Assembly: GCA_021793645.1 (NCBI GenBank)
Contig: JAJYSJ010000016.1
Coordinates: 1 to 53,214 of the forward strand
From: Bacillota bacterium
GTDB lineage: Bacteria; Bacillota; Sulfobacillia; JAJZYS01; JAJYTV01
Length of the DNA stretch: 53,214 bases
Direction of reading: 5' to 3'
Part shown: positions 1-53,214 of the stretch, in pieces
Layout: the number at the start of each line of letters is the position of its first letter
Position numbering within the stretch: the stretch's first letter is position 1
Program-made: the position numbers and the translations under genes
Notes under the pieces: generated by a model
Database searches by the model: none
What the model saw: only the letters and a program-made list of their open reading frames with translations
Told to the model about the DNA's origin: nothing

Positions 1-261
1 CAACTCCGCGCAGAACATCCTGGCCGCAGGGCTTGCGGCAGCTGCCTGTGGAGGGGCTGTAAGACCGGCGCGCACGAGTGCCGGCACGCTCCGCTGAAGC
101 AGGAAATCCCCGGGGCGACCCTGGGAACCCCCTTCGTTTACGAAGGGGAGGAGGTCAAGGAACTCTTGGCGGCAGAACCGCGGGTGAGCGCCACCGCCAT
201 CCAGACGGTTGGCAGCAAAGGGTACGACGGTTTCGCTCTGGCGTTGGTAACGCAGGACTAG
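1..261 (+). CDS. C-terminal part of an unrecognised gene (5'-truncated by window edge)
   Basis: An open frame runs from the first base to a TAG at 259-261 and ends in GYDGFALALVTQD. The last 50 or so residues read like a folded alpha/beta C-terminus; the first 30 (rich in Cys and Arg) look less natural, and another frame over 2-94 (NSAQNILAAGLAAAACGG) looks more protein-like. A frameshift near base 100 is therefore possible. The ending resembles that of some SAM-dependent O-methyltransferases, but this is a weak impression and no catalytic motif is present in the visible part. It lies just upstream of the metG promoter and is not part of the metG unit. Confidence 0.35.
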   Translation, partial: QLRAEHPGRRACGSCLWRGCKTGAHECRHAPLKQEIPGATLGTPFVYEGEEVKELLAAEPRVSATAIQTVGSKGYDGFALALVTQD

Positions 262-292
262 CGGCGCTCTACTGCGGGCTGAGGCGATGCAA

Positions 293-321
293 TTGACAAA
301 AGCTGCTCAGCCCGCTAGGCT
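293..321 (+). promoter_or_regulatory. Sigma-A-type promoter of the metG T-box leader
   Basis: TTGACA at 293-298 and TAGGCT at 316-321 are separated by 17 bp. Transcription would start near 328 and run through about 265 nt of leader before metG. Confidence 0.7.
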
Positions 322-327
322 AGGGCA

Positions 328-563
328 ATAAGTGAACACGACGATGGAGAGCGCAAGCGCGGGAGCCATTCCAAAGCGAGCCGGGGTGGTGGAAGCCGGC
401 GGACGGTGCGCAACGCGATGACTCCGGAGTGCGCGGACGAAGCCCTCGGGCAGTAGGCCGCGCCGGCGCCACCGTGATCGGCAAGAGTCCGGTTGTGCCA
501 TTGGCCGGAGAACGAGGGTGGTACCGCGACCCGTCGCCCCTTATGGGGTGGCGGCGTTTTTGT
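328..563 (+). ncRNA. T-box riboswitch (methionyl-tRNA sensing leader)
   Basis: The T-box signature AGGGTGGTACCGCG is exact at 515-528. It is followed by a terminator whose arms are CCGTCGCCCC (531-540) and GGGGTGGCGG (545-554), then a T-rich run from 556. The upstream part folds into long GC-rich stems as expected for stem I. An ATG at 418-420 followed by A is a good candidate for the specifier codon, which would match uncharged tRNA-Met and the downstream gene metG. The specifier assignment is inference; the T-box and terminator are directly seen. Confidence 0.92.
531..563 (+). terminator. T-box-controlled intrinsic terminator
   Basis: A 10-bp stem (531-540 with 545-554, loop TTAT) is followed by TTTTTGTTTT. 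The 5' arm lies next to the T-box sequence, so antiterminator and terminator compete. Confidence 0.9.
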
Positions 564-591
564 TTTCCATTAGCTAAGGAGGGAACCAGGC

Positions 592-2472
592 TTGGCCGAG
601 CGTTTTACCGTCACGACTCCGATCTACTACCCGAACGATCGCTTGCACATCGGCCACGCGTACACTACCGTGGCCGCCGATGCGCTTGCCCGCTACCACC
701 GGCTGCGGGAAGAGGAGGTCTTCTTCGTCACGGGCACGGATGAGCATGGCCAAAAGATCGAGGAGCGGGCCCAGAAGGCAGGCACGACGCCGATCGCCTA
801 TGTGGACGAAATCGTGTCGGATATCCGCGATCTTTGGCAGCTTCTGCAGATTTCCTACGACGACTTCATCCGCACGACGGAGCCCCGGCACGAGCGCGTC
901 GTGCAGGAGATCTTCCGCAAACTCGAGGCGTCCGGCGACATCTACCTCTCCCAGTACGAGGGATGGTACTGCACGCCGTGCGAGTCGTTCTGGGTCGAGG
1001 GCAAACTCGTGGACGGCAACTGTCCGAGCTGCGGCGGACCGGTTGCGCGCCTCAATGAGGAGAGCTACTTCTTCCGGCTTTCCCGCTACGCTGAACCCCT
1101 TCTCCAGCATATCGACAGCCACCCTGACTTCATCCAGCCAACCTCGCGCCGCAACGAGATGATCTCCTTCATCCGGCAGGGCCTTGAGGACATTTCCGTG
1201 TCACGCACCAGCTTTCGCTGGGGCATCCCGCTGCCGCAGGACCCGCGCCATATCGCGTACGTCTGGATCGACGCCCTGACCAACTACATCACGGCCTGTG
1301 GCTACCTCCAGGATGAGCAGCGCTTCGCCCGCTTCTGGCCAGCGGACGTACACCTCGTCGGCAAGGAGATCGTACGGTTCCACGCGATCATCTGGCCGGC
1401 CATCCTGCTCGCGCTCGGGCTCCCGCTGCCCCGGGTCGTCTATGGGCACGGCTGGCTGCTGCTCGGAGAACAGAAGATGTCGAAGTCGCGCGGCAACGTG
1501 ATCGACCCGCGCCAGCTCGTGCAGCGCTACGGCCGCGACGCAGTGCGCTACTACCTTCTGCGAGAGGTACCGTTCGGCGCGGATGGCAACTACACCGAGG
1601 AAGCGCTGATCCTGCGGACGAATGTCGACCTCGCAAACGACCTTGGCAACCTCCTGTCGCGCACGACCGCGATGATCGAGCGCTTCACCGGCGGGATCGT
1701 CCCGAAGCCGTCGGGGGACAGCGTGCTGCGCCCGGTGGCGGTGGAAGCGGTTCGCAAAGCGACGCAGAGCCTTGATCGCCTGCAGGTATCGGACGCCGTG
1801 GTAGCGGTGTTCGAACTGGTGCGCCGCGCCAACAAGTACATCGAGGAGGCGGCGCCCTGGCAGCTCAACCGCAGCGGAGACGCGCGCCTGAACGACGTGC
1901 TCTACGACTTGGCGGAGAGCCTGCGGATCACAGCGGTAGTGCTCAAACCCTTTCTGGTCGATGCGCCGCACGCCATCTATCGACAACTGGGACTCGACAG
2001 CGCGGATGCCGCACGCCTGCGCGACACCGCATGGGGAGGCCTTCCGCCGGGGACCCGTGTCCAGCGCGGCGAGCCGATCTTCCCGCGCATCGACGCAGAG
2101 AGCATCGTCGCGTCGAGCGCGCCTGCCGACGCAGCGCCAGAGACGCCGCAGATCTCGATCGACGACTTCTCTCGCCTTGACCTGCGCGTCGGTACGATCC
2201 TCTCCGCGAGCAAGGTGAAAGGCGCAGATCGCCTGCTCGAGCTGACGGTGGACCTCGGGGAGGGCGAACCGCGCACAGTCGTCTCAGGCATCGCCGAGCA
2301 CTACCAGCCGCAAGCGCTGCTGGGCAGTCAGGTCGTGATCGTGGCAAACCTACAGCCTGCGAAGATCCGAGGCATCGTCTCCCACGGCATGATTCTGGCA
2401 GGCAAGACGGAGAGCGGATTGCAGATCGTCTCTCCGCGTGAGGCACTGCCGCCGGGAACAAAGATCAAGTGA
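592..2472 (+). CDS. metG: Methionyl-tRNA synthetase
   Basis: Class I aminoacyl-tRNA synthetase charging tRNA-Met. The HIGH signature is at residues 19-22 and KMSKS at 295-299. Two Cys pairs of the zinc knuckle are at 127/130 (CTPC) and 144/147 (CPSC). The last 110 or so residues (from SIDDFSRLDLRVG) form the OB-fold tRNA-binding domain also seen in Bacillus MetG and EMAP-II. The length of 626 aa is normal for the domain-fused form. The start is TTG at 592, 8 nt after AAGGAGGG (577-583). The T-box leader makes expression respond to methionine starvation. The stop codon overlaps the next gene's GTG start, implying co-translation with tatD. Confidence 0.97.
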   Translation: MAERFTVTTPIYYPNDRLHIGHAYTTVAADALARYHRLREEEVFFVTGTDEHGQKIEERAQKAGTTPIAYVDEIVSDIRDLWQLLQISYDDFIRTTEPRHERVVQEIFRKLEASGDIYLSQYEGWYCTPCESFWVEGKLVDGNCPSCGGPVARLNEESYFFRLSRYAEPLLQHIDSHPDFIQPTSRRNEMISFIRQGLEDISVSRTSFRWGIPLPQDPRHIAYVWIDALTNYITACGYLQDEQRFARFWPADVHLVGKEIVRFHAIIWPAILLALGLPLPRVVYGHGWLLLGEQKMSKSRGNVIDPRQLVQRYGRDAVRYYLLREVPFGADGNYTEEALILRTNVDLANDLGNLLSRTTAMIERFTGGIVPKPSGDSVLRPVAVEAVRKATQSLDRLQVSDAVVAVFELVRRANKYIEEAAPWQLNRSGDARLNDVLYDLAESLRITAVVLKPFLVDAPHAIYRQLGLDSADAARLRDTAWGGLPPGTRVQRGEPIFPRIDAESIVASSAPADAAPETPQISIDDFSRLDLRVGTILSASKVKGADRLLELTVDLGEGEPRTVVSGIAEHYQPQALLGSQVVIVANLQPAKIRGIVSHGMILAGKTESGLQIVSPREALPPGTKIK

Positions 2473-3236
2473 CAATCGTCGACACACACGCCCATCTCAA
2501 CCACGAAGATCTCCTGCCGCAGGCGGCAGAGATCGTGGAACGCGCCAAGGCAGCGGGTGTTGATCACATCGTAGTGGTTGGCTACGACGTGCCTTCATCC
2601 GCAGCGGCAGTCGAGCTTGCGCATCGGCTCGACGGGCTTGTGGCCGCCGTGGGGCTGCACCCCTACGAGGCAGTCCGCAGCGGCGAAGAGGAGATAGCGC
2701 AGATCGCGAAGCTTGCCAAGGATCCCATGGTTCGGGCGATCGGCGAGATCGGCCTCGACTTCCACGGCGACGAGCCAGCCCCGCCCAAGCGGCAGGACTG
2801 GCTTGTGCGGCGCCAGTTCGAAGTTGCGCGGACTGCGGGGCTGCCAGTCGTACTGCACCTGCGCGATAGCGGCCTGCGCATCGTGGAAGTCCTCGACGAC
2901 TTCCCGGATATGACAACCGTCTTCCACTGCTTCTCGGGGGATGCCGCGCTGCTGCAAGCGGGGCTTGCCCGCGGCGCCTATATTTCCTTTGCTGGTCCCC
3001 TGACCTTCAAGAAGAACGACGAACTGCGACTCCTTGCGGCCCAGGTTCCGGCAGAGCGCCTCCTGGTGGAAACTGATAGCCCATACCTCGCGCCAGTGCC
3101 ATTTCGCGGCAAACCAAACGAGCCCGCGTATGTGCGCGAAACCCTGGCAGCCTTGGCTGCGGCGCGCGGAGCCGCGCCGGAGAGTCTGGCGGAGATTACC
3201 TCTTCGAACGCGCGTTCCCTCTTCAGGCTTTTCTAA
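2469..3236 (+). CDS. tatD: TatD-family metal-dependent deoxyribonuclease
   Basis: TIM-barrel hydrolase of the TatD/YabD family (255 aa, normal length). Metal ligands are visible as THAHLN (H7, H9), GEIGLDFH, LHLRDS, FHCFSG and VETDSPYLAP. Family members have 3'-5' DNase activity and take part in DNA repair. The GTG start at 2469 overlaps the metG stop, the same metG-yabD pairing as in Bacillus subtilis, so it is probably co-transcribed under T-box control. Confidence 0.93.
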   Translation: MTIVDTHAHLNHEDLLPQAAEIVERAKAAGVDHIVVVGYDVPSSAAAVELAHRLDGLVAAVGLHPYEAVRSGEEEIAQIAKLAKDPMVRAIGEIGLDFHGDEPAPPKRQDWLVRRQFEVARTAGLPVVLHLRDSGLRIVEVLDDFPDMTTVFHCFSGDAALLQAGLARGAYISFAGPLTFKKNDELRLLAAQVPAERLLVETDSPYLAPVPFRGKPNEPAYVRETLAALAAARGAAPESLAEITSSNARSLFRLF

Positions 3237-3274
3237 GGGATACCAAAGAAACAGGGGTTTAGATACATAACCGT

Positions 3275-3304
3275 TTGAACCACGGCGAAAGTAGGTGATA
3301 TGAT
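3275..3304 (+). promoter_or_regulatory. Sigma-A-type promoter of the G5/3D gene
   Basis: TTGAAC (3275-3280) and TATGAT (3299-3304) are 18 bp apart, about 50 bp before the GTG start at 3361. Confidence 0.6.
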
Positions 3305-3360
3305 ACGGCAGTCCTGCAACTTCTCCAAAATGGCAGGTTGTAGGAAGAAGGAGGTTTCAC

Positions 3361-4173
3361 GTGCAGCACCTTTGGAAGGCAGGATGGCGCGTCCTAGCTG
3401 TCGGCAGCTTCGCGCTACTCGTCCTGCTTGCGGGCTTGGCGGCCCGCACCCCTGGCGTTGGTCGTGCGGTCGCAACAACGCACCCCCAGCCGCAAGGAGC
3501 CATCCACCTGAAGGCATTGCCGTTGCCCGCCGTCTCTGCCGCACTTGACCAGCCCAACCCCGCTCCGGGGTATGCCACTGCTCTCTGGAGCGCAGGAGCA
3601 GAAAACGAGACAGTCCTTGCGTACTCGCGCATCAACGTAGTTGCTGTGCCGATCGCCTACCACGTCCAGACGGTGATCGATCCGAGCCTCGGGCTGGGCC
3701 AGAACACCATCGCCCACCGCGGAACCAAGGGTCAGGCGATCGAGACCGTGCGGCGGATCTACGAAAACAGTCAACTCGTTTCTGTGAACGTTGTGGGGGA
3801 GCGCGTCGTGCAGCCTCCCCAGAACGAGATCGTCAACATCGGAGCGAAGCTTCCTGAGGTTTCCCGCGGCGAACTCCTCGGCCGCGTTACCAAGACGCTG
3901 AGTGTCGTGGCGACGGCCTATTGGGCTGATCCTAGCTGGTCGAACGGCCGTACGGCTACCGGAGTTCCTGCGCGCTATGGCGTCGTCGCCGTGGATCCGA
4001 GCGTCATCCCGCTCGGTACGCGCCTCTACATCCCGGGCTACGGCTACGCAGTAGCAGCCGACACCGGCAGCGCGATCGTCGGCGACCGCATCGACCTGTG
4101 CTTCAACACAGGGCAGCAGGCGATCGACTACGGCCGACAGCCGGTAACCGTCTACGTTCTCTCCTCTAGCTGA
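3361..4173 (+). CDS. yabE: G5 and 3D domain wall-associated protein (YabE/Rpf-like)
   Basis: 270 aa, exported or membrane-anchored: an N-terminal hydrophobic segment covers about residues 9-28. A G5 domain follows (about 80-165, RGTKGQAIETVRRIYENSQL), and then a C-terminal 3D domain (about 175-270, TAYWADPSWSNGRTATG, VAVDPSVIPLG, ADTGSAIVGDRIDLCF) with the three conserved aspartates. 3D domains resemble lytic transglycosylases of the MltA/resuscitation-factor type, so peptidoglycan remodelling is likely. The GTG start at 3361 is 6 nt after AAGGAGG (3348-3354). It sits between tatD and rsmA as yabE does in Bacillus, but the intervening rnmV is absent. Confidence 0.88.
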   Translation: MQHLWKAGWRVLAVGSFALLVLLAGLAARTPGVGRAVATTHPQPQGAIHLKALPLPAVSAALDQPNPAPGYATALWSAGAENETVLAYSRINVVAVPIAYHVQTVIDPSLGLGQNTIAHRGTKGQAIETVRRIYENSQLVSVNVVGERVVQPPQNEIVNIGAKLPEVSRGELLGRVTKTLSVVATAYWADPSWSNGRTATGVPARYGVVAVDPSVIPLGTRLYIPGYGYAVAADTGSAIVGDRIDLCFNTGQQAIDYGRQPVTVYVLSSS

Positions 4174-4182
4174 GTCCCTGCG

Positions 4183-4214
4183 CGGCCGGCCCCACATGGG
4201 CCGGCCGTCTTTTT
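4183..4214 (+). terminator. Intrinsic terminator after the G5/3D gene
   Basis: A perfect 10-bp stem (CGGCCGGCCC 4183-4192 with GGGCCGGCCG 4198-4207, loop CACAT) is followed by a T-rich run from 4208. Confidence 0.92.
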
Positions 4215-4240
4215 GTGCCCAAGTGAAATCGTGCTACAAT
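4213..4240 (+). promoter_or_regulatory. Probable promoter of rsmA placing the transcript start at the ATG
   Basis: TACAAT at 4235-4240 is a strong -10 element; the best -35 is a weak TTGTGC at 4213-4218. The predicted start point lies at about 4247, at the ATG (4248), and no Shine-Dalgarno sequence precedes the ATG. Confidence 0.5.
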
Positions 4241-4247
4241 TGCTCCG

Positions 4248-5084
4248 ATGGAGCCGAAACTGACTTCTCCGAGCGTGGTTCGCGGGATCCTGGACGAGCT
4301 TGGGCTACGTCCGCTAAAGCGTCTGGGACAGCACTTCCTGGTTGATTTCAACGCACGTGAGCGAATCGTGGCCGCACTCGAGCTTCAGCCGGGCGACCGT
4401 GTGCTGGAGATCGGGCCGGGTCTTGGTGCGCTGACGCAGCGCCTTGTCGAATTGTGCGACGACGTGCGCGCGATCGAAATCGACCGGGCTCTGGCTGCAT
4501 ACCTGCGGGACCGCTTCGGCGCGCGCCTCCAGCTCCACGAGGGGGACGCCCTCGAGGCGGACTTCCGCGAGCTGCTGGGCCCCGCCGGCAAGCTCGTCGG
4601 GAACCTGCCCTATTACATCTCCACTGCCCTCGTCGTACGCATCCTTGAAGCAGCACCGCCGTTGGCGGTGCTGATGCTGCAAAGCGAGGTCGCCCTGCGA
4701 CTCTCAGCGCCTCCAGGGAGCCCGGAGCGCGGTGCGCTGTCGGTCCTGCGCGAGTATGCAGCGGACATCGACAGCGTGACGCGTGTCGGAGCGGGACTTT
4801 TCTATCCACCGCCCCAGGTCGGCTCCCAGGTGATCCGGTTGAGGGCGCACGCCGCCCGCACCACGTCCCCCTGGACAGCGATCCGTCCGGTCGTCCAGGC
4901 GGCGTTCGGCTACCGGCGCAAAACGCTGGAGCGAGCACTGGAGGAAGGACTCGGGGTCGATCGGGAGCGGGGCCGCACCGCCCTTTTGGCGGCGGACATC
5001 GACCCGAAGCGGCGCGGGGAGACGCTTTCCCTAGGTGAGTTTGATCGGCTCGCCGGTGCACTGGGCGCACCGGCGAGCGACTAG
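4248..5084 (+). CDS. rsmA: 16S rRNA dimethyladenosine transferase
   Basis: 278 aa, full length. It dimethylates two adjacent adenines in the 3' hairpin of 16S rRNA using S-adenosylmethionine. Visible motifs are GQHFL near residue 28, the SAM-binding VLEIGPGLGALT, EID, and the catalytic NLPYYIST. The ATG start at 4248 has no Shine-Dalgarno sequence and lies just downstream of a TACAAT -10 element, so the transcript may be leaderless. Confidence 0.96.
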   Translation: MEPKLTSPSVVRGILDELGLRPLKRLGQHFLVDFNARERIVAALELQPGDRVLEIGPGLGALTQRLVELCDDVRAIEIDRALAAYLRDRFGARLQLHEGDALEADFRELLGPAGKLVGNLPYYISTALVVRILEAAPPLAVLMLQSEVALRLSAPPGSPERGALSVLREYAADIDSVTRVGAGLFYPPPQVGSQVIRLRAHAARTTSPWTAIRPVVQAAFGYRRKTLERALEEGLGVDRERGRTALLAADIDPKRRGETLSLGEFDRLAGALGAPASD

Positions 5085-5112
5085 CAGGTTCGTGTCGGAG
5101 GAGGATGACGCG

Positions 5113-5583
5113 GTGCTGTTTCGCAGCCCGTCGCACGGGGTGATGGACCTTGACCAGGTCTTCGGGGACATCGTCGCCTTCATCCGCGAGGACGCGCTGG
5201 CGCAACACAAACTGATCATCGGCACCGATTCGCAGGCGAGGGACGAGGTCACCTACGTGACCGCGATCATCATCCACCGTCTGGGCAAGGGCGCCCGCTA
5301 CTACTACTTCCGTCAGGTACAGCGACGCGTGCCAACGCTGCGCCAGCGGATCCTCCTGGAGACTTCCTATAGCCTCGGCGTAGCCAGCAAGCTTACGGAG
5401 ATGCTGTCGCGCCGGGGTTATCAAGGTTTTAACATCGAAATTCATCTCGACATCGGCCAGAACGGTGATACGCGCGACCTGATTCGGGAGATCGTGGGCA
5501 TGGTTTCAGGCAGCGGATTCGATGCGAAGATCAAGCCCGACTCGTTCGGAGCCTCGAGTGTGGCCGACAAGTACACGAAATGA
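5113..5583 (+). CDS. YkuK-family (DUF458) RNase H-like protein
   Basis: 156 aa from the GTG at 5113, which is 8 nt after GGAGGAGG (5097-5104); the frame is open further upstream, but that part overlaps the rsmA end. The family pattern is clear: IIGTDSQ near the N-terminus, IIIHRLGKGARYYYF, then LLETSYSLGVASKL. The aspartate in GTDSQ fits an RNase H-like nuclease fold, but the biochemical role of the family is not established. Its place between rsmA and veg is where yabG sits in Bacillus. Confidence 0.8.
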   Translation: MLFRSPSHGVMDLDQVFGDIVAFIREDALAQHKLIIGTDSQARDEVTYVTAIIIHRLGKGARYYYFRQVQRRVPTLRQRILLETSYSLGVASKLTEMLSRRGYQGFNIEIHLDIGQNGDTRDLIREIVGMVSGSGFDAKIKPDSFGASSVADKYTK

Positions 5584-5596
5584 AGCGGATTGGCGC

Positions 5597-5626
5597 TTGA
5601 CACGTTTTCCGGCTGTCTGCTAAACT
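5597..5626 (+). promoter_or_regulatory. veg promoter P1
   Basis: TTGACA at 5597-5602 and TAAACT at 5621-5626, spacer 18 bp. Confidence 0.65.
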
Positions 5627-5636
5627 GCTAGGATTC

Positions 5637-5665
5637 TTGACAATCGACCATGCCGGTGGTAGCAT
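5637..5665 (+). promoter_or_regulatory. veg promoter P2
   Basis: TTGACA at 5637-5642 and TAGCAT at 5660-5665, spacer exactly 17 bp. It lies 40 bp downstream of P1, so veg has tandem strong sigma-A-type promoters. Confidence 0.7.
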
Positions 5666-5700
5666 GAGAAACGGACCGGGTCAGGAAGGAAGTGGGGCGT

Positions 5701-5973
5701 TTGGCGGCTAGGCGTGTCTTGTCGGACATCAAACGCGACCTGGACGGAATGATCGGTGAGCGGGTCCGGCTCAAGGCCAATCGTGGTCGCCGCAAGGTGG
5801 ACGAGCGAGAGGGCGTTCTTGAGAAGACCTACCCATACATCTTCGTCGTCAAGATCGACGATGAACCGTCCGGCGCCCGTCGCGTGTCTTTTAGCTACGC
5901 CGACGTTCTCACGGAGACTGTGGAGCTTGAAGTCGCTTCGGGCGGCGAGTTCCACAAGGTGCTTGTGAACTGA
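5701..5973 (+). CDS. veg: Veg protein (biofilm-related, ligand unknown)
   Basis: 90 aa from TTG at 5701, 10 nt after AGGAAGGA. An in-frame GTG at 5692 is too close to that site. The sequence follows Bacillus Veg closely: VLSDIKRDLDGMIGERV, LKANRGRRK, VSFSYADVLTETVELEV. In Bacillus subtilis Veg is a small protein made from a very strong promoter and stimulates biofilm formation through the SinR pathway. The tandem promoters and downstream terminator make it a single-gene unit here. Confidence 0.93.
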   Translation: MAARRVLSDIKRDLDGMIGERVRLKANRGRRKVDEREGVLEKTYPYIFVVKIDDEPSGARRVSFSYADVLTETVELEVASGGEFHKVLVN

Positions 5974-5991
5974 AACATTCTATCCCGAGGT

Positions 5992-6024
5992 GAAGACCGC
6001 GCTTGCGGTCTTCCTTTCTTTTTT
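5992..6024 (+). terminator. Intrinsic terminator after veg
   Basis: Perfect 9-bp stem GAAGACCGC (5992-6000) and GCGGTCTTC (6005-6013), loop GCTT, followed by a T-rich run. Confidence 0.92.
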
Positions 6025-6512
6025 GCTCGATCCACTATGACGGGGATCCGATTGGGGACGTTGCAGGGAGCATCGTGCTGCTGCTTGACCCAGGCGCCCC
6101 CCCGGTCATCATCCGATCCCTCGGGGTAGAAACCACGCCGAATGGATTCCGGGTTGTCATCTCTACCGATCTACCCAAGCGTTCAACCTTCTCTCTGGGG
6201 GGCGGCATGCTCTACTCCTCCGAGGGATCACCCACACGGACATACGAGCTTGTGATTCAGGGAGCGATCTTGGATCGGGGGGCCGTCCAGAGCACTTTGC
6301 CCTCGGGTGTCACCGTCTCGAAGGGTTTGCCGTCGCCATATATGGTGAGCCTCTACTCCGCGAGCCTCTGGCGCGCACTCCCGAAGAAGACGTCAACCAG
6401 CTCGAAGCCGGGTGAGAACGCATACACCATGACCCTGGGCGGAATATCGCCTGATTGGACGCTCACTACGGCGGAAAACCAAGGCGAAATCACCTTGACG
6501 ATCACAAAGTAG
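6003..6512 (+). CDS. Hypothetical protein, no recognised family
   Basis: An open frame of up to 169 aa whose first codons overlap the veg terminator, so the true start must be further in; a GTG at 6075 is one candidate. The middle and end (FSLGGGMLYSSEG, YELVIQGAIL, PDWTLTTAENQGEITLTITK) have a beta-rich, extracellular-domain-like composition. No signal peptide, catalytic motif or clear ribosome site is visible. It may be a remnant of a larger beta-sandwich protein. It has no obvious partner and is followed by about 400 bp without a supported gene. Confidence 0.4.
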   Translation: MRSSFLFCSIHYDGDPIGDVAGSIVLLLDPGAPPVIIRSLGVETTPNGFRVVISTDLPKRSTFSLGGGMLYSSEGSPTRTYELVIQGAILDRGAVQSTLPSGVTVSKGLPSPYMVSLYSASLWRALPKKTSTSSKPGENAYTMTLGGISPDWTLTTAENQGEITLTITK

Positions 6513-6937
6513 ACAGAATGTTTTACAGAGCATTTAGCAGTGAACCGTCACGCCACCGGCTTTTTGCGGTTCGACGATCGAGATGAAGAAATTATGCTCC
6601 GATGAACGCATGCGAGGGCGGATGCCCTGCCGGTGCAGGCGTTCAGGCCGATGCGCATCATGGGCGCGTTCGGTAAAGAGGCGTTCCCGGCCGCCCGTCC
6701 AAACGGCGATAGGGTGCAGTACACCGCAACCCTGTTCGCATGCGCGGCGGCGGGCACAGCGCCGCACGACCCTGGACGGCGAGCGTCTGTCCTATTCGCC
6801 TGCGATGAGATGCCGGCTTCCGGCCTTGCCGATCCGCAGGAGATCCTTCGCCCGATCGCGGAGTAGACAAAGAGAGTGGGCATGCCCGCAACCAGGGCCA
6901 TTCGGCTGAGACAAAACGGCAAGGAACGGTGACCGGA
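6513..6937. other. Intergenic region without a supported gene
   Basis: Short open frames occur on both strands, but none combines a ribosome site with a recognisable protein. No terminator or promoter of good quality was seen. Confidence 0.5.
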
Positions 6938-8956
6938 ATGCGCGCTCAGATCGGTGTGGTCATTTCCCTGTTCGCGCTCGGCCTTGCGGCATGCAGTGCC
7001 AGCGGTCCCACGAGCGTCACCGGCACACAGCCGCAGGTCCTCGCATCGAAGGCCAAACTGCACATTGTCCGCAGGATTTCGGTGCAGGCATTGAAAGGGC
7101 AGGCAGCACCGATACAGGTCTCCTCCGTTTCGCTGCTTTCCGCGAGCGAGGGCTATGCCCTTGCCCAAAGCGCTACCCAGTCAGCGACGAACGCCTGGCT
7201 GCTCTTCACGTCGGACGGCGGGCGCACCTGGGGCGTCGATGACACATTGCCGTCTCAAACCTCCGCTATCCAGTTCGTTGACCAAAGCTACGGGTTCGCG
7301 CTCACTCCGACGGCCCTTCTGGCAACGGTCAACGGCGGGCGCAACTGGACCACGCGCTCCAATACCGCCTTTTCCAAGATCAAGTTCGTCTCCCGATCGG
7401 ACGGGATTGCCACCACCTCGGTGGGCACCTTGGAGATTACCCGCGACGGCGGGAAGACATGGCAGCAGGCCCTCTCCGGCAGCGGCCTCTACTTCGGCTC
7501 TGTGAGCGCCCTAAATGGACCGCGCTACTACGCCCTCGGGTTCCTTATGGGCAAGGCGAGCAGCAGTACGAGTCTCTTCGCGAGCACCGACGGAGGCGCC
7601 ACTTGGACGAGGCTTTTCTCCAGCGTCGAGTCTCCTGGTCTGCACACCGCCTACCTCGCCTACGTGAAGGCCGAGATGCAGGGCTACCAGCCGCCCTACC
7701 CCGCATTCGCCCAGGGCGGCTCCGTGACGTTTACGACGCCTTCCGTCGGCTGGGTCTCGCTGTTCGACGGCGGCTTCCTTTCGACGCTCGTCGCCCGCAC
7801 GGTGGACGGCGGCCGGACCTGGACATACGCTTGGGGCAACGATGGCTGCGCAATGGGCTGCAACGCGTCGGGAGGGGGGCTCTACCCCGCTGCGTACCTC
7901 GATGCGCAGGACGCGTGGCGCTATGGTGGCCAGTCGATCGACCGTTCGACGGACGGCGGCGCGACATTCCAAACGGGCGGTCCGGTGCCGCTTGGGCTGC
8001 CAGCGAGCAACTCCGTGCGAGCGCTGCAGTTCATCAACCCGGATCTCGGAATTGCAGGGACGACCGATGGCATCCTGCGCACGCAAGACGGCGGCAAGAC
8101 GTGGCAGCGCGTCTGGCCTCAAGGTCCAGGGCCCCTTGCGCAGATCAGCATGACGGCCTCGGGCTACGGCCTCGCCGTCTCGCAAGGGCAGCCGAACCTG
8201 CTCTGGCGCACGCAAGACGGCGGCAGGACGTGGCAACGGCTGCGAAGCTTCTCCGACAAGAGCCAAAGCCAAGCTCCGGAGTTGGCAAGGCCGCTGCAGA
8301 TCTCAGCCTTCTGGGCTTTCCCTGGCGGCCGGGCACTGGTCGTCGCGGGCGGCACGCTCTACCGCAACGAGCATCAGGGCAGGACGTGGCAGGCGATGGC
8401 CCTGAAGCTTCCTGGAGGGTCGGACTACAGCATCCAGACGGTGATCTTCAGCAGCCCCAAGGTCGGCTGGTACATCAACTCGAACTTCCCGTCTGTCGCG
8501 CTCTACAGCACGGCGGACGGCGGGCGAACGTGGAAGCTTGTCTCGCACTCCTTGCAAGCCGGCCCAACCAATTGCCAGCCGGCTGGCAAGAGCGCAGGAT
8601 GGTGCATCAACGGCAAGAAGGATTTCAAGGTGCCGCCCGATGCCTGGAAGCTCGCGCTCATGGCGACCACTGACGGGGGTAGGCGCTTCACCACGGTCGG
8701 CACGCTGCCGATGGAGTCGAGTGTGTTCTCGATCAGCTTTTACAGCCCCTACGCGGGTGCTCTCCTGGAGTCGCGCGACATCCTGCTGACGCAGGATGCG
8801 GGGCAGACGTTCACGGACATCCACTTCTCGCTCCCCAAGTACAGCTTTCTCAACAAAGTGGACGCAGTCTCCGCGCAGGAGATCTACGTCTTGACAGACG
8901 GCGGCCGGCTGCTCGAGACACGCGACGGGGGAGTGCACTGGCAGCAGGTTCCGTAG
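6938..8956 (+). CDS. Secreted lipoprotein with Asp-box (BNR/YCF48-like) repeats
   Basis: 672 aa from ATG at 6938, 11 nt after AAGGAA; a GTG at 6929 is in frame but too close. The N-terminus is a lipoprotein signal (hydrophobic stretch, then LAAC with the lipid-modified Cys at about residue 19). The rest contains at least ten Asp-box motifs of the S/T-x-D-G-G-x-T-W type, for example TSDGGRTW, TRDGGKTW, STDGGATW, TQDGGRTW and TADGGRTW. They are spaced about 45-70 residues apart, as in beta-propellers of the BNR/YCF48 class. The sialidase catalytic Arg and Tyr pattern was not recognised, so a binding or structural role is more likely than hydrolysis. The substrate is unknown. Confidence 0.82.
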   Translation: MRAQIGVVISLFALGLAACSASGPTSVTGTQPQVLASKAKLHIVRRISVQALKGQAAPIQVSSVSLLSASEGYALAQSATQSATNAWLLFTSDGGRTWGVDDTLPSQTSAIQFVDQSYGFALTPTALLATVNGGRNWTTRSNTAFSKIKFVSRSDGIATTSVGTLEITRDGGKTWQQALSGSGLYFGSVSALNGPRYYALGFLMGKASSSTSLFASTDGGATWTRLFSSVESPGLHTAYLAYVKAEMQGYQPPYPAFAQGGSVTFTTPSVGWVSLFDGGFLSTLVARTVDGGRTWTYAWGNDGCAMGCNASGGGLYPAAYLDAQDAWRYGGQSIDRSTDGGATFQTGGPVPLGLPASNSVRALQFINPDLGIAGTTDGILRTQDGGKTWQRVWPQGPGPLAQISMTASGYGLAVSQGQPNLLWRTQDGGRTWQRLRSFSDKSQSQAPELARPLQISAFWAFPGGRALVVAGGTLYRNEHQGRTWQAMALKLPGGSDYSIQTVIFSSPKVGWYINSNFPSVALYSTADGGRTWKLVSHSLQAGPTNCQPAGKSAGWCINGKKDFKVPPDAWKLALMATTDGGRRFTTVGTLPMESSVFSISFYSPYAGALLESRDILLTQDAGQTFTDIHFSLPKYSFLNKVDAVSAQEIYVLTDGGRLLETRDGGVHWQQVP

Positions 8957-9005
8957 GTGCGCATGCGCCTGCTCGCCGCGGGGCACATCAATGCGGGGGG
9001 ATTCC

Positions 9006-9830
9006 ATGGGTCCGCTTCTCTTGATCGGCGGCCACGAGGAGCCGCAGGGCGCAGCGCTCGAGGCGTTCGCCGCAAACGCTGGGCAAGGCGGCCGCATCGC
9101 GCTCCTCACCGCCGCAACGCAGGACCCGCAGGGCGCCTATCGGCGCTACCGCGAAATATTCACCCGCCTCGGCCTCGGCGAGGTCGTGCACATTGGCGTC
9201 GAGGACCGCTCCGACTGCGCCCAGCGCGAGGCGGCGCAGGCCGTGCGCGATGCGGACGGCATCTTTTTCACGGGCGGAGATCAGCTGCGCATCACGAGCC
9301 TCGTCGGCGGCACGCCCGTCGAAGCGGCGATCCATGCTGCCCGCGGGCATGGCGCGGTGATCGGCGGCACCTCGGCCGGTGCCTCCGCGATGACCGACAC
9401 GATGCTCGTGGGGGGGCAGGACGAGGAGGCAGCGCGCAGAGCGTCGGTCCGGATGTGTCCGGGGCTTGGCTTCCTGCGAGCGGCTGTCGTCGACCAGCAC
9501 TTCGCCCAGCGCGGCCGCATCAACCGGCTGATCGCGGCGCTCGCCCAAAACCCAGGCATTCTCGGGATCGGCATCGACGAGAACACAGCCATCCTGGTTC
9601 GGGACGAAGAGCGCCTTGAGGTGCTTGGCGCCGGGACGGTCACGATCCTCGACGGACGCGGCGCAGACCTTGTGGAGGCCTCGGAGCACGACATCGACAA
9701 GCCGGTGGCGCTCGGATCCGTTGCGCTCTGGCTCCTCAGGCAGGGCTATGGCTTCGACCTGAGGCTGCGTGCGCCGGTGCATAGTTCCGCATCAGCGGGG
9801 AAGACTAGCGCAGTCCCTGTGCTGCGCTGA
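9006..9830 (+). CDS. cphB: Cyanophycinase (peptidase family S51)
   Basis: 274 aa, full length. It is a serine peptidase that breaks cyanophycin (multi-L-arginyl-poly-L-aspartate) into beta-Asp-Arg dipeptides. The nucleophile elbow GGTSAGAS is visible near residues 120-127, preceded by FFTGGDQLRI and followed by VDQHFAQRGRINRL, all typical of the family. The start is ATG 9006 with a GGGGGGA ribosome site. It lies 13 bp before cphA in the same direction, which strongly supports a cyanophycin role rather than another S51 activity. Confidence 0.93.
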   Translation: MGPLLLIGGHEEPQGAALEAFAANAGQGGRIALLTAATQDPQGAYRRYREIFTRLGLGEVVHIGVEDRSDCAQREAAQAVRDADGIFFTGGDQLRITSLVGGTPVEAAIHAARGHGAVIGGTSAGASAMTDTMLVGGQDEEAARRASVRMCPGLGFLRAAVVDQHFAQRGRINRLIAALAQNPGILGIGIDENTAILVRDEERLEVLGAGTVTILDGRGADLVEASEHDIDKPVALGSVALWLLRQGYGFDLRLRAPVHSSASAGKTSAVPVLR

Positions 9831-9843
9831 GGAGGCACTCCGC

Positions 9844-12462
9844 TTGCAGATCACGGAGTGGCGGTATTTCGAGGGTCCCAACCCGCACTGCCACCGGCCG
9901 ATCCTTGAACTCTGCCTGGATCTTGGTGACCTGGCCGAAGTTTCGACCGCGCACAGGCCCCATGTCGCGACGAATCTCCTAAAACACCTGCCGGGCCTAT
10001 CGAACCACTACTGCGGTCTCGGCTTTCAAGGCGGTTTCGCGCTGCGCCTTCGCGAAGGCACGCTGTTCGGTCATGTACTCGAGCACGTGGCGCTCGAACT
10101 GCTGCACTTGGCAGGATTCGAGGGTACGTACGGCAAGACGCGCCAGGTGCGCAGCACGTCCGTCTACCGTATCGCGTTCGAAGCGCCGGAGGAGGAGGTC
10201 GGGCGCGCAGCGGCCGATCTCTCGTTGCGTTTTCTGGACGCACTCCTCTACGAGCGGGAGTTCCAGCTCGAGGAGGAGCGTGGCCGGCTGCTAGAGCTCT
10301 ATGCACGGCGCTGCCTAGGCCCCAGCACCGAAGCGATCGCGCGCGCCGCACGCGCCCGGGACATCCCGGTACGCCGCCTAGCGGGAAGCAGCGTCCTGGA
10401 GCTCGGCCAGGGACAGTACCTGCGGCGCGTTCAGGCTACCCTCACAGACCGCACCTCCACCGTCGCGGTGGATATTGCGCAGGACAAGCAGCGGTGCAAG
10501 GCAATCCTGCGCGAGCACGGCATTCCCGTGCCCGAAGGCATCGTTGTGCGTACGGCAGAGCAGGCGGCGCACGCCGCACTTCGCCTGCCGTTGCCGCTCG
10601 TGGTAAAACCCGTATCCGGAAGCCAGGGGCGCGGCGTTTCTGTCCACCTGCGCCGTCCCCGCGATGTGCGTCGCGCGGTGGCAATCGCCCAGGCGATATC
10701 GGAGGAGGTTCTCCTGGAGCGCCAGATATTCGGCAAGGAGTACCGCCTGCTCGTTGTCGGGGGCCGCTTTGTCGCGGCGGCCGAGCGCATCCCGCCAGCC
10801 GTCGTCGGCGACGGCGAGCACACGGTAGCAGAACTCGTGGCGTTCGAGAACCTCGATCCCCGCCGCGGCGGCGGTCACGAACGGCCGCTGACGCGCATCA
10901 CGCTAGACAACATCGCGCACTTCTGTCTGGCGCGACAGGGCCTTTTGCCGGACGGCGTGCCGCAGCCGGGACAGCGGGTCCTCTTGCGCGACTCTGCGAA
11001 CCTCTCCACAGGGGGTACCGCAAGAGACTGCACGGATGAGGTGTCGCCTCGCGTCCGCGCGATGGCGGAGCGGGCGGCCGCAGTCATCGGGCTCGACGTC
11101 GCCGGCATCGACGTCGTTGCGCAGGACATTGCCGACGATGCGGCGCCGGCCTGGGTGCTCGAGGTGAACGCTGCGCCGGGCATCCGAATGCACCTCTATC
11201 CCCAGAGCGGACACGCGCGCGACGTGGCCGGATCGATCGTCGAGTCGCTCTTCCCGCCGGGCAGTCCCTCGCGCATCCCGCTTGCGGCGGTTACAGGCTC
11301 GAACGGCAAGACGACGACAGTGCGCCTTGTACGTGAGATGCTGCAGCGTCGCGGCCTCGTCGTCGGCTTCACCTCCACGGACGGCCACGGCGTCGGGGAC
11401 GAGTTCCTCGGCCGTGGAGATGATGCAGGCCCGCGCTCGGCACGGGCGGTTCTCTCGGATCAGCGCGTGCAGGCGGCAGTGCTGGAGGTCGCGCGCGGCG
11501 GCATCTCGCGCGCAGGCCTAGGCTACGATGCGGCCGACGTCGGCTGCATCCTCAATGTCACCGGGGACCATCTGGGGCAGGACGGGACCGACACGATCGA
11601 AGAACTCGCACAGGTCAAAGCGCTGGTGATCGAGGCTGTGCGCCCGCACGGCAGAGTCGTGCTGAACGCCGATGACCCCGTCGCGCTGCAGCTCGGTTCG
11701 CGCGCCCGGGCGCCGATCGTGCTTTTCTCCGCGTCCCCGGACCACCTCGCAGTGCGCCGCCACATCGCCGCAGGGGGAGAGGCCGTCATTGCTGCCCAGG
11801 ACGCCATTGTGCTCTTCGCGAAGGGACGTACGGAGCGCATCGCGCAACTGCGCGAACTCGCCTTCGCGGACGCGGGCAGAGTGCGCCCGATGCTGGAGAA
11901 CGCGCTCGCCGCCGCAGCGCTCGGCCACGGACTTGGCCTCCTGCCGGAGGAGATCGCCGAGGGCCTGCGCTCCTTCCGCAATGACGCAGAGCACAATCCG
12001 GGCCGGATGAACGTCTACGACGTGCACGGTGTGCGCGTCGTCGTGGACTATGGGCACAACCCCCACGCGCTTGCCGCCGTAGGGCAGTCGTTGCGTGCAG
12101 TGGGGGCCGGCAGGCTCCGCGGGGTGATCGGCATGCCCGGCGACCGCCGAGACGAAGACGCTCTCGCTCTGGGACGCGTCGCAGCGCAGGTGTTCGACGA
12201 GGTCTTCTGCAAGGAGGACCGCGACCGGCGCGGGCGCGAGCGCGGCGACATGGCCCTGCGCATCGCGCAGGGGGTGCGCACGGGGGGCGGCAGGCCGAGC
12301 GTCGTCCTCGACGAGTGCGAGGCGCTGCGCGAGGCGTTCCAGGCAAGCGTCCCCGGTGACGTCGTGGCGGTCTTCTACGAGCTGCTTGGGCCGGTGCTGG
12401 AGGAGATCGAGCGCCTCCGCGCCAGCCAGCCCGCTACGGCCGACGCGGTCGAGCAGGGGTGA
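9844..12462 (+). CDS. cphA: Cyanophycin synthetase
   Basis: 872 aa from TTG 9844, 7 nt after GAGGAGG. The N-terminal domain begins ITEWRYFEGPNPHCHRPILE as in other CphA proteins. An ATP-grasp domain covers about residues 210-460 (LVVKPVSGSQGRGV; EVNAAPGIRMH). The C-terminal Mur-ligase-like half has its P-loop GSNGKTTT near residue 485 and NVTGDHLGQDG further on. The two ATP sites add Asp to the backbone and Arg to the side chain of the nitrogen-storage polymer. Length and domain order are normal. With cphB upstream, the cell can both make and mobilise cyanophycin. Confidence 0.95.
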   Translation: MQITEWRYFEGPNPHCHRPILELCLDLGDLAEVSTAHRPHVATNLLKHLPGLSNHYCGLGFQGGFALRLREGTLFGHVLEHVALELLHLAGFEGTYGKTRQVRSTSVYRIAFEAPEEEVGRAAADLSLRFLDALLYEREFQLEEERGRLLELYARRCLGPSTEAIARAARARDIPVRRLAGSSVLELGQGQYLRRVQATLTDRTSTVAVDIAQDKQRCKAILREHGIPVPEGIVVRTAEQAAHAALRLPLPLVVKPVSGSQGRGVSVHLRRPRDVRRAVAIAQAISEEVLLERQIFGKEYRLLVVGGRFVAAAERIPPAVVGDGEHTVAELVAFENLDPRRGGGHERPLTRITLDNIAHFCLARQGLLPDGVPQPGQRVLLRDSANLSTGGTARDCTDEVSPRVRAMAERAAAVIGLDVAGIDVVAQDIADDAAPAWVLEVNAAPGIRMHLYPQSGHARDVAGSIVESLFPPGSPSRIPLAAVTGSNGKTTTVRLVREMLQRRGLVVGFTSTDGHGVGDEFLGRGDDAGPRSARAVLSDQRVQAAVLEVARGGISRAGLGYDAADVGCILNVTGDHLGQDGTDTIEELAQVKALVIEAVRPHGRVVLNADDPVALQLGSRARAPIVLFSASPDHLAVRRHIAAGGEAVIAAQDAIVLFAKGRTERIAQLRELAFADAGRVRPMLENALAAAALGHGLGLLPEEIAEGLRSFRNDAEHNPGRMNVYDVHGVRVVVDYGHNPHALAAVGQSLRAVGAGRLRGVIGMPGDRRDEDALALGRVAAQVFDEVFCKEDRDRRGRERGDMALRIAQGVRTGGGRPSVVLDECEALREAFQASVPGDVVAVFYELLGPVLEEIERLRASQPATADAVEQG

Positions 12463-12469
12463 CGCTTGC

Positions 12470-12511
12470 GCCGCACCCCCGCGGCGGATACCTTTAGCTC
12501 GGGGGTGCGGC
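12470..12511 (+). repeat. Perfect 12-bp inverted repeat abutting the ispE start codon
   Basis: GCCGCACCCCCG (12470-12481) and CGGGGGTGCGGC (12500-12511) are perfect complements with an 18-nt loop. The ATG of ispE begins at 12512. A run of six T follows at 12518-12523, so the hairpin could act as a partial terminator or control translation start. Confidence 0.75.
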
Positions 12512-13345
12512 ATGCGCTTTTTTGCCCCGGCCAAGCTGAACCTCAGCCTCGACCTCGGCGCATTGCGCGCGGACGGTTACCACGAGATCCGCACAGTCAT
12601 GCAGGCGGTCTCCCTGGGAGATCGCCTGTTTGTCATGCCGGAGGGGAAGTTTACGGTGGAGAACCCTCTCATCCGAGAGGATGACCTCGTGCGCCGCGCG
12701 GGTGAGCTCTTCGCGCAGGCTACCGGGCGCAAGGCCGGGGTCCGGATCCGGGTGCAAAAACGGATTCCCATCGGTGCGGGCCTCGGCGGCGGCTCAAGCG
12801 ATGCGGCGTGCACCCTGAGGGCGCTGCGCGGGCTTCTGCGTCCGGACATGCCGGATGCGGAACTGCTGGCGCTTGGCGCGCAGCTCGGCAGCGATGTGCC
12901 CTTCTTCCTCGGCCCATCGCCCTTGGCCCTCGCGGAGGGTCGAGGGGAGATCCTGACGCCCCTCTCCGCGCGGGAGCCGCTCTGGGCGGTGATCGCCTGG
13001 CCGGGTGAAGGACTCTCTACCGCAGCGGTCTATCGCGACAGCGCGCACGGGACGGGCGGAGCGACCGAGCAGGTGCTCTTTGGTGCCGCCTGCGCGCGCA
13101 ACGATCTTGAAGCCGCCGCCGTGCGCCTATCTCCTGCTCTGCAAACGCTGCTGAGGGCAGCGCAGGCAGGGGGTGCGCCGCTGCAGGTCACAGGCAGCGG
13201 CAGTGCGGCCTTCGCACTCTACAAGGATGCCGCCGCGGCCGGGGCGGGACTGCACGCAGTGCGTTTTGCGGCGCAGCGGGCCGTGCTTTGCACGACCATC
13301 ACTGCCTGGCCCTGGCAAAGGATCGCGGCTCATGGCAACGAATAA
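12512..13345 (+). CDS. ispE: 4-diphosphocytidyl-2-C-methyl-D-erythritol kinase
   Basis: 277 aa GHMP kinase of the non-mevalonate isoprenoid pathway, phosphorylating CDP-methylerythritol. Seen motifs are PAKLNLSLDLG at the start, the ATP-binding PIGAGLGGGSSDAA, SDVPFFL, and a late TGSGSAAFALY. The ATG at 12512 has no classical ribosome site; it sits directly at the foot of a 12-bp hairpin whose 3' arm contains GGGGGTG. An in-frame extension upstream is open but overlaps cphA and lacks conservation. Confidence 0.95.
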   Translation: MRFFAPAKLNLSLDLGALRADGYHEIRTVMQAVSLGDRLFVMPEGKFTVENPLIREDDLVRRAGELFAQATGRKAGVRIRVQKRIPIGAGLGGGSSDAACTLRALRGLLRPDMPDAELLALGAQLGSDVPFFLGPSPLALAEGRGEILTPLSAREPLWAVIAWPGEGLSTAAVYRDSAHGTGGATEQVLFGAACARNDLEAAAVRLSPALQTLLRAAQAGGAPLQVTGSGSAAFALYKDAAAAGAGLHAVRFAAQRAVLCTTITAWPWQRIAAHGNE

Positions 13346-13367
13346 CAGCGCAGTTGGAGGTGCTCTC

Positions 13368-14132
13368 TTGGTCGACGCCGTCGTGCTTGCCGGGCGCAGG
13401 AACCAGAAGGAGCTGCGTACGGTGTCCGACGTGGAATGGGAGGCACTCGTCCCGATCGCCGGCCGGCCGATGGCCTCCTGGGTGATCGACGCACTGCGTG
13501 CATCCAAACTCTGCAAGCGCATCGTCGTCGTCGGCCCGAGCGAGCTGTGGGAAGGTGCCGGCGCGGACGGCTCCGTCGTCGCACCGTCGGACGACCTGAT
13601 CGAGAACGTGCGGCGCGGGGCGCACGCCCTCTCTGGCGAGCGTCCGATTCTCGTCTGCACGAGCGACATCCCGATGCTCACGCCTGAGGCTGTGCAGGCG
13701 TTCCTCGCCGCCGCAGCGGACATCCCGGCCGAATTTCACTACCCCGTGATCCCGCACGAGGACGTGGAGCGTCAGTTTCCAGGCAACAAGCGCACCTACG
13801 TACGCCTGCGCGACGGCACGTTCACCGGCGGGAACTTTGTTCTACTGGACCCCAAGGCGGCAAAGCGCGCGATCGAGGTGGCGCAGGAGCTCGTGGCGTT
13901 GCGCAAGAAGCCCCTTCGGTTGGGTCTCCTGGTCGGACTGGGTTTCGTGGTACGCTTAGTTCTTGGACAGGCGACGGTGGGCGAAGCGGAACGGCGTTTC
14001 TCCCGCCTGCTGGGCGTACAGGGCCGCGCGGTGCGCCTTTCATACCCGGAGGTCGGCGTGGACGTTGACCATCCCGGAGACGTACCATACTGCGAACAAG
14101 AGATCCGCCGTCGGCAAGGGAGAGCGGGATAG
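13368..14132 (+). CDS. MobA-like nucleotidyltransferase family protein
   Basis: 254 aa from TTG 13368, 7 nt after TTGGAGG; an alternative ATG at 13332 overlaps the ispE end. The fold signature of a sugar-nucleotide or molybdopterin nucleotidyltransferase is visible: VDAVVLAG at the start, VPIAGRPMASWVIDAL, VCTSDIPMLT, and FTGGNFVLLDP. The substrate cannot be told. The usual GxGTRM loop is altered (LAGRRNQKEL). It is embedded between ispE and purR, with only small gaps on either side, so it is likely co-transcribed. Confidence 0.75.
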   Translation: MVDAVVLAGRRNQKELRTVSDVEWEALVPIAGRPMASWVIDALRASKLCKRIVVVGPSELWEGAGADGSVVAPSDDLIENVRRGAHALSGERPILVCTSDIPMLTPEAVQAFLAAAADIPAEFHYPVIPHEDVERQFPGNKRTYVRLRDGTFTGGNFVLLDPKAAKRAIEVAQELVALRKKPLRLGLLVGLGFVVRLVLGQATVGEAERRFSRLLGVQGRAVRLSYPEVGVDVDHPGDVPYCEQEIRRRQGRAG

Positions 14133-14136
14133 CGCG

Positions 14137-14991
14137 TTGGCAAGGGAAGCGCGGTACGCGCGCGTTCGACGCATCGTAGGACTCACAAGGCGCCTCACCG
14201 CCGCCCCGGGGCGGCTGTACTCGCTTGCTGAGCTGGCCGCCGAGACCGGCGCGGCGCGTTCAACCGTGTCCGAGGACGTGGCACTCATCGACGAGGTTTT
14301 GCGCGAGGCGGGGCAGGGCGGCGTGGAGACCGTCACCGGTGCTGCCGGCGGCGTGCGGTGGCTCGACACTGTCTCCGCCGCACGGGCGCGGGAACTCGTG
14401 CAGGCACTGATCGTCGAACTGTCGGACCCGGAGCGGATCATTCCCGGGGGATTCCTCTACATGACGGACGTGATCTTCTCGCCCCACTGGGCGGAGCGCA
14501 TCGGAGCACTCATTGCGACCCGCTTCCTACCGCTTGGGCCCGACATGGTGCTGACGATGGAGACGAAGGGGATCCCTCTGGCACTCACCACTGCGCGCGC
14601 GCTGGGCCTGCCGCTCGCCGTCGCGCGCCGGGAGAGCCGCGTTACCGAGGGGCCGTCCCTCAGCCTGAACGTCGTGTCTTCGTCGGGGCGCATCGGCGCG
14701 ATGTCGCTGCCGAGGCGCGCCATCCCGCAGGGCAGCCGCGTCCTGATCGTCGACGACTTCATGAAGGGTGGCAGCACGGCGCGCGGCCTCGAAGACCTCT
14801 GCCGCGAATTGGGCGCCAAGGCGATCGGCTGTGCTGCGCTTTGCGAAACGCCCGCACCGAACCCGCGCAAGGCCCTGGAGTATTTCTCCCTCCTGCGGCT
14901 CGAAGCGGTCGACGACGCCAAACGCGCCGTCAGCCTCTCCCCTGCCGAAAGTTTCACCCGCTATCTCGAGGAGGCAGGAAGCGATGCTTGA
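14137..14991 (+). CDS. purR: Pur operon repressor PurR
   Basis: 284 aa from TTG 14137 after AAGGGAGAG. An N-terminal winged-helix domain (residues about 5-75, LAELAAETGAARSTVSEDVALI) is joined to a phosphoribosyltransferase-like effector domain with the PRPP loop VLIVDDFMKGGST. In Bacillus this protein represses purine genes and is relieved by PRPP. The end overlaps the glmU start by 8 nt, and prs (PRPP synthesis) lies two genes downstream. Confidence 0.94.
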   Translation: MAREARYARVRRIVGLTRRLTAAPGRLYSLAELAAETGAARSTVSEDVALIDEVLREAGQGGVETVTGAAGGVRWLDTVSAARARELVQALIVELSDPERIIPGGFLYMTDVIFSPHWAERIGALIATRFLPLGPDMVLTMETKGIPLALTTARALGLPLAVARRESRVTEGPSLSLNVVSSSGRIGAMSLPRRAIPQGSRVLIVDDFMKGGSTARGLEDLCRELGAKAIGCAALCETPAPNPRKALEYFSLLRLEAVDDAKRAVSLSPAESFTRYLEEAGSDA

Positions 14992-16345
14992 AGAGATCCG
15001 CCCGATCGTCCTCGCTGCCGGGAAGGGAACGCGCATGCGTTCCGAGCTGCCGAAGGCGCTTCACCGTCTGGCCGGACGTCCGCTGCTGTCGCACGTCCTC
15101 GAGGCGCTTCATGGCGCCGGCTTCGGTCGCCCGATCGTCGTCGTCGGACACGGCGCCGAACTCGTGGAGGAGGTCGTCGGGGACCAGGGGGACTGCGTCT
15201 ACCAGAAGGAGCAGCGCGGTACAGGCGATGCGGTGCGGACCGCGCTTGACGCCTTCCCGGACCTCGCGCGCGTTTTGATCGTCAACGGCGATTTGCCGCT
15301 GCTGCGGCCAAGGACGCTGCAGGACCTTGCCGCCGACGCCGGGTCCCAAGGAGCGCTTCTCACGGCGCAGCTGCCAGATCCCCACGGGTTTGGACGCATC
15401 GCGCGCGATGCCGAAGGCCGCTTTGCAGGCATCATCGAAGAGGCGGACTGCGACGACGCGCAGCGCGCCATCTTGGAGGTGAACGTGGGCGTCTACCTCC
15501 TGCAGGCCCAGGTGCTCGCGGCAGCGCTCAGGCAGACGGGCACCCGGAACGCCCAGGGCGAACTGTACCTCGTGGACGCGGTCGTGGACCTCGGACGCCG
15601 AGGGAAAATCCTCGCGCTGCCGTGCGACGTGGAGGAAGCGGGACAGGTCAACGACCGCCGAGACCTGGCGAGCGCCGAGGCAGTCCTCCGCCGTCGACAG
15701 GTGGCGCGCCTGATGGACGCTGGCGTCACGGTGCTCGATCCCGCGACGACCTATGTCGACGCGACCGTTTCGGTAGGGGCGGATACGATCCTCAGGCCAT
15801 TCACCTTCCTCGAAGGCGAGACGACGATCGGCGAAGGGTGCGACATCGGACCCCACACGCGCATCGTCGATACCAGGATCGGCGATGGCTGCCATGTGGA
15901 ATTCTCGGTTGTCGAAGAGACGACACTGGGCGATGGGACGTCATGCGGCCCCTTCACGCATCTGCGTCCGGGAACGGAGACCGGAAAGCAGGTTTCGATC
16001 GGGAACTTTGTCGAAGTAAAGGCTGTCCGCATCGGAGACCAGACGAAGGTGCGCCACCACACGTACCTGGGGAATGCGGAGATCGGGCGGCGCGTGAACA
16101 TCGGTGCGGGCACCGTCATCGTGAACTACGACGGCAAGCGCAAGCACTTCACGCGCATCGGCGACGAAGCATTCGTCGGCTGCAATTCTAACCTCGTCTC
16201 ACCGGTGGAGATTGGTCCCCAAAGTTATGTCGCGGCCGGTTCAACCATCACCCACGATGTTCCGCAAGGATCACTTGGCGTCGCTCGCGAGCGGCAGCGC
16301 AACATCGAGGGCTGGGTGGCTCGCCGTCGCGAACGGGAGGAATAG
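14984..16345 (+). CDS. glmU: Bifunctional GlcNAc-1-P uridyltransferase / GlcN-1-P acetyltransferase
   Basis: 453 aa, normal length. It makes UDP-GlcNAc for peptidoglycan and other wall polymers. The N-terminal pyrophosphorylase domain begins with LAAGKGTRMRSELPKALH. The C-terminal half is a left-handed beta-helix of hexapeptide repeats (from about residue 255) ending in the acetyltransferase part with NYDGKRKHFT and FVGCNSNLVSPVEIG. The ATG 14984 overlaps the end of purR and follows GAGGAGGCAGGAA. Confidence 0.97.
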   Translation: MLEEIRPIVLAAGKGTRMRSELPKALHRLAGRPLLSHVLEALHGAGFGRPIVVVGHGAELVEEVVGDQGDCVYQKEQRGTGDAVRTALDAFPDLARVLIVNGDLPLLRPRTLQDLAADAGSQGALLTAQLPDPHGFGRIARDAEGRFAGIIEEADCDDAQRAILEVNVGVYLLQAQVLAAALRQTGTRNAQGELYLVDAVVDLGRRGKILALPCDVEEAGQVNDRRDLASAEAVLRRRQVARLMDAGVTVLDPATTYVDATVSVGADTILRPFTFLEGETTIGEGCDIGPHTRIVDTRIGDGCHVEFSVVEETTLGDGTSCGPFTHLRPGTETGKQVSIGNFVEVKAVRIGDQTKVRHHTYLGNAEIGRRVNIGAGTVIVNYDGKRKHFTRIGDEAFVGCNSNLVSPVEIGPQSYVAAGSTITHDVPQGSLGVARERQRNIEGWVARRREREE

Positions 16346-16351
16346 GGAACT

Positions 16352-17296
16352 GTGGGGTACCGAGAGGGAGAGCTAAAGGTCTTCACCGGCAGTGCGAACG
16401 TTCCGCTGGCGGACGCCATCGCTGCACAGATCGGCGTTGGACTCGGGGACATGCAGGTCGGGCGCTTCTCGAACGGGGAAGTGCGGGTGATGATCCGCGA
16501 CAATGTGCGCGGGTGCGACGTCTTCGTCATCCAGCCGATCTGTGACCCCGTCAACGAGAATCTGATGGAGCTGCTGGTGATGCTGGACGCTTTCCGGCGT
16601 GCCTCGCCGCAGCGTGTCACGGCGGTGATCCCGTACTACGGCTATGCACGCCAGGACCGCAAGACGAGCGGGCGTGAGCCGATCACGGCGAAGCTGGTGG
16701 CGAATCTTCTCTCGACGGCAGGCGCGGATCGCATCCTGACGATGGATCTGCATGCTCCCCAGATCCAGGGCTTCTTCGACATCCCTCTCGACCACCTGAC
16801 GGGGGTGCCCATCCTCGCGCGCTACTTCAAGGAGAAGGCGCTGCAGGACGGCATCGTCATCGCACCGGACGCCGGCGGCGGCAACCGTGCGCGCGAACTT
16901 GCGGAGCGGCTCGACCTGCCGATCGGCTTTGTCGACAAGCGCCGCCCCGAACCTGGGGTCAGCGAGGTCATGCACATCATCGGCAAGGTGCAGGGACGGA
17001 CCTGCGTCATTGTCGACGACATGATCGACACCGGCGGGACGATTTCCGAGGCGGCGGTGGCGCTTCTTGCGCGAGGTGCCCAGGAGATCTACGTCGCCTG
17101 CACCCATCCCGTGCTGTCCGGTCCGGGTGTGGAGCGGCTGAGTCGCGCCCCGATCCGCGAAGTGGTCGTCACCGATTCGATCCCGCTGCGGCCTGAAGCC
17201 AATGGCCGCTTCCGCGTCCTTTCCGTGGCACCATTGCTCGGTGAGGCGATCACGCGGATCCACGAGGACGAGTCGGTGTCGCTGCTCTTCCAGTGA
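16352..17296 (+). CDS. prs: Ribose-phosphate pyrophosphokinase
   Basis: 314 aa. It makes PRPP from ribose-5-phosphate and ATP. Key segments are IPYYGYARQDRKTSGREPI, MDLHAPQIQGFFDIPLDHL, and the PRPP-binding VIVDDMIDTGGT. The loop usually written SPDHGGVTRAR reads APDAGGGNRAR here, a variation also known in the family. The GTG start at 16352 lies 6 nt after the glmU stop, behind GGGAGG. The stop overlaps pth. Confidence 0.96.
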   Translation: MGYREGELKVFTGSANVPLADAIAAQIGVGLGDMQVGRFSNGEVRVMIRDNVRGCDVFVIQPICDPVNENLMELLVMLDAFRRASPQRVTAVIPYYGYARQDRKTSGREPITAKLVANLLSTAGADRILTMDLHAPQIQGFFDIPLDHLTGVPILARYFKEKALQDGIVIAPDAGGGNRARELAERLDLPIGFVDKRRPEPGVSEVMHIIGKVQGRTCVIVDDMIDTGGTISEAAVALLARGAQEIYVACTHPVLSGPGVERLSRAPIREVVVTDSIPLRPEANGRFRVLSVAPLLGEAITRIHEDESVSLLFQ

Positions 17297-17877
17297 GCGT
17301 GGGCCCGCGCCTGATCGTCGGCCTGGGAAATCCGGGACTGGAGTACCACGGCACGCGCCACAACGTGGGCTTCCGCGTACTGGACGTCTTCGCGCATCTT
17401 GATCACCTCAGCTTCCGCCGCAGTCCGTACCAAGGCTACATGGCCCGCCGCGGCAGCGGAGCGGCGGAGATCTATCTGCTCAAGCCGACGACGTTTATGA
17501 ACCTCTCCGGGCGATCTGTGCGCGCCGCGATGCGCGACCTGCGCCTTGAGCCTGCGGATGTCCTGATCGTCTGCGACGACCTGGACCTGCCGGCTGGTCG
17601 CATGCGCCTGCGTTCCGAGGGGAGCGCAGGCGGCCACAATGGGCTGAAGTCGGTGATCGCCGAAATCGGATCGGATGCCTTCGCGCGGTTGCGCGTCGGC
17701 ATCGGCCGACCGCCTGACGACGATGTGGTGCGCTTCGTACTGGGCGCGCCGCGCGGGGACGAGGCAAGGCAGTTGCATTGGGCGGTTGAAAACGCCGTAG
17801 CCTGTTTGCAGACGGCCATCGAATCAGGCGTTGCAGAGGCGATGAACCAGTTCAACGGCCGCAGCGCTCCCGCATAG
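17293..17877 (+). CDS. pth: Peptidyl-tRNA hydrolase
   Basis: 194 aa. It releases peptides from prematurely dropped peptidyl-tRNA. Visible residues are LIVGLGNPGLEYHGTRHNVG (catalytic His), LKPTTFMNLSG, VCDDLDLPAGRMRLR and GSAGGHNGLKS. The GTG start overlaps the prs stop (GTGA), so the two are probably translationally coupled. The gene corresponds to spoVC of Bacillus. Confidence 0.96.
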   Translation: MSVGPRLIVGLGNPGLEYHGTRHNVGFRVLDVFAHLDHLSFRRSPYQGYMARRGSGAAEIYLLKPTTFMNLSGRSVRAAMRDLRLEPADVLIVCDDLDLPAGRMRLRSEGSAGGHNGLKSVIAEIGSDAFARLRVGIGRPPDDDVVRFVLGAPRGDEARQLHWAVENAVACLQTAIESGVAEAMNQFNGRSAPA

Positions 17878-17922
17878 AAAGAGAACGCGAAGGCGCTCTT
17901 GGGCCTTTGGAGGTTTTGCTGG

Positions 17923-21444
<3,522 letters not shown>

Positions 21445-21503
21445 TTTTCCGGCGACCCCCCGAAATCGGCAGACCCTGTCGAAACATGTAACAGGAGGGG
21501 AGA

Positions 21504-21635
21504 ATGCAACCGCTCGGCCCCGCGCGCGCAAACTCTCATCCATTCCCCCAGCAGCAACCCGCGGCGCGAGCGCGGATCATACGCGCTCGCGCCGTAGGCG
21601 CTGGAAAAATCCTGCATACGAGCAAGAGGGGCTAA
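21504..21635 (+). CDS. Possible small ORF (43 aa) upstream of spoVT
   Basis: ATG at 21504 follows CAGGAGGGG (21492-21500) closely and opens a 43-codon frame, rich in Ala, Arg and Gln, ending at TAA 21633-21635. A perfect 13-bp inverted repeat lies inside it, and its end overlaps the predicted spoVT promoter. No relative is recognised. The ribosome site is good, but the frame may be accidental. Confidence 0.3.
   Translation: MQPLGPARANSHPFPQQQPAARARIIRARAVGAGKILHTSKRG
21562..21594 (+). repeat. Perfect 13-bp inverted repeat between mfd and spoVT
   Basis: CGGCGCGAGCGCG (21562-21574) and CGCGCTCGCGCCG (21582-21594), loop of 7 nt. There is no T-run, so it is either a Rho-type or non-canonical terminator for the mfd transcript or a regulatory hairpin. 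Confidence 0.75.
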
Positions 21636-21643
21636 GTATACTA
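21614..21643 (+). promoter_or_regulatory. Sigma-G/F-like promoter of spoVT
   Basis: GCATA at 21614-21618 and TATACTA at 21637-21643 are separated by 18 bp, close to the forespore consensus (GMATR, 18 bp, CATNNTA). Bacillus spoVT is transcribed by sigma-G. Confidence 0.6.
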
Positions 21644-21678
21644 CGGTTGGCAAAACTACCGGTCGAGGGGGGAACAGG

Positions 21679-22236
21679 GTGAAGGCAACCGGAATCGTGC
21701 GCCGCATCGACGATCTCGGCCGGGTGGTCATCCCCAAGGAAATCCGGCGGACCCTGCGCATCCGGGAAGGCGATCCGCTCGAGATCTTCGTCGACCGGGA
21801 CGGAGAGGTCATCCTCAAGAAGTACTCGCCGATCGGGGAACTTGGGGAGTTTGCGAAGGAGTACGCAGACTCTCTGAACGAGGCGGTGGGACACATCGCC
21901 TTGATCGCAGACCGCGACGCAGTCATCGCCGTGGCCGGGGCACCGAAGAAGGAACTGCTCAACAAGGCGGTCGGCTCGCTGACCGAACGGTGTATGGAAG
22001 ATCGGCAGCTCTACATCGGACCGCGAGGCGGGGAAAAGCCAAAGGGCGCCCTGATCGGGGACGATGAGGAGGAGACGCGGTTCACCTCGATGGTCGTCGC
22101 GCCGATCATCTCCGAAGGCGATCCGATCGGTGCAGTGATCCTTTGCACGAAGGAGCCCGGCGTACAGATGGGGGAAATCGAGCGCAAGCTCGCGGAGACC
22201 GCGGCCGGCTTCCTCGCGAAGCAGATGGAGCAGTAG
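21679..22236 (+). CDS. spoVT: Stage V sporulation regulator SpoVT
   Basis: 185 aa from GTG 21679. The N-terminal AbrB-type swapped-hairpin DNA-binding domain (residues 1-50, MKATGIVRRIDDLGRVVIPKEIRRTL) is followed by a GAF-like regulatory domain. Length and layout match Bacillus SpoVT, which tunes sigma-G-dependent genes in the forespore, including germination genes. The neighbouring gerA-type operon is a plausible target. Confidence 0.95.
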   Translation: MKATGIVRRIDDLGRVVIPKEIRRTLRIREGDPLEIFVDRDGEVILKKYSPIGELGEFAKEYADSLNEAVGHIALIADRDAVIAVAGAPKKELLNKAVGSLTERCMEDRQLYIGPRGGEKPKGALIGDDEEETRFTSMVVAPIISEGDPIGAVILCTKEPGVQMGEIERKLAETAAGFLAKQMEQ

Positions 22237-22250
22237 CAGCAAGGCAGCAG

Positions 22251-22284
22251 GGGAGCCGCGCCGCATGGCGCGGCTCCCTATTTT
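22251..22284 (+). terminator. Intrinsic terminator after spoVT
   Basis: Perfect 12-bp stem GGGAGCCGCGCC (22251-22262) and GGCGCGGCTCCC (22267-22278), loop GCAT, then TATTTT. Confidence 0.92.
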
Positions 22285-22338
22285 CCGTCAGCGCCGCGCT
22301 GTGCGAATTTCAGTCCCCAGCCTGCTGCCGGTGCATGG

Positions 22339-23826
22339 GTGCACTGGTTCCACCGCACCCTAGGTGGCAGGGAGGGAACCGCCACGGACATCGGCTTCAT
22401 TGACCGGCAGGGGCGGCGGATCCTGGGCCTGATCTCCCGGTATGAAGGGCGCCTCGATCCGGACGCCTTGAAAGAGTCGTTCCCCGATCTGATCGTAACG
22501 GGCGTCACTCGGCCGGGCGGCGCTCAGGTCCACATCGTGCAGATTCCGGCCCTCGTGGACGCGAAGCGACTGCACAGTGAAGTCTTGACACCGCTCTCGT
22601 CTTCGAAGTCCCCTGTGCAGACGCTGCTCGCCGAGATGAAGGAGATCTACACTCGACAGGACGCCGATCGGGAATTGATCCAAGGCGCTGTCCTCATCTT
22701 CGCCGAAGCCCGCGTCTACGCGATGCTCCTGCGCATCATGCCGAACCGGGCGGTCGACGAGCCCACCACGGAACGCGCGGTGTTCGGACCCAAGGACTCT
22801 TTCATCGAAACGCTTGACCAGAACCTCGCCCTGATTCGCAGCCACTTGCGTGATCCACGCCTCCAGGCGGAGGTATTTCCGATCGGAACGCAGGCCCCTG
22901 TGAAGGTGGCGGTGCTCTCGTTGGAGGGCGCCGTGGATCCCAAGGAACTGGACGACGTGATCACACGGCTGCAGAAGTTCCGCCCGCCGCGCGTCGGCTT
23001 CGTCAGCACTCTCCTGCGGCCGGTCTTCGGGGCGGTGTGGTCCCCGTTTCTGCCCGCAGACTTCACCGAACGCCCGTACCGGGCGGCGGACTTCCTCAGC
23101 CGCGGGAGGATCGCCGTGCTCGTCGACGGTTCGCCGTGGGCCATGCTCCTGCCGGTGCAGTTCATCGAGCTGTTCATCGATGAAGAGGAGTACCTGCAGG
23201 CAACCACGACGCGCTACTTCGTGCGCGGACTGCGGCTGCTCGCGTTCGCGATTTCCCTCCTGGGTCCCGGCCTCTACGTAGCGATCCTCACCGTGAACAC
23301 GACGGTCATGCCGGGTCTTCTGGCGATCGCGGTCTCGTCGAACCGGCAATCCCTGGCCTTTCCGATCCTGACGGAGACGGTGCTCATGCTGATTGTGCTC
23401 GATGTCATGGCGGAGGCCACGACGGCGATGAAGGGCGTGCTCGGCCCCGCCATTTCGATCGTGGGCAGCTTGATCGTGGGCCAGGCCGCCGTGCGCGCGA
23501 ACCTTGCGAGCAATCTCGGCGTGATCCTGCTGGCGCTGACCGCCCTTGCGACGTACATCACGCCGCGCTACCAGCTGACCTACGCCGTGCGGGTCTTCAA
23601 GTATGTCTTCCTGCTTGTGAGCGGCGTCCTCGGCCTCGTCGGCTGGTCTGCGGGGATCATCTGGCTCGCGATCAGCCTCTCGATGCAGCGCGAACTCGGC
23701 GTCTCGTACCTCGCCCCGCTCGCACCGACCCTGTTGGGCGCATGGTCCACGGCTTCCCCAGTACAGAACAGCAGCCAGTCCGCTGTGCCCGGGTATGTGC
23801 GACGGCTTGCGCCGCGGCGCAGATGA
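22339..23826 (+). CDS. gerKA: Germinant receptor subunit A (GerA/GerKA family)
   Basis: 495 aa inner-membrane protein of spores. The N-terminal soluble domain of about 240 residues (DADRELIQGAVLIF, FIETLDQNLALIRSHLRDPRL) is followed by membrane segments from about residue 275 to 460, including the family stretch LPVQFIELFIDEEEYLQ. It works with the B and C subunits to sense germinants. The chosen GTG at 22339 has no good ribosome site, so the exact start is uncertain. Subfamily assignment to GerK rather than GerA or GerB is not possible by eye. Confidence 0.9.
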   Translation: MHWFHRTLGGREGTATDIGFIDRQGRRILGLISRYEGRLDPDALKESFPDLIVTGVTRPGGAQVHIVQIPALVDAKRLHSEVLTPLSSSKSPVQTLLAEMKEIYTRQDADRELIQGAVLIFAEARVYAMLLRIMPNRAVDEPTTERAVFGPKDSFIETLDQNLALIRSHLRDPRLQAEVFPIGTQAPVKVAVLSLEGAVDPKELDDVITRLQKFRPPRVGFVSTLLRPVFGAVWSPFLPADFTERPYRAADFLSRGRIAVLVDGSPWAMLLPVQFIELFIDEEEYLQATTTRYFVRGLRLLAFAISLLGPGLYVAILTVNTTVMPGLLAIAVSSNRQSLAFPILTETVLMLIVLDVMAEATTAMKGVLGPAISIVGSLIVGQAAVRANLASNLGVILLALTALATYITPRYQLTYAVRVFKYVFLLVSGVLGLVGWSAGIIWLAISLSMQRELGVSYLAPLAPTLLGAWSTASPVQNSSQSAVPGYVRRLAPRRR

Positions 23827-24884
23827 GCCGCCGCATTGGGCTGGCCCCCTGGTCGATCGCGGGGGTCAGCTTCGTCGTCACGGTGTGCATGACGCCCGTG
23901 AGTCTAGGCCGACCGGTCTTCGAGTATGCCGGCTACGGGACGCTTCTGTGGATGACGCTCGCGTGGGGGGCCGCACTCCTTGGAACCTACCTGACCCTCA
24001 CGCTGATCGACGCGCCGCTCCATCGCTGGGCGGATGGGGTACGCTCCTTCCTGCACTATCTGCGGGCCCCCTTCTTCCTCGCGGGCGCTGCCGCGATGCT
24101 CCACGTCTGGCTCGACATCCTCGGCAGGACTCAACTGCCCGGTACGCCGCGCATCGTGGTGGCCATGCTCACAGTGGGCCTAGCCGTCTACGCGGTGCGG
24201 CTGGGGATCGAAAATGTCGGGCGCGTGATCGGGCTGACGGCCGTGCTTTCGCTGCTGCCGCTGTTTTTGTTGGTGGTCGGCGCCCTCCCGAACGTCGAGC
24301 TCCGTCGTCTCCTCCCGTTTCCCCTGGGCACCGGCGGCATCCCCTGGGTCTGGCCGATGATCCTGTTTGCGCCGCGCGGCTACGACATCCTTCCGGTGTT
24401 CGGTCCGCTCGCGAAAGGCGAGTTGCGCAAACCGGTCTACTGGGGCATGGCGCTCGGGGGCCTCTACCTCCTGCTCTCCATGGTGGAGCCGCAACTCGTG
24501 TTTGGCCTCACGGCGGCTGCCCAGCTGCCGTCGCCCTTCCTGAGCGTCGTCGAGACGATCACGTCCACCTACCTCCCCTTCCAGCGCATCGCCTTTCTCT
24601 CGATCATCATCTGGCAGATGGTCGTCTTCTCGATCGTGACGGCCTACTCGACCGCAGGCATCGCAAGCCTCGGCATCCGCGTCTTTCCCCTGACCCCATG
24701 GGCTGCCGTGCTGCCCTGGAGCATTGCGGTGCTGGCGCTCGCGATACCAATCCTGCCGGAGGACGTCTTCACGGCGATCAAGAACATCTGGTCCTTCTAT
24801 GGGATCATCATCTACTTTGTGATTCCCGCGCTGCTGCTCGCCCTGGGACGTCGGCGCGCGGCGAGGCGGGCGGCGCTTTCATGA
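23823..24884 (+). CDS. gerKB: Germinant receptor subunit B (amino-acid permease-like)
   Basis: 353 aa integral membrane protein with about ten hydrophobic segments, of the GerAB/ArcD/ProY permease-like family. The ATG at 23823 overlaps the gerKA stop (ATGA), so the genes are co-translated. Typical pieces are IGLAPWSIAGVSFVV near the start and LTPWAAVLPWSIAVLAL late. In characterised receptors this subunit binds the germinant. Confidence 0.9.
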   Translation: MSRRIGLAPWSIAGVSFVVTVCMTPVSLGRPVFEYAGYGTLLWMTLAWGAALLGTYLTLTLIDAPLHRWADGVRSFLHYLRAPFFLAGAAAMLHVWLDILGRTQLPGTPRIVVAMLTVGLAVYAVRLGIENVGRVIGLTAVLSLLPLFLLVVGALPNVELRRLLPFPLGTGGIPWVWPMILFAPRGYDILPVFGPLAKGELRKPVYWGMALGGLYLLLSMVEPQLVFGLTAAAQLPSPFLSVVETITSTYLPFQRIAFLSIIIWQMVVFSIVTAYSTAGIASLGIRVFPLTPWAAVLPWSIAVLALAIPILPEDVFTAIKNIWSFYGIIIYFVIPALLLALGRRRAARRAALS

Positions 24885-25951
24885 GGGCACGCAAGGCCGG
24901 CCTCCTCGGGCTGCTGATCGCCTGCGGCCTGCTGCTGTCCGGATGCTGGGACATGCACGACATCAGCGACCGCACGCCGATTATCGCCATGGGCTTCGAT
25001 TACCGAACGGACGGGACGTGGCGCGCGATCATCTCGGATGCGCTGCTCGCCCAGGGCGGGTCGGCCTCCTACAGCGGCAACATCCACTACGGCGAGGGTC
25101 CGACCCTCACCGAGGCGATCGAGGACCTGCGCACGCACCTCGCGCGCCGCTTCTATCTCGGCTCTACGAAGATCTACGTGCTGGGCATGGGCGTTCTGCA
25201 AAACCACTCCACCGAGGTCCTGCGCATGCTCCTGCAGCGAAGCGAAGTGGACCAGACCGGGTTCGTTCTCTGCACCCGGGGGACGGCGCAAGACCTCCTC
25301 AGCCACCCGGACGGCGCGATGGGCCTCACGGGCGTGCGCCTCTTGAAGGAGTTCGAGTCGGAGCCGGAGTCCCGCGACGGGCACATCAAGGAGCCGATCT
25401 GGAAGACGGTCTGGGGCGCGCTCGATACGAGCGACACGCTGCGCATCCCCATCTTCGACAACCTGCCCCAGACGAGCGTGAAGGCCTCTGGGACCGCCCT
25501 GATCACAAACGGGCAGATGAAGACGATGCTGGACCGCGAGGAGAGCGTCACCCTGCGCTGGCTGCTCAACATGTACGGGCGCAATGTCCTTCCCCTGGAC
25601 CCCCCGTACGAGGGGTATGAGCTGAAGACCTCGAGCGTGCGCACCACGACGCGCTACGACGGGAAGACGCGGCACATCTCCATCCAGTCCACCGCCGACA
25701 TGGAGGTGTACACCGCACCCTCGATGAAGCTTCCGGCCGCCCTCATCCAGACGCTCTCGCAGGCGGCGGCGGAGACGATGGTCCGCCGCATCATGGCCCT
25801 CACGCAGAAGATGCAGTCGGCGGATACGGACGGAGCACTCTGGCATAACACCGCGACGCAGGCGGGGTACTTCGATTTCGACCTCAAGAAGACGTCCGTT
25901 TCGGTCACGGTGAAGGTGCGCACGGCGCCGCACTTCGCGCCGAGCGTCTAG
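24881..25951 (+). CDS. gerKC: Germinant receptor lipoprotein subunit C (Ger(x)C family)
   Basis: 356 aa. Signal peptide with lipobox LLSGC (Cys near residue 22) followed by WDMHDISDRTPIIAMGFDY, the hallmark of GerAC-type proteins. It is anchored to the outer face of the spore inner membrane, where it supports receptor function. The ATG 24881 overlaps the gerKB stop, completing an A-B-C operon. Confidence 0.92.
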   Translation: MRARKAGLLGLLIACGLLLSGCWDMHDISDRTPIIAMGFDYRTDGTWRAIISDALLAQGGSASYSGNIHYGEGPTLTEAIEDLRTHLARRFYLGSTKIYVLGMGVLQNHSTEVLRMLLQRSEVDQTGFVLCTRGTAQDLLSHPDGAMGLTGVRLLKEFESEPESRDGHIKEPIWKTVWGALDTSDTLRIPIFDNLPQTSVKASGTALITNGQMKTMLDREESVTLRWLLNMYGRNVLPLDPPYEGYELKTSSVRTTTRYDGKTRHISIQSTADMEVYTAPSMKLPAALIQTLSQAAAETMVRRIMALTQKMQSADTDGALWHNTATQAGYFDFDLKKTSVSVTVKVRTAPHFAPSV

Positions 25952-25957
25952 TACGCT

Positions 25958-25991
25958 CTGGGAGCGGCCCCCCCGCCAGTCCCGCTCCCAG
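25958..25991. terminator. Inverted repeat between converging genes, probable bidirectional terminator
   Basis: CTGGGAGCGG (25958-25967) and CCGCTCCCAG (25982-25991) are perfect complements with a 14-nt C-rich loop. There is no strong T-run on either side, so efficiency is uncertain. Confidence 0.5.
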
Positions 25992-26002
25992 CGGACCTCT
26001 GC

Positions 26003-27604
26003 CTAGGCGTCCTTCTTCGCCCACTCCTTTTGGCGCAGCTCCACGCGGCGGATCTTGCCGCTGCTCGTCTTGGGCAGCGCGTCGACGAACTCCACTTCGC
26101 GCGGGTACTTGTAGGGTGCCGTCACCTTCTTGCAGTGTTCCTGCAGCTCCTTCGCGAGCTCGGTGCTCGGCTCGCGACCCGCTCGCAGCGTGACGAACGC
26201 CTTGACGATCTCGCCGCGGTCGGGGTCGGGCGATGCGACCACCGCCGCCTCGAGCACGGCGGGGTGCTCGACGAGTGCGCTCTCCACCTCGAAGGGACCG
26301 ATGCGGTATCCCGACGAGATGATGATGTCGTCGGCCCGGCCGACGAACCAGAAGTAGCCATCGTCGTCGCGGTAGGCGCGGTCTCCCGTGACGTAGTAGG
26401 CGCCGCGCCGCGTCGCACGGGTCGCGTCATCGGCCTGCCAGTAGCCGGCGAAGATCGAGGGGGCGTCGTCTCTCACCGCGACGTCGCCCACCTCGCCGGC
26501 TGGCTGCTCCGAGCCATCCTCCGCGAGCACGCGGACGTCGTGTCCCGGCGTTGGCAGACCCATCGAGCCTGGCCGCACTGTCATCTCCGGGTGGTTCGCA
26601 ACGAGGCAGACCGTCTCTGTCTGACCGTAGCCGTCGCGGATCGTGATGCCCGTCTCCTCTTTGAACAGCCGGATCACCTCAGGGTTCAGCGGCTCGCCAG
26701 CCGCCACGGCGGTGCGGAGCCGGGGCATCGGGTACTGCGAGAGGTCCTCCTTGGCGATCAGGCGGAACTCCGTCGGCGGTGCGCAGAGCGCGGTGATCGG
26801 CTGGCTCGACAGGATCTCGAGGTGGCGCCTCGCCTCGAAGCGGCCGCCGTACATGAAGGTGGCAACGCCGAGTTCCCACGGACCGAACAGTACGGACCAC
26901 GCCGCCTTGGCCCAGCCGGTGGCAGAGGTGGACCAGAAGAGATCGCCACCCTTGAGGCCGATCCAGTAGCGGGCGGTGACGCGGTGGCCGATCGGGTAGC
27001 GGTGCAGATGCAAAACGGCCTTCGGCTCTCCCGTCGTGCCGGAGGTGTAGTAGCAGAGTGCGGGTTCGTCGCTGCGCGTGCGCACTGCAGGAGAACCGGA
27101 CGGTGCCGCGGCCATCGCCGCCGAGAGGTCTGAAAAGCCTTCATGGGGCTCCGTGGTGAAGAGGTGTCTAAGGTGCGGCGCCCGGTCCTTGATTGCCAAG
27201 ACGACCGCGGAGAGTTCGGGCGTCGTGATGATCGCCGTGGCTTTCGAGTGGTTCGCGCGGTAGAGGAGGTCGCGCTCGCGCAGCATCTCGGAGCAGGGGA
27301 TGGCGATCGCGCCGATCTTCAGGACGCCGCACATCGCCTGGTGCCAGATGGGCAGCTTGGGCAGCACCAGCAGGACGCTGTCCCCCCGCACTACGCCCGC
27401 GGCGTTGAGAGCATGGCCCACCCGGTCGGAGGCCTCCGCTATCTCGCGGAACGTATAATCCCGCACCGCGCCGTCCGGTGACATGTAGCGCAGAGCGAGA
27501 CGCCCTGGGTCCTGCGCCAGCCGATCCACCACATCCGTGCCGAAGTTATAGTACTCGGGGATGTCCCACCGAAACGAGGCGTAGTCCTCCGCGTAGGCAG
27601 CCAT
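26003..27604 (-). CDS. Medium-chain acyl-CoA / carboxylate-CoA ligase (AMP-forming)
   Basis: 533 aa, ANL superfamily. It activates a carboxylic acid with ATP to an acyl-adenylate and then to the CoA thioester. Motifs are YYTSGTTGEPKAVLH (AMP loop), DGYGQTETV, the hinge YVTGDRAYRDDDGYFWFVGRADD, and the catalytic lysine in LPKTSSGKIRRVELR. The overall style matches the MACS/acetyl-CoA-synthetase-like branch; the substrate is not determinable. The ATG at 27604 follows GGAGG. It is divergent from the beta-oxidation-type operon and may supply its acyl-CoA substrate, replacing the broken paaK-like gene next door. Confidence 0.9.
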   Translation of the reverse strand: MAAYAEDYASFRWDIPEYYNFGTDVVDRLAQDPGRLALRYMSPDGAVRDYTFREIAEASDRVGHALNAAGVVRGDSVLLVLPKLPIWHQAMCGVLKIGAIAIPCSEMLRERDLLYRANHSKATAIITTPELSAVVLAIKDRAPHLRHLFTTEPHEGFSDLSAAMAAAPSGSPAVRTRSDEPALCYYTSGTTGEPKAVLHLHRYPIGHRVTARYWIGLKGGDLFWSTSATGWAKAAWSVLFGPWELGVATFMYGGRFEARRHLEILSSQPITALCAPPTEFRLIAKEDLSQYPMPRLRTAVAAGEPLNPEVIRLFKEETGITIRDGYGQTETVCLVANHPEMTVRPGSMGLPTPGHDVRVLAEDGSEQPAGEVGDVAVRDDAPSIFAGYWQADDATRATRRGAYYVTGDRAYRDDDGYFWFVGRADDIIISSGYRIGPFEVESALVEHPAVLEAAVVASPDPDRGEIVKAFVTLRAGREPSTELAKELQEHCKKVTAPYKYPREVEFVDALPKTSSGKIRRVELRQKEWAKKDA

Positions 27605-27699
27605 GATCGCGCACCTCCAGATTCTTCAAGTTGCCAAGGAATTCAAGGCCGGCGGGCCCATCCCTGCGGACCGTCGGAATCCCCTCGGGATGGTGCGCG

Positions 27700-27728
27700 T
27701 TGACATGGTCCGCATGGCCCAGCAAGAT
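27700..27728 (+). promoter_or_regulatory. Possible promoter of the paaK-relic operon
   Basis: TTGACA (27700-27705) with a weak -10 CAAGAT (27723-27728), spacer 17 bp, 33 bp before the ATG at 27761. Confidence 0.4.
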
Positions 27729-27760
27729 GGCAGTGGTGGCATCCGAAAAGGGGTGGGAAC

Positions 27761-28500
27761 ATGATTTTCTCCCCACAGGAACGATTGGACCGCTCGGTCC
27801 TCGAGGCCCTGCAGGGCGAGCGACTCGCCTGGAGCGTCCGCCACGCCTACGACCATGTCGCCTTCTACCGCAGCCTGCTCGGCGCAGCGGGCATCGGGCC
27901 AGATGATGTCAAACGCCCGCAGGATATCGCCCGCCTGCCGTTCACGCGCAAGCAGGACCTGCAACATCGCCGACGCGATCGACGCGTCCGGGCTGCCGCG
28001 CTCCGCGCTGCGGCTGCGCTACGCTGTGCTCGGTGCAGATCTTTACCAGCCTCACCAAAGAGGCGTTTCCGGTGCTGCGCTACCGCTCAGGCGATCTCGC
28101 CGCCATCGACAGGACGCAGTGCGGCTGCGGCAGGACGACGGCCCGCATGACGCGGGTCAAGGGCCGCACTGATGACATGCTAATCATCCGGGGCATCAAC
28201 GTCTTCCCTTCGGAGATCGAGGCGGCGCTCCTCACGCAGCCGGACATCGCGCCGCACTACCAGATCGTCGTGTATCGCGTGCGCAACCTCGATGTTCTGG
28301 AGGTGCGCGCCGAACTGACGGCGGAATTCGTACACCGCCACCGCGTCGACTCGGAGGTCTCGCGCGTGCTCGCGGCCAAGGTCGCCGAGGCGATCCGCGG
28401 TGAGATCGGCCTGAGCGTCGAGGTGCAGCTTCTAGCGCCGCAGTGCGTGCCGCGCAGCGAAGGCAAGGCGGTGCGCGTGCAGGACCTGCGCAAAGCATGA
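27761..28500 (+). pseudogene. paaK: Phenylacetate-CoA ligase relic with two internal deletions
   Basis: Three pieces of a PaaK-type ligase follow each other in three different frames. Piece 1 (27761-27962) is the N-terminus, ending LPFTRKQDL. Piece 2 (27963-28040) is a short central part, NIADAIDASGLPRSALRLRY. Piece 3 (from about 28036) is the C-terminal part, FTSLTKEAFPVLRYRSGDL through the GRTDDMLIIRGINVFPSEIE motif to the stop at 28500. The AMP-binding core between pieces 1 and 2 and a segment between 2 and 3 are missing. The three pieces add up to about 245 aa, against about 430 aa for an intact enzyme, so it cannot be active. Confidence 0.85.
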
Positions 28501-28515
28501 CGGGAGGAACGAATA

Positions 28516-28815
28516 GTGGTGCAACTGATTGCCCTCTACCGTAGACCCGACGATGAAGACGCCTTCTTGCGCCGCTATCGCGAGGAGCATCTGCCGCTTG
28601 CAAGGCAGATGCCCGGTCTGCAGCGCATCGAGGTGGGTCCGCTCGAAGGCCTCGGGGACGAGACGCCCTACTGGTACATGGCAACCCTCTCCTTCCCGGA
28701 CCGCGCCGTCTTCGAGGAGAGCCAGCGCGCCCCTGTAAGCCGTGAGGCGGCAAAGGTGCTGATGTCCTTCGCGAAGGGTCTCGTGGACTTCGCCCTGCGC
28801 GAGGTTGAGGAATGA
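28516..28815 (+). CDS. EthD-domain small protein
   Basis: 99 aa, dimeric alpha/beta-barrel type. The pattern LIALYRRPDDEDAFLRRYREEHLPLARQMPGL matches EthD proteins (KxPxxxFxxxxxxxHxPL). Such proteins accompany various catabolic operons, and their precise role is usually unclear. The GTG start at 28516 follows GGGAGGA. It stands between the paaK relic and two crotonases, probably in one operon. Confidence 0.78.
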   Translation: MVQLIALYRRPDDEDAFLRRYREEHLPLARQMPGLQRIEVGPLEGLGDETPYWYMATLSFPDRAVFEESQRAPVSREAAKVLMSFAKGLVDFALREVEE

Positions 28816-28839
28816 ATTGCGTCAAGGGAGGCTACGAGC

Positions 28840-29613
28840 GTGGCTGAACCCCTGGTGCTGGTGCGCCGCGAACCGCCGGTGGCAGTCGCGACGCTGAACC
28901 GTCCGGATGTGCTGAACGCCCTCTCAGCCCCGCTGATGGACGCGCTCTCAAGGGAGATCGGCGCGCTCGACGCAGATGACGCGGTGCGGGCGATTGTGCT
29001 GACGGGCAGCTCCCGTGCCTTCGCTGCTGGCGCGGACATTGCCGAGATGGCCGAGGCGGGGGCCGTCGAGATGATGGAGCGGGACCGCTTTCAGGGCTGG
29101 CAGCGGCTGAGGGCGACGCGCAAGCCGCTGATCGCCGCAGTTTCCGGCTACGCCTTGGGCGGCGGCTGCGAACTCGCCATGCTTTGTGACATGATCATCG
29201 CCAGCGACTCGGCGCAGTTCGGGCAGCCCGAGGTGCGCATCGGCGTGATGCCCGGAGCGGGCGGCACGCAGCTGCTGACGCGGGCCCTCGGCAAGTGGCA
29301 GGCGATGGAGCTCGTGCTGACGGGCCGCATGCTCTCGGCGCGGGAGATGTATGACCGGGGCCTCGTGACGCGTGTGGTACCAGAGGGCATGCATCTCGAA
29401 GAAGCGCTGCGCCTGGCGCGGGAGATCGCAAAGCAGCCTCCCATCGCCGTGCGCCTGGCCAAGGAAGCAGTGCAGAAGGCATTTCTTGGCACCCTCGAGG
29501 AGGGACTGCCCCTCGAACGCAAGAACTTCTACCTGCTGTTTGCGACAGAAGACCAACGCGAAGGGATGCGCGCCTTCCTTGAAAAGCGCGCGCCCGTCTG
29601 GCAGGGGAAGTGA
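28840..29613 (+). CDS. Enoyl-CoA hydratase / crotonase family (PaaF-like)
   Basis: 257 aa crotonase, from GTG 28840 behind AAGGGAGG. The oxyanion-hole parts AAGADIAEMAE and GYALGGGCELAM are present, and so are both catalytic glutamates (GGGCELAM and GQPEVRIGVMPGAGG), indicating a true hydratase. The order crotonase, crotonase, hydroxyacyl-CoA dehydrogenase, thiolase is that of the lower phenylacetate pathway, but ordinary beta-oxidation is also possible because no ring-epoxidase or ring-opening genes are visible. Confidence 0.9.
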   Translation: MAEPLVLVRREPPVAVATLNRPDVLNALSAPLMDALSREIGALDADDAVRAIVLTGSSRAFAAGADIAEMAEAGAVEMMERDRFQGWQRLRATRKPLIAAVSGYALGGGCELAMLCDMIIASDSAQFGQPEVRIGVMPGAGGTQLLTRALGKWQAMELVLTGRMLSAREMYDRGLVTRVVPEGMHLEEALRLAREIAKQPPIAVRLAKEAVQKAFLGTLEEGLPLERKNFYLLFATEDQREGMRAFLEKRAPVWQGK

Positions 29614-29615
29614 AG

Positions 29616-30404
29616 ATGGCGGACTACGAGACGCTCAAGGTGTCCCTGGAGGGCGGCGTGATGGAGATCCAGCTCTCCCGCCCCGAGACGCTGAATGCCC
29701 TCAACCGAAAGATGAAGCAGGAGCTGACCTTTGCCTTCAAGGATGCGGCGCGCCGCAAGGAGGCGCGCGTTGTGCTGCTTTCGGCGGAGGGACGCGGCTT
29801 CTGCTCCGGCGCCGACCTCAAAAGCGGCGAGGAGGATGACCAGAAATCCTTCAGCGAGTCGCTGCGGACCCTCTACAACCCGATGGTGCATGCCATCGTC
29901 TCGCTGCCGAAACCGGTCATCGCCGCGGTCCAGGGGGTAGCAGCAGGGGCCGGGATGAGCCTCGCGATGGCGTGTGACATGCGCCTTTGCGGCGAAGCGG
30001 CCCAGTTCATCGCCGCCTTCTCTCGCATCGCGCTCGTGCCGGATTCCGGGCTCTCGTATTTCCTCCCGCGCCTCGTCGGGCTTGGCCGGGCTATGGAGAT
30101 GACGATGCTAGCAGAGCCTGTGGGAGCGCAAGAAGCCGTACGCATCGGTCTCGCCAACCGCGTGTACCCCGATGCAGAGCTCGGGGAGGCTGCGCGGGAT
30201 TTCTGCCGCCGCTTGGCGGATGGTCCCTGCTACGCGCTTGGATTGACGAAGCAGGCGCTGCAGCGCGGGCAGGACATGCGCCTCGACGACGTTTTAGACT
30301 ACGAGGCCAGCCTGCAAGAACTCGCCGGCCGTTCCGGAGAATACCGTGAAGGCGTAAACGCCTTCCGTGAGAAGCGCAAGCCGGACTACAGCAAGCTCGG
30401 ATAG
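29616..30404 (+). CDS. Enoyl-CoA hydratase/isomerase family (PaaG-like)
   Basis: 262 aa, starting at ATG 29616 (a GTG at 29610 is also in frame). [13 protein letters not shown] and [18 protein letters not shown] give the crotonase fold. The first catalytic Glu is replaced (GAGMSLAM) while the aspartate of [17 protein letters not shown] is kept. This arrangement is typical of isomerases such as PaaG, which converts the ring-epoxide CoA ester to the oxepin, and of delta-3,delta-2 isomerases. It starts 2 nt after the stop of the upstream hydratase. Confidence 0.88.
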
Positions 30405-30438
30405 TCGCACGAACGCGCGCTTGAGGAGGTTTCTATCC

Positions 30439-31305
30439 TTGGTTCTACCGAACCCGAGCTTCAAACAGGTCGGCATCGTCGGTGCCGGCACGATGGGTCA
30501 GGGGATCGCCCAGGCCGTCGCACAGGCTGGAGGCGAGGTGCGGATCTACGACAAGGGCGCGGGCCGTGCACAGGAGGCGGTGCAGCAGGCCAGGGCCGCG
30601 ATCGAGCGGCAGGTGCAGCGCGGGCGTCTCAGCGAGGAGGACGGCAGCTTCGCGAGGCGGGCACTGCAGGCCGTGGAGTCCCTCGAAGAGCTGAAAGACT
30701 CCGACATCGTCATCGAGGCGATCTTTGAGAACATGATGTCGAAGCAGCAGCTCTTTCGGGAGCTGAGCGGCATCACGCAGGGGGTCCTTGCGAGCAACAC
30801 AAGTTCCCTCTCGATCACCGCGCTGGCGGCGGCATCGGGTGCCCGCGAGCGCGTGCTGGGCGTGCACTTCTTCAACCCCGTCGCGGTGATGCGCCTCGTC
30901 GAAGTGATCCGCCACGAGGACCTCGACGAGAAGGTGCTACGGCGGGTGCTGGGCTTCGTCGGAGAACTCGGCAAGGAGGCCGCACTTTGCCAGGACACGC
31001 CCGGGTTCATCGTGAACCGCGTAGCGCGGCCGTTCTACGGCGAGGCGCTGCGCCTCCTGGGAGAGCGCCTGGAGGAACCCGAGACGCTGGATCGGGCGAT
31101 CCGCGACGGTGGGTTCCGCATGGGGCCTTGCGAGCTGATCGACCTGATCGGGGTCGATGTCAACCTGAGCGTCACGGAGGCGATGTTCCAGTCCTACTAC
31201 GGCGAACCGCGATACCGACCGCACCCCTTGCAGGCGCGGATGGTGGCGGCCGGTCGGTTGGGCCGAAAGACCGGCAGGGGGTTTTACACCTATGAGCATC
31301 CCTGA
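30439..31305 (+). CDS. 3-hydroxyacyl-CoA dehydrogenase
   Basis: 288 aa from TTG 30439, 9 nt after GAGGAGG. N-terminal NAD domain with [45 protein letters not shown] with the catalytic His; and C-terminal domain with [10 protein letters not shown] and [12 protein letters not shown]. It oxidises 3-hydroxyacyl-CoA to the 3-keto ester. The last 14 nt overlap the following homologue, so the two are translationally coupled. Confidence 0.93.
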
Positions 31306-32083
31306 TCTCGTGATCGGCGGCGAGTCGGTGCTGGGTCTGGAGCTTTCGCAGCGCGCGGTGGAACGCGGCCTGCAGGTCGCCTATCTGAGGCCCGGCCGCA
31401 TCCAGCCATTTTTGCCGCCAGGGATGCTGGTCCTGCGCGAGCCGTCCGAGGTAGCGCGGGCTGAGACGTTCGTCGTCACGGCCATCCATCCGCGCCGGTC
31501 GTTCATCGCCGGCCTGCAGTTCCTCGAAACGCAGATTCCACCCGATGCAACGATCCTGGTATCCGGCTTCGGCGCCGGCCCGACGGCGCTTGGTGCATAC
31601 CTCAACCACCCTGGGCGCCTCTTCTCGATCGGAGCGGTGCCGCCGCTGGATCGCCAGCAGGGGTTGGCGGTCGCGAAGGGCCTGCTTGGCCAGGAACTGG
31701 CGTACGAGCGGGCGCTCGGGTTGATGGAACAAATCGTTGGCTCAAGCTACGCTGGGCCTGACGCGCCCGGCATGACACTGCCGCGCGTCGTAGCAACGCT
31801 CGTCAACGAGGCTGCGTTTGCGCTCGGGCAGGGCGTTGCCCAGGCGCCGGACATCGACCGGGCCATGCTCCTGGGGGTCAACTACCCGGAGGGCCCTCTG
31901 GCCTGGGGCGACCGGATCGGCCTCGACGAGGTGCTCGGATGCCTATTGGCCCTCTACGACCACTATGGCGAGAACCGCTATCGGCCGGCACCACTGCTGC
32001 GCCGACTGGTGCAGGCACGCTTCATCGGCCGACTCGAGGGGCGCGGCTTCTACACCTATGAGGGGGTCCGGCTGCATGGCTGA
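31292..32083 (+). CDS. Degenerate 3-hydroxyacyl-CoA dehydrogenase paralogue
   Basis: 263 aa. The C-terminal half is a good match to the dehydrogenase C-terminal domain ([51 protein letters not shown]). The N-terminal half keeps the size of a Rossmann domain but lacks the GxGxxG NAD loop (it begins [17 protein letters not shown]) and the catalytic HFFNP region. It is probably a structural or regulatory partner, or a second half of a heteromeric enzyme, rather than an active NAD enzyme. It overlaps both neighbours, so it is an intact and maintained reading frame. Confidence 0.8.
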
Positions 32084-33278
32084 AGCGTATCTATGCGACG
32101 CCGTGCGCACGCCCGTCGGCCGCTACGGCGGGAAGCTCGCGGGCGTTCGCCCGGATGACCTGATGGCAGGCGTGCTGCAGGCCATCTTGCAGCGCAACCC
32201 GCAGGTCCCGGCGGCGGAGATCGACGACGTGCTCGTGGGTGCCGCAAACCAGGCCGGCGAGGACAATCGCAATACCGCGCGCATGGCGCTCCTGCTTGCG
32301 GGGTTGCCGGAATCCGTGCCAGGCATGACGGTAAACCGGCTCTGCGCTAGCGGACTCTCCGCCGTGACCGCTGCGGCACGCAGCATCCGCGCAGGGGAAG
32401 GCGACCTCTTCCTGGCCGGGGGAGCCGAATCGATGTCGCGGGCTCCCTTTGTGACGGGAAAGCCGACGACCGCCTTTCCACGCGCCGACCGAACGCTCTA
32501 CGATACGACGCTCGGTTGGCGTTTTGCCAACCCGCGCCTGGCCGAGCGTTTCCCCCTCGAGAGCATGGCGGAGACGGCAGAGAACGTCGCCGACCGCTTT
32601 GGCATCTCGCGCGAAGAACAGGACGCCTTCGCGCTAGAGAGCCAGCGCCGTTGGGCGAGAGCTGCGGCCGCAGGGCGCTTCGATGCGGAAATCGTGCCGG
32701 TCGAAGCACCGCTAGGGCGCGGGACGGAGCGCGTAGCCATCGACGAGCACCCGCGGCCGGATACAACGGCCGAGGGGCTTTCGCGTCTACGGCCGATCGT
32801 TCGACTCGACGGAACGGTGACGGCCGGCAACGCTTCCGGCGTCAACGACGGGGCGGCCGTGGTGCTGCTCGCATCCGAACAGGCAGTGCAGCGCTTCGGT
32901 TTGCGGCCCCGTGCACGCTTCGTCGCATCGGCGGAGGTGGGGGTCGACCCGCGCTATATGGGGATGGGTCCGGTACCGGCGCTTCGGAAGGCCCTCGCAA
33001 GAGCGAATTTGCAGATCTCCGATCTCGGACTGGTCGAACTGAACGAGGCCTTCGCCTCCCAAAGCCTCGCCTGCATCCGCGAACTTGGCCTCGATCCGGA
33101 GATCGTGAATCCGAACGGCGGCGCGATCGCGATCGGCCACCCACTCGGGATGACGGGAGCCAGGCTCTGCACGACTGTGCTGCATGAGTTCCAGCAGCGT
33201 GCTGTCCGCTATGCGGCTGCCACCCTTTGCGTAGGTGTCGGGCAGGGCGTCGCGGCCATCTTCGAAAGGATCGAATAA
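32076..33278 (+). CDS. Acetyl-CoA acyltransferase (thiolase, PaaJ/PcaF-like)
   Basis: 400 aa. The nucleophilic Cys lies in [10 protein letters not shown], the His in [19 protein letters not shown], and the second Cys in LCVGVGQG. It cleaves 3-ketoacyl-CoA with CoA; the sequence style is that of beta-ketoadipyl-CoA thiolases as well as FadA-type enzymes. The ATG at 32076 overlaps the previous gene by 8 nt. It is the last intact gene of the catabolic operon. Confidence 0.93.
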
Positions 33279-33604
33279 GCGCCGTCGCCGCAGGGCGAAG
33301 GTGCCCAGCTTGAGAGAGGGGACAAAAGGTTGCCGGATCTGTTGCGTAGGTCCTACTGACTTTTGATCGCAGGCAAGGAAGGGATGTCCGGCACGTCGAG
33401 GCCGTTCTACGAGGCGGCTACGCGCGCTCGCGGCTTATCGCGCACGAGAGCGTCTACGATGCGTTCCTGGAGCGGTTAAAAGACAAGGCGCAGAGGGGGA
33501 AACACTGCTTGCAGTGCGCCTTCAGTTGAGCTTCCGTGGGCCATGGCCAGTGCCTGACACGGCAAAAGTGGTGGATCTTCAAAGCCGCGTCCAGAGTTCT
33601 CCCG

Positions 33605-33643
33605 CCGCCTTTCGGGCCAAGGACGCCTTGGCCCGAAAGGCGG
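33605..33643 (+). repeat. Perfect 18-bp hairpin upstream of tnpA
   Basis: CCGCCTTTCGGGCCAAGG (33605-33622) and its exact complement at 33626-33643, loop ACG. IS200-type elements carry a strong hairpin here that blocks transcription entering from outside. Confidence 0.85.
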
Positions 33644-33735
33644 GACATAGAGAAGCGATAGCTGAAAACCGTCGTCTCCTGTACGACACCACCACCCCTC
33701 TTGACGGTTTCCATTCTCTAGGATACTCTTGGGGT

Positions 33736-34152
33736 ATGGCCGATTCAAGAGACTTCCGGACAGGACGCCACTGCGTCTTCGACCTGCACGTACATTTGGT
33801 CTTTGTCGCGAAATACCGGCACCTCGTGTTCACCAAGGAGATCTTGGAGGACCTGCGAGAGATCTTCACTGCGGTCTGCGAAGATTTTGAGGCGACCCTC
33901 GACGCGTTTGACGGAGAGAAAGATTACGTGCACCTGCTGGTCCACTACCCTCCGAAAGTGGCAGTTTCCCGCTTGGTCAATAGCCTCAAAGGTGTTTCTT
34001 CCCGGCTGATCCGCAAGAAGAACTACCCATCCATCCAGAAGGCACTGTGGGGCGGCAGCCTGTGGTCCAAGAGCTACTTCGCTGCATCGGCCGGGGGCGC
34101 ACCACTTTCCATCATCCGGCAGTACATCGAACACCAGGAGACCCCGCATTGA
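33736..34152 (+). CDS. tnpA: IS200-type transposase TnpA, HUH motif altered
   Basis: 138 aa Y1 transposase from ATG 33736. The fold is complete: RTGRHCVFDLHVHLVFVAKY, PPKVAVSRLVNSLKGVSSRL, LWSKSYFAASAGGAPLSIIR and the catalytic tyrosine in QYIEHQ. The metal-binding HUH motif, normally DHVHLLV, reads DYVHLLV (TAC in place of CAC), so one of the two essential histidines is lost. The copy is probably catalytically dead. Confidence 0.85.
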   Translation: MADSRDFRTGRHCVFDLHVHLVFVAKYRHLVFTKEILEDLREIFTAVCEDFEATLDAFDGEKDYVHLLVHYPPKVAVSRLVNSLKGVSSRLIRKKNYPSIQKALWGGSLWSKSYFAASAGGAPLSIIRQYIEHQETPH

Positions 34153-34567
34153 ACGCTTCCCGGCCGCGCCTTATATCCTCGCCCTCAACAACGAGGTTTT
34201 ACGGCGCCGCTGATAAAGGGAGCGAAGATCCTCTTCGGCGGGAAGCGGCCGGGCCTCCCAGAGCAGGAGCCTTCTACCTGCCGACGCTCCCTGCGGACGC
34301 CGCAGCGGACACTGCGGTCGCGCAGGAGGAGATCTTTGTTCCCGTAGTGACTGCGACGCGCGCGGTGAAGCCCGGGCTGATCGGCGTCAACACGCCCCTC
34401 TCCAGATCGCCTGCACTTCCGTTCGGCGGCTACAAGCTCTCTGGGTTTGGGCGGGAGATGGCGATGGAGACTCTCTTTGCACCTCTACACCGAGCAGAAG
34501 ACCGCCCTCGTCCATACGGCAGAGAAGCCCGTCAATCCGTTCGGCGTCTGAAGCAAGGAGGAGAATG

Positions 34568-35638
34568 ATGGACATCTTCCGTGCCATGGCAGAGCACGGC
34601 CATGAACAGCTGATCTTCAACTATGACAAGGCCTCCGGTCTGCGCATGATCATCGCGCTGCACGACACGACGCTCGGCCCCGGACTCGGCGGCATGCGCA
34701 ACTGGCGCTACGGCAGTGAAGACGAAGCGGTCGCGGACGCGCTGCGCCTCTCGCGTGGCATGACCTACAAGAACTCCTTCGCCGGCATCGACTTCGGCGG
34801 TTCGAAGTGCGTGATCTACAACGACCCGGACGAGAAGTCGGATCTTCTGCTGCGTGCCGCAGGCCGTTTCGTCGAGATGCTCGGCGGGCGAATCTACACC
34901 GGTGAGGACGTAGGGCTGACGCCGGACGACGTCGAGGCATTGGCCCGCACCACCCGCTATCTTGTCGGTCGGCCGCACAAGAGTGGAGACCCCTCGAAGG
35001 CGGCGGCGCTTGGGACCTACTCCTCGATCTGCGCCAGCCTGCGGCACGTCTTCGGATCAGCGGAACCCAAAGACCGGCATGTCGCGATTCAGGGGGCGGG
35101 GAACGTCGGATCGGACCTGGCGCGCCGCCTCGTCGCGGATGGGGCAAAGGTCACGATCTGCGATCTCAAACCGGAGCGGGCGCAGGCGGTTGCCGACGCG
35201 ACGGGAGCGACAGTCGTTCCGAGCGATGCGATTTACGACGTGGCTTGCGACGTCTTCTCTCCGTGCGCGCTCGGACTCATCCTCAATCCGCAGACCCTGC
35301 CGCGCCTCAAGGCCAAGATCGTCTGCGGCTCCGCGAACAACCAGCTGGAGACGCCCGAGACCGCAGAGCAGCTGCGCCGCATGGGCATCCTCTACGCCCC
35401 GGACTTCATCGTCAACGGAGGCGGCATCGTTAACATCGCGGACGAGTTCGAGGACGGGGGCTACCAGCGCGAACGCGCCTTCCAGCGCGTCGCGCAGATC
35501 GGAGAGCGGCTTCTGGCCGTCTTCCGACGGGCCGAAGCGGAGGGCATCACGACGAGCGCTGCGGCTGAACGCATCGCGGAGGACCGCATCGCAGCCATTG
35601 CCCAACAGCAACGCTACTTCGTCCCGCAGCGGCCGTAG
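34568..35638 (+). CDS. Leu/Phe/Val-type amino acid dehydrogenase
   Basis: 356 aa from ATG 34568, 6 nt after AAGGAGG; an ATG at 34565 is nearer. It carries out reversible NAD-dependent oxidative deamination of an aliphatic or aromatic amino acid. It matches leucine dehydrogenases throughout: IIALHDTTLGPGLGGMRNW, GMTYKNSFAGIDFGGSK with the catalytic lysines, GEDVGLTPDDVEAL, the dinucleotide loop IQGAGNVGSDLARRL, and APDFIVNGGGIVN. Position next to a phenylacetate-type operon makes phenylalanine a possible substrate, but this is inference. Confidence 0.9.
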   Translation: MDIFRAMAEHGHEQLIFNYDKASGLRMIIALHDTTLGPGLGGMRNWRYGSEDEAVADALRLSRGMTYKNSFAGIDFGGSKCVIYNDPDEKSDLLLRAAGRFVEMLGGRIYTGEDVGLTPDDVEALARTTRYLVGRPHKSGDPSKAAALGTYSSICASLRHVFGSAEPKDRHVAIQGAGNVGSDLARRLVADGAKVTICDLKPERAQAVADATGATVVPSDAIYDVACDVFSPCALGLILNPQTLPRLKAKIVCGSANNQLETPETAEQLRRMGILYAPDFIVNGGGIVNIADEFEDGGYQRERAFQRVAQIGERLLAVFRRAEAEGITTSAAAERIAEDRIAAIAQQQRYFVPQRP

Positions 35639-35651
35639 TCGAAGGAAAACT

Positions 35652-35688
35652 GCGAAGGCGCTCCGGTCTTCTGCCGGAGCGCCTTCGC
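35652..35688. terminator. Perfect 15-bp inverted repeat after the dehydrogenase
   Basis: GCGAAGGCGCTCCGG (35652-35666) and its complement (35674-35688), loop TCTTCTG. No T-run; it lies between converging units and may terminate in both directions. Confidence 0.6.
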
Positions 35689-35699
35689 GCTGCGATTCC

Positions 35700-36383
35700 G
35701 CGGCCTAAGGAGTCCACCGCGCGGAGATGAGGTAGAGCCGGTGTGTGCGCGGCCGAGGGTCGCGGTGTAGCTGCCGGAGCGCTCGGGTGCTGCGCCGGAG
35801 AGCGTTGCATAGGGAAGCGATACGGTCACCGCAGACGGCGTGCCGTCAGGGCGCAGAGCGGCCGTGATCGTCACGACGGCCGCCGGCCGGACAACCCAAG
35901 GACCCGGCGGGGGGAAGCCCAGCAGCTCAGGGGCTGGCCCGAATCCGGCGAGCGGAGACGCACCTCCGCTCGCCAGGGCCCGCAGCGTGCCGGCGAACAT
36001 GCGGCACGAACAGCGCTCCTGCGGCGGTCGGGACGAGCCGCGCCGCCGCCCGCGGTACGCGCGCGGTGCCCTCGAGGCGCTGGATGGACCCAGGGGGACC
36101 CGGGGCAAGGAGCGGGCCGGAGGTCGCAAGCAGCAGTATGGCAAGGAGCGAGGCTGCCGCACTGGGGCTGCGCGGAGCCTCCGGCGTTGCCGGATTGCGC
36201 GGGTGATCCCACTCCAGACGATGCCGGCGGTTCGCCAGCGGGCATCGGCCAGGCGCGCATGGTATCCGCGAGGCCGCGGCTGCGCAGGGTGCAGCGGGCA
36301 CAGGAAGCGAGGTGTGGATTCCCCTCGCCTCTGGAGAGCATGGACAGTAGATCCTCATCTGTCAGGTGCGGCATCTTGTACAT
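35700..36383 (-). pseudogene. Anti-sigma factor relic (zinc-finger ZAS domain, frameshifted)
   Basis: It begins at ATG 36383 inside the end of the sigma gene with MYKMPHLTDEDLLSML and a zinc-binding HLASCARC (H-x3-C-x2-C), the mark of a ZAS anti-sigma factor. Reading then has to move to a second frame for the membrane segment (AAASLLAILLLATSGPLLA, near 36140) and to a third for the external part (GPWVVRPAAVVTITAALRPD). The probable original C-terminus (RLYLISARWTP then TAG, near 35707) needs one more shift. With at least two and probably three frameshifts, it cannot make the full protein. Confidence 0.7.
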
Positions 36384-36482
36384 GCTCTCCCTCCTCTCGC
36401 GCCAACTCGCCCCGCATCTTCCGAAGGGCCCGCCGGATCGTCGACTTCACCGTACCCAGCGGCAGTCCCAGCAGCCGCGCGA
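36355..36482 (-). pseudogene. ECF sigma factor, C-terminal fragment (region 4.2)
   Basis: The minus strand reads RLLGLPLGTVKSTIRRALRK, then MRGELAREEGEHVQDAAPDR and a TGA at 36355-36357. This is the DNA-binding helix-turn-helix of region 4. It is severed from its N-terminal part (41133-41564) by the IS256-type insertion. It overlaps the anti-sigma start by 29 nt. Confidence 0.85.
36475..36482. repeat. 8-bp target-site duplication, left copy
   Basis: CCGCGCGA, identical to 41133-41140. Eight to nine base pairs is the normal duplication size of IS256-family elements. Confidence 0.85.
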
Positions 36483-36486
36483 AGTA

Positions 36487-36508
36487 GTGTCCGGTATCGT
36501 GTGTAAAT
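36487..36508 (+). repeat. IS256-type terminal inverted repeat, left
   Basis: Matches the complement of 41107-41128 at 15 of 22 positions, including GTCCGG and TGTAAAT. Confidence 0.7.
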
Positions 36509-36607
36509 AGAACGGTAGTTCTCTCCGGGAGGTGGAAGGAGGGAGAGCCACCGTGCCTCTGGTAATGGGGAGTTGACTAGACAACCCAGAAGACCGGAGG
36601 GATCACG

Positions 36608-37353
36608 ATGGCTCAGTTCCAGATTACCTTGGATAGCGAGATCGTGCAGGGGATTTTTCAGCGGGACGATGGGCTCTCGACGGTCGTGGAGCAGGTGCTG
36701 AACCAGATTCTCAAGGCGCAGGTGGGAGAGCAGCTGCAGGCAGAGCGCTATGAGCGCACCGAGAAGCGCCAGGGCTACCGGGAACGCGAGATGGTGACGC
36801 GAGTTGGCGCGATCACGCTGGATGTGCCACTAGTGCGCAACGGGACGTTCTCGACCGAGCTCTTCGCCCGCTACCAGCGCAGCGAGCAGGCCCTGATCCT
36901 CGCGCTGATGGAGATGGTGGTGAACGGCGTCTCCACCCGTAAGGTGCGGCGAGTGACGGAGGACCTGTGCGGCACGAGTTTCAGCAAGAGCACGGTCTCC
37001 GAGCTGTGCCGGGGGCTCGACGGCGCGGTCACAGAATGGAACGAGCGCCGGCTCGACGAGCAGGGATTCCCCTTCGTCATCGTCGACGCTCTGGTGCTGA
37101 AGGTGCGAAAGAACGGCCACATCCGCTCGCAGAGCGCGTTGCTGGCCATCGGGGTGAACGACGAGGGCTACCGGGAGATCCTCGGCTTGCGGCTGGGAGA
37201 CAGCGAGTCTCGGGACAGGTGGAGCGAGTTCTTCACCTGGCTCAAGAGCCGCGGCCTGCACGGCGTCGACCTAGTCACTTCCGACGATCACGCCGGCCTC
37301 GTCCAGGCGATCGGCCTGCACTTCCAGAACGGCACGTGGCAGCGCTGTCAGAC
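36608..37353 (+). pseudogene. IS256-family transposase, N-terminal fragment
   Basis: ATG 36608 after GGAGGGA. Reads MAQFQITLDSEIVQGIF, then YRTEKR-type DNA-binding parts, STRKVRRVTEDLCGTSFSKS, and the DDE core start VIVDALVLKVRKNGH. It ends at QRCQT where the inner element begins. The remainder of the gene lies at 40229-40667; joined with one copy of AGAC it gives an unbroken 394-aa transposase. Confidence 0.88.
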
Positions 37354-37354
37354 A

Positions 37355-37386
37355 CATTATGCCGAGCGACGGATTATGCCGAGGTG
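37355..37386 (+). repeat. Passenger element repeat, left (TTATGCCGAG twice)
   Basis: Two TTATGCCGAG units about 17 bp apart. The whole 32 bp is an imperfect complement of 40170-40201. An oppositely oriented CTCGGCATAATCC follows at 37429-37441. Confidence 0.8.
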
Positions 37387-37634
37387 GATGGTGCACGGCG
37401 CGGCACGGCCGAGCTCCGGCTGTTCAGACTCGGCATAATCCTGAGGTCGCTCAGGGCCTCGTACGCCGCCCTGGGCTCAATTAGAAGCGTCCAAAGCCGC
37501 TCTGTAACGGGCTCGGATGTGGTGGACAAGCGCGAGGACTGGGTCCGATTCTTCTTTTCGGCGCGTAGCTCGCCGCTCCGCGGATGCGCTGCGACCGTCG
37601 TAGCTCGAAAATCAAGTGTTGCATTAACATAACA

Positions 37635-37656
37635 GTCGCTATATTACTAGTGCGAC
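37635..37656. promoter_or_regulatory. Possible TetR operator in the MFS promoter
   Basis: GTCGC (37635-37639) and GCGAC (37652-37656) form an inverted repeat around TATATTAC, which could serve as the -10 region (upstream TTGCAT near 37619). A TetR-type dimer binding here would block MFS expression. Confidence 0.4.
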
Positions 37657-37702
37657 ATCAAGATGATTGGTCAAGCCGGACGGGATGGAAGGGGAGCACA
37701 GC

Positions 37703-39226
37703 ATGACGATGCGCTCTACACGCCGCTGGTGGGCGCTCGGTGCGATCAGCCTCGCGGTCCTTGCGATCACCCTCGATGTGACAGTCCTGAGCCTTGCCCT
37801 GCCGACGCTTGCGGGCGTCTTCAAGGCGTCGGAGTCGGAGCTCCAGTGGTTTATGACAGCATATACCCTGGCGCTCGTCGCCGGCATGCTGCCGGCGGGC
37901 CTCCTGGGTGACCGCTTCGGCCAGAAGGCGCTGATGGTGGCGGCGCTGCTGCTCTTCGCGGTCGGTTCGCTCGGCTGTGCGTACGCTCCGGATGCTGCCG
38001 TGTTCATCGCGGCCAGGATCGTCGTCGCCCTTGCCGGTGCCGCCGCCATAGTGGTCGCGCTTTCGGTCCTCACGCTGCTCTTCAACGAGGAGGAGCGGCC
38101 CCGAGCCGTGGGCATCTGGGGCGCCGCGAACTTTCTCGGACTGCCCATCGGTCCGATCATCGGAGGCTGGATCCTGTCCCACGCGTGGTGGGGCTGGATC
38201 TTCCTCATGAACGTGCCGGTGGCGGTCCTGGCCGTGTTCGCCGTGCTCTGGCTCGTGCCCCAGTCCAAGTCGGGGCCGAAGCAGGGCTTCGACGTTCTCG
38301 GCCTCCTGCTCGCGAGCGCAGGGCTCGTGGCCATGATGTACGGCGTGATCAAGGCGGGAACGAGCGGTTGGGGCAGCGCGGACGCTTTGATGCCGGTCGC
38401 CGTGGGCGTCGTCCTGCTGGCGGCGTTCGCCCTCTGGGAGGGCTATGTCTCCCGCAGGTCTGATGGCCAGCCCCTGGTCGATTTGAGCCTCTTCCACTCG
38501 CGCAGCTTCACCTGGGGCGTCCTCCTCACCGCGTTCGGCACGCTCGGCCTCTTCGGCGTCCTCTTCGGCCTGCCGCAGTTTCTCCAGGCGATCGAGGGCA
38601 TCGGTCCGGAAGCGACAGGTGTGCGGCTCCTGCCCGTCATCGTCGGCATGATCCTGGGCGCCGTACCGGCCGACCGAGTTGCGGCGAAGATCGGAGCGCG
38701 GTTCACGGTGGCAGCGGGATTCGCCGTGGTGGTGCTCGGCTCCACCCTGGGCGGCGCCATGACGGTCAGCAGCAGCAACAGCTACATTGCAGTCTGGACC
38801 TTCGTCGTGGGACTCGGTGCCGGCCTCGGCTTCGCCACCGCCGCCTCGGCCGCTCTCGTCGAACTCCCCCAGGAGCGAAGCGGCGTCGGCTCGGCCCTCC
38901 TGCAGGCAGTGGTCAAGCTCGGCCCTGCTTTTGGCTCCTCCATCCTCGGCAGCGTCATGAATTCGGCCTACCAAGGTCAAGTGGATGTATCCGGTCTGCC
39001 CGTGGCCGCTGCCGCGGTCGTGAAGGCCAGCGTCTTCGGCGGCATCGCTGTGGCTCGACAGGTGGGCTCGAACTCCCTGTTCCTGTCGATCGAAAAGGCC
39101 TTTGTCGCAGGTATGGACCAGTCGATGCTGGTCACGGCAGGCATCGCGGCTGCGGCGGTGATCCTGGCACTAGTGTTCCTACCCGCGCGGAGGCATCGCG
39201 CAGCCGCCGTGGAACCGACGAAGTAA
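37703..39226 (+). CDS. MFS drug efflux transporter, DHA2 (14-TM) type
   Basis: 507 aa from ATG 37703 (GGAAGGGGAG before it). The sequence is mostly hydrophobic with about 14 segments. MFS motif A is seen as GLLGDRFGQKALM, motif C-like as GAANFLGLPIGPIIGGWIL, and the DHA2 start as LDVTVLSLALPTLAGVFKAS. It is a proton-driven exporter of the EmrB/QacA class, probably for a toxic compound. A TetR regulator follows, and both are inside the passenger element, so the pump was brought in by transposition. Confidence 0.92.
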   Translation: MTMRSTRRWWALGAISLAVLAITLDVTVLSLALPTLAGVFKASESELQWFMTAYTLALVAGMLPAGLLGDRFGQKALMVAALLLFAVGSLGCAYAPDAAVFIAARIVVALAGAAAIVVALSVLTLLFNEEERPRAVGIWGAANFLGLPIGPIIGGWILSHAWWGWIFLMNVPVAVLAVFAVLWLVPQSKSGPKQGFDVLGLLLASAGLVAMMYGVIKAGTSGWGSADALMPVAVGVVLLAAFALWEGYVSRRSDGQPLVDLSLFHSRSFTWGVLLTAFGTLGLFGVLFGLPQFLQAIEGIGPEATGVRLLPVIVGMILGAVPADRVAAKIGARFTVAAGFAVVVLGSTLGGAMTVSSSNSYIAVWTFVVGLGAGLGFATAASAALVELPQERSGVGSALLQAVVKLGPAFGSSILGSVMNSAYQGQVDVSGLPVAAAAVVKASVFGGIAVARQVGSNSLFLSIEKAFVAGMDQSMLVTAGIAAAAVILALVFLPARRHRAAAVEPTK

Positions 39227-39322
39227 CCGGATCGGCGGCTTGCAGTTCGAGTCCCGGCACGTGCCGCTGATGCGCCAACGCGGTATGCTTTGGTCAGGAG
39301 CCTACGGAGGAGGACGAGGGCG

Positions 39323-39928
39323 GTGGCCCGGACGCAACAGGGCGAAGGCCTCGGCCTGCGCGAACGCAAGAAGTTCAGGACGCGACAGCTGATCCAGTCC
39401 CATGCCCTGCGCCTGTTCCACGAGCAAGGATACAAGGAGACATCCGTGGAAGAGATCGCCGAGGCGGCCGAGGTGTCGCCCTCGACGGTCTTCCACTACT
39501 TCCCGACCAAGGCGGACCTCGTGATCTACGACTCCATGGACGAGCTGCTTGTGGAGGCGCTACGCGCGGTGCCGGCGGACGTCGGCCTTCTCGAGGCCAT
39601 GCGGCAGGCGATCAGGCAGACGTTCTCGTCTGCCCACCAGGCCGACATGGACACCCAAGTAGAGCGTGAGCGACTGATGCGCACCGTGCCCGAGTTGCGC
39701 GCCGCCATGCTCGAGGAGTTCACCCGCACGATGCACGTGCTCTCGGAGCTCCTGGCAGAGCGCTCCGGCCGGCCGGCGAACGACGAGAAGCTCGAGGCAC
39801 TCGCGGGCGCCGTGATCGGCATCGGCCTCTCCGCCTGGCTTAGGGGCGATGGCGAAGTCATGACGCAATCTTTCCTCGAGCGCATCGACAGGGGAATGGC
39901 CTGGCTCGCCTCCGGCTTCAATCTCTAG
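39323..39928 (+). CDS. TetR-family transcriptional regulator
   Basis: 201 aa from GTG 39323 after GGAGGAGGA. N-terminal helix-turn-helix: LRERKKFRTRQLIQSHALRL, then EEIAEAAEVSPSTVFHYFPTKADLV. The ligand domain is variable. It most likely controls the neighbouring pump, in keeping with the inverted repeat in the pump's promoter region. Confidence 0.9.
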   Translation: MARTQQGEGLGLRERKKFRTRQLIQSHALRLFHEQGYKETSVEEIAEAAEVSPSTVFHYFPTKADLVIYDSMDELLVEALRAVPADVGLLEAMRQAIRQTFSSAHQADMDTQVERERLMRTVPELRAAMLEEFTRTMHVLSELLAERSGRPANDEKLEALAGAVIGIGLSAWLRGDGEVMTQSFLERIDRGMAWLASGFNL

Positions 39929-40169
39929 CGGCGAATCTTTCGAGGGCTGCCCGAACCTCCCATGGCCTGGGTGGCCCTCAGCATGTCCAAGACCTTCTGA
40001 CCCATGCGGAGGAGCGCACCTCGTGGCAATGTGGGCGTGAGAGCGGTGTCGCAGTGCACCGGGGCCTTCAACCCACCCCGGCAAAGGGGTGTCCGAGATC
40101 GCCTACAGGACAGCATATTATGCTGAGGCCAGGAAGTCGTGGTCCGCCGCTTGCGCACCTCCCAGGGTA
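39929..40169. other. Right part of the passenger element, no gene supported
   Basis: About 240 bp between the tetR stop and the right repeat. A partial palindrome with the repeat core (CAGCATATTATGCTGAGG, 40111-40128) is present; nothing else was recognised. Confidence 0.5.
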
Positions 40170-40217
40170 CAGCTCGGCATAATCCGGCCCTCGGCATAAT
40201 GCATTTTATGCCGATCT
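40170..40217 (-). repeat. Passenger element repeats, right (three TTATGCCGA units)
   Basis: CTCGGCATAAT twice (40173-40183 and 40190-40200) in inverted orientation to the left end, plus TTTTATGCCGATC at 40204-40216. Confidence 0.8.
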
Positions 40218-40228
40218 CCACATAAGAC

Positions 40229-40667
40229 CCACTTGACTCGCAACATCCTCGACGCCTGCCCCAAGGCTCTGCAGAACAGCCTGAACAGCCAACTGCAGGC
40301 ACTGTTCACCGCTCCAGACCCTCAGACCGCTCGCCAACTCCTCCACAGCATCCTCGCAACCTACGGCGAGAAAGCGCCGCAGGCGGTAGAGCGCCTGGAG
40401 AACGGGTTCGACGACGCGATCTCCGTCCTCAACTACCCCGAGCCCTACCGCAAGCGCCTGCGGACCACGAACATCGTGGAGCGCCTCAACGAGGAGATCC
40501 GTCGACGGGAGCGGGTCATCCGCATCTTTCCGAACGGCGCCTCCGTCATCCGACTCCTCGGCGCCCTGCTCACGGAGCAGCACGAGGCGTGGTCTACGGG
40601 CCGCAAGTACTTCGACATGGCCGCCTACTGGGACTGGCGCAGGCCTCAGGCTGAGGCAGCCGACTGA
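40229..40667 (+). pseudogene. IS256-family transposase, C-terminal fragment
   Basis: Continues the split transposase: LTRNILDACPKALQNSLNSQ, the catalytic-glutamate region RLRTTNIVERLNEEIRRRER, VIRIFPN, and the end EAWSTGRKYFDMAAYW. Stop TGA at 40665-40667. Together with 36608-37353 all three DDE parts are accounted for. Confidence 0.88.
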
Positions 40668-41106
40668 ATCCCATGCCAGAGCGCATAACCTGTCACGACC
40701 TAATGGCTCGCCCTGCTCGTAGGCCCTTTGTCGCAACTACCACCGTGAGCGCCAAAAACCCAAGTTCGACGCCGTACAAGACCTCATGCCCAATGGCGCT
40801 AATGGGCCGCCCAGTTACATCCGGGAGGAAAGATTGAATCGCTTGAGCGACTACTACCCCGGATGCGAGTACTGCAAACGACATCTTCCGGGCTCGATGG
40901 AGTCGCTCCCCGTTCAGTCGCGCAAAAACCATGTCGCCACCCCCGATTACCTGTTACCAACTTGTGTACCATACGCTACCACGTCAGGTCCATCTCGCAA
41001 GGCGTTGTCACTGGAACCACCTTGGCGCCCTGGGCTACAAAGGTGCAAGTACTTCGACACGGCGGCCAACTGGGCCGCACCGACTTCAGGCCCGTTGCCA
41101 GAGTGA
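40668..41106 (+). other. Segment of unknown origin ending in a second IS256-type transposase tail
   Basis: The last 65 bp before the right repeat encode KYFDTAANW and end in TGA (41104-41106). They are similar in DNA to the tail of the first transposase (KYFDMAAYW). The preceding 370 bp contain no recognisable gene. The right end of the insertion therefore seems to come from a second, related IS or from a partial tandem event. Confidence 0.55.
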
Positions 41107-41128
41107 ATTTACATCACGTTCCGGACTT
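41107..41128 (-). repeat. IS256-type terminal inverted repeat, right
   Basis: Imperfect complement of 36487-36508 directly after the transposase-tail stop codon. Confidence 0.7.
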
Positions 41129-41132
41129 GACC

Positions 41133-41140
41133 CCGCGCGA
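41133..41140. repeat. 8-bp target-site duplication, right copy
   Basis: CCGCGCGA, identical to 36475-36482. Confidence 0.85.
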
Positions 41141-41564
41141 TCTCGTGGTGCGGGTATCCGCCGAAGTAGCTGAGCTCGACCGCTCTTCGCTCCTTCGCCG
41201 TCCGTTCATTGAGCGCGGCCAGGTGGTCGAATCGGTCGGGCTCCGGCAGCGGGTCGACGCCGCTCGATTCGGTAAGGAATGTCTCCGGGCGTCTGCGACG
41301 CAGGAGGTCCAGGGCGCGAGAGCGCGCGATGCTGGTGAGCCATGCCGAGAGCGACGCGCGCTCCGGGTCATAGCTCGCGGCGGTCTGCCACGCTTGCAGG
41401 AACACCTGCTGCAGCACGTCCTCGGCCTGGCGGTGGTCGCGCAAAAGCAGCAGCAGGATGCGGAAAAGCCGCGCCGCGTGCAGGTCATAGACCTGCCGCA
41501 GGGCGGCTTCCTCATCGCGCTGTACCCGAAGCATCAGCGCATCTCCCACTCGGTCGGCGCTCAT
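41133..41564 (-). pseudogene. ECF sigma factor, N-terminal fragment (regions 2 and part of 4)
   Basis: It starts at ATG 41564, 4 nt after the response-regulator stop. It reads ALMLRVQRDEEAALRQVYDL, region 2 with DHRQAEDVLQQVFLQAWQTA and WLTSIARSRALDLLRRRR, then VELSYFGGYPHHEIAR at the junction. Joined to 36355-36482 with one target duplication, it gives an unbroken 183-aa ECF sigma factor. The fragment lacks the promoter -35 binding helix, so it should not direct transcription. Confidence 0.9.
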
Positions 41565-41568
41565 AGGT

Positions 41569-42246
41569 CTACGAGCTCGACGAAGGCTCCTCGCCGCCAT
41601 GCTCTGCCTCGAAGCGCGCGATGAACGCGGCCGCCTCCGAGCGCCTGGCGAGCCCGAGCTTCTGCAGGATGTTCGAGACGTAGTGCTTGACCGTCTTGTC
41701 GCTCAGGTAGACTTCCTTCGCGATCTCCTTGTTCGTCTTGCCATCCGCGATCAGGTGGAGAATGCGCCTCTCTTGCGGCGTCAGGGTGGAGATGGGGTCA
41801 TCGGGCCGGCTGGTCGTCTGCCCGCGCAGGCGCTCCAGAACGCGGCCGGCGACCAGCGGGTCGAAGAGCGACCCGCCGCGTGCAACCGTGGTCACGGCCT
41901 CCACGACGACGCGGCCGCGGGTCTGCTTGAGGATGTAGCCGGAGGCTCCCGCCATGATCGATGCGAACAGGGCCTCGTCGTCGGAGTACGAGGTAAGCAT
42001 GATGACGCGCGTATCGGGAAGCTCTGACCGGATCTCACGGCAGGCCTCGACGCCGCTACCGTCCGCGAGGCGGACATCCATCACGACGACATCGGGCTTC
42101 TCCTGCCGAACGACCTCAAGCGCATCCTGAACACTTCCAGCCTGGCCGACCACCTTGACCTCCGCGTGGGTCTCGAACAGCGAGGTGAGGCCCATGCGCA
42201 CGACTTCATGGTCATCTACGATCACCAGCCGAATCTCACTGGCCAT
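41569..42246 (-). CDS. Response regulator, NarL/DevR type
   Basis: 225 aa. Receiver domain with DD at 11-12, phospho-acceptor Asp57 (VVMDVR) and conserved TS/K positions (MLTSYSDDEA, YILKQ). The C-terminal LuxR-type helix-turn-helix reads LTPQERRILHLIADGKTNKE. It resembles actinobacterial DevR/DosR (SYxSDEA, GASGY, LTxQER). The ATG directly follows the kinase stop. Expected to be phosphorylated by the upstream kinase and to bind DNA. Confidence 0.93.
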   Translation of the reverse strand: MASEIRLVIVDDHEVVRMGLTSLFETHAEVKVVGQAGSVQDALEVVRQEKPDVVVMDVRLADGSGVEACREIRSELPDTRVIMLTSYSDDEALFASIMAGASGYILKQTRGRVVVEAVTTVARGGSLFDPLVAGRVLERLRGQTTSRPDDPISTLTPQERRILHLIADGKTNKEIAKEVYLSDKTVKHYVSNILQKLGLARRSEAAAFIARFEAEHGGEEPSSSS

Positions 42247-43530
42247 CTACTCCGCGTCCTCCTCTGCGATGAGATTCTCCTCGGGTGTGAAGCGCACCTG
42301 CACCGTGGTTCCCTGCCCAGGGGCAGAGTGGATCTCCACTTCGCCCTGGTGCTGGCGCGATCGAATCAGGATGTTGCGCAGCCCGTGGTGGGAGTCATCG
42401 AAGGTCTCCTGGACATCGAATCCGCTTCCGTCGTCGCGGAAGGTGATCCGGACGTCCCGATCCGAAGCGGCGCTGCCGTCGACCGTGATTAGGATGTGAT
42501 GCGGGTGGCCGTGGCGAGCCGCGTTGCTCAGGATTTCTCGTGCAATGTGCCAGAGCGCTGTGGTCTGGTCCCGTGAAAGATGGGACCATGCATCGGACTG
42601 GACGTCAATCCTTGTGATTGAGTCTATACCGAGTTGCGAGGCGATCTGCATGAGCGCCTCCGGCACACCGAGGTTCGAGGCCTCGATACGCAGGTCGAAG
42701 ATGTAGTGCCGGATGTTGGCGATCGTCTGGTTGAGTTGGTCGGCGAGCCGGTCCAGTCGGGCACGCGCCGCCGCGTCTTTCGGGTCGAGCATGTCGATGA
42801 CCGACTCAAGGGTAAGACCGACGGCGTAGAGCTGTTGGATCGTCCCGTCATGCAAATCCATCCCGATGCGCTGGCGCTCCTCGACGACGGCAAGGCGCTG
42901 CACTTGGGAGTAGAGTCTGGCGTTGGCGATCGCTACGGCGGCGTGTGCCGCGAACAGCACGGCCATTTCGCGGTCGGCGTCGGTGAAGGCGTCGCCCGAC
43001 TCCTTGTCGGTGAGATAGAGGTGGCCGATCGCCTGGCTCTGGTAGGTTACCGGCACGCCGAGAAAACTACCGTCGGGCCGTTCGAATGGTGGGTCGCCGT
43101 GGGAGTGCTCCTGCTCGTTCCAGCTATAGATGAAGCGCTGCGTCTCACCGTCTTCGCCGAATACGCCCAGCGCTGCGTACCTGGCCCCGATGATGCTTCT
43201 CGAGAGGTCCACGACACGCTGCAGCAGTCGGTCAAGCGCCAAGTCCGACGCTAGTGCCACTCCCGCCGTCTGCACGGCAGACAGCCGATCGCGTCCTGCG
43301 GTCGCATCGGCGTACAGCTTAGCCAGATCGTTCTGCAGGCGTTCGAAGACGTTGACCACAATCAGTGAGAAGATGATCGCGAGGGTCACCAGAATTCCGG
43401 TCTCGACCACCCAGCGGTACGGGTTGGGAACGTATGCGTCGATGACGAAGTGCCGGAACAGGCCGAGCAGGATCAGCCCCGCTACCGGGACGAACGTCGC
43501 CAACCAGCGCACGCGCCGCAGAACACGCAC
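42247..43530 (-). CDS. Sensor histidine kinase with GAF domain (DevS/NarX-like)
   Basis: About 427 aa from a GTG near 43530; the frame is open upstream and no ribosome site settles the start. Two N-terminal membrane segments (WLATFVPVAGLILLGLF and GILVTLAIIFSLIVVNVF) are followed by a short coiled linker and a GAF domain (about residues 105-250, GARYAALGVFGEDGE). HisKA_3 has the phosphorylated His in RQRIGMDLHDGTIQQLY, and the HATPase part has ILSNAARHGHPHH and DDGSGFD. The signal is unknown; DevS-like kinases sense oxygen or NO through heme in GAF, but no heme ligand can be assigned here. Confidence 0.88.
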   Translation of the reverse strand: MRVLRRVRWLATFVPVAGLILLGLFRHFVIDAYVPNPYRWVVETGILVTLAIIFSLIVVNVFERLQNDLAKLYADATAGRDRLSAVQTAGVALASDLALDRLLQRVVDLSRSIIGARYAALGVFGEDGETQRFIYSWNEQEHSHGDPPFERPDGSFLGVPVTYQSQAIGHLYLTDKESGDAFTDADREMAVLFAAHAAVAIANARLYSQVQRLAVVEERQRIGMDLHDGTIQQLYAVGLTLESVIDMLDPKDAAARARLDRLADQLNQTIANIRHYIFDLRIEASNLGVPEALMQIASQLGIDSITRIDVQSDAWSHLSRDQTTALWHIAREILSNAARHGHPHHILITVDGSAASDRDVRITFRDDGSGFDVQETFDDSHHGLRNILIRSRQHQGEVEIHSAPGQGTTVQVRFTPEENLIAEEDAE

Positions 43531-43650
43531 CTCCCGGATGAAGCATAGCGCAAGTGCGGTTCCAGCGCACCGAATCGTGTCGCATGGAAGTAAACTGACG
43601 CGAATGGTGTCGGCGGCAGGACTACCAGCAGGCCTGGCGAATACGAGGGA

Positions 43651-43697
43651 ACACAAGATGTTGTTCGTGTGTTCTCTGAAACCACAAGATATTGTGG
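43651..43697. promoter_or_regulatory. Two NrdR-like boxes upstream of nrdJ
   Basis: ACACAAGATGTTGTTC (43651-43666) and CCACAAGATATTGTGG (43682-43697) both match the NrdR box pattern (ACACwAtATaTwGwGT-like). The shared core CACAAGAT repeats at exactly 31 bp, three helical turns, the usual spacing for cooperative NrdR binding. Confidence 0.75.
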
Positions 43698-43773
43698 CGG
43701 CGGGAAGGACGGGCATCGTCATCGAGGGCGTCGCCCGGATGCGTCCTCGCGACTTTGCAGAGGAGGCGCTGCG

Positions 43774-46700
43774 TTGCAGACCGAGAACGACGTGCGTAAG
43801 ACGGGACTGACCATCCACCGCGTCTTTACGCGCGAGAATGAAGACCCCTATTTAACGGTGGCGTGGGCGAGGCGCACGTCCCGCATTACGGATCCGAACG
43901 GCAAGGTGATCTTCGAACTGAAGGACGCCGAGATCCCGGCGGACTGGTCGCAGGTTGCTGCCGACATCATGGTCTCGAGATATTTCCGTAAGGCCGGCGT
44001 ACCGCAGCAGGATGCGCAGGGCAACCCCATCCTCAATGAGGAAGGGCAGCCGGTCCTGGGTGCCGAGACGAGCGCGAGGCAGGTCGTGCACCGCCTAGCC
44101 GGCACGTGGCGGGAATGGGGCGAGCGCCACGGATACTTCCGTGCCAGCGCTGACGCCCAAGCATTCTATGACGAGACCGTGTACATGTTGCTCCATCAGA
44201 TGGCCGCCCCGAACTCGCCGCAATGGTTTAATACAGGCTTGCAGTGGGCGTACGGCATCACCGGTCCCGCGCAGGGACACTTCTACGTCGACCCCCTGGA
44301 CGGCGTGCTGAAGGAATCCGACGATGCCTACTCGCGGCCGCAGACTTCCGCCTGCTTCATCCAGTCCGTACGCGATGATCTCGTTGGGACAGGCGGCATT
44401 ATGGATCTTTGGATGCGCGAGAGCCGCATCTTCAAGTACGGATCCGGCACCGGAACGAACTTCTCCAATATCCGCGGCGAGGGCGAGAAGCTTTCGGGAG
44501 GCGGGACGTCCTCCGGCCTGATGTCGTTCCTGCGCATCGGCGACCGGGCTGCAGGCGCGATCAAGTCCGGAGGAACCACACGGCGCGCCGCGAAGATGGT
44601 GGTCGTCAACGTCGACCACCCGGATATCGAGCAGTTCATCGACTGGAAGGTCGAAGAGGAGCGCAAGGTTGCCGCACTCATTTCCGCAGGCTACTCCAAC
44701 GACTTCAACGGAGAGGCCTACGCAACGGTGTCCGGCCAGAACTCCAACAACTCGGTGCGCGTCACGAACGACTTTTTGCGCGCGGTATCCGAGGACCGTG
44801 ACTGGGACCTCACCTGGCGCACCAACGGTGCAGTGAAGAAGACAATCAAGGCGCGTGGGCTGTGGGAGAAGATCGCACGTGCCGCATGGGCGTGCGCCGA
44901 CCCCGGCATCCAGTACGACACGACCACAAACGAATGGCACACCTCGCCGAAGTCAGGCCGGATCAACGCCTCCAACCCGTGCGTCACGGGTGACACGATG
45001 GTCGCCACCGCATTCGGCTGGCGGCGCATCGATGACCTCGTGGGAGAGCACCCGCTGCTCAAGATCGGCGGCGGCGAGACGGTTGCGAAGTCTGTCTTCC
45101 CGACCGGAGTGAAGGACGTCTACCGTCTGACGACCAAGTCGGGGTACAGCATCAAGGTCACGTCGGACCACCCCGTCTTCACCGAGAACCGCGGCGACGT
45201 ACCTGCTGCCGAGCTGCAGCCGGGCGACCGCCTCGTCCTGCAAGGCGCGGGATTCGGCACTGAGCGCGTCGACGCCGAGGTCGCAGAGTTGATCGGCCTG
45301 TCGCTTGGCGGCGGCTGTGTGACGGAAACCAACGGACAGCGCCGGGTCTATGTGACCGTGGCGCAGGAAGAGACGCAGCTCCTAGAGCCGTACCTGGACT
45401 ACCTCCACTCCCGCAAGCTGGACCGACCCCAGCGCGGCGTCGTCGCAACCGCGACCGCAAGGCGGCTGGGCACAAGCATGCCGGAGATACTTCAGGAGGT
45501 CGAGCGCTACGCGGTGCTCGATGTGGGCTCTGCAGAGAAGGCGCTGACGGACGCGGTCTTCAACCTCGACGAGGCGTCCGCGTCCTCCCTTCTGCGCGGC
45601 CTCTTCACTGCGAGTGGCGAAGTCTCCAGCCACACGGACAAGGGCCACTACGTTGCGCTGGGATCGGACTCGCTCGCTCTTCTTGAGCGCGTGCAGCTTC
45701 TCTTGCTGAACTTCGGGATCAAGTCGAAGATCGGCCGAGGCCCGGTTGGGGGTGCTCAGCACGGCCTGCGCATCGCGCGCACTTCGCGGATCGCCTTCGA
45801 GCAGCGGATCGGATTCCTTCCCGGATCCACGAAGGTGGAGCGGCTGCGTACGCTGAACGCCAGTGTCGCGACATCCGTTGAGCCGTCCACGTCCCTCTTC
45901 GGCGGAGCGCTTACGGATGAGTTCGCAGCGCTCTCCCCGATCGGAACTGAGGCGGTCTACGACCTCACGGAGCCAGTGACGGAGCACTTCGTGGCATCGG
46001 GCATCCTCGTTCACAACTGCTCGGAGTACCTCTTCCTCGACAACTCTGCCTGCAACCTTGCCTCTTTGAACCTGATGAAGTTCTTCGACGTGCAGAAGGC
46101 CGAACTGGCGATTCCGGAGTTCGAGCACGCCGTGAGGCTTTGGACCGTAGTGCTGGAAATTTCGGTGCTGATGAGCCAGTTCCCCAGTCCGGAAATTGCG
46201 CAGATCAGCTACGATTTCCGCACGCTCGGACTCGGGTACGCGAACCTCGGAGCGCTGTTGATGGTTTCCGGGCTGCCGTACGACTCCGACACCGGGCGTG
46301 CCGTGTCAGCAGCGATCACCGCGATTCTGACCGGCGAAGCGTACGCCACCTCAGCTGAGATGGCACGTGAACTCGGACCCTTCCAGGGGTTCGTAGAGAA
46401 TCGCGAGGATATGCTCCGCGTCATCCGCAACCATCGCCGCGCGGCCTACGACGTGCGGGCCACGGAGTATGAGGGACTCGAGGTCGCGCCGCAGGGGATC
46501 GACGCCGAGATCTGCCCACCAGCCCTCCTGGATAGTGCGCGCAAGGCCTGGGACCGCGCCCTTGCGCTCGGCGAGGAGAATGGCTACCGCAACGCCCAGG
46601 TCTCGCTCCTCGCCCCGACGGGGACGATCGGTCTCTTGATGGACTGCGACACGACAGGCGTCGAGCCGGATTTCGCGCTCGTGAAGTTCAAGAAGCTGGC

Positions 46701-48090
46701 CGGGGGCGGCTACTTCAAGATCGTGAACCAGTCGGTGAAGCCGGCCCTCGATCACCTCGGCTACACGCCGGCTGAGATCGAAGAGACCCTGCGCTACGCC
46801 GTAGGCAGAATGACACTGAAGGACGCACCGCACATCAACCGCGAGTCGCTCCGGGAGAAGGGCCTGACAGACGAGGATATCGCGCGCATCGAGGACTCCC
46901 TGCCGGGCGTCTTTGAACTCGGCTACGCGGTGGCCCCCTGGGTGATCGGTGAAGACGCCCTGAGGCGTCTTGGCGTCACTGCGGAGGAGACCCACCGGCC
47001 GGGCTTCGACCTGCTGCGCCGGCTCGGCTTCACCCCGGAGGAGATCCAGCGCGCCTCCGATTACGCGTGCGGACTGCAGACCGTAGAGGGTGCGCCCAGC
47101 CTGCGCGATGAGGATCTCGCCGTCTTCGACTGCGCGAACCAGTGCGGCCGCATCGGCAAGCGCTACATTTACTACCTCGGCCACATCCGCATGATGGGTG
47201 CCGTGCAGCCGTTCCTCTCCGGCGGCATCTCGAAGACGATCAACATGCCGCGAGAGGCGACCGTGGAGGACGTCAAGCAGGCCTACTGGGAGAGTTGGCA
47301 GCTCGGCCTGAAGGCGATCGCCATCTATCGAGACGGTTCGAAGCTCTCGCAGCCGCTCTCGACCTCAACCGAGGAGAGGGAAACGAAAGAGGAGCCAAAG
47401 GCAGCCGCTGCGCCGGCAGTCGCCGCGAGCGCGCCGGCCGCTGCGGTGCGTAGACGGCGACCGCTGCCCGCGAAGCGTTTCGGGTTTACTCAGGAGGCTC
47501 GCATCACTGGCCACAAGCTCTACCTACGCACAGGTGAGTACGAGGATGGAAGCCTCGGCGAGATCTTCATCGACATGCACAAGGAAGGTGCGTCCTTCCG
47601 CAGCCTCATCAACATGTTCGCGATCGCGGTCTCGAAGGGACTGCAGTACGGGGTGCCGCTCGAGGAGTTCGTCGACACCTTCACCTTCACGCGCTTCGAG
47701 CCACAGGGCATCGTCGAAGGCCACCCCAACATCAAGCTCTCCACTTCGGTCATTGATTTCGTCTTCCGGGTGCTCGGCATGGAGTATCTCGGTCGTACGG
47801 ACTTCGTGCAGGTGAAGCCGATCGACGACGGAGATGGGGACCATGACCACAACATGCATAGCCAAGCCCCGGCGAAGGCACTCGCTGTTGAACCGGCGCC
47901 AGCTCCCGATCCGACACCCGAACGGAAGATTGACGCCGCGTTCGAGATTCGCCCGCGTGATGCGATGGATGAGCAGTTGTCGCAGATGATGGGCGATGCG
48001 CCGATCTGCGACCAGTGCGGTCACATCACGGTGCGCAACGGGTCCTGCTACAAGTGCCTCAACTGCGGCAATTCCATCGGGTGCTCGTAA
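43774..48090 (+). CDS. nrdJ: Adenosylcobalamin-dependent (class II) ribonucleotide reductase, intein-containing
   Basis: 1438-aa precursor, about 1092 aa after removal of a 346-aa intein. It reduces ribonucleotides to deoxyribonucleotides using a B12-derived radical, without oxygen or a second subunit. Start TTG 43774 is 7 nt after AGGAGG. Landmarks: [61 protein letters not shown] around the intein, [20 protein letters not shown], and a C-terminal zinc-ribbon ([15 protein letters not shown]). No separate activation gene is needed. Confidence 0.96.
44980..46017 (+). other. Intein within NrdJ (346 aa), homing-endonuclease residues lost
   Basis: It begins with Cys ([20 protein letters not shown], block A), has block [12 protein letters not shown], and ends [10 protein letters not shown] followed by host Cys, so all splicing residues are present. 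The central LAGLIDADG-type domain reads LIGLSLGGG and LRGLFTASG, where the catalytic acidic residues expected in LIGxLxGDG and LRGLFTADG are replaced by Gly and Ser. Splicing should work, homing should not. Confidence 0.93.
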
Positions 48091-48161
48091 AACTGGACGT
48101 GGAAACTGAAGAGTGTGTGGGATGTGATTGATTCCACGTCCTCCTGAACCCATTGGACCAG

Positions 48162-48195
48162 CAGGGCCCCGCGCGATCCACCGCGCGGGGCCCTG
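48162..48195 (+). terminator. Terminator-like hairpin after nrdJ
   Basis: Perfect 14-bp stem CAGGGCCCCGCGCG (48162-48175) and CGCGCGGGGCCCTG (48182-48195), followed by a weakly T-rich stretch. Confidence 0.75.
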
Positions 48196-48382
48196 GATTG
48201 TCTCTCCAGGACGGTTGACAACCTTTCCTTACGGGACCCCAACAGCATCGTTTAGTGATGCTCCACCCCTTTGGCGGTAACATGGGACGATGCGCCGGCC
48301 CACCTGGACGACGTTGTGGAAACAGCAGGATGGCTCAAGGAACGCGTCGAACGTCTGTTTGGAAAGGAAGAGGGGGGATGCA

Positions 48383-48904
48383 GTGTTGGCTGAAGAGAAG
48401 GCCCGTCTCAACGAGGCCGCCATCGACTGGAAAGTGGACACGTCGCCGAAAGGCCGTTACGAGTCGCACAACAAGTTCCTGTCGCACGAACTCACCGCCG
48501 CCGCGCGCGAGCAGCCCACTTTCTTTTGGCGCGAGGATGAGCATGCGCCTGTGAGAAGGCGACCGTTTGAAGTGGACCTCGTCAAGCTTCCACCCGGAAA
48601 GTGGAACTGCCCCCGCCATTACCACAGCGAGCAGTGGGAGTACTACATGGTCCTCTCGGGTCACGGCGAGATGCTACAGGAGAAGGGCACGCCGTCGATC
48701 CCCATGGAGCCGGGAGACCATATCGTGCAGCCACCCGGGTGGATCCACACCGTGGCCAACACCGGGGACGAGGACCTCGTGTATTACGTCATCGCGGATA
48801 ACCCCGACGACGAGCACTGCTACTATCCGGACTCCGACAAATGGTTGGCCGCCGACACCATCTTCCGCATGCAAAAGGTCGACTACTTCGACGGCGAGGA
48901 GTAA
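48383..48904 (+). CDS. Cupin-domain protein
   Basis: 173 aa from GTG 48383 (or TTG 48386) after GAGGGGGGA. One cupin barrel: motif 1 CPRHYHSEQWEYYMVLSGHGEM with His and Glu metal ligands, motif 2 PGDHIVQPPGWIHTVAN with the third His. A metal-binding dioxygenase, isomerase or sensor function is possible; the substrate is unknown. It stands alone between nrdJ and the mobile-element scars. Confidence 0.85.
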   Translation: MLAEEKARLNEAAIDWKVDTSPKGRYESHNKFLSHELTAAAREQPTFFWREDEHAPVRRRPFEVDLVKLPPGKWNCPRHYHSEQWEYYMVLSGHGEMLQEKGTPSIPMEPGDHIVQPPGWIHTVANTGDEDLVYYVIADNPDDEHCYYPDSDKWLAADTIFRMQKVDYFDGEE

Positions 48905-49095
48905 CCGAGAAGAAGTCAGGCCGACCGTTCGAAAGACGGCTCGTCCGGGCAAGGCTGGCCTGCGGGGGGGCACACCAGTGGCGGCTCTTTCTTTGCGCTC
49001 TCGTTCATGCTCTCGTCCACCCTCTCTTGCGGGCTGTCGCTCGGCGGCAACGCCGTCCTGGTGGATGGGGCAGAGGCGCATTTAGTATGGTTTGA

Positions 49096-49113
49096 TTGAA
49101 CCTCCCCGCCCTG
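49096..49113 (-). repeat. IS605/TnpB-type right-end remnant
   Basis: The 18 bp TTGAACCTCCCCGCCCTG are identical to 53060-53077, where they form the outer end of a longer IS605-type right end. Here only the extreme end remains, followed by unrelated sequence. Confidence 0.6.
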
Positions 49114-49149
49114 CACGGAAAGGGGCTGTGTTTATTGGGCGGGTTAACC

Positions 49150-49258
49150 CGTTCCGAACACGGTCTCGTCCGCGGATGTTCAGGACTTGGCTTTGGTGCA
49201 GCAGCGCGTCGAGGATGGCGGTGGCGATGACGCTATCGCCGCGGACGTTGCTCAACTC
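49150..49258 (-). pseudogene. IstB-like (IS21 helper ATPase) C-terminal fragment
   Basis: The minus strand encodes GDSVIATAILDALLHQSQVL and NIRG, matching the C-terminal end of IstB proteins. No Walker motifs or partner IstA are present; this is a short relic. Confidence 0.6.
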
Positions 49259-49467
49259 CCACCGGGCGGTCGCCTCTACGGCGAGGAGATCGCCGAGAAA
49301 GTCGGCCGCCTCTTTGCAGGGAAGGCGACCCTTGGTTCATTAGTCGTCCGGCCTGGGCATTCTCACCGGCAGGTTGCCCTCATGGCTGGTTGTCCGAAGC
49401 ACGCGTCGGTTATCTATTTTGCTTGTAAGAGCTGTGGTTTGCCCCCCGAGAGACTGTTGACATGGAT

Positions 49468-49485
49468 GCACACTGATGAGTGTGC
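49468..49485. repeat. Inverted repeat upstream of the MFS gene, possible operator
   Basis: GCACACT-GATG-AGTGTGC, perfect 7-bp arms, 6 bp after TTGACA (49457-49462). Confidence 0.45.
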
Positions 49486-49561
49486 TCCGCTGGCGATTGT
49501 AGTAAAATAATGGGTACGACTCGACAGAATAGGAAGGCCTCAGCAACATTTGCAGAGGCCT

Positions 49562-50866
49562 ATGTTGTCGTATGCCAATGAACAAAACATCTCTTGGATG
49601 AAGGGATATTATTCCTTGAAGGCATGGGTGGCCAGCAGAATTCCGAAATTGCTTGGTGACGTACCTTTCCGAAGATACTGGATCGGCCAAGGGACATCCC
49701 TGCTTGGCGACCAGATCCGCATGCTCGCCCTGCCTCTGACCGCTGTGCTCATTCTGCATGCCAATGCTACGGGTATGGCCTTCCTCAGCGCAATGGGCAT
49801 GCTTCCATCACTGTTGTTTTCGGTTCACGCCGGGGCCTGGGTGGACCGACGCGGAAAGCGACGGCAGACGATGCTGGTCGCAGATGTCGCGCGAACACTG
49901 CTGCTCGCTTGCGTGCCGGCCGCCTTCCTCCTGAAGATGATCAATCTCCCCATGCTCATGGCCATCTCGTTCCTCGTGGGCACAGCTTCCGTCCTCTTCC
50001 GCGTCTCCGCCAGTACGCTGTTCGTCTCTCTGGTTTCCAAAGAGCGCTACGTGGAGGCGAACTCCCTGCTGAGCGGGTCCCGGGCGATCGCCTTTCTCGT
50101 AGGCCCGGGAATTGGTGGCGTTCTGATCCAACTGTTCACCGCACCGTTCGCTTTGTTGGCCGATGCCCTATCTTTTGTCACGTCGGCTGTGTCTCTTGCG
50201 TTGATCCATCCCGATGAGCCATCGCCGGCCCAGCGTGAGCGAGGAGATGTCCTCGCTGGGCTGCAGTTCATCCGGACATCCCCTATCCTCCGGGGGTCAC
50301 TTGCGAACCAAGCGACGATCAGCCTCTTCCACTCTGTCTTCTTCGCGCTCTACATCCTGTACGCGACCCGGTCGCTGCACGTTACACCGATCGAGTGGGG
50401 TATCATTCTTGGACCTAGTTCTGTCGGCGCTCTGGCCGCTGCAGGACTCGTAGAACGCGTCCGTAGAAGGATCGGGATCGGGCGCACCCTCCTCCTCGGT
50501 ACCTTGCTGTATACACTCCCATACTTGCTCGTGCCCTTGGCGGGTGGCGGACACGTTGTGGTGGTGGCCCTGCTGTTCATCGCCGAATGCTTTGCGGGCG
50601 CGGGATCGATGATCCGGGAAGTCATGAACGGCACCATTCAAGCGGTCGCGATTCCCGACGCGCTTCGTGCCCGCGTCACTGCGGCGTTCGTCACCGTGGG
50701 CACCGGCATTCGTCCGATCGGCGCTGCCTTGGGAGCTGTGCTTGCCGCAGCGACCGGCTTGCACCTCAGCATATGGGTGGCAACGGTTGGTGCCAGCCTT
50801 GCATTCCTTTGGCTGGTCCCGTTACCACTCGCGAAGTTCCACTCTGTTGAGGATGTCTCTGCATAA
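49562..50866 (+). CDS. MFS transporter (EntS/MFS_3-like)
   Basis: About 434 aa; ATG 49562 is used, but ATG 49598 is equally possible. Begins LLGDVPFRRYWIGQGTSLLGDQIR, characteristic of the 12-TM MFS_3 group that includes enterobactin exporter EntS and macrolide pumps. The motif A position reads AWVDRRGKRRQTM. Substrate unknown. It is bordered by transposon scars, so it may have been acquired. Confidence 0.88.
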   Translation: MLSYANEQNISWMKGYYSLKAWVASRIPKLLGDVPFRRYWIGQGTSLLGDQIRMLALPLTAVLILHANATGMAFLSAMGMLPSLLFSVHAGAWVDRRGKRRQTMLVADVARTLLLACVPAAFLLKMINLPMLMAISFLVGTASVLFRVSASTLFVSLVSKERYVEANSLLSGSRAIAFLVGPGIGGVLIQLFTAPFALLADALSFVTSAVSLALIHPDEPSPAQRERGDVLAGLQFIRTSPILRGSLANQATISLFHSVFFALYILYATRSLHVTPIEWGIILGPSSVGALAAAGLVERVRRRIGIGRTLLLGTLLYTLPYLLVPLAGGGHVVVVALLFIAECFAGAGSMIREVMNGTIQAVAIPDALRARVTAAFVTVGTGIRPIGAALGAVLAAATGLHLSIWVATVGASLAFLWLVPLPLAKFHSVEDVSA

Positions 50867-51084
50867 GGCTCATTGAGATCTTCAGTCAGGAGTCACGCGA
50901 CTTTCCAGAATCTTGGCAATGTGTTGCCACGTCCGTCTTTGCCTACTTCGCACTGGAGCGGCAACCCCGCCACCTCTTCTCGGTCATGAGTGTCGACCCC
51001 GAACGTGCGGCGAGGGGCATCGACGCTGGGCTTCTCATGGCAAAGCGAATAACCTAAAGATCGTCGACTGGGGAGGGACCGTCT
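50867..51084. other. Gap between the MFS and LysE-type genes
   Basis: No intact gene. The minus strand contains a possibly coding stretch (HEKPSVDAPRRTFGVDTHDR) that could be a transposase relic, but no family could be named. Confidence 0.35.
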
Positions 51085-51723
51085 TTGACCGCAGCCTTTG
51101 TTCACGGATTTCTGCTGGCGTTTGTACTGATTCTGCCCCTTGGGCCTCAGAACACCTTTATCCTGACCCAAGCCGCCACCCAGCCGCGATGGCGATCTGT
51201 GCTTCCCATCGTTGTCACTGCTGCCTTATCGGACACCACCCTCATCGTCGTAGCGATCGCGGGTGTTTCGTTGGTGATCCTAGCCATTCCGGTTCTCCGG
51301 ATCATCCTAAGCGTCGCGGGTGTCGTCTTCCTGCTCTACATGGGGTATAAGACCTGGACTGCCCGGGTCAATGCGGAGGAAGCTGAAGAGACGAGCGGCT
51401 GGACGTTCGGCCGCAAGGTGCGGTACAGCCTGTCGGTGTCTCTCCTCAATCCACACGCGATCATGGACACCGTGGTGGTAATCGGCGGTGGTGCTGCACT
51501 CTATACCACGGCGGCTGACAGGTGGTCCTACGCGCTGAGTGTCACTCTCGTGTCCTGGGTCTGGTTCTTCGGGCTATCGCTGGCGGGGCGGATCATCTAC
51601 CGGCTCGCCAAGGGACCCGCGATTCAGCGATGGCTGAATCGCGGGTCCGCTGCTCTCATGTGGGCCGTAGCGGTGCGATATGCGCTGCAAGTCGGCAAGG
51701 CGCTGATGTCGCAGGGTGCTTAG
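51085..51723 (+). CDS. LysE/RhtB-family amino-acid exporter
   Basis: 212 aa from TTG 51085 after GGGGAGGGA. Six hydrophobic segments; the start AFVHGFLLAFVLILPLGPQN matches the LysE family signature (GxxxGxxPGPQN). SLLNPHAIMDTVVVIGG is the conserved mid-region. Probably exports a basic or small amino acid. It precedes a MarR regulator. Confidence 0.88.
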   Translation: MTAAFVHGFLLAFVLILPLGPQNTFILTQAATQPRWRSVLPIVVTAALSDTTLIVVAIAGVSLVILAIPVLRIILSVAGVVFLLYMGYKTWTARVNAEEAEETSGWTFGRKVRYSLSVSLLNPHAIMDTVVVIGGGAALYTTAADRWSYALSVTLVSWVWFFGLSLAGRIIYRLAKGPAIQRWLNRGSAALMWAVAVRYALQVGKALMSQGA

Positions 51724-51905
51724 GGCCCTATTTTCAGCCGCCGGATCACACCACGCCAGCCTTCCGCACAACACATCCCGACCGCCGATTTGGTGAAAGC
51801 CGGCACGGACAATGCCTCCCGATCGGCACCGTACCTCGCTCTGGCCTAGGCGGTTGTCAAAGGTGATGCCATAGTAGCGGAAAGCGTACTTCTGCCGCCA
51901 TCGAC

Positions 51906-51935
51906 TTGACACCCAGACAAGGGGGCACTTAGGCT
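51906..51935 (+). promoter_or_regulatory. marR promoter
   Basis: TTGACA (51906-51911) and TAGGCT (51930-51935), spacer 18 bp. The start point would fall within the palindrome at 51940-51951. Confidence 0.55.
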
Positions 51936-52388
51936 ATGGATAGCCGGCTAGATAATAAGGCGCCGAGCGGTGAGGCATGCCTGCAGGCCATGGGCGCCAT
52001 TGCACGATTCCTGAAGGCTGATTCCGAGCGGCGGCTTTCCGCTCATGGTGTCCACGCCGGGCAGCAGTTTGTCCTGCAGTGTCTCTGGACGGAGGACGGC
52101 CTGACACCCGGTGAACTTGCGGAGCGGATCGGCATCGAAGGCCCGACCGTAGTGCGCATGGTCAATCGCATGACGACGTCCGGTCTTGTTTTCCGGAGTC
52201 CGGATCCCGAGGATGCGCGGCGCGTACGGGTGCACCTTACCCAACGCGGTTGGGCGCTGGAGCAGGTGATTCCGGAACTCCTTCGACAACGGGCTGAGAC
52301 CGCTACAGCGGGTCTCTCGCGAGAGGAGCGGCAGGAACTACTCGGATTTCTGCGGCACATGGCGAGGAACCTTGGGATGGACCTCTAG
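51936..52388 (+). CDS. MarR-family regulator
   Basis: 150 aa from ATG 51936, or 132 aa from ATG 51990. The later start fits better if transcription begins near 51942. Winged helix: LTPGELAERIGIEGPTVVRM, then LVFRSPDPEDARRVRVHLTQ. It is expected to bind the 12-bp palindrome found at its own start and before the downstream epimerase gene. Confidence 0.9.
   Translation: MDSRLDNKAPSGEACLQAMGAIARFLKADSERRLSAHGVHAGQQFVLQCLWTEDGLTPGELAERIGIEGPTVVRMVNRMTTSGLVFRSPDPEDARRVRVHLTQRGWALEQVIPELLRQRAETATAGLSREERQELLGFLRHMARNLGMDL
51940..51951. promoter_or_regulatory. Palindromic operator candidate, copy 1
   Basis: ATAGCCGGCTAG, core TAGCCGGCTA fully palindromic, at the predicted transcription start of marR. 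It is the exact reverse complement of copy 2 at 52397-52408. Confidence 0.65.
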
Positions 52389-52396
52389 CCATTTCA

Positions 52397-52408
52397 CTAG
52401 CCGGCTAT
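52397..52408. promoter_or_regulatory. Palindromic operator candidate, copy 2
   Basis: CTAGCCGGCTAT, 18 bp before the epimerase ATG and directly upstream of its ribosome site AGGAGG (52413-52418). Confidence 0.65.
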
Positions 52409-52425
52409 GCATAGGAGGCGCAGAA

Positions 52426-53059
52426 ATGCGGGTCTTGGTGACAGGCGCAACAGGCAAGGTCGGCAGCCGGCTTGTACGGCGTCTTGTGCAACGAGGACAC
52501 GCCGTCGTGGCGCTCGTGCGACGCCCGGAAGCCGCAGAGAACGTGAGGCGGATGGGCGCCGAGGCGGTCTACGGCGATCTCCGACAGCCCGAAACGCTCT
52601 AGAACGTCGTGGCCGGAACCGAGGCAGTGCTTCACCTCGCGGCGTTCTTCCGCGGCGCGACGGAGGCCGAGGCGCGCGCGGTGAACCTCGACGGCACCGT
52701 GGCACTGGCGCAGTCCTGTGTTGCGACTGGTGTGCCGCGACTGCTATTCGCGAGCACGAACCTGGTGTACGGCCCGGACCGTGGACGTCCGGCAAGGGAA
52801 AGCGACCCTCCTGCACCGGTCGGGGCCTACCCCATCAGCAAGGAAGAGGCAGAGCAAGCGTTACTGGACGTGCCGGGTCTGGACGTATGCGTTCTGCGGC
52901 TCGCCTTCGTCTACGCGGACGGGGATCCGCACTTGGCGGAGGCCATCCCTTTTTGGAGGAAGTTCCTGCCCGGAGAGCGCATCCACTTGGTCCACCACGC
53001 GGACGTGGCTCAAGCATTCGGCCGTGCTCTGGAAGCTCCCTACCGTAGAGAGCGGATCT
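52426..53059 (+). pseudogene. NAD-dependent epimerase/dehydratase gene, amber codon and IS-truncated
   Basis: ATG 52426, 7 nt after AGGAGG. Extended SDR protein: MRVLVTGATGKVGSRLVRRL (NAD loop), LHLAAFFRG, NLDGTVALAQSC, FASTNLVYG, and the catalytic YPISK. After ETL the frame has TAG at 52600-52602 and continues unchanged with NVVAGTEAVLHLAA, so a single base change (for example GAG to TAG) broke the gene. It then runs into an IS605-type end at 53060 and loses its C-terminus. Confidence 0.85.
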
Positions 53060-53214
53060 TTGAACCTCCCCGCCCTGAGGGGCGGAGATTCCGAAGGGAA
53101 ACCCGGGGAATGTGTCACGGGTGCAAAGACCCTGGGAGTAGATCTCCTGACTGGTCCCGGTTATCCCAGCGGCAACTTTGGCGGGGTTCAGCCGCAACTA
53201 CGCCTTGAGGTTCC
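53060..53214 (-). mobile_element. Right end of an IS605/TnpB-type element (continues beyond window)
   Basis: On the minus strand the element would end ...CTCCGCCCCTCAGGGCGGGG AGGTTCAA at 53060. The terminal stem CCGCCC (53070-53075) / GGGCGG (53080-53085) resembles TnpB-associated right ends. In such elements this region is the 3' part of the omega (re)RNA scaffold, and the guide is the flanking host sequence from 53059 downward. The tnpB gene, if present, lies outside. Confidence 0.65.

Follow-up and report, generated by a model that had tools for sequence, protein, structure and literature searches.

The window, which is the entire 53,214-bp contig C85 of a 3.4-Mb draft genome in 94 contigs, contains an ECF sigma factor gene that is cut into two parts on the minus strand. 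The N-terminal part (41141..41564) has an intact region 2 (Pfam Sigma70_r2, 2e-17) and extends up to HHEIA of region 4, and the C-terminal part (36355..36482) contributes the recognition helix LLGLPLGTVKSTIRRAL of region 4.2 and includes one copy of an 8-bp target duplication, CCGCGCGA. The left and right copies of this duplication (36475..36482 and 41133..41140) adjoin exactly the ends of an interrupted IS256-family element on the plus strand (36483..41132), which begins with AGTAGTGTCCGGTATCGTGTGTAAA and finishes with TTTACATCACGTTCCGGACTTGACC. When the flanks are fused in silico with a single 8-bp copy, an unbroken 183-aa ECF sigma reading frame results. Another genome of the genus, G002, has an uninterrupted sigma gene, whose product is 79% identical to the fused sigma factor over residues 2-183; its DNA aligns to the fused flanks with 81% identity and without any gap across the junction, which is the empty site. 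Also the order histidine kinase, response regulator, sigma, anti-sigma is common to the window and G002. The first-pass annotation had described the split gene with repeats at both junctions and had predicted the 183-aa fusion, and both descriptions are confirmed; in G002, a single intact gene spans both parts in full synteny.

As the break lies in region 4 between HHEIA and LLGLPLGTVKSTIRRAL, the promoter-recognition helix is cut off from the remaining sigma factor. There is no close sigma paralogue in the same genome, where the next best sigma factor is 33% identical, and the downstream anti-sigma gene has decayed as well: tblastn with the intact G002 protein, which is of the RskA type (RskA_C domain), detects an anti-sigma-K-like (RskA) remnant in two frames (36005..36383, minus strand), and the last third of the gene was not found in the window by this search. 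With the recognition helix lost, no close paralogue and a frameshifted anti-sigma gene, it is likely that the whole sigma/anti-sigma module is dead, and the earlier expectation that the sigma regulon is silent in this strain is plausible. The nested structure is by itself a clear example of the loss of a regulator through insertion.

The outer element carries the two parts of an IS256 transposase in the correct order, a 5' part at 36608..37356 (Pfam Transposase_mut 2e-85; NCBIfam IS256 245 bits) and a 3' part at 40226..40667 (Pfam Transposase_mut 2e-29; alignment to the C45 copy), both on the plus strand, both matching Transposase_mut as well as NF033543, and each including the 6-bp core of its side that is described below. 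At C45:1583-2954, the same genome has a second copy of the IS, which shows 86% identity over 1350 bp, is uninterrupted and reads straight through the point at which the window copy is split. Its ends, AGTAGTGTCCGG...TTCCGGACTTGACC, match those of the window element (IRL 36483-36507, IRR 41108-41132), with one base of difference in the 25-bp ends, and it is flanked by another 8-bp duplication, CGGCATCT. Since the C45 copy has the same ends and a duplication of its own, the outer boundaries are fixed independently of the sigma fusion. The terminal inverted repeats are thus common to the window and C45, and the right end is found also on C50 and the left end on C71. As in the IS256 family of the Mutator superfamily in general, where a duplication of 8-9 bp is expected, the window and C45 copies have transposase, inverted ends and an 8-bp duplication each, but the intact copy is only about 1.37 kb long, whereas the window copy is split by an inner element and prolonged at its 3' side. 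When 36608-37353 and 40229-40667 are fused, 1185 nt encoding a 394-aa transposase are obtained, just as had been predicted, and an uninterrupted counterpart is found at C45, so that the search for empty sites proposed with the prediction was successful at both levels.

The inner element spans 37357-40225 and contains two complete genes on the plus strand, one for a DHA2/EmrB-like MFS efflux transporter (37703..39226, with an inferred start codon; NCBIfam TIGR00711 249 bits, above cut-off) and one for a TetR-family regulator with an MftR-like C-terminal domain (39290..39928; Pfam TetR_N, TetR_C_14). Pfam and NCBIfam profile searches detected no recombinase or transposase gene in it. Related MFS-TetR pairs that are not enclosed by such ends occur elsewhere in the family (88% for G008 and about 76% for others), and the pair therefore looks like captured chromosomal cargo. 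Both ends of the element are built from two TTATGCCGA arms that are 17 bp apart and an inverted inner arm, with a palindromic core on one side. At the left end (37357..37438, plus strand), the arms are at 37357 and 37374 and the inverted copy is at 37430, a layout found also in the RIT trios L057 and L058. At the right end, the paired TTATGCCGA arms (40174..40199, minus strand) are a 91% inverted match to the left end, a diverged inner arm TTATGCTGA occupies 40118..40126 (plus strand), the position expected for a RIT inner arm, and the outer palindromic core TTATGCCGATCTCCACATAA (40206..40225) is self-complementary at 14 of 20 positions and present at one end only, as it is in the relatives. 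The degenerate outer palindrome suggests that the window element may be old or immobile. Other RIT-ended copies are absent from the same genome, where paired TTATGCCGA arms occur in the inner element only.

The element is flanked by the 6-bp cores GACACA (37351..37356) and GACCCA (40226..40231), which agree in five of six bases and the right one of which is identical to the uninterrupted C45 transposase. The inner 6 bp of the window element (AATGCA when reversed) agree with neither of them. In complete elements elsewhere, the flanking unit consists of an arm TCGGCATAA, six bases and an arm TTATGCCGA, and the left, right and inner 6-mers are fully identical in L094, L095, L126, L154 and L183. 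A 6-bp core of the tyrosine-recombinase type describes the inner junction better than a 4-bp AGAC repeat does, and the AGAC of the first-pass annotation consists of the preceding A and a part of the 6-bp unit. The nested insertion and both fusions proposed there thus stand, but the view that the inner insertion was one more ordinary transposition, which duplicated 4 bp, is not supported, being at odds with the RIT termini, the 6-bp core and the recurrent target site.

What kind of element this is can be seen from its relatives. In G006:C145 and G002:C217, the same ends enclose three tyrosine recombinase genes, ritA, ritB and ritC, which overlap by 4 bp and encode proteins of 450, 307 and 329 aa. 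RitC of these relatives is 58% identical to pHG1 proteins and 58-59% identical to a protein of the Aromatoleum EbN1 plasmid, and the hosts of both have been named as rich in RITs (PMC3414803). With the RitA-RitB-RitC order, the short overlaps and this kinship to published RITs, for example those of Cupriavidus metallidurans CH34 and pHG1 (PMC2864759, PMC3414803), these relatives are RITs. Like them, the window element ends in an inverted repeat of about 28 bp that overlaps with a palindrome, and these ends are shared by trio-bearing elements such as L057, L058 and others, but it encodes the efflux transporter and the regulator in place of the three adjacent recombinase genes. It is thus RIT-ended and not a RIT itself, and it is the sole cargo-only one among roughly 25 complete elements. 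An intact trio is also absent from the rest of its genome, where only a RitC-like fragment was found, on C91. RIT-ended forms of 325-341 bp without recombinase are L126, L137 and L096. There is some resemblance to other mobile DNA. Tn554, GInt and the strand-biased integrative elements likewise use several tyrosine-type recombinases together (PMC10214605), and a 6-bp footprint has been described for strand-biased integrative elements and Tn554-related elements (PMC10214605), whereas gene sets and ends differ from those of RIT-ended elements. MITEs and other trans-mobilised derivatives also have ends without a mobilising gene, but the ends in the window enclose two complete genes.

An ordinary DDE transposon or composite with efflux cargo and a 4-bp AGAC duplication would account for the AGAC on both sides and for the frame that is restored with one copy. 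Yet the relatives with the same ends encode tyrosine recombinases and not DDE transposases, other copies share the 6-bp unit and not a 4-bp unit, and the target is always at the same codons and in one orientation, which makes this explanation highly improbable. Nor does the element itself look like a DDE transposon, as it has no internal transposase, a fixed target and a 6-bp unit. A composite or 4-bp-duplication transposon was considered and is rejected in view of the tyrosine recombinases of the relatives together with the 6-bp unit.

G007, which belongs to another genus of the same family, has an IS with 100% identity to C45 (891 + 485 bp), and there an element whose ends are those of the window's inner element splits the transposase gene at the very same codons. 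As this IS is identical to the intact C45 copy, the filled and the empty state of one and the same IS are both seen. Both contigs of the G007 insert end within the element, and no overlap joining these ends was found with G007:C228, C198 or G006:C25. The G007 site bears also on the suspicion that assembly or binning joined unrelated pieces in the window. The draft state in 94 contigs would permit this, the more so as repeats of the IS256 and RIT types often break contigs, but the 53-kb contig is unbroken and syntenic with G002 on both sides, identity to the genome's second IS copy is no higher than 86%, and the same site is filled independently in G007, so that an artefact is scarcely credible.

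The ends were detected with at most two mismatches in 17 of 154 genomes of the class, where they are flanked by IS256, IS66 and rve-type transposases, an ExeA-like ATPase and a tyrosine recombinase (several of these named by motif recognition). In a phylum-wide sample, the exact ends were limited to the genus, and in a wider scan of an 84,980-species collection, they were found in many phyla, at no fewer than 117 loci. Among the matches listed, Pfam detected Transposase_mut in flanking reading frames 30 times at 117 distinct junctions and not once at 67 control sites 1.5-2.8 kb away from the junctions; further flank families among these matches are group II intron reverse transcriptases/maturases, phage integrases, TrwC relaxases, IS110, IS66 and ISL3, of which phage integrase is weak evidence because it is common also in the controls (6). 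Codons for C-x-x-H lie exactly at the left junction in 24 of 125 distinct junctions among the matches listed (0.16% of random positions), a few of which may be chance or belong to another family (L114, L123, L224), and H-x-x-R-N lies exactly at the right junction in 12 of the 125 (none of 22,200 random positions); junctions were counted as distinct by their last 45 bases only and hence are not all independent events. In a stricter set, again among the matches listed, 33 elements have the same orientation and none is reversed, and the interrupted transposases form about 10 clusters below 60% identity. Of 28 elements examined, about 15 regained an open frame with a recognisable motif when their flanks were joined with one 6-bp copy. 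At more than half of the junctions, no mobile-element family was recognised, and many of the flanks are short or intergenic. The site is thus non-random: IS256-type transposases are hit repeatedly between C-x-x-H and x-x-R-N, in a single orientation and across species, and other elements with the same ends lie in further mobile-element genes, likewise at conserved motifs.

Two other explanations for this recurrence have to be weighed. The recurrent site could reflect descent, if a single RIT-type insertion into an IS256 element had later been spread by IS256 transposition. The window IS256 ends still match an intact autonomous copy, and the identity of the C45 IS in two genera indicates that IS-borne spread does happen, but with interrupted transposases in about 10 clusters below 60% identity and several phyla, and with the same ends also in other gene families, descent is a very improbable source of the pattern, even if it deserves somewhat more credit than the DDE transposon. 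Survivorship would mean that insertion is wide and that copies persist only in dispensable genes, and transposase genes are indeed dispensable and multi-copy; as this leaves the fixed codon position and the single orientation within the gene unexplained, it is as hard to credit as an assembly artefact.

It is thus very probable that two kinds of mobile DNA are nested here, an IS256-family element in the sigma gene and a RIT-ended cargo element in its transposase gene. In a first step, the IS256-family element entered the sigma gene with duplication of 8 bp, as the empty-site comparison shows, and in a second step, the non-autonomous RIT-ended element with efflux and TetR cargo would have inserted into the IS256 transposase gene. 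The chemistry of this second step was likely conservative tyrosine recombination, in which the recombinases, bound to the inverted arms TCGGCATAA and TTATGCCGA, would carry out strand exchange over a 6-bp overlap; this overlap would pair with GACCCA, the target within the conserved C-x-x-H codons of the transposase. Since the window element lacks a recombinase of its own, the enzymes were presumably supplied in trans by a RIT trio located elsewhere, and such trios are carried by relatives in the same family. The putative mobility of RITs by these recombinases is here read from footprints. Possibly the whole 4.65-kb unit could be moved at a second tier by the intact C45 transposase. There is about an even chance that RIT-ended elements are, more generally, homing parasites of other mobile elements: their recombinases would home on conserved codons in transposases, in recombinases and in group II intron reverse transcriptases, cargo-only derivatives such as the one in the window would ride along in trans, and the nesting of RIT ends within IS256 ends would form a shuttle with two tiers for a resistance-type pump.

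RIT elements are widespread and poorly understood, and their target specificity has been described as not tested (PMC10214605). Published RITs interrupt an IS66 tnpA, a Tn6049-like transposase gene and radC on an ICE (PMC2864759, PMC3414803), and in the literature accessible to us, reports on RIT targets or cargo are isolated cases. As far as this literature goes, the codon-level and orientation-fixed IS256 target, the 6-bp core and the cargo-only derivative are new. The target and the core amount to a testable rule: in IS256-type transposases, the element lies at the C-x-x-H codons with a 6-bp core and always in the same orientation, and there are parallel sites in other mobile-element genes. 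This rule would explain why isolated published RITs lie in transposase genes and would show that RIT-type elements silence other mobile elements, and the window element would show that RIT ends can carry unrelated cargo. Plasmid RITs of Streptomyces and Mycobacterium have the same arm and 6-bp layout, and their targets were read by eye as transposase motifs; the same test gave no clear ends in two other plasmid RITs.

A further observation, missed in the first-pass annotation, concerns the 3' tail of the outer element (40681-41132), which in comparison to C45 has about 400 extra nt past the transposase stop. It consists of an orphan stretch of 364 bp (40681..41044) that is missing from C45 and has no convincing match in the 154 genomes of the class or in PLSDB plasmids, and of a second, diverged IS256 3' end (41045..41132, plus strand) that matches the C45 and C50 ends, agrees with 40603-40632 with 90% over 30 bp, and is the donor of the right inverted repeat. 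With this extra tail and second 3' end, the outer unit can be regarded as a hybrid of two copies of IS256; it may have arisen, for example, when a transposition took its left end from one copy and its right end from another.

The uninterrupted IS256-family copy in the window's own genome (locus L009, 1583-2954) is identical over its full length (100%) to the copy in G007 (L053/L054), a genome of a different genus, and this identity points to a very recent transfer between the two relatives. The interrupted IS in G007 is adjoined by a recombinase gene pair (L053, 1083-4560), encoding first a protein of 845 aa that contains two tyrosine recombinase domains and then a 427-aa tyrosine recombinase, which perhaps represent another fused trio.

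Elements with the ends of RIT ("recombinase in trio") elements but no recombinase, only 325-341 bp in size, are present in L126 (53-381), L137 (237-577) and L096 (3188-3512), and these are MITE-like forms. Other RIT-ended elements lie within genes. In L154 (1046-4387), the host gene is a group II intron reverse transcriptase, of which joining the flanks restores SFFDVLDHDWL, and in L170 (1727-5137) the split gene reads as a RitB-like recombinase gene (DLRHTFAVRRLL), which would make this a RIT inside a RIT.

Within the window, the tail of the outer element includes an orphan sequence of 364 bp (40681-41044) that has a 79-aa ORF on the minus strand and gave no convincing match in 154 genomes of the class and the PLSDB plasmids. 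A leucine/glutamate-type dehydrogenase gene (34565-35638, plus strand) is nearest to tryptophan dehydrogenase ScyB, at 365 bits and thus under the ScyB cut-off of 600. The anti-sigma-K-like gene adjoining the split sigma gene (36005-36383, minus strand) is frameshifted, and as a sigma factor without this protein would be unrestrained, it matters which of the two genes was lost first.
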